Shown piece after piece: positions 1 to 64,000 of a DNA stretch of 64,000 nt. How positions within the stretch are numbered: position 1 is the stretch's first letter; each line of letters starts with the position of its first letter. The stretch lies in assembly GCA_019454045.1 (NCBI GenBank), contig SKCR01033664.1:144255-208254 (forward strand), given 5' to 3'. This DNA is from Zanthoxylum bungeanum. Its lineage: Eukaryota; Streptophyta; Magnoliopsida; Sapindales; Rutaceae. Both the position numbers and the translations under genes were made by a program. The notes under the pieces were generated by a model. That model worked only from the letters and a program-made list of their open reading frames with translations, was not told the DNA's origin and did not search any database.

Positions 1-542
1 GAAATTTAGGGTGTATATAAAATATCTAGATATTTTTGTTTCAATTAATTTACAACTTGTCAACTTGCACTTGTAATCATCAACCTTTTAATGAAATAAT
101 GTAAGTCAACAATTGCAACTCAAAAAATATTACACTTATATTCAATTTAGGGTGTTGGCCGAATTTGACAATAAATGAAAGGAAATTGATATTTCAATTT
201 TAACAATTTAAAATAAATATCCAAGGAAGTCAAATCCAATTTGACAACATTTTCCTTTAATATAAAGTCAAATATTTACACTAATAATCATTTCCTAACT
301 TTATCACTTCATAAGATATTTATATTTTAATTATATTAATTATTTAATAATTAATTAATTAATTAATTAAATACAAATATCTCAAATATATGTATTATAT
401 TTACTTTCAATATCTCAAATACATATATAAATGATATATGTCAAATACCTTTATTGGCAATTTATTAATGTGTATTTAATATTATCATATATTAAATACA
501 AATACACATTAATTAGGAAATGACGGTTCGGCCCGTTTGCAT

Positions 543-1082
543 TAGGGGTGGGCATCGGATCGGATCAAATTAGATCCGATCCGATTCTATCCGATTTGAT
601 CGGATTGAATCGGATCCGATCCGATTATCAAATCCAATCGAATTGAGTTGGTCCGTTTCGACGGATTTCGGATCGAATCGGATTTTATCCTATCCGATCC
701 GCTAGAATTTTTTTTATTATTATTTAATATGCAAAACGACGTCGTTATATATTAAATTAAAAAAATTCAAATTATTTCGGATCGAATTTTATCCGATCCG
801 ATCCGATCCGCTCGATTTTTTTGACTCAAAACCAGATTATGCTTGCAGTTTATGGTCATGTTGTTTGTACTGTGTACCGAATTCGGATCGGATCGGACCA
901 ATCCGATCCGAAATCATCATATTTCGGATCAGACCAATCTGATCCGAAATAATTCGAATCGGATCGAGTTTGATAAGATGATCCGGTCCGAACGGATCAA
1001 ACATCTCAGAGCATTTCGGATCGGATCAGATCAGATTCGGATTCGGTTCTATCCGATCCGATTCCGATAATGCCCAGGGCTA
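543..1082. mobile_element. hAT-type MITE built of GGATC-like repeats
   Basis: The ends form imperfect terminal inverted repeats, TAGGGGTGGGCATCGG on the left and the complement of TAGCCCTGGGCATTATCGG on the right. The element is flanked by the exact 8 bp duplication GTTTGCAT (535-542 and 1083-1090). An 8 bp TSD and TAG-type TIRs are typical of hAT elements. The related LTR at 53820-53840 lacks the insert at this point. The interior is not a gene: both flanks are made of degenerate GGATC/GATCC and CGGAT repeats that make the arms self-complementary, around an AT-rich centre. The open reading frame of 75 codons in it is a by-product of that repeat. Confidence 0.88.
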
Positions 1083-1161
1083 GTTTGCATGTATTTTTCA
1101 TTTAACGTTTAAACAATTTATAAATAATTATTATTATTTATAATAGTCGCTCTAGTGCTCT

Positions 1162-1179
1162 ACGAGTATATTTCATTAG
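1162..1179. other. Empty target site matching the SINE insertion at 53927-54161
   Basis: The sequence here runs 'gagtatatttcattagtgag' without interruption. In the other LTR copy the same words are split by a 235 bp SINE and duplicated. This copy therefore shows the ancestral state. Confidence 0.8.
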
Positions 1180-1642
1180 TGAGACTCTCTAGATTCATGT
1201 ATATCCGTCACAAAATCTAATTTCGTGTCCATAATTTACCCACCCATAAATTATGACGACCACTGATAAACTAGCTGAATCATACAGGTCGAGGTCATTG
1301 CATACGTATAATCCCTCCGTCACAGGTATCCGGATAATCCCAGAGATATAGATGTAAATGTCAAATCTCTATAGGTATTATTCTGTCGACGTTTCTATTA
1401 GCAATCTCTAAATAATACTCGGAACTTACTTCCGAAGTTTACTGTGGCCACAGATTTAACAGATTGCTAATCACATATGGACTACCTATGCTCTGTACAC
1501 ATAACTGACAGATCATTTCTTGATACACACAGGATATCCTGAGGATAGGTCTACACCCAATGAACATGCGGAGGTCTGATCTAAATAGATCGGTGCTGTG
1601 ACTGTCATCTAAGTGTGGAGGATGTCTCATATATCCACAGTG

Positions 1643-2701
1643 GTATCTCAAGTCGAAAGACCATTATGCTACTCAACCCGAGAAGATTCGTATTGACGTT
1701 GGTGTAATATCCATTAAGAATCTTCAGTGAGTCGTTCAGTGTTTATCCACTATAAACACCTACAGGTCTATACGAGTCTCCCCAGACTCATGGTTCACTG
1801 TGATAAACCATCGGACCAAGTCCCGATATACGACATGTATTGATCTCAATGGATTTAACTAACCGACCTGTGTTAGTAAATCTTGACCAGGAACTATATT
1901 TGATAATATACATTTAGCAGTAACACTTCCCAATGTCAATTACAAACTAGTTTTGTAACTGTGTACTGCATTATATATTATCGGGCCTTTGTCTAATATA
2001 TACATATCACTCAACCACATTTAGTTTCAATCTAATCGTAATCAGATCGAATACGTATATAAAAACAAGAGGTGCAACCATAAATAAGTAATATTATGGA
2101 AAAATGAATTGATCGTATTCATGAATTAGACATAAATACGGTCCAGATTGGCGCTCTGAGCACCAACCCCTACAGTATCTCAAGTCGAATGACCACTATG
2201 CTCGCTCAACTCGAGAAGGTTCCTATTGACGTTGATGTACCATCTATTAGGAAACCTTCAGTGAGTCGTTCAGTGAATTTTACGAGTCTATACGAGACTC
2301 ATGGTTCACTGGGATAAACCATCGGACCAAGTCACGATATACGACATGTACTGATCTCAGCGGATTTTACTAACCGACCCGTGTCATTAAATCTTGACCA
2401 GGAACTTTATTTAAGGATATACAACTAATAGTGTGCTTCCCAATGTCAATTACAAACTACGTTGTAACTGCACACTATACTGTAAATCCTAGGGTATTTG
2501 TCTAATATACACATATCACTGAACCATATTCAGTTTCGATCTAATCGTAATCAGATATCTAATCGCAATTAGATCGAATAAGCGTATAAAGACAAGGGTG
2601 CTACCAATAATTTAGTAATATTATGGAAAATTGAACCGCTCGTATTTATGAATCGGACATAAATACGATCCGGATTGGCACTCGGAGCACCAACTCTAAC
2701 A
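1643..2701. repeat. Tandem duplication of the LTR 3' end (two units of about 530 bp)
   Basis: Unit 1 (1643-2174) and unit 2 (2175-2701) both start with 'gtatctcaagtcga' and both end in a 'gagcaccaac' block followed by an LTR-like end (CCCCTACA and CTCTAACA). The homologous LTR at 52095-55188 has this segment once (about 54643-55188). The units differ at many positions, and unit 2 lacks part of a 'tttatccactataaacacc' segment, so the duplication is not recent. Confidence 0.75.
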
Positions 2702-3899
2702 CATATGTCATTAAAAATTAAATTTGACACTATTATATCATTAAATTATGATACATTAGTGTCATAATTCACAGAAATTTGGATTTAAATTTTTAATTGG
2801 AATTATATATTTGGTGGAAAATCTGATATTTTCTTATTGGAATATTATTTAATTATTTTTACAGGATTTAATATTAATATAAATAATTTTAATCAATAAT
2901 ACATAATTAAAAACAATTAAAGAAACTTAAAATTAACATAAATATTAAAGTAATATTTCTTAAGTCAAACCAAGTTAATCTAAATACTAAAATAATAATT
3001 ACTATAAACAAACCACTAATCTAAGAAAGTTAAACAACAAACCAATAATTCAAACCAATAATTCATTAATTCATACAAGGTAATATAATATGCAAAGGCC
3101 TATAACAATATAACAATCAATTGTAGAATCAAAGAACTCAACAAACTCATCTATTATAGCTGTCTTCCAAAAGAATCCTCAGAACCTGACATAAACAGAC
3201 ATCCAATGAGAATACAACTCAAATTAGTATCGTGAATTCCTGAAACATATGTACCAACATAAATACGTTAGAAGCTTTTAGGCACACATACGGAAATGGA
3301 AGCAGAAGTTCTGAGAATATGACAATGCATATCAGTAATTATATGCTCATGTTTTAAAAAAGAAAGGCAGCATCTGAAAATTTGTATGTTAATAACACTT
3401 ACAAAATTTGTCTGTTAATAACACTTACAAAGTCTTTCACAATATTTAGTTGAAATCCAAAATTTGTATGTTAATAACACTTACAACTTATCAATCACTT
3501 GAGGGCAAGATTTGTATGTTACCTATAATCAAATTTTGTTGGGTCATTCTGAAATAAAGTTTTTGCTAAATCCTCTCCTCCATCAAAGCAACTGGAGTCA
3601 AATTTATTCTATCTAGAACATCCCCAACTGCCTAAAAGGAAGGAACTGATGTACGAGAATATTCATCAACTTGAGGAAAAAATGAAGAGTAAACCACATA
3701 AATAAAACACCACAACAAGGAAAAACAAGAAAAATAGAAGAAGTACCAAGGCAGCAAGAACACCATCTCTATAGCTAAATTCTTAGTCATTTTAACCTCC
3801 ACAGTCTCCAATCCCAAGCTATGATTACAAACAAATGTGTTTTGTGTTTTGATTCAAACAAATGCATACATGTTTTTAGAATCCATGTATGTTAATTGT
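2702..3899. other. AT-rich region, no gene seen; short direct repeats
   Basis: No coding region, RNA gene or TE terminus could be supported. Between 3376 and 3487 the words 'aatttgtatgttaataac' and 'acacttaca' recur three times, the third copy at a longer interval. This is a decayed minisatellite-like patch. Confidence 0.4.
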
Positions 3900-5692
3900 A
3901 TGACATGTGTTGATGGTGATTATGATGCTAAAATTATATTTTAGGTGCATTTGAAGAATTATTAAAAAATTGGAAGTGTTTAGTATTGGTTTGAAGTAGA
4001 AATTGCTCACTGCCTAGGGTAACGTCGCGACTCTACCCCTCCAGCGTCGCAACACCAAGCATCAGACGTAGGCGTGTCGTGACGCTAAACCTTCTGCGTC
4101 GCGACGTCTGGACGTTCAGCTCTCGCAGTTGCTCTCGCACTTTGGAGCGTCTCGACACCTAAGCTTCCGCTTCACGACGCGCAGAGTTGAAGAATACTGA
4201 AACTTCATTTTCTCCGTTCCAGAGTTTTCAGACTCCGTTTTGGTCCCCGTTTTTTCCTACGGACTCAAAAAAAATATAGTTTTACATAAAATATTTTAAA
4301 ATATACCCATGCTAGATATCAACGGGTTAGACCCACTTCCACTGCGCGGAGCACCGATCCGACCCTAGGGGTTCCACATCCGCTTCAACATATGTATGTA
4401 TAAAATTTAAAGAGTAATAATCAAAATTTATCCATGACTATGATTTGAAGTTGGGAATTTTCAAAATTCAAAGTCATAAATATAGTTTATTCCATTATGA
4501 ATGATATAGTTCTATCCATAGTATAAGCTGTAGAGATATAAAAATGAATGTATTTTATATAATAGGATTATATTGGACAGGACCAGATGAAAATTGAAAA
4601 GTTCTAATAATTTTCGTTAAATAAAGAACATCAATTTTATCATAATGATAGTCATATATGTGTTGATCTTAATTCATTGTATTTAGTAGACTATTATATC
4701 ATTTTAATTTATTCTTTAATTTACTCAGTATGATTTTGTATTTATTACATTTCCTAAACCTTGTATTTTGGGAATGAGTTGAATAAATAGCTGAGAATAC
4801 TAACCTGATACAATGAAATCTGTTCATAAGATTCATTTGTTTGTTAGTTCAGGATCTGAACGATTAATGCGCAAATTCATAAAAGTTATGAATTAATTAT
4901 TCACTTGAGAACTAATCATAGTCAAAGATAAAGATGTAATTGGAGAGGTTAACGGATTTTATACCTATTTCATTTACGAATCTTTTATGGATGATCATTG
5001 CATAGGTAATGACTATATCCATGGATGAATACTTTGAGTAATTAATTCTATAATTCCGAGAGTGCAATTTTAGGTATTTAGTGGAGTTTCTCCAGAATTA
5101 ATAATTTTGTTTGATTAATAAAAGAATTCATAATTAATCAACGGAATTGTTAGAGCTTAGAATTATAGGTCTATCGGTCCTCTCATCGTCGAACAATAAT
5201 AATTGCAAAGAAAAATAATTGTGAATTATTTTACACCTTAATTATTCAATATAACTCTTTTTTTGAAATTATGAAAAAAGTTTGTCCTAATATATTTATC
5301 AATAGATAGCTGGAGCATTTTTTGTTGATTGATCAAAAAGTCAAGTGGATAAAAGGTGAAGGAAAAAACGTGAGTGAGAAAAAAAAAATTTGTTTTTGGT
5401 TTTGAGAAAACCAAAAGAAAATAGAAATAAGGATTCGTCTCAAGCGTTGAGTACATGAATCCTTCACAAAATTTAGATTATTATTCGTAATTATTTTCAC
5501 TCTCACACGTGTCGTTAGAGGTGAGGAGATAAGACGAGGAAATTTGTGATTCAAAAAGATCAAGTATATTTTCTTCTTAAGATCTTAATAAATTATTTTT
5601 ATATTATTAGTGTACTAGAAAATATGGATCTGGTTTTTTAATGTTCATACAAATAAATTTTTTTGTTATGAACATATTTCCACTACGCATAA
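3900..5692. repeat. Probable old LTR or LTR fragment
   Basis: The left part holds CpG-rich blocks with TCGCGA-centred motifs (4020-4190) like those in the LTRs of the LOG-carrying element. The right part ends in 'aaaaccaaca' after an LTR-like U5 stretch. I could not find matching target-site duplications or a PBS, so the borders are estimates and the call rests on style of sequence only. Confidence 0.35.
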
Positions 5693-5776
5693 ACTCTGAA
5701 AACCAACACAAGAGAGTTGACATTTATCCAACTCTAATAGTCAGTTTTGTGCCAGAACCAGAAGCACAGATCTGAA

Positions 5777-6285
5777 TAGGGGTGTTCACGGGTCGGTCGG
5801 GTCGGGTTTTTTGATTTATTTTTGACCCGATCGGGTCGGGTCATCGGGTCCTTCGACCCGCAATCTGAAATTTGAGAAGTTGACCCGCGCGGGTCGGGTC
5901 GCATTGGGTCTGGTCAAAAAACTGCGGGTCGGGTCAGGTCAACATAATATGCAATAAATATAATATATATATTTTTTTGATACAAATTTTCATGAGTAGC
6001 TGAATTGACAAAGTGTTTGACTTAATATCTACCTAATCAAGAGTTCGAATCCCACCATAAACGTTAGAGACAAATTGAAGACTAAGTAAGGACATTGTCA
6101 TTTCAACTACAATTGTTTCTTGTAAAAATTGTATCATTAAAAATATATATATTTTAATTATAATATTATTTAATTCGGGTCGGGTCCGGGTTGACCCGAA
6201 AATGAATTTTAAAATTGATAAACTCGACCGGGTCGGGTCGTTGCGGGTCGGGTCGCGGGTCGACCCGACCCTATGAACACCCCTA
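5777..6285. mobile_element. hAT-type MITE built of GGGTC repeats
   Basis: The terminal inverted repeats are TAGGGGTGTTCACGGGTC and the complement of GACCCTATGAACACCCCTA. The element is flanked by an exact 8 bp duplication, GATCTGAA (5769-5776 and 6286-6293), which is diagnostic of hAT insertion. Both arms consist of CGGGTC/GACCCG repeats, so the whole element can fold back on itself. The centre is AT-rich and holds a tRNA-like segment. No transposase is encoded. Confidence 0.92.
5985..6140 (+). mobile_element. tRNA-derived (SINE-like) segment inside the GGGTC MITE
   Basis: A B-box-like GTTCGAATCCC (about 6044-6054) follows a possible A-box 'gtagctgaattgac' (about 5996-6009) at roughly tRNA spacing. 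The tail is AT-rich and not clearly poly-A. No TSD was found, so it may be part of the MITE rather than a separate insertion. Confidence 0.35.
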
Positions 6286-6293
6286 GATCTGAA

Positions 6294-7386
6294 GCTTGAT
6301 GGATGTGAAGAGGAAAACAAGTAACAAGAAAATGATAAAGAAGAAAGGAAGCAAATTTTAAAATGGGGTAATGATCATCATCGAGCTGGATGGAAGCAAG
6401 AACCAAGGCCGATGTGTTGCTGCCTTGGGGTGTAAGTAAAAAAAGGATGAGGTTTATTAATGGCGTGAGCAAATATCTCAATTCTATGAAACACTCCACT
6501 TTCTTGGCTACAGATATAATTCTATAGGACTTTAGAGCTTGCTTATTGCTATATTTGTAGCAGGAGGAGGATGAGGAGGAACAGGAACCGGAACAGGAAA
6601 GTGTTCGGAAGGTGCGCGCTTTTTCATTTAACATTTCATTTTCATAGAGGTTATTGTTTTAGAATTACGGATTTTAGATGGCAATTTGAAATCGCGGATA
6701 CTTGTGATTAATTAGAAATTGATTGAGAATAAAAAATAAAAATAAAATTTATTTTTCAAAATCTTCTAAAAAAACACTTAAAATAATTTATTTATGATTA
6801 AAAAAAATTAAACAATTATAAAATTGTGAGGAATGGATAAGGCCTCTAATTCTCAGAAATTAAAAATAAATGATTAATCTATCAAAATTTGTCGAAAAAC
6901 TAAATACGCAAGACTATAAGAAGAATACAAACTTAGCTAGCAGCTGTCATGCCCGGCGCCATGCCAAGTGCTAGCGACCGCCATTCTTCAACGTCCTTTT
7001 TAGAACCAGTCTTTAACGAAAAAATGATTAATTTTGAATTTTTTTTTTTAATTAAAATTTGAAAAGAAAAAATGTTAACTAAAACCGGATTGGTGGATGA
7101 CTTTAACGAGTTTTCAACCATTCTTTAACATCCTTTTTAGAACCTTCCACCCGGAACACTGTCCTCGGGCCACGTCTGCTCTACTAGGAGCAATAAATAA
7201 TTCAATATTTCTAGAAAATTAGATATATTTCTATTATATAACTGGATAAAAATATCATATGGTCTTAGTAATTAATAACAGTTATAATTCTTGTTTTTTT
7301 TTTTTTTAGTATATAAGCCTCTGTATGAATATGATTAGTCTCTTTAAATCTGTGTCTTCATATCATCTTGCAAACAATAGCATTGC
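6294..7386. other. Sequence left of the RING gene; no supported gene
   Basis: Contains lysine-rich (6301-6360) and glutamate-rich (about 6560-6615) coding-like stretches on the plus strand, the latter ending just before a GTGCGC that could be a splice donor. They are short and in no continuous frame, and I recognise no family. They could be remnants or exons of an unrecognised gene. Confidence 0.25.
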
Positions 7387-7672
7387 TTATTGATTTTGAT
7401 TTTCACACTGTGAATAACTACAAATGAGGTTTAATAAAAGAAAACTGTAAATAGAAAACCTGCACACCAATTGCTCCAGTTTTGCACAACTGCCCAAAAA
7501 TCCAAGAAAGAATAACCGAACACCTAAAGGCCAGTAAATTATAAAGAGTCTCAAATCCCAAAGTAGAGTTTGGAGGAGCTTCGTTCTTTCTGCCTTGTAT
7601 TCTTCTGTACATACAGATGGTATTGCGGAATGAACTTCGGTCATTTGGGAATTCATCTTTTCCCTTTCTTCT

Positions 7673-10600
7673 TCATACCTGTTCATTTCCCTTGAGAATG
7701 TTGTACTTGCAGAGAGGACATGTTGCATTCATCTTAAGCCATTTCACAATGCATGTAGAATGGAAATGATGGTTGCAGGGAAGGGCATGGAGCTCTGCTC
7801 CATCCTCGTATGAGCTGAGACATATGCAGCATTCCTACGTAAAGGGAAAAATATGGGTGAAATCAAAAATCTCAATAGACGATCTTTTATATGAATAAGT
7901 AGGTCTCCAAATGCTCTCGGAAAAGTAATCTACTGTAAAGGTTACTAAATTGGGTCCCCAAATACCAAAATGTAAAAAAAAAAAAAAACAAAAAAAAACA
8001 AAAAACAAAAAACAAGATGCAACTGTTGCTGAGGCAGCATGGTGTTGTGCTGTTCACTTGCTGATACAAGAGCATAAAATAACTTGGAAATTAGACCAAA
8101 CTGTAGACACTGCATTTTTGCATAAAGCCCAATGATAAGCCTCGTATGTAGGCACTACCCGATAAGTTGCGGAAATCGCGGGAAACGGACGTCGGAAGGG
8201 AAAATTCAGAAATAAATACATTATCAAATTTAATTCATTTGTTTAGCCTTGGGCCCGCTTGATTATCTCTGTTTTAAAATATTAGCCTCGGCCCAAAACC
8301 CTCGCAACCCATGAAAAGCCCATTTCGCCCAAGCCCAATCCAAAAATAATTAAATCACATTTAAAACACATGTCAAAATCCAATCAAATCCCCTTCCCTT
8401 CCTAATCCAATTAAATCACCTTCCAAATTAAAGATATTCCCCCACCAAAATACACAATATTCTTTCCTTAAACAAATTAATTAAATACACCCCATATTTG
8501 CTTGATTTGTTTCCTTTTGAAAACCCATGCACAACCCTAACCCTAGCACACCATTATATAAAGAACACAAAACCAACCCTAACTTGCTCCCCCCTTTGCT
8601 CTCACAAGTCACGGCACCTCTCAAAAAATATAAACCCTAATAGCCCCCTTCTCTCGTCACTCGGCTCCCTCTCTCTCACTTCCTCCCCCCTCTCTCCCTT
8701 GGCCATCACTCACGCCAAAACACAAAAATATAAACCCTAACCCTCTCTCACTGACACGGCTGAAAACCAGTAAACCCTAAACGGCTGGACTCCTCTCTCT
8801 CGGCCATTCTCACATATACACGCCCTATCTTCTCTCCACTCTCTCATTCAAGGCTCTCGGCTTCTCACTCATCTCTCTCACCTTACACGAACCAAGCAAC
8901 CACAAATCAACCAACCCTTAGCCACACGCACTCACAGCAACAATAGCCATCTCACACTGCCATCAAACACGCACGTCCCTCTCTCTCTCTACCACAAAAC
9001 TGCCACTCACCACAAACAAAACATCAAACCCTAAAGACACCTAGGGAGATACACGGCAAAACTAAGACACGTCTCTTGCCCCACACATGCACAAGCTACG
9101 CATAAACTAGAAGCACTTTCACGGACACACATCAAACACACCTTAGACTCAAAAATTCAAACACAAAGACACGTCTCTTGCCCCCACTGACACGCACACA
9201 GCTTACATATTAAAACACACACACACACGTCCCTCGGCCATTTGACTTCAACACACAAACTCACCAAACGCAAGCAGCCCCACTGACCGACTCACTCTCA
9301 GCCACTTCATCTCACGCACACAGCACAACCACCCAAAAAACCCAAAACAATAACTAAGATAATAAGCCAAAGTAATCACCACTACCCTCCACCCAAACAA
9401 CGACCCATGGCAAGATCATAAACAAACAACAAAGCAACCTGCCACCTATAACCGCATGCAAAATCCCCCACCATGCATACGTGAAGCATCAAACAACAAC
9501 GCCACTACCCTCCACCCAAACAACGACAAAACTAATAGCCCTGAAAAACAGTCCCAATAATCACTACAAAACTGCCCCTTTACCATGTCCAAAACAGTGG
9601 CCAGATAACCCCAAAACCAACCCAGAAATCACACCAAGAACAGTCCCCGAACAGCCCCTGCAGTCCCAAAATAATCCTGAAAATTAGCCTTTAAACCGAG
9701 ACAAAAACAGTCCCCAAAAATCCCAAAACAGTCCCAAAATATAACCTCCAAACAGCAGCAAAAACAACGGAGAAAACAGCAGCAAAAACAGTCCAAAACA
9801 GCGACGGAAGACGGAGAAAACAGCGAAGGAAAAGACCGAACCAGAAAAGTTACGGAGCATTAACCCTTCCGGCGACGACATAACGCACTTCCGAGGAGCA
9901 ACTTAAAAGGTAAGACCTGAGGGCCCCCTTTTTATCATTTATCTTTTCAGTTATTCTTCGTCGATCACTCGCATGCATCGTTATGTTTTACGCATAGTTT
10001 CATTTGTGTTGAGTTGATGATTGCGTGCTATCTCTTGCGGTATATCGGATGGAAACCCAAACGTAAATTTCGTAGCCGAATCCGAATGGACGGTAGTGCG
10101 GTCTGTACTTGGGATACAACTCCACGTACCGCTTGAGAAACTTTCAAGCACGTGTTACATTTTGGTATTTAATTTTGTGTTTATTGTTCCGCTATTTATT
10201 TTCTATGTATTGTTTCTTTGTTTATGCATTGTTAATCTTGATGCGCATGGGCTAATCATGTGGGGTAAAGGTCCTCTGTTCGAGGGAAATGCCTAAAGGC
10301 TACCTTTACAACGATGTTTTGCCGCGCCGGACAAAGTATGTTTGATTGAATGTGGAATACGTTTAGTCGGGCATACGAGGTCCCATATAGATGTCGGCCT
10401 TGGTCGCGTCTCTTTTATTATCTCGTTATTTACTTTCCGCATGTTATTGCTTCGTTTATTTATGCATTGCTAATCTAGTGCGCATGGGCTAACTACGTTG
10501 GATTAAAGGTCCTCCATTTGAGGGAAATGCCTAAAGGCTACCTTTACCACGATGTTTTGCCGCGCCAGACGAGATACGCTTGGTTGGATGTGAAATATGT

Positions 10601-13600
10601 CCAATCGGGTATACGAGGTCCCATATAGATGTCGGCCAAATCTCTTGGTCGCATCTCTTTTATTATTCCGTTATTTACTTTCCGCATGTTATTGCTTTAT
10701 TTATTTATGTATTGTTAATTTAGTGCGCATGGGCTAATCAAGATGGATTAAAGATCCTCTATTCGAGGGAAATGCCTAAAGGCTACCTTTACCACGACGT
10801 TTTGCCACGCCGGACGAAGTATACTTGGTTGAATGTGAAATACGTTCAATCGGGCATACGAGGTCCCATATAGATGTTGGCCTTGGTCGCATCTCTTTTA
10901 ATATTATGTTACTTACTTTTCGTTTATTATTGCTTTATTTATTTACGCATTGCTATCTCGTGCGCATGGGCTAATCACGTTAAGATAAAGGTCCTCCATT
11001 TGAGGGAAAAGCCAAAATGCTACCTTTAACACGATGTTTTGCCGCGTCGGGGATACAAGATCCCATATGGACGTTGGCCAAAGCTCTTGGTCGCACCCTT
11101 TTTCTTCTAATTTTGTTATTCACCTTTTTGTTTGTTATTTACCGCTTCGTATTCATCCTATTAGTTATCTCTATTCATTTTGCTGCATCACTTCATGTTT
11201 ACTTCCATGCATGCTTGCCTCTTTAGTTATTTCTTTTACATTACGTACTTAATTATCCGCTTTTATTATTAATGCTTTTACAGTTATTGTTAATTACATT
11301 ATTGCACTCCATTGTTTAATACGTTTATGGAATTATGCATTTGCCTTCATTTTTATTTACGTTTATGGGTGTGCAAACTTGCGTGTTGATTAAATTATCT
11401 TGCATGTGTTTCATAAGACTTGGTTATACTATTGCATAAATCTGTTCATTACAATTGGCATAAGTAAGGGACCATTCTGAACCCAACGGTTTGAGGTCTT
11501 CCCTCGCGAGGGGTGAGTGCGGCCTTAAATCATTTCCCAGTTCACACTGGGTGGCGACTCCATTTATTCTCCGGTTTAGTCCCCCGCGGGCTACTCCGTA
11601 CTCCCGACCGGGCCGCGAGCCCGGACAACGTCGCCCACCTCTGTGGCCGTGTCTACACAAGCCAAACTAGTTTCATGGTTCAAGGGGTTTCAATTTAGTT
11701 TCCATTCCAAATTTTATAAATATATCTATTATTCTATTTTCAACTTAAAACTTTGGACTTAAAAGTTTAATACAAATTTTAAGATATTGATTTCATGCAA
11801 TCCAATGGTGGATTAATTGGCATATTAAATGCTACTTTGAATTCCAATATCCACCATTAGATTAAATGCAGTGGGAAAATGAAGAACAAATGGGAATAAG
11901 TCAATTGCATTTTATCCAAATAAAAAAGGCAGCAGTTCTCATATGATATAACATGATAGAATAAAAAACAGGCATTAAAATTGTGCAAAATCAAGTATTT
12001 CATTATAAAAGAATAAACTTACCGCATCCTCAGGTAAAAGTATACGCTCATTTGCCAAGTATCCACAGTTAATCTCTATAGGAACCATTTTCCCTGCTCC
12101 CACACTAGGCTTTTCATCATTGTTTACCACTTGAAATCTGTATTTTTGTAGGACACTGAGATCAGCCTCTGATGCACCTTCCTAATCAGTCAGATGAAAA
12201 GAAACCCCGGTAAGTGGTTTCATGACCCTAAATTTCTTTAAGATAATAGTGCCAGTTATAGTTCATAATTCTTTCTTCATACCTGTCCGGCAACAGCATA
12301 AAGAATGGCAATAATGCATGGCAAACAGCAACAGAGAGCAATCCCAATCAAACATGCCAAAACAACACAAAAGATGGCAAAGAACACGTCAAATGCCAGA
12401 AAAACCACAGCCAACCTGCAAATATTAAGAGTTAGAGATCCCAGCAGAAAATACCAACATAAGAAAAACATTCTAATCTATCTGGAAGGATTATGGTCAT
12501 ATTGAGTAAGCATGAGAATACAATCCGCTTCCAGTAAATCAGATTTATGTGCATGAAAAGTAGTCATTCAGAATTGTGACTGCATTTTGTATTGAAAGAG
12601 AACAATGAAATAGTTCAATGTGGCTTTCTTCTGCCCTTCGTTTTATTAAAACAGACAATTAAGTGTGCAGTAGGCAACACCATATACTTGGTCAGTAAAG
12701 CCTAAACAGTTAACCCAACACCTGAAAGCATAAACAATAAATTTCAAATACAAAGAAGAGCCTATCTGCTAAGTTTAGGACACCAAAAAATCCAGGAAAG
12801 AAAGTTGGAAATTCAAGAAAGACATCCAAACAGACTATTACACTTTTTTGTAAAGGTGGAAGGAAAACAAAAAGGTAAACAACAGTAAATAAATATGCAA
12901 TGAATACAAAATTTATGTCAAGAAACAGAACTGCCATACCAGTACAAACGGGGTGCATTTTGCAGAAGTAGATCGCCACCGGAGACTACCCAATAAAATC
13001 CAACTATCCACCAGATAAATGATGCCATTGTATTGATAGATTCACATCGTTTAGTAACACTGAGCCATTCAATTATCAAACCAGTAAAAGTGAACATTAG
13101 TTTAAGAAACCTCTGGTGAGTCAATAAATAAGTACGTAACAACTAAAACAATTGAATATTGATTGCTGATACACATGCCATATTAACTTAATAAAGCTTT
13201 AACCATAACTTGGCTTTATAATGTGAGCTAATCTAGTGTGCTGAAAATTTTATGCTACTCTACTTCCATTTGGAGTTGTATCGTCATTTGAGTGTCTACC
13301 ATATGCTTGTACTTCTTCGCCTAGGTGCTAAAACCTGATCCGTATTTAGCCGCCCAAATCACCAAAAACTCGACCCAAATCACCGAAAGCCCGACCCAAA
13401 AATAACCCAAAATCTGTCCTGATCTAGACTATTTATGAAGCCAAAAAATCCCTAAATATAGTTTCCTCCAGCCGACCACCGCTCCAAATTTTATCCAAAT
13501 CCACAGCTTTCACAAAGCCCCACAGCCCTCGCTCACCCACTCATGACCAAGCTCCAGTTTTTCGGTAGTTACAGTAAGTGACGACTTCCTTAATCTATTA

Positions 13601-16600
13601 TTTTTTTGTATTATCTTTAATTTTATTTTTATCTACTGATAATTTTATTTTCTTTTCCTATTTTTTCTTTTCGGCTCGACAGACTCCTGCTTTTCTTTTC
13701 TCTTCTAATTTTTTCTTTTCATTCTTATTATCCCACCTGTCTTTTTTATTATTAAATTTTATTACTATCAACTGTTGCAATTATCAACTGTTTTTTTTTA
13801 TTATTCCCTTTTCTTTATCAACAGTTGCTACTGTTGTGGTAACAACGGTAGGCAGTAGCAGCAGTGTGCAGCTAATGCGTAATTTTTTTATTTTTGTTAT
13901 TATGAACTAATATTAATATGAATCTTTGTTATGACTTCAGGATAACATGGGCTCAAGTACGGGTTCCAGTGAGTCAAGAAAAGATCTTGCATGTCAATAT
14001 TCAACTTTGGTAAACCCAACTAATAAGAACAACTTGAAGTGTAATTTTTGTGGAAAAGTTTCAAATGGAGGAGTGTATCGAATGAAACAGCACCTTGTTG
14101 GAGGGTGTCAAAATGTAACTGGTTGTACAAAATGTCTTGCTATTCGTGAAGAAACAGTGATCGAAAAAGCGCCACTAGTTCCTCCGGGTGCGAACGAAAT
14201 TGGATCACTTTTGAGGGGGTAAATATTTAACATTAATTAAATATTTGATTATTTTATTTTTTAATTATTAATATTAATTGATTTATTTAAATTATTTATG
14301 TAGATTCACACGAAGAAAATGAATAGGCTAAATGTGAATCGATTAAATAATCTAATTTTTGTTTTCTTTAATGCCAAGTTGCAGAACAAGCACAAAAGGG
14401 AGAAGGATATGAAATTAGATGTATTACTCGCAAAAGATGTTAGTAATGCACAAGGATGGATAGTTGAGGGTGGTGAATTTGGTGATGATGAAGAAGTAGA
14501 GCCCGGTTCGGGGCTTACTTGGAGGATGGTTAGAGAAGCATCTGGGGCAAATGAAATGTTACAACCTCGGAAAAGCGCTAGGAATGCTGAAAACTGAGAA
14601 CTTGATGAAGAAGATTTTGATTCTGATGAAGAACCTAAGGATAATGAGTTTGAACCGGATGAAGAAGAATTAGTAACTTTAACTTTGTTAAAGGACGAGG
14701 AACTTTAACTTTAACTCTAATTTTGGACTGATGTTTGATGGATTGACTAGAGATTTTGATGTTTGATATGGTTGATTGAGTTTGGATTTTATATTTTATT
14801 ACATTTTGATTGAATTTATATGATTTGGATTATTTATGATGTTGGAAAATATTAGGTTTTAACTGTTTGCCGACTAATTTCCTAGGCGTTGGGTCGTCGC
14901 CCGACTAGCACCTAGCGTGTTTTAGAACACTGTGAAGAAATTACAAACGTGTTGAAAAAACGGCGATGAGCAACGAGGAGAAAGAGAAATAATTAATGTA
15001 CATGGATAAGGAGTTAGGGTATGGTGATGAAGAAGATGTAGGTATTGAAATTAATGGTATGGTGATGAAGAAGATGTAGGTATTGAAATTAATCACAGTG
15101 GAAAAAGAATTACATTAGGAAGTTCTAATTTTGTTTCAAAGAGGAAAAATGCAAAGCAAAAGGGTCTGCTTCACTTGTTTTTTACTCCAACAACTGATGG
15201 TGGGAAAAGGCCAAGAGATGGGAAGATCCAGCAAACATCGATCAATTAGGCATATAAGAAAGAATTAAGGGGAAGAGTTTGTGAAGACGTTGCTAGGTGG
15301 ATTTATAATTAGGGTGTGCCTTTCAATTGTGTCAAGCATCCAACTTTTAAGGGCGATGATTGAAAATATAGGACAATATGGCCCTAGAATGAAACCTACG
15401 AGTTACCATGAGGTAATGGTGCCTTTATTGAAAAAGGAAATTGCCCACACTCAAGATTTGATGAAGAGTCACGAAGAGGAGTGGGTAAAATATGATTGCT
15501 CCATTATGGCGGATGGGTGGACTGATAAAAAGCACAAGACCTTGATTAATTTCTTGGTCAATTCACCCAAAGGATATGTATTCATTGAATCAGTTGATGC
15601 TTCAAGTTATCCCCCCACTAGAGAAGCAATGTTTTCGTTACTTGATAACATTGTGAATCACATATTGTCATAGACAACAATGCATCACATAATATTATAG
15701 CTAGTTAGTACTAAATCATTTATATAATTCATATTTCATTTTTATTTTTATTTTTAGAAACTTGTTTAATAATTTAATATTTTAATCTTTTATCCAACAA
15801 TAGCCTACAAAGGCCACCTTCATAACTATCTTCTTAACCTAGCATTTTTTGGCCACTAATCTGACCATGATGAGATTTAATCAAATCTATAGTCTAGACT
15901 TAACTGGTTAACAATCAATTTAGCATTGCAGCTGGACATTATTGGAGCAATGACTTTAAAATTATCATTGCCTTGATAAGCGTTTTAGTACAGCCAGAGT
16001 ATATGGTATTTCCTTACCTAGTTAGAGGGCTGCATAGAGTAATTGACCACAAGGTTGTTAAAGGCGAGAGGGCATGAGGCGATCAGAGCCAGAAAAGCGA
16101 GGCGCGAAGCGGGGGCGCAAGGCGCACCCTCACAGCGAGCACGTTTATAATAATAATTTAATTGTAATAATGCATTATTAACTTGTAAATATAAAAAAAA
16201 TAGTAATAGATAATAATATTTTGATTATACTCTACTTTTATATTACTTTTACTTGTCTATTCATCTACTTGACAAAATATGCACAGTTCAAAACTTCAAA
16301 TCAAGAAATAAAAAAACAAGCGTAATTAAAAATATGCATAGTTCAAGTTCAAGAAAAGAAAAACAACAGCATAAAAAAAACATCTGCTGAAAAAATAAAC
16401 TGAAAAATAATCGTTAATAAAGAAAATATAAAAAAAAGAATCGTAGATAAAGAAATGTAAAAATAAAGAAAAAATATGAAAGAAACAAAGCTAAAAAAAA
16501 TTCAAAAAAAAGAATTGTAAAAGAAAAAAGAAATACAAATGTAAAAGAAAGATTGTAAATAAAGAAAATGCCAAAAAAAAAAAAAAAAAAAGAAAGAAAC

Positions 16601-19417
16601 AGAACTGAAAAAGGTAAAGAAGAAAAATAAAACAGAACTATAAAAGAAAAGAAACATAAATGTAAAAGAAATAATCGTAAATAAAGAAAATGAAAAAAAC
16701 AAAAAAGATGAAGAAAGAAACATATTTGGAAAAAAAAAAGTTTAAAAAACTGATGAAAAAAATGGAAAACCATGATGCGCGCGCCTCTGTGCGCCTCACG
16801 CCTCACTGCGCCTCGTGCGCCTCGCTGCGCCTCACGTCGCCTCTGGAATCGCCTCGCCTCGACCAGATAGATGCGCATCGCCGATCGCCTCGTGCGCTCT
16901 CGCCTCGAGGCGCGCCCAGTGCGCCTCTAACAACACTGATTGACCAAAATCATAAAAAGACATCCAAAGTAAATTTCAGCAATGCTGAACATATTCTCAT
17001 TAACCCATTTGCTCCCCATTCTTGCCTATTTATTTTCCAATTTAATTTTTTTTGGCTAGGCCTTCCTCATTCTTATCCTAGCTATTATTCATATCCCCGG
17101 ACCTCTCGCTTCTTGTATTATTCATTTTCTTCTTGCTGGAGCCTCCAGTACTCCCACATGTCCATACACCATGCACAGACAACATAGCTTTAGACCCAGT
17201 GCTGTATCATCTGTCACAACTCACAAGCTCTTTAATAATATCGTTATATGTCCAAATTCATCTGTTCTACATCATAAAGTCACAGCAAGACACTCACTGA
17301 TCGAATTCTCCACTCTTATCCAATTAACCATCAGTCCAATGATAAATTTTGTATAAATTCCTCAATTTCTCTCTTCCAGACAACTCACAGTATTAATTTG
17401 CTACTGTTCTGTTGCTGCCACCTAAGACCTAAAACTATTTCTCAGTTATCCCTCAAACCTGCATTGCACTAAGCCTCTCATTCACACATTTATATCAGCA
17501 CTGCCAAACTTTTCTCATCAGGATTCCCAACAAGATAACTATACTCAAAGTCTCAAACAAAAAATCAAATATCCAAATTCAAAGTCAACAGAAAAGCAAT
17601 TACAAATCAAAGGAAACCCAAATAGAAGATAACCCACATGCCAGACTTAATAACTCAAAATCAAATCAACAAAGATAAAGTTAAATAAACCCACATCCAG
17701 TTTAGCTCAAGGTCAAGCCAAATCTCACCTTGATCGAGTAGAAGCCCGAGATCCAAACCCATCATCCTCCTCGTCCTCACTATCATTATTCACATCCCCG
17801 ATATCACCAACACCCCTCTCATCATCCCTAACTCTCCTTGTGTTCCTCCTCCTATACTCCATCCATACCAACACCACATGCACCAAACACTGCAGAGCAT
17901 ACCTGTCAAGAAAATGAATTTCAAACTTTTACCTAGTTTACTTGAGAAATGTAAGAAACTGGGAATATCATCTAGGTCAAATAGCTACAACAATATAAAT
18001 AAATTATATTAGAGCTATTCAAATAGAGTTTCTTCAACTAGTAGAGCTTTTGACCAAAAACAAATTTAGGTTGTGTTTGGTTGTAATTTAATGCTTTTAT
18101 AAAAAAAAATTATAAAATTACTTGGACAATTTTTTAAAGTTAAGTTATGAAAGAAATGAAATAATGTTTTGAAATAAAATAAGAGTATTTTAAAAAATTT
18201 AACTCCTTAAAAAAACTTTTTAACCTCAACTCTCAAAAGCCCAAATTTTGAGATTTTACTAATAGAGCTAAAATAGTTTTTTTAATCCAAAATCTCTACT
18301 CTAAGCGTAACCAAACACCACCAAAAAATTTGAAAAGCGCTTTTAGGATTCAAAAAGTTCTTTTGCCTCTATTAAAAGCCCAAAAGTGCTCTTTTAATCC
18401 CAAAAGCTCTTTTCAAAAATTTTGACAATATTTGGTTGTATTTTGGAGTAGAGCCTTTGTTATCAAAAAAAAGGTCATTTTACTTGTACAGTTGTACTAG
18501 TAAAAGCTCAAATTGGAACTAGAAGTTGTAAACCTTTTTTAAAGAGTAAATTATCTAGAATATCCTTATTTTATTTCATAAAATTATTTAATTCATTTCA
18601 TATCAGAACCTTAAACTTGTCTCAACTAAACACTTTTTACAAAAGCTCCATTTGAAAACCGATATCAAACAGAGCCTAAGGGTATATGTTAGAGATAGAA
18701 GTACAACAGAGTGGAAACGTAATTAGTTAATTCCAAGTAAAGGTGAGTGTTTACCAATCACTTGAACCCGAATGATTTGAAAAATTCAATATTTTCTAAA
18801 AATCAGGATAGACTTGAAGTAAATTTCACAAATCATCAGGGTCTGTGTTGATATGATTTCTCTTCTAGTGCCTTATCTGTTAGCAGTGGTGATTAGTTTT
18901 AATGCTTAATAAGCTATCACTATAGTAAAAGGCTAGAATTAGGGCTTAGTCTATTTAAATTAGTACAAAACTACATAAGTTTTGTTATGAAATAAAAATT
19001 CTCTCTTTCAAATTCATATCACATGTATCTAAGCTAAAAGAGTCAATGAAAATTATTACTAAAAGAAAAGAAATTTTACCCGCAGATCCATAATCTAATG
19101 GGCGTTTTAGGTCTCTCATCGATAGTAACAATCAACATCACGGCGGAAACAACCACAAACGCCGTATTCCAAAGCATGTCTAGGGCAACAACAGGCTTCG
19201 AGTAACCCCAGTCAGCGCGTCGCTCTTCGAGCTCACGCGCGGCAGTTTCACGGACGAGCCTAGAGGGGCCGCGGCCACGGCCAGTGGCGCGGCCGAGGAG
19301 AAGAGCAAGAGTAGCGGGACGGGCGCCGCCGGCGGTAGGAGAGAGGGAAGCGTCCCGATAGCGGAGGAGCGGCGCGTTGGGATCGGACCCCACCGTGGTT
19401 TCAGAAGACGATGACAT
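7673..19417 (-). CDS. Membrane RING-H2 E3 ubiquitin ligase (Arabidopsis At1g12760/At1g63170 type), six coding exons
   Basis: I assembled six exons on the minus strand: 19417-19080, 17902-17729, 13059-12940, 12415-12283, 12181-12023 and 7834-7673. All introns are GT-AG and the phases join exactly, giving 361 residues and a TGA stop. An N-terminal basic region is followed by transmembrane segments (about 76-99, 108-127, then hydrophobic runs in exons 3 and 4), an acidic stretch in exon 2, and a C-terminal RING-H2 finger. The finger has C310, C313, C328, H330, H333, C336, C347 and C350, so all eight zinc ligands are present. The family transfers ubiquitin to substrates from internal membranes; this member's substrate is unknown. 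The ATG at 19417 is followed by a conserved-looking APLLR and [12 protein letters not shown] region. The stop lies in GTATGA, which could also be a donor, but family members end at about this point. Introns 2 and 5 exceed 4 kb because of transposons; the coding sequence looks intact. Family name is from memory of the protein pattern. Confidence 0.92.
8102..11657. mobile_element. Tat/Ogre-type solo LTR inside intron 5 of the RING gene
   Basis: The element starts TGTAGACAC and ends GTGTCTACA, the inverted ends typical of Tat-lineage LTRs, and is flanked by CAAAC and CAAGC, a 5 bp duplication with one mismatch. Near the right end is the 'ggtggcgactcca' block common in these LTRs. Neither internal domains nor a second LTR are present, so it is a solo LTR. 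The left half is C/A-rich low-complexity DNA with many 'ccctaa' words; the right half carries the tandem repeat at 10242-11110. Confidence 0.78.
10242..11110. repeat. Four tandem units of about 240 bp with a conserved foldback core
   Basis: Units begin with 'gcgcatgggctaa' near 10244, 10481, 10724 and 10964, about 240 bp apart. Each contains a core (10266-10308, 10504-10546, 10749-10791, 10986-11028) in which TAAAGGT pairs with ACCTTTA and encloses two smaller stems, CCTC/GAGG and GCCT/AGGC. Unit 3 has one mismatch in the outer stem; unit 4 is truncated and has lost the second inner stem. Confidence 0.8.
13319..14917 (+). mobile_element. hAT element with internal deletion, in intron 2 of the RING gene
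   Basis: Inverted ends CGCCTAGGTGCTAA (left) and CTAGCACCTAGCG (right) enclose transposase coding pieces on the plus strand. No convincing 8 bp TSD was seen. The transposase keeps its N- and C-terminal parts but lacks the catalytic middle. Confidence 0.55.
13947..14711 (+). pseudogene. hAT transposase remnant: BED zinc finger plus C-terminal dimerisation tail
   Basis: The first piece (13947-14222, 91 codons) has a BED-type finger, with CNFC near residues 32-35 followed by H49 and a later Cys, preceded by a Ser-rich start. A GT-AG intron is plausible from 14221 to about 14303. The second piece (from 14319) resembles the end of plant hAT transposases: a region rich in N and F, then [12 protein letters not shown], an acidic tail and a stop codon at 14595-14597, after which the same acidic frame continues to about 14711. 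The DDE/RNase-H-like catalytic domain is absent between the two. Confidence 0.65.
14935..15673 (+). pseudogene. hAT transposase fragment with DUF659 domain
   Basis: The 130-codon frame at 15281-15673 contains the DUF659 core: [30 protein letters not shown] and SVDASSYP. This domain forms part of the RNase-H-like fold of plant hAT transposases. Upstream, 15100-15280 holds more of the same protein with stops and a frameshift (after VCEDVARWI the frame changes). A 33 bp direct repeat ('atggtatggtgatgaagaag' region, 15018-15085) is also present. It is a truncated copy, different from the element to its left. Confidence 0.7.
16050..16938. mobile_element. 889 bp hAT MITE with GC-rich arms and purine-rich core
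   Basis: The ends are CAAGGTTGTTAAAGGCG and the complement of CAGTGTTGTTAGAGGCGC. An exact 8 bp duplication, ATTGACCA, flanks it (16042-16049 and 16939-16946). The arms are G/C-rich with many 'gcgcctc' words, and the centre (16330-16750) is a long A/G-rich tract on the plus strand. Long reading frames here are low-complexity artefacts. Confidence 0.9.
18067..18678. mobile_element. MITE-like foldback sequence in intron 1 of the RING gene
   Basis: The left end GGTTGTGTTTGGTTG and right end 'atcaaacagagcc' form an imperfect inverted repeat, and the interior repeats the same words in inverted form near 18300-18320 and 18425-18445, as if two MITEs were joined. No exact TSD was found. Confidence 0.45.
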
Positions 19418-19629
19418 GGCAAAGGAAGGTGTTTGGGAGAATTTAATTTGATTGAATTATAAAGGGAATGTTATTTGTTAGGTTTTTTTCAAAGTGGAAT
19501 GGTAGCTCGCTCTCATTCATTTGGGCTTTCCGTTTTTTGTCTTGTTTACGGTTGTTGCCTGTTTGGCGCTAAATTTTACGGTCACCCATGATAAAGAGGA
19601 GATGCGAAATAAATAATTACACTTATAAT
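19418..19629 (-). promoter_or_regulatory. Presumed 5' UTR and core promoter of the RING-H2 gene
   Basis: Only about 210 bp of non-repetitive sequence separate the RING gene's ATG from the first retrotransposon sequence. It is AT-rich near the gene; I cannot assign a TATA box or start site with confidence. The retroelement fragment beyond may now supply distal regulatory DNA. Confidence 0.35.
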
Positions 19630-20452
19630 AGTGTCTTTTAGATTTGGTTTCCAAATCCAATCTAAATGAATCTCAAATGTTTAATTAGTATCCAATATTT
19701 TCAATTAATTTTTTAGGCATGAGCTTTGGCCATTATGGATCAAACCCAAGATGTCAATGCCCAATTAGGAATCACTCTATGCCAAAAATCAATTTAAGCT
19801 CATTAGGCCCAATTAAATTTTTAAAGGCTTAATTGTCATATTTGGACTTTATGGAAATGATTTAGGTCCAATTGGATTCAACCCAATTATCCAAAACCAT
19901 ACTTGGCCCAACCAAGTCCATTAAGCCCAAATACAACAAATTAAATTAACATATTATTCCAAATTACATATTAATATAATTAAAGTGCAATTACCACAAT
20001 TAATTAATTAATCCATTATTTCCAAAACATCAATTAAACTAATTAATCATGATTTAATCCTCCAATTCATGTCCAACACAAATTGAAGCAAAATCAACGC
20101 ATTCCAACATGCTATATGTCACGGCAATTGCAAGAAATAATACACAATTTTAATTTCAATCCAATTAAATCAACAATCAATATTCATTTCATGCATTTAA
20201 CATATCCAATTGTCAAAAATCAAAAAATCACCATAAGCACATTAGGGTTCATATTCGGCCAAGCTAAAGGAAATGAGGATTTTTTATCCAATCAATTTTT
20301 CACAAATCCAATCATGCATAACTCTAAGTTATCATAATCTAAGCATAACCAAACAATCAATTTAGGAAAATATATACTCCAAGCAAAATCCTCAAATCAA
20401 AGTCCATAAACCCTAGATTTCAAATCAAGCTTAGGATGGCTCTTGATACCAT
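19630..20452 (-). mobile_element. Leader and PBS fragment of the outermost copia element
   Basis: Matches the untranslated leaders at 46140-46954 and about 59930-60451 ('ttccaaatccaatct', 'aagcccaa' and 'aaatcaagcttagg' blocks in the same order). It ends in a minus-strand PBS, complementary to initiator tRNA-Met, with one extra base (TGGTATCAAGAGCC). Everything further downstream in the element (gag, pol, 3' LTR) is missing. The left border is approximate. Confidence 0.7.
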
Positions 20453-21834
20453 TGTTAGTGTCCTAGACATGCCAAAGATCTCTAAGCGTGATTCGTGTGT
20501 GAATAATCAAGTGAGTTGCGGAAAAAACTTAAATTGATTTGGATGAGAAATTCAAAACTTTTCTTTGAAGATGGAAGCTCCAAGCTTAGATTTGAATCTC
20601 AAACTCAAGGTGAGTTTCCCTATCACCTTCACTTGACTCTCTATGTGCTAGCAAAGTTGAAATTTTGCAACAAAATCTCTAAGGAAGAATGAGAAGGTCA
20701 CGACAATGGAGGGAGAGAGTTTTTTGCTTTTGATATTTTGTTTTTCTAAAAACAATTACCAAATTGACTTTTTCAAATAAGTGTATATGTTTTTCCAAAA
20801 AGCAAAACAAAAAACAAAGTGTGTTGGAGAAGTTACCATAAAAGCTCCCAACTACTTCCATCAACTTGAATGACTAGTGATGTAAGTTAGTGGGTCCCAC
20901 ACTTAAATTCAAAATTCAAGTTGGGTGAGACTACACACTTCGGGCTCAGGTTCGTTTAATCCGATTAAACGAATTTTCCGTTGCGACGTAATTAAATCCA
21001 ATTTAATTAAATAATAATGCCTAGTAAAATTATTACGAAAGTCGCTTACGAATTAATTCCAAATTAATTCGTTCACTTGAATTAAAATCCAATTTTAATT
21101 CCATATTGAAATCCAATTTCAATTAATATATCCGAGATATTATTTTAGCCCAATAAATAAATTAAATAGTAAAATCCAATTTAACTATTAAATTTACTTT
21201 GCCGATTAATTCCAAATTAATCGCATTCTCTCTTCTAGACGAATTTAATCCCAGATAAATTCTTGACGCAATTAATCCCAGATTAATTTTCCGTCTCGTA
21301 ATTAATCCCAGATTAATTCTTGCCGTAATTAATCCCAGATTAATTTTCTCTCTCATAATTAATCCCAGATTAATTCTGTTCGAGTCAAATGTCATCAGTG
21401 AATCTTTGGGAAGCGACCCAAGAGATCCATAGATATGTTGGCAGTAAATACGGTTGTCGAACTATCCGACATGTGCGTACTCGGTACCACGTTCTTACCG
21501 ATTTACAAGACATGGTTGGCTTCTAGCAAAACACTATGCCTACCCAATTCTCCAAAAATATATTCAACATGGATTATATAATCTTTATCATGTGTAGTAT
21601 ACAATGTATAGCATATTAGGATCCAATATCGGATGTCACATGCTAGGCCTAGGGCTGGAATTGTGTCTGCCCCGCACGAAACATATATCGGATCACAAGC
21701 AACTAGTCTCTTTAATCGGATAATCATGACCTAGTCATATTATCCTGATAGCTGCAGCATATTAGAGTATTAGTTCTGTATCCCTGCGTGATCATCATCT
21801 CTATATGACTGAAGTGATACTTCCATCTTGACAT
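20453..21834 (-). repeat. Outer copia 5' LTR, left portion
   Basis: Starts TGTTAGTGTCC next to the PBS and follows the family's LTR until GACAT at 21830-21834, where the inner element begins. The rest of this LTR resumes at 62370 after the second GACAT copy. Carries the longest version of the 'attaatcccagattaat' repeat of this family (21238-21385). Confidence 0.88.
21238..21385. repeat. Palindromic minisatellite in copia LTR, about five units
   Basis: Units of about 27 bp contain AATTAATCCCAGATTAATT, an inverted repeat with a short centre. Other LTRs of the family have two units (47745-47797) or three (61240-61315), so copy number varies. The ILGL-like reading frame across it is a repeat artefact. 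Confidence 0.8.
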
Positions 21835-23261
21835 TGTTAGTGTCCTACACATGCCACAAGATCACCAAGATAATTTGTGTGTGAATACATCAAGAAGTTT
21901 GCGGAAAAAACTTACAATGATCGAATGAGATTCAAAACTTTTTCTTTGTATTTCGGAAGCTTCAAGCTTTCTTTTGCATTCCAAACTCAAGGGTGAGTTT
22001 CCCTATCACCTTAGTTGACTCCTTTTAAGTGCTAGCTTTGTAGAATTTTGCTACAAAATTCCATGGAGAGAAGATGAAGCTCTCGGCATTTTAGGGAGAA
22101 GAGAGAAGAGAGATTTTTGATATTTTTGTTTCTAAAACTTAATACACAAATTGACTTTTCAAAAGTGTATATGCTTTTCCAAAATGCAAAAGGCAAAGTG
22201 TGTTGGATAATTAAAGCATTAAATGCTCTCATCTACTTCCATCAAGCAATTGACAATTGATGTAAGTTAGTGGGTCCCACAAGTGATGCGATTGTCGAAC
22301 TATCCGACACGTGCGTACCCGGTACCACGTTCTTACCGATTTATAAGACATGATTGGCTTCTAGCAAAGCACCGTGCCTACCCAAATCTATAGAAATATA
22401 TTCAACATGGCATATATATAATCTGTATCAGACGTAGTATACTAAGTATTACGTATTACGATCCAGTATCGGATGTCACATGCTAGGCCTAGGGCTGGAA
22501 TTGTGTCTGCCCCGTACGAAGCATATATCGGATGACTAGCAACTAGTCTCTGTAATCGGATAATCATGACCTAGTCATACTATCCCGATAGCTGTAACAT
22601 TTAAGAGGACCGGTTTTGTATCCATGCGTGATCATCATCTTCATATGACTGAAATGATACTTCCATCTTGACATCACACCCAATACACTACGATTCTCAG
22701 TATACCCAGAAGAGGCGTACACAGAACTTGTTAAAGCTCCGGACGACCAAAACCAAATCGTATTGATTGTCGCAAGTATTAGCGATGCAAGTCTCAGGTT
22801 AAGACCAAATACACCTACCCTGATTCGGATTCCTATAGACACATAGTCATACTACTAATGGGATTCCGATGGGTCTATCCAGAGCGAAGCTGTTCCCGGT
22901 CCAACGGCTAATAGAACCTCTTATCACACTTGCATAAGTATCATATACTTAAATATATGAGAACTATGCTGTTAAGCTTCCATAACGCGCACAAGTGCAA
23001 TACTAGCCTATTCCGCATTATCGATGTCCAGTCTCGATAATACTACGACTAGGGATATTTAATGATTAAACCTTTCGTGGATTAATACTGTTTCATATCT
23101 TATTAATTTGGTATTAATCATATGGACTTTTATCATCTATATATCCAAGTAATCCAATTACAAATGATAAAATAGCAATTTCATTTGTCACATAGTTAAT
23201 TTATACAGAGAACACCATGTCTTTTACAAATAGTGATGCTATGGGTCATAATTATCCAACA
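21835..23261 (-). repeat. Copia 3' LTR of internal 1, with internal deletion
   Basis: Runs from TGTTAGTGTCC to ATCCAACA. Compared with the other LTRs it lacks about 0.5 kb: sequence jumps near 22281 from 'gtgggtcccaca' to 'gattgtcgaactatcc', removing the region that carries the palindromic minisatellite. The minus-strand PPT (complement of 'atctcccatttggcctatag') follows directly. Confidence 0.88.
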
Positions 23262-26200
23262 ATCTCCCATTTGGCCTATAGACAATCACTCAAGTGTCCA
23301 ACACCTGAACTATGTACGGGTCGCTCATGTTTTTCTGAGATATCGCTTTCGTCCGCGGATATGTAAGGTTATCATCTGAAACGATCTTGTCGATCTCGAC
23401 ATCGCTACGATGTATGATCTGACGAATCAGATGAAACCATCGAAGTACATACTTGGATCACTGATGAGACCGTAATTCTATAGCCTGTGATGTAACCCAG
23501 CTCAGCTGCTAACAGAACTACTCCTAATCCAATTAGGAATTTTATAGATCCAAAATGCTTCTTTTGCTGCCTCAGCCGCAACAATATATTCCGCTTTTGT
23601 TGTTGAATCGGCAACATTATCTTGCTTGGAAGATTTCCAGCTCACTGTTCCATTGTTCAAACAAAATATGTACCCTTATTACGACTTATAGTCGTCTTTA
23701 TCGGTTTGGAAACTTGCATTGGTGATCCCAGTCACCTCAAGTTCTCAATCTCCATAAATTAAGAAAGCATCCTTAGTTCCTCTAAGATACTTAAGGATGT
23801 TCTTAACATCAATCCAGTGACCATCACCTGGATTGGCCTGATTGTGACTCCACATGCTCAAAGCATATGAGACACCGGGTCGCGTACATGTCTTTCAATG
23901 TACGAGTTCTCGGAGAGTGCCAACAAATTTTAGATCTATCCCAGTAGATCTTGATTCCTAGAATAAAGGTTGCATCTCCCAAGTTTTCATGGAGAATTTT
24001 AATGAAAGCCAAGCTTTCATCGATTTAAATATGGGATTTTCATTGCTAAGAATCAATACATCATCAACGTATAAGACAATCATTGTCAGTGCGCACCCAC
24101 TAACCTTCTTATATACACAAGAATCATCATCGTTTTGAATGAAACCATATATTATTATGATCTCATCAAAACGTTGGTTCCAAGAATGCAATGCTTGCTT
24201 CAGTCCACAAATGGATCGATTTAACTTGCAAACCTTGTTTGCATGTTTTGGCACGATAAAATTGTCTTGGTGTTGTATAAAACATCCTCCAAAAGGTTTC
24301 CATTAAGGAGAGCAGTTTTGACGTCCATCTGCCATATTTCATAATCGAAATATGCAGCTTTAGCAAGCATTGTCCGAATGGATTTAAGCATGGCAACGGG
24401 TAAAAGGTTTCGTCGTAATCGATACCATGTTGATGACGATACCCTTTCGCTACAAGCCTAGCTTTGGACGTTTGTATGTTGCCATCCATGTCAGTCTTCA
24501 CCATGAAGACCCATTTGCTACCAATAGGCACAATGCCTTTTGGTACATCAACTAGTGTCCAAACTTGGTTGTATACATGGAATCCATTTCGGACTTCATG
24601 GCACTTTGCCATATAGTGGAGTCGATACCTTGTATCGCTACCTCAAACGTAGCCGGCTCATTATCCACAATAAGATTAATATCTTCATGAGGTGAGATCA
24701 GAAACCCATATCTCTTAGGTTGTTTTCTGACTCTCTCCGACCTACGCGGTTCTTGTGTATATAGAAGATTATGGAACAGTCTCATCCCTGATGAACTGTT
24801 CATGTTCCGTGAGGGGATCGGTGCCAGGAACAGTATTACTCCGATTTTCATCGAGTTCTACTTTCCTCCAATTTACCACTGCATTTAGGAATTCCTCTAA
24901 GGAAAACCGCATGGAGAGCAACAAATATTTTTGTTCTCTTGTGGGTTGTGGAAATTGGTTTCCCTAGGATAACCAATTACAAATAGGCATTTATCCGATT
25001 TAGGTTCTAGTTTGGTACCATCCAAACATTTAATTATATGCCCAGCATCCCCAAATCTTCAGGAATGAGAAACCTTGTTTCTTTCCTGTCCATATTTCAT
25101 ATTGAGTCTGTCCAACAGACTTTGTTGGAACCTTATTCAAAATAAGTATTGCACTTTTCAATGCGTATCCCGTGACTGAAATTGGTAGCTCAATGCGACT
25201 CATTATTAACCTTACCATGTCCAACAAAGTTCGGTTTCTCCGTTCAGACACATCACTCAATTGAGGTGTTTCGAGAGGAGTCCAATATGAAAGAATACCA
25301 TACTCTTTCAAGTAATCTTGAAACTCATTGCTTAAGTATTCTACACCACGGTCCAACCGCAATATTTTTTATACTTTTACCGGTCTGTTTTTCTACTTCG
25401 TGTCGAAACTCTTTGAATTTATCAAAAGTTTCCGATTTGAGTTTCATAAGATACACATAACCATAACGCGATGTAACATCCGTAAAGGTTACGAAGTATT
25501 CATATCCACCTCTAGCTTGGCTAGATATGGGCCCACTACGTCACCATGAACGAGGGCTAACAGCTCGATGGCACATACATATTTACTGCTAAAAGGCGTT
25601 TTAAGCACTTTACCTAATAAACAAGATTCGCAAACGTCATATGAATTAGGATCAAATCTGTCCACGTATCCACTATTCGAAAGTGTGGATATACGAGTCT
25701 TGTTAATGTGTCCCAAACGACAATGCCACAAATAAGTCTCATCTGATTTACTCAGTTTGAGCTTTTGTTTGTCATGTTATATGTTTGAGATTCATTTATA
25801 TTCTAAATATAAACACTGTTATTCACATCTAATGTGTATATCTCAATATCATCTTTATAAACAAAACACCCAGTGTTCTGGAACATAAAGATTTACCCGC
25901 AATGGGTTAAACTAGATATAAAGATAATGTTTGTAGTCAAACTAGGTACATTATAACAGTTTCCTAATTTAAGTACATGCCCAAAGGGCAGTTCCAAAAC
26001 TTAGGTTTCCACAGCCAAAACAGTGACTCTCATCCCATTTCTGACTCGCAGGTCGATCTCATCTGAAGCCAGTCTCCTGCTAATAAGCAGATCTCGCACA
26101 TCAATAAATATGTATGTACCACATCCAGTATCAAAAATCTAATTTTTAAAACCAGTAGTGGACACGTTTATTACAATAACAAACATACCTGAAGTCGGAG

Positions 26201-26444
26201 CCTTGCCCGCCTTCACTTCCTTCATGTCTGCCTTGTCCATACGGCAGTCACGCTTCCAGTGACCCCGTTTGCCACAGTTTAGGTAGACATCTTGGGATAT
26301 GTCATTTGTCTTCCAAGAAGACTATGACGATTTTGCCTTTGCCTTTTTTCTTCAAACCCAGAAGCCTTCGGCCAAGCCTTGGCCTTCTAAGATGCCGAAG
26401 TAAGATGCCTCTTGTGCTTCTTGCCCTTTTGGAAGCTCTGGCTC
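23262..26444 (-). pseudogene. Decayed copia pol and gag 3' part (internal 1)
   Basis: Read on the minus strand from right to left: zinc knuckle (about 26241-26285), DSG-type protease region (26110-26160), GAG pre-integrase (25489-25731, HCRLGH and CESCLLGK), integrase core (25030-25362, SERRNRTLLDMVR and GYAL), reverse transcriptase (23958-24612, including KWVF, KARLVAKGYRHQHGIDYDE and YVDDVL), and RNase H (23520-23660). Stops and frameshifts separate all domains. The first zinc-knuckle Cys is Tyr. Cannot encode a working polyprotein. Confidence 0.88.
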
Positions 26445-26699
26445 TGATGAGTGGTATTTATATCACTATTTTCCACTAATCTAACCTAATATTTTGTATA
26501 GTTTCTCGGGTTTTGTGAACGTTTTGATGTGATTTGTGTTATTTTGCAGATAAATAAAGTTGGGGAAGCATTGGAAGCAATTTGGGGCCAAAATAAAGAA
26601 AAAAATGACAAAAGGGCAATTCGGTAATTTTCCAGCGTTGCGACGCCTAGACCTTCAGCGTCGCGACGCCTAACTTGTGCCGGACATGCTAACGTGCGC

Positions 26700-26945
26700 C
26701 AAGGGACACGTGTCAGAATCTGAGAAATTGGACTTGCTAACGTGCGCCGATCTTGCTAACGTGCGCCGGATGCCACGTGTCATCATCACAGAAGATATGC
26801 TAAAATGCGCCGTGTCGAAATCTCATTGGACCAAAGCAAGCGCGTGCCACGTGTCAATCTCTCATTGGACCGAATATTGGACAAATCACATGTTGCCACG
26901 TGTCGACCTCTCATTTGACCGATCCTAAGCGCGTGCCACGTGTTA
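26700..26945 (+). promoter_or_regulatory. G-box/CCAAT array in the LTR U3
   Basis: Five exact CACGTG motifs (26707, 26774, 26848, 26897, 26937), mostly in the form GCCACGTGTC, alternate with CTCATTGGACC words that contain an inverted CCAAT box. The array is part of a loose tandem repeat. CACGTG is the core bound by plant bZIP and bHLH factors (ABRE/G-box). It lies about 180-420 bp upstream of the TATA box. Confidence 0.7.
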
Positions 26946-27122
26946 ACTTTTCATTGGACCGAAAAGCCAGCCAATTATCGTGCGCCGCGTGTCGTCTTCT
27001 GATTGCGCCGCTCTGTCGCGTGACACATGTCACCTCCTGATTTTGCCGACATCATACGCGTGGTCAAACTGCGTAGACCAGATACGCGTGCTGGCGTCGC
27101 GACGCCATAAGCCGATTTTGCC

Positions 27123-27129
27123 TATAAAT
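27123..27129 (+). promoter_or_regulatory. LTR TATA box
   Basis: TATAAAT in 'gcctataaattcaggc', conserved at the same place in the 3' LTR and, in complement, at about 56983-56989. Transcription probably starts some 30 bp downstream. Confidence 0.6.
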
Positions 27130-27410
27130 TCAGGCCTTCTTCACTTCATTTGGTGTGCTTTCCTTGGGAGCTTTTCCCTGTTTTTAGAGGATTGCATCTA
27201 GTTTTTGTAAATATAAATAATATTTAATTTATGTATTTTAATTTTCAGTAATAATAATAGTTCTTGTTCTTCTCTTTTCTTTTATGTTTTGTAGTTAAAT
27301 TTCTGTTGGGGTAAAAGGTGAAATATTTAATATAATTATCTAGGTAAATCTCACTTAACTATAATTTATAAATTATAATTTAACCGGATTAATTAATGTC
27401 AGACTTTATT

Positions 27411-27549
27411 ACCGCCTATATGGTCGGGTTAAATATAAATTACTTTACCACCTATATGGCTGGTCTTTATGTGACAGATAATTACCGCCTATATGGCTGG
27501 TGTAGTTGGACTAAATGGATTACCGCCTATATGGCTGGTTTTAAATGTT
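27411..27549 (+). repeat. Array of four short hairpin repeats in the LTR
   Basis: The 18-19 bp unit ACCGCCTATATGGCTGGT occurs at 27411 (variant), 27447, 27484 and 27532. Its ends are complementary (ACCGCC with GGC-TGGT), giving a short stem around a TATAT loop. It lies downstream of the predicted start site, so it would be in the transcript. Confidence 0.7.
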
Positions 27550-28395
27550 TAACATTATTAATTCGTGAGAAAGCAGAACATAAAATAATTTATATATTAT
27601 AATAAGTGAGATTCCTAGATAAGAAATATTAAATGTGGATCCTCTAACCCCATCATTTTATTTTATTCTAGGGAAGTGATGAAACACAATATTCACACTT
27701 AATAATTGATTTTCTTTTTATTGGTAATTCTTTAGTTTGTTTATTGAGTCTTAAGCTTAATGCTTCTTGTTGTCTGATCACCAATAAGATTGATTTGGTA
27801 AACTTAAAATGAACTAGACATATGGATTTTAGGTTTCAGCCTTAGATTCAATAGCCCACGATCTTCCTTGAGGATAGATAACCCTTTAATAGATTTCCTT
27901 ACATGATAGACATATACCTGTCAGGCGGGGGTAACCACAATTGGAACTTGATCTTAATGAATCCAGGTAATTTGGTTGACATAGATATATGGTTCAATTG
28001 GGTTATACTGGGTATTTGCGCCTGACCATCGACATAGGCTTTTGCATAATTTCGTGTTCCAGGTTAGCAAACTGATTTATTACACATAGATAAGAGAATC
28101 AATTCATCTTTATAATAATATTGTGTGGAGTCACGACCCTAGATCTTTGAGTCTTTTCTTTTATTTTCCTTAGTATTTTCTTTTGAGTCTGTTTTTATTT
28201 TTATTAGCAAATCCACATTCAACCTACCAAAAGCAATCGATTCCCTTCTCTCTATAATTAGATACATGTAAATAAATAGTATCAATAATTAATAACAACA
28301 GTATGAATTAAGTTTTCGTGGGATCGATATTTTTATACTACTTGAACAATACGTGCGCTTGCGTTATACGTGTGTGTTTACGCCGGTCAAGTTTT

Positions 28396-28414
28396 TGGCG
28401 CCGTTGCCAGGGAC
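28396..28414 (+). other. Primer-binding site, tRNA-Asp type
   Basis: TGGCGCCGTTGCC plus 'aggga', six bases after the LTR end, is complementary to the 3' end of plant tRNA-Asp with one mismatch. This is the PBS class of Athila-like and related gypsy elements. Confidence 0.8.
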
Positions 28415-28525
28415 TTATTTTTCTTGAGTTATTAATTTTGAAGTTATCTAATTTACTTGTATCTAATTTTCTTTATTTTTATCTGCAATTTTTATCTCTT
28501 TCTTTTGTTTGCAGGTGATTGAAAA

Positions 28526-29803
28526 ATGAAACATTATTGGGATATTGAGAGATCACGAGCTTTACTAGAAGATACACCCCAAATCTGGGAGCAATAGTCC
28601 GGTTTTCTGAGGCCTGTTGACCAGCCCAACAACTATCACTGGATGTCAGAATCAAGCAATACTACATTTGCTCATCAGAACGAAATGGGGAGATGTGTGA
28701 TTTATGATGGTAACCACCCGAGCGATCAATGCATATACTTTTCAGAGTGGCAGAATTATCAGAATCATTCAAGGTACGAAGAACCATCATATTTTCCATC
28801 TCATCCACCATCTACCTTCGATTTCCATCAACAATCAGAACCATCAGAATAAGATCAGATGATTGACATGCTCAAAGATTGGTTCAAGAAACGAGACGAA
28901 GAGTTGGATACGATGCTTGAAACATATCAGAATCAACTTGAAAGTATTCAGAGACAATCAGCATCCATTTAGAGACTGACAGAACAAACGAGACAATTAA
29001 CAGAAAACCAGAGCTACATACCTCAAGAAGCATTTTCAGACGAAACTGACGGAGCCTTCGAGTACCAAGCATTTCACGATGACACTTTAGCAGAGGAAGA
29101 GGCTGAGCAATATCAGGAATCTGAGGTATCAGTTCAGGAACCCAAACCAGCGAAGTCTCGATTTGACTTTTATTATTCAGATTCTGACTCTGATGAAGAA
29201 GCTGAGCTATTTGTACCAACTGCACCAACAAATGAGGATGGAATTCTGTATTCTCAAAATGAAGATCTCGGAGACTGTTTTGCACTGATGTTTGAAGAAG
29301 ATCTACCTGAACCATCCATTCCAGTCATATCAGAGAATGAAGACCTAAAATCTGACATTTCTTTTCATCCTCAGATTGACACTTATGGAGCATGTTTTTC
29401 ACAGATGACAGATGAAGAACTGAACGCGGAAATCCTAAAATACATATGTGAAGAAAAAGTGGAGCAAGAAACAGAGAAAATGGAGGAGCAATTATCATAC
29501 CAAATTGAAGATCCAGAGCATTCAGGCGAAACATCATTGTTTTGGGGAGTACAATTTAGAGATATCACCCAGAAGCTTGACAGAATGGAACTCCCATTCA
29601 AATTCAAGCACCATACGAGACCTCCTGATTTTCTTTCTTTCTTTTCAGGAACCACTGGAGCAATAAAGATTAAAAAGGTGGCACGAGCACTGAATGGGAC
29701 AAAATTCTTTTTGCCCATTTACCGTTGGAAGAGACCCTTCAAAAGCAACGCACATGGGAATGTCTTTAATAGGACATCCAAAACGATGCTGAAACCTCAT
29801 TGA
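28526..29803 (+). pseudogene. Degenerate gag-like reading frame of the LOG-carrying element
   Basis: A single reading frame runs from the ATG at 28526 to 29803 with only three in-frame stops (about 28594, 28850 and 28969). The protein is acidic and rich in Q, E and S. Near the start it has C-V-I-Y-D-G-N-H-P-S-D-Q-C, a zinc-knuckle-like motif known from Tat/Athila gag regions (the second Cys is replaced by Tyr here). The C-terminal third is more basic (RWKRPF). I do not recognise the central part. The uninterrupted last section, 29288-29803, could still be translated alone. Confidence 0.55.
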
Positions 29804-30322
29804 CAATGGATTTCAGTCACGTCTGGCTGAAGATGAAAAATTTAGCGCTAGCAGGGAGGCAACCCATGCAATTTGTTGTAATTTCTATTTTCATATTTTA
29901 TGTATTCATGTTGTAGAATTTTTTAATTTTTTGTGTTATTTTTATAGGGAAAAGCTCAACCAAAGCATAAGACAGAAGGAATGGTGTTTGACAAAGAAGA
30001 AAGCTAATTCATTTGTGATGGCTGAGTAAGGAATGGATTCTTGAGACGCATCCTAATGAATTTATACTAAGCGAATGGTGTATTGCGTACACAATTCCGT
30101 TGCCTTAATTATTGCTTTGATTTGCTTTTCTGTTGTAATTATCTTTATTTTCATAGACAAGATCCAGACTTTTTGACCTTTCACAATTTCTTTTGTTGTT
30201 TAGCTAATACCGTCCTTTGGAAGATACTAGTGCTATTATTACTCACTCTTTTCAGGTACTATAAATTCAGCCCGTCATTGCACTTTTGAAGGCATCCAGA
30301 TTTGAGAAAGAAATATATAAAA

Positions 30323-30976
30323 ATGGAAGCCACTTCAAGAAGACGAGTTGAAAACATCTGTGTGTTTTGCGGTACTAGTGTTGGTACTAAGCCACAATAC
30401 GTAGAGGCAGCACATGAATTGGGTCGAGTCTTAGCTGCAAGGAATATGCACTTAGTATATGGCGGAGGCAATCTTGGACTAATGGGGATCGTTTCAAAGG
30501 CCGTACAGGAAGGAGGCGGTCACGTTTTGGGAATCATCCCAAAACCCTTGGCGGAGGCAAATCTTATTGGATCATCAAACGGAGATGAACTTATTGTGCC
30601 AGGTATGTCCGAGCGACTAGTGGAAATGATTAACTGTTCTGATGCTTTTATTGCTTTGCCAGGTGGCTTGGGCACATTGGAGGAAATTTTTATAGTGTTA
30701 TCTTGGGCGAACTTGAACATACACCAGAAACCAATTGGGCTGTTTAACATAGATGAATTTTATGATTTTCTTTGTGTGTTTCTTGATGATGCCCGGAGAA
30801 ATGGGTTCGTGTCAAAACCTATGAAAGAACTCATCTATACTGCCAGAACTGCTCCGGATCTAATAGACCAACTCTTAGCCTATGAACCACAAGTTGACCA
30901 TATCCTTTCAAAGATAAATTGGTCCGAGGACGATCATGGTAAGAGGCGTCGGATTAATCTGGATCTTAACTTTTAA
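30323..30976 (+). CDS. LOG-like: LOG-type cytokinin riboside 5'-monophosphate phosphoribohydrolase, carried by a retroelement
   Basis: Enzymes of this family release active cytokinin base from its ribotide in the cytosol. The intronless frame has 217 codons from the ATG at 30323, close to the normal family length. Visible motifs are ICVFCG (12-17), the nucleotide-binding YGGGNLGLMG (46-55), R98, and the catalytic PGGLGTLEE (113-121), so the PGGxGTxxE signature is complete. The helix that usually reads HQRKAEM has SERLVEM, keeping Arg and Met but not Lys, so it belongs to a divergent branch. The C-terminus adds KRRR (207-210) and ends LDLNF. Host LOG genes normally have several introns, so this is probably a captured cDNA. 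A possible acceptor (TTTTCAG at 30250-30256) precedes it. It sits downstream of the gag-like frame in the slot between the pol end and the 3' LTR. Activity is an inference. Confidence 0.9.
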   Translation: MEATSRRRVENICVFCGTSVGTKPQYVEAAHELGRVLAARNMHLVYGGGNLGLMGIVSKAVQEGGGHVLGIIPKPLAEANLIGSSNGDELIVPGMSERLVEMINCSDAFIALPGGLGTLEEIFIVLSWANLNIHQKPIGLFNIDEFYDFLCVFLDDARRNGFVSKPMKELIYTARTAPDLIDQLLAYEPQVDHILSKINWSEDDHGKRRRINLDLNF

Positions 30977-31060
30977 TTTTCTGTAGAATTTCAGCTAACC
31001 AGGTTTTATCTTCTAAACTATTCTTCTACTGTTTAAGACATTGGGGACATTGTCTGATTT

Positions 31061-31076
31061 AAGTTTGGGGGAGGGA
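31061..31076 (+). other. Internal polypurine tract downstream of LOG
   Basis: AAGTTTGGGGGAGGGA follows the 'acattggggacattg' block, a pairing that is characteristic of Athila/Tat elements upstream of the 3' region. A second tract lies at the LTR border. Confidence 0.55.
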
Positions 31077-31518
31077 ATTAGTTGATCAGTACCTTGTTTT
31101 TAGTTTGTGTGTTATTTTTATTTTTAGTCCAAATTTTTTCGAAAAATACAAAAAAATTGAAAATTTTTCAAAAATTACAAAAATATTTTACGTTTTTGTG
31201 TTTTTATTTTGACTAAAAAAGTGAAATTGGTAAGAGATAGTTGTGTAAGGAATTTCCACTCATGAGACGTATCTCAAACCTATTTCGGAACAAGTTAATT
31301 TTTGTTTATTTCCTTTTGAATTATTTAATTTGTGAATTCTCCAAAATACTGACTAAAATGGATCTTCATATGCTAAGTTGGCAGATATTATCAATATACA
31401 TAGTAACATACGGACATGAGCTGTAATTGAAAAGTTTGTAATATTTAGTGCTCTAGTTTAATTGGAGGAAACATCTCAAAAAGTGATGGAGTAAAAAAAA
31501 AAAATCTGAGATCCGAGT

Positions 31519-31740
31519 TATTAAGTCTGTAAGGGTGTTTTAACACCTAGTGCCCTAAAGCCAACTTGTTTGGGAGTCACTGGCCCAAATCTCGCTACAT
31601 GGATCAAAGATGCTGCAAAAATATATATATCTGAAGTCTTAGTAATTAAGTCCGTAGGGGTGTCTTAACACCTGGTGCCCTAAAGCCAACTGGTTTGGGA
31701 GCCACCGACCCAACACTCGTTACATAGATGGAAGATATTG
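31519..31740 (+). repeat. Two imperfect 125 bp direct repeats
   Basis: Units start 'ttaagtctgta' (31521) and 'ttaagtccgta' (31646) and share 'taacacctagtgccctaaag' and 'gggagccac' blocks. The region lies between LOG and the 3' LTR and shows no coding potential. Confidence 0.7.
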
Positions 31741-32278
31741 TATATAAATAAATAAATAAAAATCAAAGAAAAAATCAGAAAAATGAGAAAAATTATTCCA
31801 TTGCTACAAAAAGGTGTGAAATCTGATAGAACTTTAGGACAAAAATATTACTCTCTTATCAACTACATTTGTGACTGTTGTGGGCAAAAATGAGTTAATT
31901 AATATTTTGTTGGCTGTGTATATGGAGAATGGAAAATATAATCGGAGAATTTACTTATTTAGTAATTTAGAAAGAAACAAAACAACTAGTAACTTGGAGT
32001 AGAAATTTCACCTGATTAGTCACTGACTTCTTTATTCTATTTTCGCTTGTCTTTTTGCTTTTGTGTGCATTAGTTTCACTACATTTTTACTTTTGTAAAA
32101 TGTTTGTGGGTATCATTGTTGTAAACCCTCACGAGACTACAACTCATCCACTAGGAACACCTAGGGGTTTAAAGGCTTGTTGCATACGCTAAATGCAACC
32201 GTGATCCCTACGAAAGTGGCTTAGTTAATTTTATTTTTGTTATTTTATTTTATGTTTTGCTCGAGGACTAGCAAAATG

Positions 32279-32293
32279 TTAGGTTTGGGGGTG
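32279..32293 (+). other. Polypurine tract at the 3' LTR
   Basis: 'ttaggtttgggggtg' directly precedes TGATGAGTGG. The upstream 'gctcgaggactagcaaaatg' block is also present, in complement, beside the deleted relative at 57731-57780. Confidence 0.7.
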
Positions 32294-34224
32294 TGATGAG
32301 TGGTATTTATATCACTATTTCCCACTCATCTAACCTAATATTTTGTATAGTTTCTCGGGTTTTGTGAACGTTTTGATGTGTTTTGTGTTATTTTACAGAT
32401 AAATAAAGTTGGGAAAACATTGGAAGCAATTTGGGCCAAAATAGATAAAAAAAATGACAAAAGGGCAATTCGGTAAATTTTCAGCGTCGCGACGCCTAAC
32501 GTGCGCCAGACATGCTAACGTGCGCCGAGGGACACGTGTCAAAATCTGAGAAATTAGACTTGCTAACATGCGCCGATCTTGCTAACGTGCGCCGGATGAC
32601 ACATGTCATCATCATAGAAGATCTGCTAAAATGCGCCGGCTGCCACGTGTCGAAATCTCATTAGACCAAAGCAATCGCGTGCCACGTGTCAGTCTCTCAT
32701 TGGACCGAATATTGGACAAATCACATGTTGCCACGTGTCGACCTCTTATTTGACCGATCCTAAGCGCGTGCCACGTGTTAACTTTTCATTGGACCGAAAA
32801 GCCAGCCAATTACCGTGTGCCGCGTTTCACCTTCCGATTGCGCCACTCTGTCGCGTGACACGTGTCACCTCCTGATTGTGCCGACATCATACGCGTGGTC
32901 AAACTGCGTAGACCAGATACGCGTGCTGGCATCGCGACGCCAGAAGCCGATTTTGCCTATAAATTCAGGCATTCTTTACTTCATTTGGTGTACTTTCCTT
33001 CGGAGCTTTTCCCTGTTTTTAGAGGATTGCATCTAGTTTTTGTAAATATAAATAATATTTAATTTATGTATTTTAATTTTCAGTAATAATAATAGTTCTT
33101 CTTCTTCTCTTTTCTTTTATGTTTTATAGTTAAATTTCTGCTGGGGTAAAAGGTGAAATATTTAATATAATTATCTAGGTAAATCTCACTTAACTATAAA
33201 TTATAAATTATAATTTAACCAGATTAATTAATGTCAGACTTTATTACCGCCTATATGGTCGGGTTAAATATAAATTACTTTACCGCCTATATGGCTGGTC
33301 TTTATGTGACAGATAATTACCGCCTATATGGCTGGTGTAGTTGGACTAAATGGATTACCGCCTATATGGCTGGTTTTAAATGTTTAACATTATTAATTTC
33401 TGAGAAAGCAGAACATAAAATAATTTATATATTATAATAAGTGAGATTCCTAGATAAGAAATATTAAATGTGGATCCTCTAACCCCATCATTTTATTTTA
33501 TTCTATGGAAGTGATGAAACACAATATTCACACTTAATAATTGATTTTCTTTTTATTGGTAATTCTTTAGTTTGTTTATTGAGTCTTAAGCTTAATGCTT
33601 CTTGTTGACTGATCACCAATAAGATTGATGTGGTAAACTTAAAATAAACTAGACATAGGGATTTTAAGTTTCAGCCTTAGATTCAATAGCCCATGATCTT
33701 CCATGAGGATATATAACCCTTTAATAGATTTCCTTACAGGATAGACATATACCTGTCAGGCGGGGGTAGCCACAATTGAAACTTGATCTTAATGAATCCA
33801 GGTAATTTGGTTGACATAGATATATGGTTCAATTGGGTTATACTGGGTATTTACGTCTGACCATCGACAAAGGCTTTTGCATAATTTCGTGTTTCAGGTT
33901 AGCAAACTGATTTATTACAGATAGATAAGAGAATCAATTCATCTTTATAATAATATTGTGTGGAGTCACGACCCTAGATCTTTGAGTCTTTTCTTTTATT
34001 TTCCTTATTATTTTCTTTTGAGTCTGTTTTTATTTTTATTAGCAAATCCACATTCAACCTACCAAAAGCAATCGATTCCCTTCTCTCTATAATTAGATAC
34101 CTGTAAATAAATAGTATCAATAATTAATAACAACAGTAGGAATTAAGTCCTCGTGGGATCAATATTTTTATACTACTTGAACGATACATGCGCTTGCGTT
34201 ATACGTGTGTGTTTACGCCGGTCA
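32294..34224 (+). repeat. 3' LTR of the LOG-carrying element
   Basis: 1931 bp, ending GCCGGTCA before the GGCTC duplication. It repeats the U3 G-box array (about 32530-32780) and the hairpin array (33246-33374). The TATA box is at about 32959. Confidence 0.93.
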
Positions 34225-34229
34225 GGCTC

Positions 34230-35623
34230 TGCTTCCTTGAGCATAGCCATTAACTCTCCAAGAGTTTTCTCTAGGTTCATGATGAACCCGCCCCAGCATT
34301 CGGGCAGTGACTGTAAGATCAAATCTATGAAAGTCTCGGCCTCGTAGGTAATGCCCAGCTAACCCAGCTGTTAGATGTCAGCAATCATCTACGACACCTA
34401 GTGCTCGACAGATGTACCCTCTGACATACGCGAGCAAAAGAGCTTCTTTTGCAATTCGTACTTCTAAGATCTAAGGTTAGATCTATGAAGATCCTTTAAT
34501 TTAAACATCATAGTATAATGATCTAATCCTTATTCTGACGACGAAATTAAGGAGTCATTGCAGCAAGCATAACAGATTGAACACTAAAGTTATCATCACG
34601 ATGAGTCTTCCTAAGCTCATGCTCTACTATTTGCTCAACCACAGGCTCAGAGCCCGAGAGGATTCTCTATCCACTAGAGTAACTTCTCTACTCCAAGGAC
34701 TATCCTGAGATTCATTTCCCAATCTGGAAAATTTACGCCGTTAAAGATATTTTCACCCAGGATTATGTCCCTTAACGCTAATCTTTCCAGCCATCTCGAT
34801 TGCAATAGTCCAACTATCCAATCAACGATTTTGGGTACACTCAAAATGTAATGGTTACTATAGTCCAACTATATGACCAACTACAAGTGGAGTAGTGTCT
34901 TGTACAGTCTAACTGTTCAAAGAAAGCAATATTAAATATTATTCCAACTAATATATATTTATTACGATGATAAATAAAATAAAAGAGCGCGTGTAAGCAA
35001 GTATTAAACGAAATTGCAAATTTAATATTGGCCTCCCACTATTTTTCGGTGAGACTCTAACCCTCTGTTGAGTACTCGGGAAACCCAATTTCCTAGTGGG
35101 CTAGGATCCCGTTAAATAACACACAACCTTGACTTTGGCCAACAAGTTGTATGAAACTTAACTAGGTAGATCTCTAAGATCAATTAGATCTCATCCAATT
35201 CCTAGATCTGGTAGGTGGACCTCCAAGTTCGAGATATATATCCAATATATATTTCCTAACTTTTTCCTCTGAATCAACTAAGCCTTGGCTTTGGCTCAAC
35301 AAACTTAATGATTCCAGTTAAGCGCGACCCATTGATAGTGGGAAAGCTTCGTAATCCACGTCGATGAACTAGAAGTGACATTGACTTTGGCTAACAAGTC
35401 ACAACTGCCTAAGATATACGATATGTAACAAAGATTTCGTGGTTTAAACACATCCGCGATGGACATTGATCTTGACTTTGGCCAACAAACCAATGCCAAT
35501 CTTTGATCTTGAGAGAGAACCACTCAATGGAAGGAAAACACTTAATATTTGAGTGAGGGTTTTTACGTAAATTGGCAACCAATTTATTATCTTTGATTAG
35601 GTCTCATCATACACCCTTCAGCA
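34230..35623 (-). pseudogene. Copia gag N-terminal part and leader, internal 1
   Basis: Continues the gag cut by the LOG-carrying element. The gag start codon is at about 34794 (M-A-G-K-I-S-V-K), homologous to the plus-strand element's gag start at 39672; the frame soon meets a stop. 34800-35623 is untranslated leader, including 'ttgactttggccaacaa' repeats. Ends at the CAGCA duplication (35619-35623) of the plus-strand copia. Confidence 0.8.
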
Positions 35624-37553
35624 TGTTAGACAATTATGACCCATAGCGTCACTATTTGTAAAAGACATTGTGGTTTTTGTACAAATAAATTATGTAGCAA
35701 TGAAATTGCATTTTAACATTTTGTAATTTGATTACTTGAATATATAAATGATAAAAGTCCTTATGATTAGTTCAGGATTATAAGATATGAGACAATATCA
35801 ATCCATAGAGGTTTAATCATTAAATATCCCTAGTCGTAGTATTATCGAGACTGCACATCGATAATGCGGAATAGACTAGTATTGCACTTGTGCGTGTTAT
35901 GGAAGAGTAACGGTATAATTCTCATATATTTAAGTATTGGATACTTATGCAAGTGTGATAGGAGGTTGTGTTTACCGATGGTATGGAAACAGCTTCGCTC
36001 TCGATAGACCCCGCGGAATCCCATTTGTAGTATGACTATGTGTCTATGGGAATCCGCATCAAGGTAGGTGTATTTGGTCTTAACCTGAGACTTACATCGC
36101 TAGTACTTGCGACAATCAATATGCTTTGGTTTTGGTCATCCAGGACTTTAACAGGTTCTGTGTACTCCTCTTCTAGGTTTATTGAGAATCGTAGTGTATT
36201 GGGTGTGATGTCAAGATGGAAGTATCACTTCAGTCAGATGGAGATGATGATCACGCAGGGATACAGAACTGGTTCTCTATTGTGTTGCAACCATCGGGAT
36301 ACTATGACTTGGTCATGATTATCTGATTAAAGAGACTAGTTGCTTGTAATCCGATATATGCTTCGTACGGGGCAGACACTATTCCATCCCCATGCCTTGC
36401 ATGTGACATCCGATACTGGATCGCTATACACAATACTACGTATACTACGCCTGACAAAGATCGTATATTCCATTAAGAATATTTTTGGAGAATTGGGTAG
36501 GCATGGCGCTTTGCTAGAAGCAAACCATGTCTCGTAAATCGGTAAAAACGTAGTACGAGGTACGTACGTGTTCAGATAGTCCAACGACCGGATTTACTGC
36601 CAACATATCCAGGGATCTCTTGGGTCCCTTCTCGAAGATTCACCGATGACGTATGATTCTAACTTAATTAATCTTGGATTAATAGCGGAGATATTTTATC
36701 TGGGATAAAATACTATTTGAAGAGAGAGAAATGATTAAATTGGAATTAATCGATAAAAATAATATATTCGATATATTAAACGAAATTAGATTTCGACGCA
36801 GAATTAAAATTAGATTTTAATTCGGGCAAACGAGTTAATTTAGAATTAATTCGATAACGACGTGAATAGTAAATTTGATTTAATTACGTCGTAACGGAAA
36901 ATTCGTTAATTTGAAATTAACGAAACCGAGCCCGGGATGTGTTTGCGAGGCCACTCCGATTTTGAATCAAGTGCGGCCACAAGTCACATCACTCATCACA
37001 TCGCTCGTCACATCACATGTCACTTTAGTGATAGATGTCAATTCACCTTTTTGGTCAGTGACAACTAGTCACTATTCATGATATTGGTTGTTGAGAGCCT
37101 TTAATGCCATTTTGGCTCCAAATTTGGTTTTGACTTTTTGAAAGGCATATACCAAATTTTGGAAAACACTTTTGGCATAAGTTGTTTTAGAAAACAAAAT
37201 CAAAACAAAAAAAGAAAACACTCTCTCTCTCCCTTAGCTCACAAAACCGTGAGCTTCCCTTGGTGGATAGAAAAGTTTGAAGCAAATTTTTCTTAAGCTA
37301 GCACTTGAAGAATTATCACTAGGTGATAGGGAAACTAATCTAAGAGCTTGGAATCCTTACAAAGCTTGGAGCTTATTCATATTCTTCAAAGTACCTCCTT
37401 GGCCGAAACTTCAAAGGATCAACAAGGGAGGAGATTTTGTCTTCAACACATCTTAAAATCCGTTCAATGTAAGTGTGTTTCCGCCTCACTTCTTTGAGTA
37501 TTCATTTTTTTCATTGCTTAAATATGATCTTGGTACTATAGTAGAAACCAACA
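35624..37553 (+). repeat. 5' LTR of plus-strand copia
   Basis: 1930 bp. Only scattered differences from 43648-45576 are visible, which suggests recent insertion. The family's PBS follows at 37555 as TGGTATCATTGAGCC, initiator tRNA-Met type with two extra bases. Confidence 0.92.
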
Positions 37554-39671
37554 ATGGTATCATTGAGCCTAATTTGAGCATGAAAAATATTAGGGTTCTT
37601 ATGCTAAAATTTGGGTAAAAATGATTTGAGCATGATTTGATAAAATTGATTGATTGAGTATGCTTGAATGATGATAACATAGTATTATGCATGATCAATT
37701 TCATGAAAAATGAATTGGATTATTTTTTCCCTAAATTAAGGGCTTGGCCGAATGCATGCTTACCCTAAATATCATGGTATTTTTTGTTCTTTTGATCATT
37801 GGATGAGTTTAAAGACTTGGGATAATGTTGATTTGAGATTCAATTGGATTGAAAATGAAATCGAACAAAAACCCTAGGGAATGCCGTGAGGTATATAGCA
37901 TGCAATGAGATGATTTTTGAATCAATTATGTTGGACATGTGTTGATGATGAAAAACATGATTAATGGATTAGATTAGTATTTTGGAAATGTTAATGTAAA
38001 AGATTAATCATGGCTAAACACTTTGATTTATTAAATTATGAATTTTGGAAAATTGGAATTTAATAAATTGGGCCTAAACCATTCCATTAAGTCCAAATAT
38101 AACAAATGAGCTTTAAAAGTTTAATTGGGCCTAATGGACTGAAATTGGTTTCTTAGTAAATAAGGGTGATTCCTTAATTGGGCTTTGGTATTTGGGTTTG
38201 ACCCATATTGACCAAAGTCCATGCCTTATGAAATCAATTGAAAGCCTATTGGACTTTAATTAAACAACATTGGATGTTAATTGGGCTTTGAGACCCGTTT
38301 AGATTAGATTTGGAATCTAAGTCGTTAAAGCGCATTAAAAAGTGTAGATATTTAATTCAGAATTAAATAAATGAATTAGTATTGAATACGAATTAAATTA
38401 GATTTAAAGAGTAGTTCGATATAATTCAAGAATTCATACTTCGAGTACTTATTCTCAAACGAGTTGGACTCGAGCAAATCAAATCATTGTTTGAACATTG
38501 GATGATCACTAAATTCAAAGATTAATTAATTGGATTAGATTGATTGAATAACATGCTATGAATGAATACATAGATGTGTTGAATGAATAATGTATATCGG
38601 ATGGATATTAGAAGCGAAAGGGCAATTTTGGAAATTGTTGTAAATTTAGAATTTATTAAATTGGACCTGCGTGTCCAGCCTTATCTCTCTTGATTCTTTG
38701 TATTCTCTTCTCACCTAATTCCCCTCACTGTTAATGAGGTTTCTATTATTGTATTATGTAATTGGGTAGAAGTAGGAATAGTGCTAGCCGGGGAGTGGAA
38801 AATGAGTGATTTGTTATAGGAACAATTTTTGCGATATTCATCCGCATATCATTATTATTTTATTTCCGCGCCTTATTATGTTTTTAGAATGCATGATTAA
38901 GGGTGTATGATGAGACCTTAACAAAGATAATAAATTGGTTGCCAATTAACACGAAAAACCCTCAATAAAATATTAAGCGTTTTCCTTCCATTGAGTGATT
39001 CTTACTGAAGATCCAAGATTGACACTGGTTTGTTGGCAAAAGTCAAGACCTTTTTCCATCGCGGATGTGTTTGAATCATAAAGGCTTTGTTGCATATCGG
39101 TGTCTTGTCCAAGTTGTGATTTGTTGGCCAAAGTCAAGATCACTTCTTGTCCATAGACATCGATTACGAAGCTTTCCATAGTCAATGGGTTCCGCTTAAC
39201 TGGAATCATCAAGCTTGTTGTGCCAAAGCCAATGCTTAGTTGATTCAGAGGAAAAAGGTTAGGAAAATATATTGGATATATTGGCATATATATTGTATAT
39301 ATGGTTCGGACTTGGAGGTCCACCTACCGGATCTACGAATTGGATGAGATCCAATTGATCTTAGAGATCTACCTAGTTAAATACCATACAGCTTGTTGGC
39401 CAAAGTCAAGGTTGTGTGTTATTTAACGGGATCCTAGCCCACTAGGAAACTAGGTTTCCCGAGTACTCAACAGAGGGTTAGAGGCTCGCCGAAAAATAGT
39501 GGGAGGCTAGTATTGAATTTACAATTTCGTTCAAATACTTAGCTTTACGCGCTTTCAAAATTATTTCGTCAATTATTTTATTAGTTAGACTAATACATTA
39601 TTATTTTTTCTTGTAACAGTTAGACTGTACCCAAACATCGTTAATCGAATAGTTGGACTATTGCGGTTAAG
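37554..39671 (+). other. PBS and long untranslated leader of plus-strand copia
   Basis: About 2.1 kb between PBS and gag without coding potential. The last part (about 38950-39660) has several copies of 'ttggccaaagtcaa' words, matching the minus-strand leaders. Confidence 0.7.
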
Positions 39672-42600
39672 ATGACTGGAAAGTTAAGCATTAGGGATAT
39701 TGTCATGGGCGACAACGTCTTTAATGGCAGAAACTTTCAAGACTGGGATATGAATCTCAGAATTGTTCTGGGATCTGAGAAGTTACTCTATACTATAGAG
39801 CGACCTATTGGGCCTAAGCCCCGACCTGATCAGTTGCTTGAGCTAGAGCTTTGGAAGACTCATAGCGATGATAATACAACTGCTCAATCGGTAATGCTTG
39901 CAGCTATGACTCCGTAATTCCGTCGTCAAAACAAGGGGTTGGATCCCTATGAGATGATGGCGAAGTTGCACGATCTCCACCGATCTAACCTTAGATCGCA
40001 AAGATACGAGTTGTAGAAGAAGCTCTTATGCGCTCGAATGTCAGAGGGTACGTCTGTTGAGCATCATGTCTTAGAGATGATTGCTGACATTGAGCAGCTC
40101 GGACAGATGGGCATAGTCTTCGAGGCTGAGACTTCAGTAGATTTGATCCTACAGTCTCTCCCCGACACTTGGAGTGGGTTCATCATGAACTACAACATAT
40201 TGAACTAAGACCAAACTCTTGGAGAGTTGATGTCCACTCTGCGTGAGGCAGAAAATGAGCTCCTTAAGGGCAAGAAGCGCGAGGCGCACTATGCTTCAAC
40301 ATCTCAGACTCCGAGGGCTTGGCCCAAGGCGACTGGAGGTGTTAAGAAAAATAAGCATAAGAAGAAGGGCAAGGCCAAATCGTCAAAGGGTTCTCGGAAA
40401 CCCAAGGACAAATCCCAAGATGTATGCTTGCAGTGCGGGAAGCGGGCTTCACTGGAAGCGTGACTGCCGCGAGTATAAGGCACACATGAAGGAAATTAAA
40501 GCAGGCAAGACACCAGCTTCAGGTATGTTTGTTATAGAAATAAACATGTCTACTTCTAGTTTTAAAAATTGGATTTTTGATTCTGGTTGTGGTACTCACA
40601 TATGTACTGATGTGCAGGATCTTCGGATTAGCAGGAGACTGGCCTCAGGAGAGATTGACCTCCGTGTTGGAAATGGGACTTGAGTTGCCGTTTTGGCCGT
40701 GGGCACTTATGTTTTGGAACTGCCCTCGGGGTATGTACTTGAACTTAAAAACTGTTATTTTGTACCTAGTTTGACTAGGAATATAATTTCTGTATCTATG
40801 TTAACCCAATGTGGGTATACTTTTGTATTTAGAAACACCGGGTGTTTTATGTATAAAAATGATATGGAAATTTGCACAGCTGATGCAAATAATGGTCTTT
40901 ATATTTTGAATATAAATCAATCTCAAACACATAATGTAACAAACAAAGGCTTAAAGTAAGTAATAAAGATGAAACTTATATGTGGCATTGTCGTCTGTGA
41001 CACATAAAAAAGACACGTATATCCACACTTTCGAAGAGTGGGTACTTGGACGGATTTGATCCAAATTCATATGACGTCTGCGAATCTTGTTTATTAGGCA
41101 AGATGCCTAAATCACCTTTTAGCGGTAAAGGTGTACGTGCCACCAAACTGTTAGCCCTTATTCATGGTGACGTTTGTGCGTCCATGTCTAGCCAGGCTAG
41201 AGGTGGATATGAATACTTTGTAACCTTTACGGATGATGCATCGCATTATGGTTATGTGTATCTTATTAGACACAAGTCAGAAACTTTTGAGAAATTCAAA
41301 GAGTTTTGACACGAAGTAGAAAAAGAGACCGGCAAAAGTATTAAGACATTACGATCGGACCATGGTGGTGAATACTTAAGCAATGAGTTTCTTGATTACT
41401 TGAAAGAATATGGTATTCTTTCACAGTGGACTCCTCCTGGAACACCGCAATTAAACGGTGTGTCCGAACGGAGAAATCGAACTTTGTTAGACATGGTGAG
41501 GTCTATGATGAGTCGCACAGAGCTACCTATTTCCTTCTGGGGATATGCATTGAACAGTGCAATACTTGTTTTGAATAAGGTTCTGTCAAAGTCTGTTCAA
41601 CAGACTCCATATGAAATATGGACAGGAAAGAAACTGGGTTTCTCATTCCTGAAGATTTGGGGTTGCTGGGCATACGTCAAACGTTTGGAAGGTACCAAAC
41701 TAGAACCCAAATCGGATAAATGCCTATTTGTAGGATATCCTAGGGAAACCAAATGATATTACTTCTATCACCCATAAGAGAACAAAATATTTGTTGCTCT
41801 ACATGCGGTTTTCCTTGAGAAGGAATTCCTAAATGCAGTGATAAGTGAGAGGAAAGTAGAACTCGATGAAAATCAGAGTGATACTGTTCCTGGCACAGAA
41901 TCCTTAACGGAACATGAACAGTCCATCAGGGATGAGAATGTACCACAATCTTCGAATACACAAGGACCGCGTAGGTCGGAGAGAGTCAAAAACAACCTGA
42001 GAGGTATGGGTTTCTGATCTCACCTCATGTGGATATTAATCTTATTGAGGAAGACGAGCCGGCTACGTATGAGGAAGCGATACAAGGTATCGACTTCGGT
42101 TTATGGCAAGATGCCATGAATTCCGAAATGGATTCCATGTACACCAACCAAGTTTGGACACTAGTTGATGCACCAGAAGGCGTAAAGCTTATTGGATGCA
42201 AATGGGTCTTCAAGAGGAAGACCGACATGGATGGCAACATACAAACGTACAAAGCTAGGCTTGTAGCGAAAGGGTATCGTCAATGACATGGTGTCGATTA
42301 CGATGAAAATTTTTCACTCGTTGCCATGATTAAATCCATTCGCATAATGCTTGCTATTGCTGTATATTTCGATTACGAGATATGGCAGATGAACGTCAAA
42401 ACCGCTTTCCTTAACGGAAACCTTATGGAGGATGTTTATATGCAACAGTCTGACGGTTTTGACGTACCAAAACTTGCAAACAAGGTTTGTAAGTTAAATC
42501 GATCCATTTATTGATTAAAGCAAGCATCGCGTTCTTGGAACTAACGTTTTGATGAGATCATAAAAGAATATGATTTCGTTTAAAATGAATATGATCCTTG

Positions 42601-43633
42601 TGTATATAAAAAGGTTAGTGGGAGCGCACTGCCATTCATTATCCTTTACGTTGACGATGTATTGCTTATTGGCAATGACATTCCCATGTTAACATCGGTG
42701 AAAGCTTGGCTTTCATTAAAATTCTCCATGAAAGATCTGGGAGAAGCAGCCTTTATTCTAGGAATAAAGATCTACCGAGATAGATCTAGAAAGCTGCTTG
42801 GACTCTCCCAGAGTACGTACATTGACAAAGTGTTGAAGAGATTCAACATGGATCAGTCCAAGAGGGTATTGTTGCCAGTGTCACATGGCGTCACTCTATC
42901 TAAGGACATGTGTCCTAAAACTCAAGATGAGAGAGACAACATTAGTCGGATACCGTTCACCTCGGCAGTCGGATCGATCATGTATGCCATGATATGTACG
43001 GGACCTGATGTCTCTTATGCTTTGAGCATGTGTAGTCGCTATCAGGCCGATCCAGGTGAAGGTCACTGGATGGCGGTTAATAATATCCTTAAGTATCTTA
43101 GAAGAACTAAGGATGCTTTCTTAATCTATGGAGATTGAGAACTTGAGGTAACTGGGTATACCGATGCAAGTTTCCAAACCGATAAAGACGACTGTAAGTC
43201 GCAATCCGGGTACATATTTTGTTTGAATAACGGAGCAGTAAGTTGGAAATCTTCCAAACAAGAGACTGTTTCCGATTCAACAACAGAAGCGGAGTACATT
43301 GCTGCAGCTGAAGCAGCAAAAACGGCATTTTGGATCCATAAATTCCTAATTGGATTAGGAGTAGTTCCGTTAGCAGCTGAGCCCGTTCCATTGTATTGTG
43401 ACAATAACGGGGCTATAGCACAGGCTAAGGAACCATCGTCTCATCAAAGATCCAAGCATGTTCTTCGAAGTTTCCATCTGATTCGTGAGATCATACATCA
43501 TGGCGATGTGAAGATCGAGAAGGTCGCATCAGATGACAACATAACAGATCCGTTGACGAAAGCTATTCCTCAACAAAAGTTTGAGCGACATGTACATAGT
43601 TCAGGTATTAGATGCTTGAGTGACTGGTTATAA
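39672..43633 (+). pseudogene. Ty1-copia gag-pol, disabled by stops and frameshifts
   Basis: Gag starts at 39672 (MTGKLSIRDIVMGDNVF) and breaks at 39915. The zinc knuckle (about 40420-40475) is split by a frameshift after CLQCGK. Protease region NWIFDSGCGTHIC follows near 40570. GAG pre-integrase is at 41046-41309, integrase at 41330-41756 (TPQLNGVSERRNRTLLDMVR, then YALNSAIL), reverse transcriptase at 42029-43138 (KWVFKRKTDMDG, AFLNGNLMEDVYM, YVDDVLL), and RNase H at 43150-43633 (DSTTEAEYIAAAEA and YCDNNGA). The RNase H section (43223-43633) is intact. Stops at 40683, 41309, 41756, 42286, 42514 and 43138 are mostly TGA. The lineage within copia (Tork/TAR/Angela group) is not certain. Confidence 0.92.
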
Positions 43634-43647
43634 GCCAAGTGAGAGAT

Positions 43648-45576
43648 TGTTAGACAATTTTGACCCATAACGTCACTATTTGTAAAAGACATTGTGGTTT
43701 TTGTACAAATTAGTTATGTAGCAATGAAATTGCATTTTATCATTTTGTCATTTGATTACTTGAATATATAAATGATAAAAGTCCTTATGATTAGTTCCAG
43801 ATTATAAGATATGAGACAGTATCAATCCATAAAGGTTTAATCATTAAATATCCCTAGTCGTAGTATTATCGAGACTGCACATCGATAATGCGGAATAGAC
43901 TAGTATTGCACTTGTGCGTGTTATGGAAGCGTAACGGCATAGTTCTCATATATTTAAGTATTGGATACTTATACAAGTGTGATAGGAGGTTGTGTTTACC
44001 GATGGTACGGAAACAGCTTCGCTCTATATAGACCCTGCGGAATCCCATTGGTAGTATGACTATGTGTCTATGGGAATCCGCATCAGGGTAGGTGTATTTG
44101 GTCTTAGCCTGAGACTTACATCGCTAGTACTTGCGACAATCAATACGCTTTGGTTTTGGTCGTCCAGGACTTTAACAGGTTCTGTGTACGCCTCTTCTGG
44201 GTTTATTGAGAATCGTAGTGTATTGGGTGTGATGTCAAGACGGAAGTATCACTTCAGTCAGATGGAGATGATGATCACGCAGGGATACAGAACTGGTTCT
44301 CTATTGTGTTGCAACCATCGGGATACTATGACTTGGTCATGATTATCTGATTAAAGAGACTAGTTGCTTGTAATCCGATATATGCTTCGTACGGGGCAGA
44401 CACTATTCCATCCCCATGCCTTGCATGTGACATCCGATACTGGATCGCTATACACAATACTACGTATACTACGCCTGACAAAGATCGTATATTCCATTAA
44501 GAATATTTTTGGAGAATTGGGTAGGCATGGCGCTTTGCTAGAAGCCAACCATGTCTCGTAAATCGGTAAAAACGTAGTACGAGGTACGTACGTGTTCAGA
44601 TAGTCCAACGATCGGATTTACTGCCAACATATCCAGGGATATCTTGGGTCGCTTCCCGAAGATTCACCGATGACGTATGATTCGAACTTAATTAATCTTG
44701 GATTAATAGCAGAGATATTTTATCTGGGATAAAATACTATTTGAAGAGAGAGAAATGATTAAATTGGAATTAATCGATAAAAATAATATATTCGATATAT
44801 TAAACGAAATTAGATTTCGACGCGGAATTAAAATTAGATTTTAATTCGGGCAAACGAGTTAATTTAGAATTAATTCGCTAACGAAGTGAATAGTAAATTT
44901 GATTTAATTACGTCGCAATGGAAAATTCGTTAATTCGGAATTAACGAAACCGAGCCCGGGATGTGTTTGCGAGGCCACTCCGATTTTGAATCAAGTGCGG
45001 CCACAAGTCACATCACTTGTCACATCGCTCGTCACATCACATGTCACTTTAGTGATAGATGTCAATTCACCTTTTTGGTGAGTGACAACTAGTCACTATT
45101 CATGATGTTGGTTGTTGAGAGCCTTTAATGCCATTTTGGCTCCAAATTTGGTTTTGACTTTTTGAAAGGAATATACCAAATTTTGGAAAACACTTTTGGC
45201 ATAAGTTGTTTTAGAAAACAAAATCAAAAAAAAAAAGAAAACATTCTCTCTCTCCCTTAGCTCACAAAACCGTGAGCTTCCCTTGGTGGATAAAAAAGTT
45301 TGAAGCAAATTTTTCTTAAGCTAGCACTTGAAGAATCATCACTAGGTGATAGGGAAACTAATCTAAGAGCTTGGAATCCTTACAAAGCTTGGAGCTTATT
45401 CATCTTCTTCAAAGTACCTCCTTGGCCGAAACTTCAAAGGATCAACAAGGGAGGAGATTTTGTCTTCAATACATCTCAAAATTTGTTCAATGTAAGTGTG
45501 TTTCCTCCTCACTTGTTTGAGTATTCATTTTTTTCATTGCTTAAATATGATCTTGGGACTATAGTAGAAACCAACA
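43648..45576 (+). repeat. 3' LTR of plus-strand copia
   Basis: 1929 bp, preceded by the purine-rich 'aagtgagagat'. Ends CCAACA before the CAGCA duplication. Confidence 0.92.
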
Positions 45577-45581
45577 CAGCA

Positions 45582-46954
45582 TGCATTCTAAAACCATAAT
45601 AAGGCGCAAATAAATTAATAATGATATGCATATGGATATATAACAATTTTTTCCTTGAACAAATCTCTCATTTTCCTCTCTCCCGCTAGCACTATTCATA
45701 CATCTACCCAAATACATAATACATTAAGGAAACCTCATTTGCATTGAGGGGAATTGGTGAGAAGAGAAATACAAAGAGAATAGAGATAATAGGCTGGACA
45801 CGCTGGTCCAATTTAAATAAATTCTAAATTTATTTCAAAAATTTTCAAAATTGCCCCACCCTTCTAATATCCATCCGATATACATTATTCATACAAATAC
45901 ATCCAAGTATTCACACAAAGCATGTTATTCAATCAATCTAATCCAATTAATTCATCTTTGAATTAATGACCATCCAATGTTCAAACAACGATTTGATTTG
46001 CGCGAGTCCAACTCGTTTAAGAATAAATACTCAAAGTAAGTATTCTTGAATTATATAGAACTATAATTTTAAATCCAATTTTAAATTGTATCCAATACTA
46101 ATTCATATTTGATTCCAAATTAAATAATTACATTTGTTTCAGTGCCTTTTAGACTTGGATTCCAAATCCAATCTTAATGGGTCTCAAAGGCCCAATTAGT
46201 ATCCATTATGGATCAAACCCAAGATGCCAAGGCCTAAATAGGAATCACCTTATTGCCAAAAATCAATTTTGGCCCATTAGGCCTAATTAAATTATTTAAA
46301 GGCTCAATAGTCATATTTGGACTTTATGGAAATGGTTTTAGGCCCAATTGGATCCAACCCAATTGTCCAAAACCAAACTTGGTCCAACCAAGCCCATTAA
46401 GCCCAAATTCAACAAATTAGCCCAATCCGTTTTAAAGACTAAATTTAATTAATATAACATTCCAAATATCATATTAATTTTAATTAAAGTGTAATAGCTA
46501 TAATTAATTAATTAAACTAGCATTTATAAAATATCAATTAAACTAACTAATCAAACTTAACATTTCCAATTCATGTCCAACACAAATTGAAGCAAAATCA
46601 ATTCTACAACATGCTTAGGCTCACGACAATGGCAAAAAAATTATCATGCAATTTGATTTCAATCTAATTAAATCAACATTTAACATACATTTCATGCCAA
46701 CAATACATCCAATTGCTAATTTTAAAAAAATCACCATGAGCACACACTAAGGTAGTTTCGGCCAAAGGGATGGATTTGGGGATTTTTTATCCAATCAAAT
46801 TTTCTCAAATCCAAAGATGCACAAATCCAATTCATCATTGTCCAAACTCAACCAAACAATCAATTTAGGCATTTTCAAACTCCAAGCAAAAATCCAAAAT
46901 TAAAGTCCATAAACCCTAGAATTCAAATCAAGCTTAGGATGGCTCTGATACCAT
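45582..46954 (-). mobile_element. Copia leader and PBS of internal 1
   Basis: Resumes the leader after the plus-strand copia ('tgcattctaaaa...aaggcgcaaa'). It ends in the complement of TGGTATCAGAGCC, a canonical initiator tRNA-Met PBS (46941-46953), next to the middle LTR. No coding potential. Confidence 0.82.
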
Positions 46955-48838
46955 TGTTAGTGTCCTACACATGCCACAAGATCACTAAGATGATTTGTGT
47001 GTGAATAAATCAAGAAGTTTGCGGAAAAAACTTACAATGATCGGATGAGATTCAAAACTTTTTCTTTGTATTTCGGAAGCTCCAAGCTTTCTTTTTGCAT
47101 TTCAAACTCAAGGGTGGGTTTCCCTATCACCTTAGTTGACTCATTTTAAGTGCTAGCTTTGTAGAATTTTGCAACAAAATTCAATGGAGAGAAGATGAAG
47201 CTCTCGGCATTTTAGGGAGAAGAGAGAAGAGAGATTTTTGATATTTTTGTTTCTAAAACGTAATACACAAATTGACTTTTCAAAAGTGTATATGATTTTC
47301 CAAAAAGCAAAAGGCAAAGTGTGTTGTATAATTAAAGCATTAAATGCTCCCATCTACTTCCATCAAGCAATTGACAATTGATGTAAGTTAGTAAGTCCCA
47401 CATTTAAATTCAAAATTCAAGTTGGGTTACTCAACACATTTCGGGCTCGGGTTCGTTCAATCCGATTAAACAAATTTTTCGTTGTTACGTAATTAAATCC
47501 AATTTAATTAAATAATAATGCCCAACAAAATTATTACGAAAGTCACTTACGAATTAATTCTAAATTAATTCATTCGCTAGAATTAAAATCCTATTTAATT
47601 CCGCATTGAAATCCAATTTCAATTAATATATCTGATATATTATTTCAGCCCAAATATATAAATTAAATAGTAAAATCTAATTTAACTATTAAATTTATTT
47701 TACCGATTAATTCCAAATTAATCGCGTTCTCTCTTCTTGAAGAATTTAATTCCAGATAAAATTCTTGCCGTAATTAATCCCAGATTAATTCCGTTCGAGT
47801 AAAATATCATCGGTGAATCTTTGGGAAGCGACCCAAGAGATTCCTGGATATGTTGGTAGTAAATGCGGTTGTCGAACTATCCAACACGTGCGTACCCGTT
47901 ACCATGTTCTTACCGATTTACAAGACATGGTTGGCTTCTAGCAAAGTACCGTGCCTACCCAATCATCCAGAAATATATTCAACATGGAATATATATAATC
48001 TGTATCAGGCGTAGTATACTAAGTGTTGCGTATTACGATCCAGTATCGGATGTCACATGCTAGGCCTAGGGCTGGAATTGTCTCTGCCCCGTACGAAGCA
48101 TATATCAAATCACTAGTAACTAGTCTCTGTAATCGGATAATCATGACCTAGTCATACTATCCCGATAGTTGCAGCATTTAAGAGTACCAGTTCTGTATCC
48201 ATGTGTGATCATCATCTCCATATGACTGTAGTGATACTTCCATCTTGACATCACACCCAATACACTATGATTCTCAGTATACCCAGGAGAGGCATACATA
48301 GAACCTATTAAAGCTCCGGACGAACAAAACCAAAACGTACTAATTGTCGCAAGTATTAGCGATGCAAGTCTCAGGTAAATACCAAATACACCTACCCTGA
48401 TTCGGATTCCCATAGACACACAGTCATACTACCAATGGGATTTCGAGGGGTCTATCCAGAGCGAAGCTGTTCCCGGTCCAACGGCTAACAGAACCTCTTA
48501 TCACACTTGCATAAGTATCATATACTTAAATATATAAGAACTATATCGTTAAGCTTCCATAACGCGCACAAGTGCAATACTAGCCTATTCCGCTTTATCG
48601 ATGTCCAGTCTCGATAATACTATGACTAGAGATATTTAATGATTAAACCTTTTCTGGATTAATATTGTCTCATATCTTATTAATCCGGTATTAATCATAT
48701 GGACTTTTATCATTTATATATCCAAGTAATCCAATTACAAATTATAAAAGAGCAATTTCCTTTGTCACATAGTTAATTTGTACAAAGAACAACATGTCTT
48801 TTACAAATAGTGATGCTATGTGTCAAAATTGTCCAACA
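46955..48838 (-). repeat. Middle copia LTR shared by the two internal regions
   Basis: 1884 bp from TGTTAGTGTCC to GTCCAACA. A PBS abuts its left end and a PPT its right end, so it serves as the 5' LTR of internal 1 and the 3' LTR of internal 2. It has two units of the palindromic minisatellite. Confidence 0.9.
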
Positions 48839-51800
48839 ATCTCTCATTTGGCCTATAGCCAATCACTTAAGTGTCCAACACCTGAACTATGTACGGGTCG
48901 CTCATGCTTTTGCTGAGATATCGCTTTCGTCAGCGGATCTGCAAGGTTATCATCTGAAACGATCTTGTCGATCTCGACATCACCACAATGTATGATCTGA
49001 CGAATCAGATGAAACCATCGAAGTACATACTTGGATCATTGATGAGACCGTAATTCTTTAGCATATGATGTAGCCCAGCTCAACTGCTAACAGAACTACT
49101 GCTAATCAAATTAGGAATTTTATAGATCCAAAATGCTTCTTTTGCTGCCTCAGCCGCAACAATATATTCCGTTTTTGTTGTTGAATCGGCAACAATATCT
49201 TGCTTGGAAGATTTCCAGCTCACTGTTCCGTTGTTCAAATAAAATATGTACCTTTATTCCGACTTATAGTCGTCTTTATCGATTTGGAAACTTGCATCGG
49301 TGATCCCAGTCACCTTAAGTTCTCAATCTCCATAAATTAAGAAAGCATCATTAGTTCCTCTAAGATACTTAAGTTTGTTCTTAACATCAATCCAGTGACC
49401 ATCACCTGGATTGGCCTGATTGTGACTCCACATGCTCAAAGCATATGAGACGCCAGGCCGCGTACATGTATTTCAATGTACGAGTTCTCGGAGAGTGCCA
49501 AAAAATTTTAGATTTATCCTAGTAGATCTTTATTCCTAGAATAAAGGTTGCATCTCCCAAGTATTCATGGAGAATTTTAATGAAAACCAAGCTTTCATCG
49601 ATTTAAATATGGGAATGTCATTGCTAAGAAGCAATACATCATCAACATATAGGACAATCATTGTCAGTGTGCTCCCACTAACCTTTTTATATACACAAGA
49701 ATCATCATCATTTTGAATGAAACCATATACTATTATGATCTCATCAAAATGTTGGTTCCAAGAACGCAATGCTTGCTTTAATCCACAAATGGATCAATTT
49801 AACTTGCAAACCTTGTTTGCATGTTTTGGCACGATAAAATCGTCAGGGTGTTGTATAAAACATCCTCCAAAAGGTTTCCGTTAAAGAAAGTGGTTTCGAC
49901 GTCTATTTTCCATATTTCATAATCGAAATATGCAGCTTTAGTAAGCGTTGTCCGAATGGATTTAAGCATGGCAATAGGTAAAAGGTTTCGTCATAATCGA
50001 CACCATGTTGATGACGATACCCTTTCGCTACAAGCCTAGCTTTGTACGTTTATATGTTGCCATCCATGTCAGTCTTCACCATGAAGACCCATTTGCTACC
50101 AATAGGCACAATGCCTTTTGGTACATCAACCAGTGTCCAAACTTGGTTATATACATGGAATCCATTTCGGACTTCATGGCACTTTGCCATATAGCGGAGT
50201 CGATACCTTGTACCGCTACCTCATACGTAGCCTGCTCATTATCCTCAATAAGATTAATATATTCATGAGGTGAGATCAGAAATTCATACCTCTTAGGTTA
50301 TTTTCTGTTCTCTCTCCGACCTACACGGTTGTTGTGTATGTAGAAGATTATGAAATAGTCTCATCCCTGATGAACTGTTCTTGTTCTGTGAGGGGATCGG
50401 TGCCACGAACAGTATTACTCTGATTTTCATCGAGTTCTACTTTCCTCCCATTTACCACTGCATTTAGGAATTCCTCTAAGGAAAACCACATGGAGAGCAA
50501 CAAATATTTTTGTTCTCTTGTGGGTTGTGGAAATTGGTTTCCCTAGGATAACCAATTACAAATAGGCACTTATCTGATTTGGGTTCTAGTTTGGTACCAT
50601 CCAAACGTTTAATTATATGCCCAGCATCCCCAAATCTTCAGGAATGAGAAACCCTGTTTCTTTCCTGTCCATATTTCATATGGAGTCTGTCCAACAGACT
50701 TTGTCGGAACCTTATTCAAAATAAGTATTGCAATGTTTAATGTGTATCCAGTGAAGGAAATTGGTAGCTCAGTGCGACTCATTATTAACCGTACCATGTC
50801 CAACAAAGTTCAATTTCTCCGTTCGGACACATCACTCATTTGAGGTGTTCCGGGAGGAGTCCACTATGAAAGAATACCATGCTCTTTCAAGTAATCTTGA
50901 AACTCATTGCTTAAGTATTCTACACCACGGTCCAACCGCAATATTTTTAATACTTTTGCCAGTCTGTTTTTCTACTTCATATCGAAACTCTTTGAATTTA
51001 TCAAAAGTTTCTGATTTGTGTTTCATAAGATACATATAACCATAACGCGATGCAACGTCCGTAAAGGTTATGAAGTATTCATATCCACCTCTAGCCTGGC
51101 TAGATATGGGCCCACTACGTCACCATGAACGAGGGCTAATAGCTCAGCGGCACATATGAATTAGGATCAAATTCATCCACGTATCAACTCTTCGAAAGTG
51201 TGGATATACGAGTCTTGTTAATGTGTCCCAGACGACAATGCCACAAATAAGTCTCATCTGATTTACTCAGTTTGAGCTTTTGTTTGTCATGTTATATGTT
51301 TGAGATTCATTTATATTCGAAATATAAACACTGTTATTCACATCTAATGTGTATATCTCAATATCATCTTTATAAACAAAACACCCAGTGTTCTGGAACA
51401 TAAAGGTTTACCCGCAACGGGTTAAACTAGATATAAAGATAATGTTTCTAGTCAAACTAGGTACATTATAACAGTTTCCTAATTTAAGTACATGCCCAAA
51501 TGGCAGTTCCAAAACTTAGGTTCCCACAGCCAAAACAGCGACTCTCATCCCATTTCTGACTCGCAGGTCGATCTCATCTGAAGCCAGTCTCCTGCTAATC
51601 AGCAGATCCCGCACATCAATACATATGTATGTACCATATCCAGTATCAAAAATCCAATTTTTAAAACCAATAGTGGACACGTTTATTACAATAACAAACA
51701 TACATGAAGTCGGAGCCTTGCCCGCCTTCACTTTCTTCATGTCTGCCTTGTCCACATGAAATTCACGCTTCCAGTGACCCCGTTTGCTACAGTTTAGGCA

Positions 51801-52094
51801 GACATCTTGGGATATGTCATTTGTCTTCCCAGAAGACTGTGACGATTTTGCCTTTGCCCTTTTTCTTCACACCCCAGAAGCCTTCGACCAAGCCTTGGCC
51901 TTCTGGGATGTCGAAGTAAGATGCGCCTTACGCTTCTTGCCATTTTGGAAGCTCTGGCTTTGTTTCCTTGAGCATAGCCATTAACTTTCCAAGAGTTTTC
52001 TCTTGGTTCATGATGAACCCGCCTCAACATTCGGGCAGAGACTGTAAGATCAAATCTATGGAAGTCTCGGGCTCGTAGGTAATGCCCAGCTAAC
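48839..52094 (-). pseudogene. Decayed copia pol and gag 3' part (internal 2)
   Basis: Same order as internal 1: gag with zinc knuckle (51760-51800), DTG-type protease region (51640-51670), pre-integrase (about 51180-51260), integrase (50609-50880), reverse transcriptase (49536-50200, with YVDDVLLLSND) and RNase H (49110-49260). The last zinc-knuckle Cys is replaced by Phe. Some 60 bp of the pre-integrase region are missing near 51155 relative to internal 1. Frames are broken throughout. Confidence 0.87.
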
Positions 52095-55000
52095 TGTTGG
52101 GGTCAAATCAGGGGGGCGCAGCAGAAGAAGCGCTGTTTCGGGCGAAATGGTAGTTTAAAATTTTTAAACTTACGAATAAATTATTCAATATCAAATATTA
52201 ATAATTCATTCATATTTCACCTAAACATATTTATTCGATATCATATAACAATATAAATAATGTTGAAACACCGCGAAACTTTTACGAAAACGTTTTTCCG
52301 TAAAATAGCATAAAACGTGTTTCTGGCCGAACCGACCAACTAATGCTCATGGGAACTGCCTAGGTCAGCCCATAAAAAATTTTGACAGTACGTAGGCTGT
52401 CTGAATAGTAACCATTTCACTGTTTGAGCTGCAGTTACCCGGTAACGCCGTTTTTGACCGTTTTCGCGTATTTTCACTCCAAAATAATTTCCGATAAATA
52501 TTTTTCTTGGGAAATTAAAATAAACTAATTTATTCTAATTACTCAATAAATAAAAACTGAATTTTTATCTGAAAAATCAGATTTATCATTAATTGCTATG
52601 AGATCCCTAAACTTTGCAAATTAATTATTTTAGTCCTTAAATATGTCAATTATATATTTAATTGATTCCAAATCAATCCCAAAATAATTTTTACAATTTG
52701 AAACTCAAATCTAGAAACTTTCCAAAATTTCAGAAAATGCCCAGAATTTTCCAGAATTTACGAAAATAGCCCAGAACTTTTATTAATTACAATTTGGCCC
52801 AATTTGTTCAAAACACATCAAGATCAAATCCAATCAATCCCAAATTTGACATACATCAAATATACATCAAATTATATCATATATATGAAAATCCCAAAAA
52901 TTTGAATGGGTTAAGAACCCTAATTTCACAAATTACTCAAATTGGCCAATTTACATTAAATTGACAAAATTCAATACTTTAATCATTCAATTACCACACC
53001 AATAAAGTCTCACCATCATGAAATTAATCAAGAACAATTATAGGTTAATTATGAATGACTAATCAACTCTAGAATATCAACTTTAATTTTCAAATTAATT
53101 TATTAAGCTTAATTACACTAATAAGCTTTATAAATCAATTATACAAGCTAATTACATCCAACAAGCTTTAAAAAAATTTAATTACAAACTCAAAGAGTAG
53201 AGACATAATCTTAAAAACACAATTTGAAGTTAAGAATATTTGAAACAATTTTCATGTTGAAGGAAATAAAGAAATACTTACTAATTTTTCAAAAATGCTT
53301 AAGCTTTTCCTTTTATTTTCCTTCAAATGCTCTCCACTCCTCTTGCAATTTTTTTTTTTTCAAAAAACTCATCCCAATATGCGTGAGTTTTGCTCACTGG
53401 AAACTTATTGAAAAAGCAACAACTTTTTGCCTTTTTGTTTTTCCTTTTACGTAAATGCCAATAATTAAAACAAATAAAAATAACAATTATTTTAATTTGT
53501 TTAAATACCATTAGTCCACCTTTTCATTTACTTTAATAAAGAAAATAATTATGTTTCAATGGCATTAAGCCATTTACAAACTTTAATAAAGCAAAATCAT
53601 TACTTTAAGATATTTGATATATTAATTAATTAATTATTTAACAATTAAATAATTAAATAATAAATATAAATATCTCAAATATATGTATTATATTTACATT
53701 AAATATCTCAAATACATATATTAATGATATATGCCAATTGTCACAATTTGATATTTAATTAATGTGTATTTAATAATATCAAATATTAAATACAAATTCA
53801 TATTAATTCGGGAATGACCGTTAGGTCCCGATTGCATGTATTTTTCGTTTAACCATTAAACGAGTTATAAATAATCAATATTATTCATAACAGTTGCCTT
53901 TGTGCTCTACAAGTATATTTCATTAGAACCCCAAGGGGTTGCCTCAGTGGTAAAGGCTTTGGGCTTGAGTGGTTTGCTCCCTCTCAGGTTCAAGGTTCGA
54001 ATCCCACTAGATGCATTTCCTTGGGGCCATGCCCCCTGGTGTTAAAAGCCAGCGACTTACCCTGATCTGTGTAGGGAAATTTCTGAGGGCACGGGGCACA
54101 GGTCTCGGGGATTAGTCGAGATGCACGTAAGTTGGCCCGGACACCCCGGTTATCCAAAAAAAAGTATATTTCATTAGTGAGACTCTCTAGATTCAGGCAT
54201 ATCCGTCACGAAATCCAATTTCGTGTTCATAATTCACCTACCCGTAAATTATGACGACCACAGATAAACTCACTGAATCATACAGGTCGAGGTCACTGCT
54301 TACGTATAATCCCTCCGTCACAGGTATCCGGATTATCCCAAAGATATAGATATAAATGTCAAATCTCTATAGGAATAATCTTGTCGACGTATCTATTAGC
54401 AATCTCTAAATAACATTCGAAACTCACTTCCGAAGTATACTATGACCATAGATTTAACATATTGCTAATTACAAATGGACTACCTATGCTTTGTACACAG
54501 AACTGACGGATCATTTCTTGATACACACAGGATATCATGAGCATGAGTCAACACCCAACGAACAGGCGGAGGTCTGATCTAAATAGATCGGTGACGTGAC
54601 TGTCATCTAAGTGTGGAGGATAACTCATATATCCACAGTGGTATCTCAAGTCAAAGAATCATTATGCTACTCAACCCGAGAAGATTCCAATTGACGTTGG
54701 TGTACCATCTATTAGGAAATCTTCGGTGAGTCATTCAATGTTTATCAAATAAACACCTACATGTTTATATGAGTCTACCAAGACTCATGTTTCATTGGGA
54801 TAAACCATCGGACCAAGTCTGATATACTACATGTACTAGTCTCAACGACTTTTACTAATCGATCCGTGTCAGTAAATCTTGACCAGGAACTTAATTTAAG
54901 GATATACAACTTATAGTGACACTTCCCAATGTCAATTACAAACTATGTTGCAACTGTGCACTACGTTGTAAATCCCGAGGTCTTTGTCTAATATATATAT

Positions 55001-55188
55001 ATATACATATCACTAAATCAGATTTAGTTTCAATCTAATCAATCTAATTGAAATTAGATCGAATACGTATATAAAAGACAAGAGGTGCTACCATTTAATT
55101 AGTAATATTATGGAAAAAAGTATTGCTTGTATTCATGAATCGGACATAAATACGATTCGAATTAGCGCTCAGAGCACCAACCCTAACA
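52095..55188. mobile_element. Large solo LTR (about 2.84 kb plus a nested SINE)
   Basis: Starts TGTTGGGGTC, ends CCCTAACA and is flanked by CTAAC (52090-52094 and 55189-55193). The target is copia gag; internal 1 shows the uninterrupted site at about 34358-34375. No internal domain, PBS or PPT is present. The superfamily cannot be assigned from the LTR alone. The other copy is at 1-2701. Confidence 0.88.
53927..54161 (+). mobile_element. tRNA-derived SINE, 235 bp
   Basis: A-box-like TTGCCTCAGTGGTAAAGGC (from 53938) and B-box GGTTCGAATCC (53994-54004) form a polymerase III promoter. The body is GC-richer than its surroundings and the 3' end is a short A run. It is flanked by a perfect 16 bp duplication, AAGTATATTTCATTAG (53911-53926 and 54162-54177). 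The homologous LTR at 1162-1179 has the empty site. Confidence 0.93.
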
Positions 55189-55193
55189 CTAAC

Positions 55194-55579
55194 CTAGCTG
55201 TTCGATGTCAGCAATCATCAGCGATACCTAGTGCTCGACAGATGTACCCTCTGACATACGCGAGCGAAAGAGCTTCTTTTGCAATTCGTACTTCCAAGAT
55301 CTAAGGTTAGATCTATGAAGATCCTTTAATTTCAACATCATGGTATAATGATCTAATCCTTAGTTTTGACGACGAAATTAAGGAGTCTTTGCGGCAAGCA
55401 TAACGGATTGAGCACTAAAGTTATCATCACGATGAGTCTTCCTAAGCTCATGCTCTACTATTTGCTCAACTCCGAGCTCAGGGCCCGAGATGATTCTCTA
55501 TCCAATAGAGTAACTTCTCAGCTCCAAGGACTATCCTGAGATTCATTTCCCAATCTGGAAAATTTACGCCGTTAATGAC
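55194..55579 (-). pseudogene. Copia gag middle portion, internal 2
   Basis: Gag sequence between the solo LTR and the second Tat/Athila-like element, collinear with 34365-34745 in internal 1. Stops interrupt the frame. Confidence 0.75.
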
Positions 55580-55584
55580 ATTTT

Positions 55585-57730
55585 TGACCGGCGTAAACAC
55601 ACACGTATAACGCAGGCGTACGTATCATTCAAGTAGTATAAAAGTATCGATCCCACGAGGACTTAATACCTAAGCTATTAATTTTATGAGGTCAAATGAT
55701 TACTAGTATCTAACAGGTTGTTTAATTGATTTGAAATAGCGACGATTCTAAATTTAAAGACAAGTAAATAAAATTGTTCGAAAGTAGATTTTAAAAATCT
55801 ATCTAGGGTTGTGATTTCTTTGCAATATCATTTTAAAGATGAAGTGGTTATCTTATAGTTGGGTAAAATATTGATTTATTAACCTGGAACACTAATTATG
55901 TGAAAGCCTCTTCCGATGGTCAATTACAAATACCTAGTATAATCCAATTGAACCATATGTCTATGTCAACCAAATTACCTAGATTCATTAAGATTAAATT
56001 CCAATTATGGCTACCCCCACCCGACAGGTATATTCCTATCCTGTAAGGAAATCTATTAAAGGGTTATCTATCCTCAAGGAAGATCGTGGGCTATTGAGTC
56101 TGAGGTATTAAACTTAAAATCCCTATGTCTAGTTCATTTTAAGTTTACCTAGTCAATTTAATTAATGGCCAGTTAATTAAAAAGTATTAAGATTAAGACT
56201 CAATAAATAAATCCTTATATTACCCAAATTATAATCTAACCCCTTATAAACCGGTGATATTGAAAGTCATCACAACCCCAGATACTAATTTAGTTACGAC
56301 ACATATATAGGGTTGGTAAAATAAAAGACATAAAATGCTGAAAGTAATTGCGGTAAAGTAAATATTGAAAGGTAAATTACAATAAAATAAATGCTAAGGT
56401 AAAAGGAATTACTTTTACTACTACTAATTTAGATATCTCCCATAAAATAATATATAAACTTGTGATAATATTACCAACCAACCAATCTGGCGGTATCCTG
56501 ATTAAGTCAAATTAAGTCCAACCAGCCATTAAGGCGGTAATATTTGTCCATAACCAGCCATAAAGGCGGAACCAAAATTAAATTACCAACCGACCAATCT
56601 GGCGGTATCCTTGATTAGTCAGGTTTAAACTAGATTAAAATTAAATTACCAACCGACCAATATAGCGGTATCCTTTTTAAGTCAAATTTTAAATAGTGAA
56701 TATATTATTTTTAAGGGAGATTAATCTAAATAGCATTAGTAAAAGAATTACCTTTCACCCTAGCAGGAGGAAGTTACCTCATCATGGTGAATAGTAAAAA
56801 TTGTAAAAAGTAAAAGGTAAAAATAAATTACTATTACTATTCAAAAGTAAAATTACTATTATTACAGAACGTAATTAAAATTACAAAACTAAATTAAAAG
56901 AAATTTAGAGAGAGAAGAACTCCCTATTTACATCAAAGAAATGGGAGGGAGAGGTACAACAAAATCTGAAATCTCGAGCTCAATTTATAGGCGCGGATAA
57001 GCTCCTGGCGTCACGACGCTGGAGCCTTTGGGTCGCGACGCTGGAACAGTGAGTCGTGGCATGTTCTCGGCTTGACACGTGGTGATTCGGATAAGAGGAT
57101 AAGGCGACACGTGGCGAGGCGGCTAAGAGCTCAATTATTATGTTGACGTGGCGATGACGTGGCAAGGCGGCTGAGATCAATTGTCGGCACCGTAGGATTG
57201 TGACACGTGTCAAGGCGTGATTGGCTGATGATGACGTGGCATGTTGACTCGATTGACCTTCTGACGTGGACGATGACGTGTGGCAAAGTTGACTCGTTGA
57301 CCGATGATGTGGCGATGACATGGATGACACGTGGCACACGTGGCAATTGTGAGTGTCGGCACCATAGGATGATGACACGTGGCACGGTGCACGTTAGTAG
57401 CTCGGCTGTGATGGTGACACGTGGCACGGCGCATTTTAGCAAAGTCAAACTTCTCAAATTCTGACCCGTTGACCCGGAGCATATTAGCAGATCTGGTGCA
57501 CGTTAGGCGTCGCGACGCTAATGACTTGGGCGTCGCGACGCGGACAATTTACCGAAATGCCCTTTTTGCCAATTTTTCCTGTTTTGCTCAAAATCACCTC
57601 CAGAATGTCCTGAAACTTTATTTATCTATAAAATAACACAAAACACATCAAAATATTCACATAACTCAAGAAACTATACAATATATTAGGTTAAATGAGT
57701 GAGAAATAGTGATAGATTTACCACTCATCA
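55585..57730 (-). repeat. Full LTR of the deleted Tat/Athila-like element
   Basis: 2146 bp, the complement of TGATGAGTGG...GCCGGTCA. Longer and clearly diverged from the LTRs at 26445 and 32294. It has a TATA box at about 56983-56989, many CACGTG motifs in 57070-57430, GCGTCGCGACG palindromes near 57510-57540, and a five-unit hairpin array at 56472-56672. Confidence 0.88.
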
Positions 57731-58146
57731 CACCCCCAAACCTAACATTTTGCTAGTCCTCGAGCAAAACATAAAATAACATAAATAAATTAACTAAGCC
57801 ACTTTCGTAGGGATCACAGTTGCATTTAGCATATGCAACAAGCCTTTAAACCCCTAGGTGTCCCTAGTGGACGAGTTGTAGTCTCGTGAGGGTTTACAGC
57901 AATGATACCCACAAATATTTTACAAAAGTAAAAAAGTATTAAAACTAATGCACACAAAAGCAAAAAGACAAGCGAAAAGAGAATAAAGAAGTTAGTAACT
58001 AATCAGGTGAAACTTCTACTCCAAGTTACTAGTTGTTTTGTTTCATTCTAAATTACCAAATAAGTAAATTCTCCGATCATTTTTACCATTCTTCATAAAC
58101 ACAGCCAACATAATATTAAACAACTCATTTTTTGCCCACAGCAGTC

Positions 58147-58795
58147 ATAAGAGGATAAGGCGACAAGTGGTGAGGCGGCTAAGAGCTCAATTATTATGCT
58201 GACATGGCGATGACGTGGCAAGGCGGCTGAGATCAATTGTCGGCACCGTAGGATTGCGACACGTGTCAAGGCGTGATTGGCTGATGATGACGTGGCATGT
58301 TGACTCGGTTGACCTTCTGACGTGGACGATGACGTGGCACGACGCGTGGCAAAGTTGACTCATTGACCGATGACGTGGCGATGACATGGATGAAACGTGG
58401 CACACGTGGCAATTGTGAGTGTCGGCACCGTAGGATGATGACACGTGGCACGGTGCACGTTAGTAGCTCGGCTGTGATGGTGCACGTGGCACGGCGCATT
58501 TTAGCAAAGTCAAACTTCTCAAATTCTGACCCGTTGACCCGGCGCATGTTAGCAGATCTGGTGCACGTTAGGCGTCGCGACGCTGATGACTTGGGCGTCG
58601 CGACGCGGACAATTTACCGAAATGCCCTTTTTGCCAATTTTTCATGTTTTTCTCCAAATCACCTCCAGAATGTCCTGAAACTTTATTTATCTACAAAATA
58701 ACACAAAACACATCAAAATATTCACATAACTCAAGAAACTATACAATATATTAGGTTAAATGAGTGGGAAATAGTGATAGATTTACCACTCATCA
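58147..58795 (-). repeat. Truncated second LTR (U3 part only)
   Basis: Matches 57091-57730 and ends in ACTCATCA at 58795. It repeats the G-box array. R and U5 were lost in the internal deletion. Confidence 0.85.
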
Positions 58796-58800
58796 ATTTT

Positions 58801-60451
58801 CACCCAGGATTATGTCCCTAAATGCTAATCTTTCCAGCCATCTCGATTGCAATAGTCCAACTATCCAATCAATGATTGAGGGTACACTCAAAATGTAATG
58901 GTTACTATAGTCCAACTATATGACCAACTACAAGTGGAGTAGTGTCTTGTACAATCTAACTGTTCAAAGAAAGCAATATTAAATATTAGTCCAACTAATA
59001 TATATTTATTACGACGATAAATAAAATAAAAGAGCGCGTGTAAGCAAGTATTAAACGAAATTGTAAATTTAATACTGGCCTCTTAGTATTTTTCGGCGAG
59101 CCTCTAACCCTCTATTGAGTACTCGGGAAACCCAGTTTCCTAATGGGCTAGGATCCCGTTAAATAACACACAACCTTGACTTTGGCCAACAAGTTGTATG
59201 AAACTTAACTAGGTAGATCTCTAAGATCAATTGGATCCCATCCAATTCCTAGATCTGGTAGGTGGACCTCCAAGTCCGAGATATATATCCAATATATATT
59301 TCCTAACCTTTTCCTCTGAATCAACTAAGCCTTGGCTTTGGCTTAAGAAACTTAATGATTCCAGTTAAACGCGACCCATTGACAGTGGGAAAGCTTCGTA
59401 ATCCACATCGATGAACTAGAAGTGACATTGACTTTGGCCAACAAGTCACAACCGCCCAAGACATGCGATATGTAACAAAGATTTCGTGGTTCAAACACAT
59501 CCGCGATGGACATTGATCTTGAGTTTGGCCAGCAAACCAATGCCAATCTTTGATCTTGAGAGAGAACCACTCAATGGAAGGAAAACGCTTAATATTTGAG
59601 TGAGGGTTTTTGCGTAAATTGGCAACCAATTTATTATCTTTGATTAGGTCTCATCATACACCCTTCAGCATGCATTCTAAAAGAATAATAAGGCGCAAAT
59701 AAATTAATAATGATATGAGGATGGATATATAACAATTTGTTCCTAGAACAAATCTCTCAATTTCCTCTCTCCCGCTAGCACTATTCATACTTCTACCGTA
59801 TTACATAATACATTAAACAAACCTCATTTGCATTGAGGGGAATTGGTGAGAGGAGAAAAACAAAGAGAATGGAGATAATAGGCTGGACACACAGGTCCAA
59901 TTTAAATAAATTCTAAATTAGCCCAATCCAATTTTAAAGACTAATTTAATTAATCATTCCAAATATCATATTAATTTTAATTAAAGTGTAATATCCATAA
60001 TTAATTAATTAAACTAACATTTCTAAAATATCAATTAAACTAATTAATCATGCTTAACATTTTCAATTCATGTCCAACATAAATTGAAGCAAAATCAATT
60101 CTACAACATGCTTAGGCTCACGGCAATGGCAAAGAAATTATCATGCAATTTGATTTCAATCTAATTAAATCAACATTTAACATACATTTCATGCCAACAA
60201 CACATCCAATTGCTAAGTTTCAAAAAATCACCATGAGCATACACTGCAGTAGTTTCGGCCAAAGGGATGGATTTGGGGATTTTTGATCCAATCAATCTTT
60301 CTCAAATCCAAAGATGCAAAAATCCAATTCATCATCATCCAAACTCAACCAAACAATCAATTTAGGCATTTTCAAACTCCAAGCAGAAATTCTAAATTAA
60401 AGTCCATAAACCCTAGAATTCAAATCAAGCTTAGTATGGCTCTGATACCAT
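58801..60451 (-). mobile_element. Copia gag start, leader and PBS, internal 2
   Basis: The gag ATG is at about 58841. The leader follows, with an internal deletion near 59920 relative to internal 1: 'ttctaaatt' there is directly followed by 'agcccaatcc', skipping about 0.6 kb. Ends in the complement of TGGTATCAGAGCC beside the right LTR. Confidence 0.82.
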
Positions 60452-62364
60452 TGTTAGTGTCCTACACATGCCACAAGATCACTAAGATGATTTGTGTATG
60501 AATACATCAAGAAGTTTGATGAAAAAACTTACAATGATCGGATGAGATTCAAAACTTTTTCTTTGTATTTTGGAAGCTCCAAGCTTTCTTTTGCATTCCA
60601 AACTCAAGGGTGAGTTTCCCTATCACCTTAGTTGACTCATTTTAAGTGCTAGCTTTGTAGAATTTTGCAACAAAATTCCATGGAGAGAAGATGAAGCTCT
60701 CGACATTTTAGGGAGAAGAGAGAAGATAGATTTTTGATATTTTTGTTTCTAAAACTTAATACACAAATTGACTTTTCAAAAGTGTATATGCTTTTCCAAA
60801 AAGCAAAAGGCAAAGTGTGTTGGATAATTAAAGCATTAAATGCTCCCATCTACTTCCATCAAGCAATTGACAATTGATGTAAGTTAGTAGGTCCCACACT
60901 TAAATTCAAAATTCAAGTTGGGTTACTCAACACACTTCGGCCTTGGGTTCGTTTAATCCGATTAAATGAATTTTTCGTTGCGACGTAATTAAATCCAATT
61001 TAATTAAATAATAATGCCCGGCAAAATTATTACGAAAGTCACTTACGAATTAATTCTAAATTAATTCGTTCGCTAGAATTAAAATCAAATTTAATTCCGC
61101 ATTGAAATCCAATTTCAATTAATATATCTGATATATTATTTTAGCCCAAATATATAAATTAAATAGTAAAATCCAATTTAACTGTTAAATTTAATTTACC
61201 GATTAATTCCAAATTAATCGTGTTCTCTCTTATTGATGAATTTAATCCTAGATAAAATTCTTGCCGTAATTAATCACAGATTAATTTTCTCTCTCATAAT
61301 TAATCCCAGATTAATTCCGTTCGAGTCAAATGTCATCGGTGAATCTTTGGGAAGCGACCCACGAGATTCCTGGATATATTGGCAGTAAATGCGGTTGTCG
61401 AACTATCCGACACGTGCGTACCCGGTACCACGTTCTTACCGATTTACAAGACATGGTTGGCTTCTAGCAAAGCACCGTGCCTACCCAATTCTCCAAAAGT
61501 ATATTCAACATGGAATATATTTAATATGTATCAAGCGTAGTAGACTAAGTATTGCGTATTACGATCCAGTATCAGATGTCACATGCTAGGCCTATGGCTG
61601 GAATTGTGTCTGCCCTGTACGAAGCATATATCGGATCACTAGCAGCTAGTCTCTGTAATCGGATAATCATGACCTAGTCATACTATCCCGATAGCTGCAG
61701 CATTTAAGAGTACCAGTTCTGTATCCCTGCGTGATCATCATCTCCATATGACTGAAGTGATACTTCCATCTTGACATCACACCCAATACACTACGATTCT
61801 CAGTATACCCAGAAGAGGCGTACACAGAACCTGTTAAAGCTTCGGACGACCAAAATCAAAGCGTACTGATTGTCGCAAGTATTAGCGATGCAAGTCTCAG
61901 GTTAAGACCAAATACACCTACTCTGATTCGGATTCCCATTGACACATAGTCATATTACCAATGTGATTCTGAGGGGTCTATCTAGAGTGAAGCTATACCC
62001 GGTCCAACGGCTAACAGAACCTCCTATCACACTTGCATAAGTATCATATACTTAAATATATGAGAACTATGTTGTTAAGCTTCCATAACGCGCACAAGTA
62101 CAATACTAGCCTATTCCGCATTATCGATGTCCAGTCTCGATAATACTACGACTAGGGATATTTAATGATTAAACCTTTCGTGGATTAATACTGTCTCATA
62201 TCTTATTAATCCGGTATTAATCATATGGGCTTTTATAATTTATATATCCGAGAAATCCAATTACAAATGATAAAAGAGCAATTTCATTTGTCACATAGTT
62301 AATTTGTACAAAGAACACCATGTCTTTTACAAATAGCGATGCTATGGGTCATAATTATCCAACA
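60452..62364 (-). repeat. Right copia LTR, 5' LTR of internal 2
   Basis: 1913 bp from TGTTAGTGTCC to TATCCAACA, directly followed by the GACAT duplication. Has three units of the palindromic minisatellite. Confidence 0.9.
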
Positions 62365-62957
62365 GACATCACACCCAATACACTACGATTCTCAGTAAAC
62401 CCAGAAGAGGCGTACACAGAACCTATTAATGCCTCGGATGACCAAAACCAAAGTGTACTGATTGTCGCAAGTATTACCAATGCAAGTCTCAGGTTAAGAC
62501 CACATACACCTACCCTGATGCGGATTTCCATAGACACATAGTCATACTACCAATGGGATTTCGAGGGGTCTATCCAGAGTGAAGCTGTTCCCAGTCCAAC
62601 GGCTAAGAGAACCTCATATCACACTTGCATAAGTATCCAATACTTAAATATATGAGAACTATGTCGTTAAGCTTCCATAACGCACACAAATGTAATACTA
62701 GCTTATTCCGCATTATCGATGTCCAGTCTCGATAATACTACGACTATGGATATTTAATGATTAAACCTTTTGTGGATTAATACTGTCTCATATCTTATTA
62801 ATCTGGTACTAATCATATGGACTTTTATCATTTATATATCCAAGTAATCCAATTACAAAATGATAAAAGAGCAATTTCCTTTATCACATAGTTAATTTGT
62901 ACAAAAAACACAATTTCTTTTACAAATAGTGATGCTATGGGTCATAATTGTCCAACA
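62365..62957 (-). repeat. Outer copia 5' LTR, right portion
   Basis: After the second GACAT the sequence continues 'cacacccaatacactacg', exactly the part missing from 20453-21834, and ends GTCCAACA at 62957. This places the two pieces as one LTR split by about 40.5 kb. Confidence 0.9.
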
Positions 62958-63273
62958 TAGACACCTCTTTGCTTCTCCAAATCATGTCCAAGAATCAAAG
63001 GTAAATTATGATATCAATCTATCCTCCAAAGCCTAGTAAGCTCTCATATTCTATTCATTTAATTTCTTGAAAATTTCATGCATGTAGCATAATGCCCAAT
63101 TCGAAAATATGGAGCCTAAAATTAGAAATGAATTATTTTTGCATGATTGAGTTAATCTAAGTGTGTGTATATTCTTTGGGTGATATTATGTCATGGATTA
63201 TGTATTTGACTGTTTGGTTTTCACAAATTTGAAAAAGGGCAAGTTGAAATCTTGGAGACATTTTTAACCTAAT
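62958..63273. other. Flanking sequence right of the stack, no gene seen
   Basis: AT-rich with no long coding frame, RNA gene or TE terminus. Confidence 0.4.
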
Positions 63274-63701
63274 TAGACTCAGCCACGGTTTTGGTTTCGA
63301 AACGGAACCGAACTGGAAGGAACCGTCTGATTCTGGTTTGGTTAGGGTTCCCATCCTAGCCGAACCGTTGGAACCGGACGATTTCAACGGTTCCAACCGG
63401 AACCGTTGGAACAGTTTAGTTCCATTATTAATATAATAAAATTTAAGTTCAAATATATAATTTTTTTTAATGTTCAAGCTATTTATTTTAGTTTTAATTT
63501 AATATAATAAAATTCACATAAATAAATTTTTTTATTATATTTATTTGGTAATAATATCAAATTATAAAATTTTTAAAAAAATGAACCGGAACTGAACCGA
63601 ACCGGAATTATCCTGTTCGGTTCCGGTTCCACAAGTGTGGAATCGGGAACCGTTCGGTTTGGTTCCGATTCCGAATCGAATCAAACCGTTGGCCGAGTCT
63701 A
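63274..63701. mobile_element. hAT-like MITE built of GGAACC repeats
   Basis: Inverted ends TAGACTCAGCCACGGTTT and the complement of TAGACTCGGCCAACGGTTT. The flanks AACCTAAT and AACCCAAC agree at six of eight positions, as expected for an eroded 8 bp duplication. The arms are GGAACCG/CGGTTCC repeats around an AT-rich centre. No coding sequence. Confidence 0.78.
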
Positions 63702-64000
63702 AACCCAACTACTTGTCTCTTAACATGTTGCCATGTAAAAATAATAATAATAATTGTTGGTGGTGGTGGTTTTTTACTCTGAGGAAGATTCAGATGTTGA
63801 GGAGGGGCAAAATTGGTAGTCTACTTAGCCAAAAATTGATAATATGGGCCTAAGGGCTCATAGAGACATATATAATTTGATAGAAGAACCTGACCCTATT
63901 ATACGGAGGGGTTCATGCAATGGTTGAGTGTGTTGATGATGAATTAAATTGGTATACCGACCCGATCTAGAGAAGAAGTGTTGGATTTAGGTTCATTTGA
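63702..64000. other. Right edge, no supported feature
   Basis: Contains an 'ataataataata' microsatellite and a GGT run near 63740-63770; no gene recognised. Confidence 0.3.

Follow-up and report, generated by a model that had tools for sequence, protein, structure and literature searches.

A LOG-derived frame held open by selection in a many-copy LTR element family of Zanthoxylum bungeanum

Does an LTR element in Zanthoxylum bungeanum carry a working cytokinin-activating gene, or a LOG-derived protein put to some other use? Most of the host genes that plant LTR elements have captured are dead fragments. In the 64,000-nucleotide stretch of contig SKCR01033664.1 analyzed here (the window), a sequence-only reading had placed at 26445-34224 an element with LTRs, PBS, polypurine tract and TSD, without pol, and with an intact LOG gene. 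The element is real and its boundaries hold. Its two LTRs, TSD, PBS and polypurine tract, all of them where that reading had put them, mark it as an LTR retrotransposon with the following parts:

26440-26444, unstranded: left copy of the TSD, GGCTC
26445-28389, forward: 5' LTR, 1945 nt, TGATG to GGTCA
28396-28413, forward: PBS TGGCGCCGTTGCCAGGGA, starting 6 nt past the 5' LTR
28526-29803, forward: gag-like frame interrupted by stops at 28595, 28850 and 28970; gag kinship through the frame of L092
29821-29876, forward: short match to L110:8993-9049, with 87.7% identity in 57 columns
30144-30300, forward: leader 5' of LOG, 81% identical to a pol-bearing relative
30323-30976, forward: LOG-derived ORF, 217 aa, intronless
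31064-31076, forward: internal purine-rich tract TTTGGGGGAGGGA 3' of LOG
31493-31742, forward: tandem repeats, 2 x 125 nt, 79% alike
32282-32293, forward: polypurine tract GGTTTGGGGGTG, abutting the 3' LTR
32294-34224, forward: 3' LTR, 1931 nt
34225-34229, unstranded: right copy of the TSD, GGCTC

Across 1922 aligned sites the two LTRs show 95.9% identity (K2P 0.042). The PBS, whose putative primer is tRNA-Asp, differs by a single mismatch from that of a pol-bearing relative (TGGCGCCGTTGCCGGGGA, L110:3668). No retroelement enzyme domain was found by Pfam in the forward-strand internal pieces tested, and neither pol nor the C4 ORF described below was found in the window copy by tblastn with the relatives' proteins. 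The absence of pol is thus right for this copy and wrong for the family as a whole. One relative, which L110 and L100 cover together on a single contig (LTR identity 96.4%), encodes RT, RNase H and integrase (all found in L100), then a carlavirus-like C4 zinc-finger ORF, and then LOG; the window copy is therefore read as a deletion derivative. The stretch L110:8993-9049 sits immediately 3' of the integrase frame. Gag (PF03732) was found in L097 and L108, while that of L110 had no Pfam match and was matched by tblastn with L097 only. Aspartic protease appeared in the relatives solely as Pfam matches, all below cut-off. The Ty3/gypsy arrangement, gag and then RT/RNase H before integrase, is thus seen in the relatives and not in the window copy. 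The C4 ORF scored above the gathering score for PF01623/PF05515 in five of the seven proteins scanned, the exceptions being the L107 and L109 pieces, and has a dN/dS of 0.30 (eight copies, one partial). Excerpts of PMC1142308 and PMC6317226 describe Athila, Calypso and Diaspora as likewise Ty3/gypsy, with 5-6 nt between LTR and PBS (a tRNA-Asp PBS in Diaspora and Calypso; a 5 nt spacer in Diaspora) and a coding slot between pol and the 3' LTR. In the Zanthoxylum family this slot holds the C4 ORF and LOG rather than the env-like ORF of the Athila lineage, and the window copy has lost pol. Judged by PBS type and slot, the family is probably Athila-like.

The open, intronless LOG frame was confirmed, with domain matches to PF03641 (E 3.5e-35) and TIGR00730 (E 8.7e-50), and a score of 111 bits for the NCBIfam equivalog NF058542, whose cut-off is 300. 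Its predicted structure (pLDDT 86.8, pTM 0.82) best matches AtLOG3 (PDB 2a33) with a TM of 0.93 by target length and 0.74 by query length. Plant LOG3/LOG8 (2a33, 1ydh) and bacterial type-I LOGs share with it the fold, the catalytic Arg and Glu and PGGxGTxxE; identity to three aligned LOG chains is 41-48%. Whereas peanut LOG genes have 2-6 introns (excerpts of PMC13257298), this one has none.

The same reading had credited the frame with all signature motifs, and here it goes wrong. R98, E121 and PGGLGTLEE are kept, but MHxRK reads MSERL and E125 of CgLOG reads I, so that the pocket has S96, L99 and I124. The adenine/prenyl pocket of type-I LOGs (M96, H97, K100, E125 and W129 in CgLOG numbering) was incomplete in the 64 copies read: H97 is S in 63 and F in one, K100 is L in all 64, and E125 is I in 63 and V in one. 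Elsewhere the copies retain R98 (63), E121 (63), T118 (64), G117 (64), W128 (64) and the M (63). At the three replaced positions, 77 bacterial LOGs have H (76), K (77) and E (77), and the full set M, H, R, K, E, E and W occurs in 76 of them; AtLOG3 and AtLOG8 have H, K and E, and viral contig L081 reads MHIRK. Excerpts of PMC4979012 give the three residues as identical in AtLOG3, OsLOG and CpLOG. The window LOG keeps 39 of 44 near-invariant columns, its five deviations comparing with at most four in each of the 77 bacterial LOGs; three of the five lie in the five pocket columns (one-sided Fisher p 0.007, a post hoc test made when the pocket changes had already been noticed). Its branch is also long, with 1.16 changes per site where the median is 0.3.

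At least 150 LOG loci with 91-100% protein identity are present in the genome, and 131 of the matches listed, as counted by eye, have no stop. LOG was followed by the window element's 3' internal region and LTR start in 18 of 20 10-kb loci; as these loci were picked via LOG, the fraction says nothing on the share of family members that have it. Among 64 copies with ATG and stop in register, six of which are interrupted by a stop, NG86 dN/dS pooled over all pairs was 0.189 (codon bootstrap 0.137-0.265) at a dS of 0.167. Lists ranked by different queries gave 0.185 (44 copies) and 0.177 (20 copies), window-like copies alone gave 0.198 (n=13), and wrong frames gave 0.62 and 3.06. Because every copy analyzed came from a LOG-type protein query, the sample leans toward conserved LOGs. 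Ascertainment alone is nevertheless an unlikely explanation for the low ratio, since 43 copies differ from the window LOG by a mean of 17.6 non-synonymous changes (maximum 21), with 93 expected at dN = dS. Only one LOG came to light independently of the queries, an incomplete additional copy in L101; it is decayed, with C at the catalytic R98, T at I124 and one stop. The suspicion that LOG might be a one-off passenger is thus answered: other family members carry it and it is not evolving neutrally, and LOG is therefore a trait of this many-copy family, its frame held open by selection. Movement has been recent in places (LTR K2P 0.003-0.011 in 6 of the 14 loci, out of 20, with an alignable LTR pair), and the window-like copies are not monophyletic in a tree built from LOG together with its 3' flank (p-AU 0.0002).

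The gag-like frame has the three stops reported for it. Its own pieces yielded no matches by Pfam or by tblastn with the relatives' proteins. The corresponding frame of L092 (83-89% DNA identity) aligns with gag-protease frames from other copies at 33% identity in 124 aa (E 1e-10), and through it the window frame is read as gag-derived. L092 was scored with one stop in the projected frame, while its own frame is open for 399 codons. An intact LOG beside a three-stop gag had been called unusual. In the window copy this contrast carries no weight, as LOG would be expected to have gained 0.59 stops since insertion, with a probability of 0.55 that it gained none, and the gag-like frame 1.87, with a probability of 0.29 for at least three, estimated from the LTR substitution spectrum with the deamination share of transitions assumed to be 80%. 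Across 11 window-like copies the gag-like frame had a dN/dS of 0.52 and LOG 0.195, the former a rough value obtained by projecting the copies' frames onto the window's (wrong frames, 0.59 and 1.03).

The window LOG ends in GKRRRINLDLNF, with the motif LDLNF where most other copies have LDLNL. A basic LxLxL tail, the pattern of EAR-motif corepressor-binding proteins, is present in 59 of 64 copies, and its dN/dS is 0.18 as compared to 0.19 for the core (44 copies). We presume the LxLxL to be an EAR motif and the basic run an NLS, both being short motifs.

With its substrate pocket changed and a new tail added, the LOG-derived protein may no longer do the job of an ordinary LOG enzyme. The explanation we favor, at about even chances, is that LOG serves a Ty3/gypsy family of high copy number and recent activity as an accessory protein of altered nucleotide specificity, and that the window element arose from this family by deletion and is non-autonomous. 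In the alternative closest to the original claim, the element-borne LOG works as a cytokinin riboside 5'-monophosphate phosphoribohydrolase whose pocket is more hydrophobic, raising active cytokinin locally. The fold predicted to match AtLOG3 agrees with this, as do the catalytic Arg and Glu, the PGGxGTxxE residues, M95 and W128, each present in at least 61 of the 64 copies; replacement in all 64 copies of H97, K100 and E125, near-universal in the LOGs compared, speaks against it. The pocket argument is weaker than it appears. Lysine-to-alanine mutation almost abolished AMP phosphoribohydrolase activity in CgLOG (excerpts of PMC4979012) and abolished it fully in CgLOGII (excerpts of PMC5379747), a loss seen with AMP; prenyl-site residues differ between active LOGs and CgLOGII with alanine at three such positions retains AMP activity (same excerpts of PMC5379747), and MmLOG deviates at prenyl-site residues (excerpts of PMC4979012). 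Ordinary cytokinin activation is possible on these grounds, and we regard it as unlikely. Of the "intact cytokinin-activating gene", then, the open frame stands and the activation is doubtful; that it spreads cytokinin capacity or favors dividing cells is speculation. A non-catalytic adaptor, a LOG-fold dimer scaffold presenting the basic LxLxL tail, for instance to bring corepressors to element or host chromatin, would suit a tail as constrained as the core and the missing lysine required for AMP activity, but catalytic and phosphate residues that would be free to drift (R98, E121, T118, G117) are kept; we consider it rather improbable.

A LOG captured once and amplified neutrally with the family, open since most copies are young, would agree with the chance absence of stops in the window LOG, the very young copies and retrieval through LOG, but is hard to credit given a dN/dS of 0.19 at that dS, the gap between gag-like frame and LOG within the same 11 copies, and the shortfall in non-synonymous changes. 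A question of origin, compatible with any of these, is whether an unusual host LOG paralogue was captured ready-made. Pocket and tail could predate capture, for the LOGs compared were the bacterial ones, L081, AtLOG3 and AtLOG8, and the long branch of the window LOG would fit. Continued selection within the element family and the near-uniform pocket in bacterial LOGs, AtLOG3, AtLOG8 and L081 weigh against such a capture, which seems to us a poor prospect.

In the pol-bearing relative, gag-type frames, RT/RNase H and integrase come first, and the slot of the Athila env then holds two ORFs that the accessory-protein explanation takes as accessory: a C4 protein akin to the carlavirus nucleic-acid-binding protein and a type-I LOG derivative, probably of plant origin and perhaps captured from a spliced message. 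LOG could be made from an LTR-driven transcript that is spliced to an acceptor a short way 5' of it; the leader has candidate acceptors at 30155, 30202 and 30254 by a simple pyrimidine count, and no ATG separates these from the LOG start. The derivative would still hydrolyze a nucleoside monophosphate with altered base preference, its tail would take the protein into the nucleus and might engage a corepressor of the TOPLESS type, and template switching would move LOG between pol-bearing and pol-less genomes. More tentatively, and with rather less conviction, a hormone enzyme may have become an accessory protein of the nucleus, in which a nucleotide hydrolase with the LOG fold has gained a new specificity and bears a corepressor-type tail. 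Alongside the virus-like zinc-finger protein it would make the host cell, or element chromatin, more favorable to replication; kept in pol-less derivatives as well, LOG would travel with borrowed RT.

LOG domains in plant Gypsy elements are already in print. Excerpts of Alvarado-Marchena et al. 2022 (PMC9289625) report that Ty3/gypsy consensuses from Citrus sinensis and C. clementina contain a YgdH (LOG) domain, as do those from Populus trichocarpa when the filter is relaxed, and cite Steinbauerova et al. 2011. These are plant Gypsy elements with a LOG-type domain like the Zanthoxylum family, which adds a selection test, residue analysis of the changed pocket, the tail and the neighboring ORF, all absent from those excerpts. 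The orchid Gypsy with an AlkB-type RNA demethylase (same source) likewise keeps a host-type enzyme across many copies, with activity demonstrated in vitro, whereas the Zanthoxylum LOG and its pocket are known from sequence. HERV-L dUTPase (excerpts of PMC1142308) is also a nucleotide-metabolism enzyme in the pol-LTR slot, although enzyme, host kingdom and reaction differ. With many copies, purifying selection, pocket changes and a tail, neofunctionalization within a retroelement becomes directly testable in this LOG: a protein active on cytokinin would be a transposon's hormone tool, and one without that activity a LOG scaffold with a new substrate or regulatory role.

The window also contains a second relative, which has no LOG:

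55585-58795, reverse: truncated 5' LTR, internal remnant and 3' LTR, TSD AAAAT

Its LTRs are 95.5% identical (646 columns), and its internal part corresponds to the last 420 nt of that of the LOG-bearing element, at 92% identity.

The retroelement proposed by the sequence-only reading was confirmed at 26445-34224 of the window, with two LTRs, a GGCTC TSD, PBS and PPT. The following features lie within it:

26445-28389: 5′ LTR
28526-29803: gag-like frame with three stops
30323-30976: LOG frame, open, 217 aa
31493-31742: 125-nt repeat in two tandem copies, lying after LOG and before the 3′ LTR
32294-34224: 3′ LTR

The LTRs are 95.9% identical over 1922 sites (K2P 0.042), and at a substitution rate of 1.3e-8 per site per year the insertion would be ~1.6 million years old. 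The element had been described as lacking pol. This stands for the window copy, in which no pol domain was found, but not for a relative spread over two loci of one contig (L100 and L110), which has RT/RNase H and integrase; a short stretch of the window element matches the sequence adjoining the integrase 3′ end in this pol-bearing relative. Rfam and tRNA scans over the window gave no matches.

An intact LOG frame beside a gag-like frame with three stops had been seen as an unusual contrast. From the LTR divergence, and assuming an 80% deamination share among transitions, the expectation since insertion is 0.59 stops for LOG and 1.87 for the gag-like frame, and zero and three are therefore both ordinary. 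Selection inferred from the window copy by itself was rejected on these counts, so the case for selection has to rest on other copies.

The genome that the window comes from (3.96 Gb, 51,709 contigs) has at least 150 places that match the window LOG protein with 91-100% identity over at least 214 residues, and a manual count found stops in 19 of the 150 matches listed. An AtLOG3 query of 110 aa returned at least 150 further places, with a stop within that stretch in 1 of those listed; two places were noticed by eye in both lists. Of the listed places a part was read, giving 64 LOG copies in all: those of 20 loci of 10 kb, 3 further copies from loci of the window-LOG search, whose remaining loci duplicate copies in this set, 40 LOG-only stretches and the window's own. 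One upstream neighbour stretch was also read beside the 20 loci. In 18 of these 20, all except L096 and L108, LOG is followed by the element's 3′ internal region and the start of the LTR, as expected if family members carry the gene; that LOG occurs in every element type follows by construction from a LOG-chosen sample. The multi-copy counts, this shared structure and the dN/dS across copies led us to reject a one-off passenger.

When cut at 654 nt, all 64 LOGs have ATG and stop in register, and six of them are interrupted by a stop within the frame. By the Nei-Gojobori method, dN/dS pooled over all pairs comes to 0.189, in keeping with the earlier proposal that LOG is kept intact, with a codon bootstrap interval of 0.137-0.265 that covers codon sampling only, because copy pairs share history. 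The 11 window-like copies whose gag-like region is complete have a dN/dS of 0.195 for LOG and 0.52 for the gag-like frame; wrong-frame controls gave 0.62 and 3.06 for LOG and 0.59 and 1.03 for the gag-like region. A rough projection of the gag-like frames counted 27 stops; the frame of locus L092 has one stop by projection, yet its own frame is open for 399 codons. The LOG copies were picked by protein similarity, a choice that favours low dN. Despite this sampling, the shortfall of non-synonymous changes relative to the window LOG is large, with a mean of 17.6 observed against 93 expected (43 copies). The only LOG met outside the queries is a partial second one at L101:9564-9950 (88% identity over 387 nt), in a locus that also contains pieces of other elements. 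Cut by the locus end, it has decayed: C replaces R98, T replaces I124 and a stop is present; two of the pocket positions still read S and L.

Twelve of the 20 loci are of the window-like type, a LOG-bearing element with a gag-like remnant (partial in L091 and L105) and without pol or the C4 ORF, a zinc-finger ORF of carlavirus type. In six (L097, L103, L104, L107, L108 and L109), gag, a gag-protease stretch, the integrase end and the C4 ORF were matched and RT was unmatched; with their similar spacing, these perhaps form a second non-autonomous group. The L100/L110 element, counted as one of the 20, has gag-type frames, RT/RNase H, integrase, C4 ORF and LOG, and its LTRs are 96.4% identical. 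Its gag-protease part is split over several frames in L110, and it is therefore termed pol-bearing, not functional. L102 holds a partial element, and the Pfam matches to protease in the relatives all fall below cut-off. LTR pairs could be aligned, often partially, in 14 of the 20 loci, with K2P from 0.003 to 0.076 (≤0.011 in six); no TSDs were established at these other loci. In a tree of LOG plus its 3′ flank (12 rows versus 8, L096 left out), which has few firm branches, the window-like copies are not one clade (p-AU 0.0002), a result that fits template switching.

In the relatives that carry it, the C4 ORF (~180 aa) sits downstream of integrase and ahead of LOG, and its L100 version has GRSTYAKKRRAKQMGVCYKCARWNCNTRC. 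PF05515 and PF01623 score above gathering in L097, L100, L102, L103 and L108, and neither matched the ORF pieces of L107 and L109. Four carlavirus-type C4 zinc-finger ORFs were placed as follows:

L100:4078-4662
L097:4062-4646
L103:5312-5911, minus strand
L108:5316-5858, minus strand

Across eight copies (L107 partial) the dN/dS of this ORF is 0.30. It is absent from the window copy and has no PDB relatives at E 1. Carlavirus proteins of this kind have roles in silencing suppression and cell proliferation.

The predicted structure of the window LOG (pLDDT 86.8, pTM 0.82) has a confident core, while block means fall below 60 in the last 27 residues. Its nearest structural match is AtLOG3, and the best match in a viral structure library is a LOG family protein of Synechococcus phage S-CAM7 (TM 0.68 by query). 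At the C-terminus, residues 205-217 are mostly RGKRRRINLDLNL among the 64 copies; seven copies have K instead of R at 208, and eight have V at 211. LxLxL, the EAR repression motif, occurs in 59 of 64 copies, the window copy having LDLNF instead, and the KRRR run is a possible nuclear signal. Tail dN/dS is 0.18 (44 copies); the AtLOG3 and AtLOG8 alignments stop short of this region. In a free tree the window LOG falls beside Caldilineaceae (93/74). A constrained tree placing it with AtLOG3 and AtLOG8 is 6.68 lnL better and is unrejected (p 0.68), so a bacterial origin was set aside and a plant origin is preferred, though not proven. The window LOG as query found no relatives among viral contigs, and a search with the alignment found one, contig L081, reading MHIRK.

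The alignment comprised the window LOG, the AtLOG3 and AtLOG8 chains and 77 bacterial LOGs, those of 80 loci having both frame-picking motifs; the 80 were those most similar to the window LOG out of 588, and many come from Pseudomonas. The window LOG keeps 39 of 44 near-invariant columns, which corrects the earlier statement that all signature motifs are present. It departs at N80 (E in the alignment), S96 (H), L99 (K), I124 (E) and N130 (Q). Since each departure requires at least two base changes and the pocket changes are shared by other copies, decay of the window copy was rejected as their source. At the three pocket positions S96, L99 and I124, none of the 64 copies has the canonical residue (S in 63 and F in 1; L in 64; I in 63 and V in 1), and catalytic R98 and E121 are each present in 63. 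S96, L99 and I124 correspond to H97, K100 and E125 of CgLOG, which the accessible part of PMC4979012 gives as three of five proposed prenyl-site residues, K100 also binding adenine. According to the accessible part of PMC5379747, the lysine-to-alanine change causes an almost complete loss of activity on AMP in CgLOG and a complete one in CgLOGII, alanine substituted at three positions of the prenyl site causes no such loss in CgLOGII, and active LOGs differ among themselves at prenyl-site residues.

This last variability bears on both readings of the protein. It slightly lowers, to about an even chance, the reading that this is a Ty3/gypsy family whose LOG became an accessory protein with altered nucleotide specificity. 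The same variability, together with a more hydrophobic pocket that might still accept a prenylated base, keeps in play the sequence-only reading of a cytokinin-activating LOG, which we consider unlikely. For the accessory-protein reading, the ORF, selection, pocket, tail and family structure are observed. LOG would have been captured from a spliced host message and would be expressed from an LTR-driven, spliced message; a LOG-fold dimer would hydrolyse a nucleoside monophosphate other than the usual cytokinin precursor, and the protein may act in the nucleus with a putative partner through its tail.

The accessible part of PMC9289625 reports LOG (YgdH) domains in Gypsy consensuses from two species of Citrus and, under a looser filter, from Populus, with a 2011 report cited alongside. 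Literature searches on retroelements with LOG or carlavirus-type ORFs, on LOG catalysis, on Athila and on a Populus element turned up, in the accessible parts of open-licence papers, no selection test, pocket analysis, tail (not sought by name) or C4 neighbour for retroelement LOGs, and neither YgdH nor a decarboxylase term occurs in the accessible parts of the aORF review PMC7264820 and the Retand paper PMC11963269. A blackgrass paper goes no further, in its accessible part, than naming a PF03641 gene within a region. Retroelement-borne LOG is therefore known as a kind, and the variant described here is, as far as seen, new.

Four further features surround the element in the window:

15269-15670, plus strand: DUF659 frame (E 8.4e-26)
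24169-24642, minus strand: Ty1/copia reverse transcriptase piece
42584-43135, plus strand: Ty1/copia reverse transcriptase piece
55585-58795, minus strand: LOG-less relative

The existence of the LOG-less relative means that LOG can be lost. This relative shares 92% identity with the LOG element over its final 420 internal nt but only 74-79% over the adjoining LTR, with the identity break at the LTR start, which suggests LTR exchange through template switching. The Ty1/copia pieces, which flank the element on both sides, sit among repeats with long inverted copies, and the DUF659 frame is presumably a hAT-type transposase fragment.
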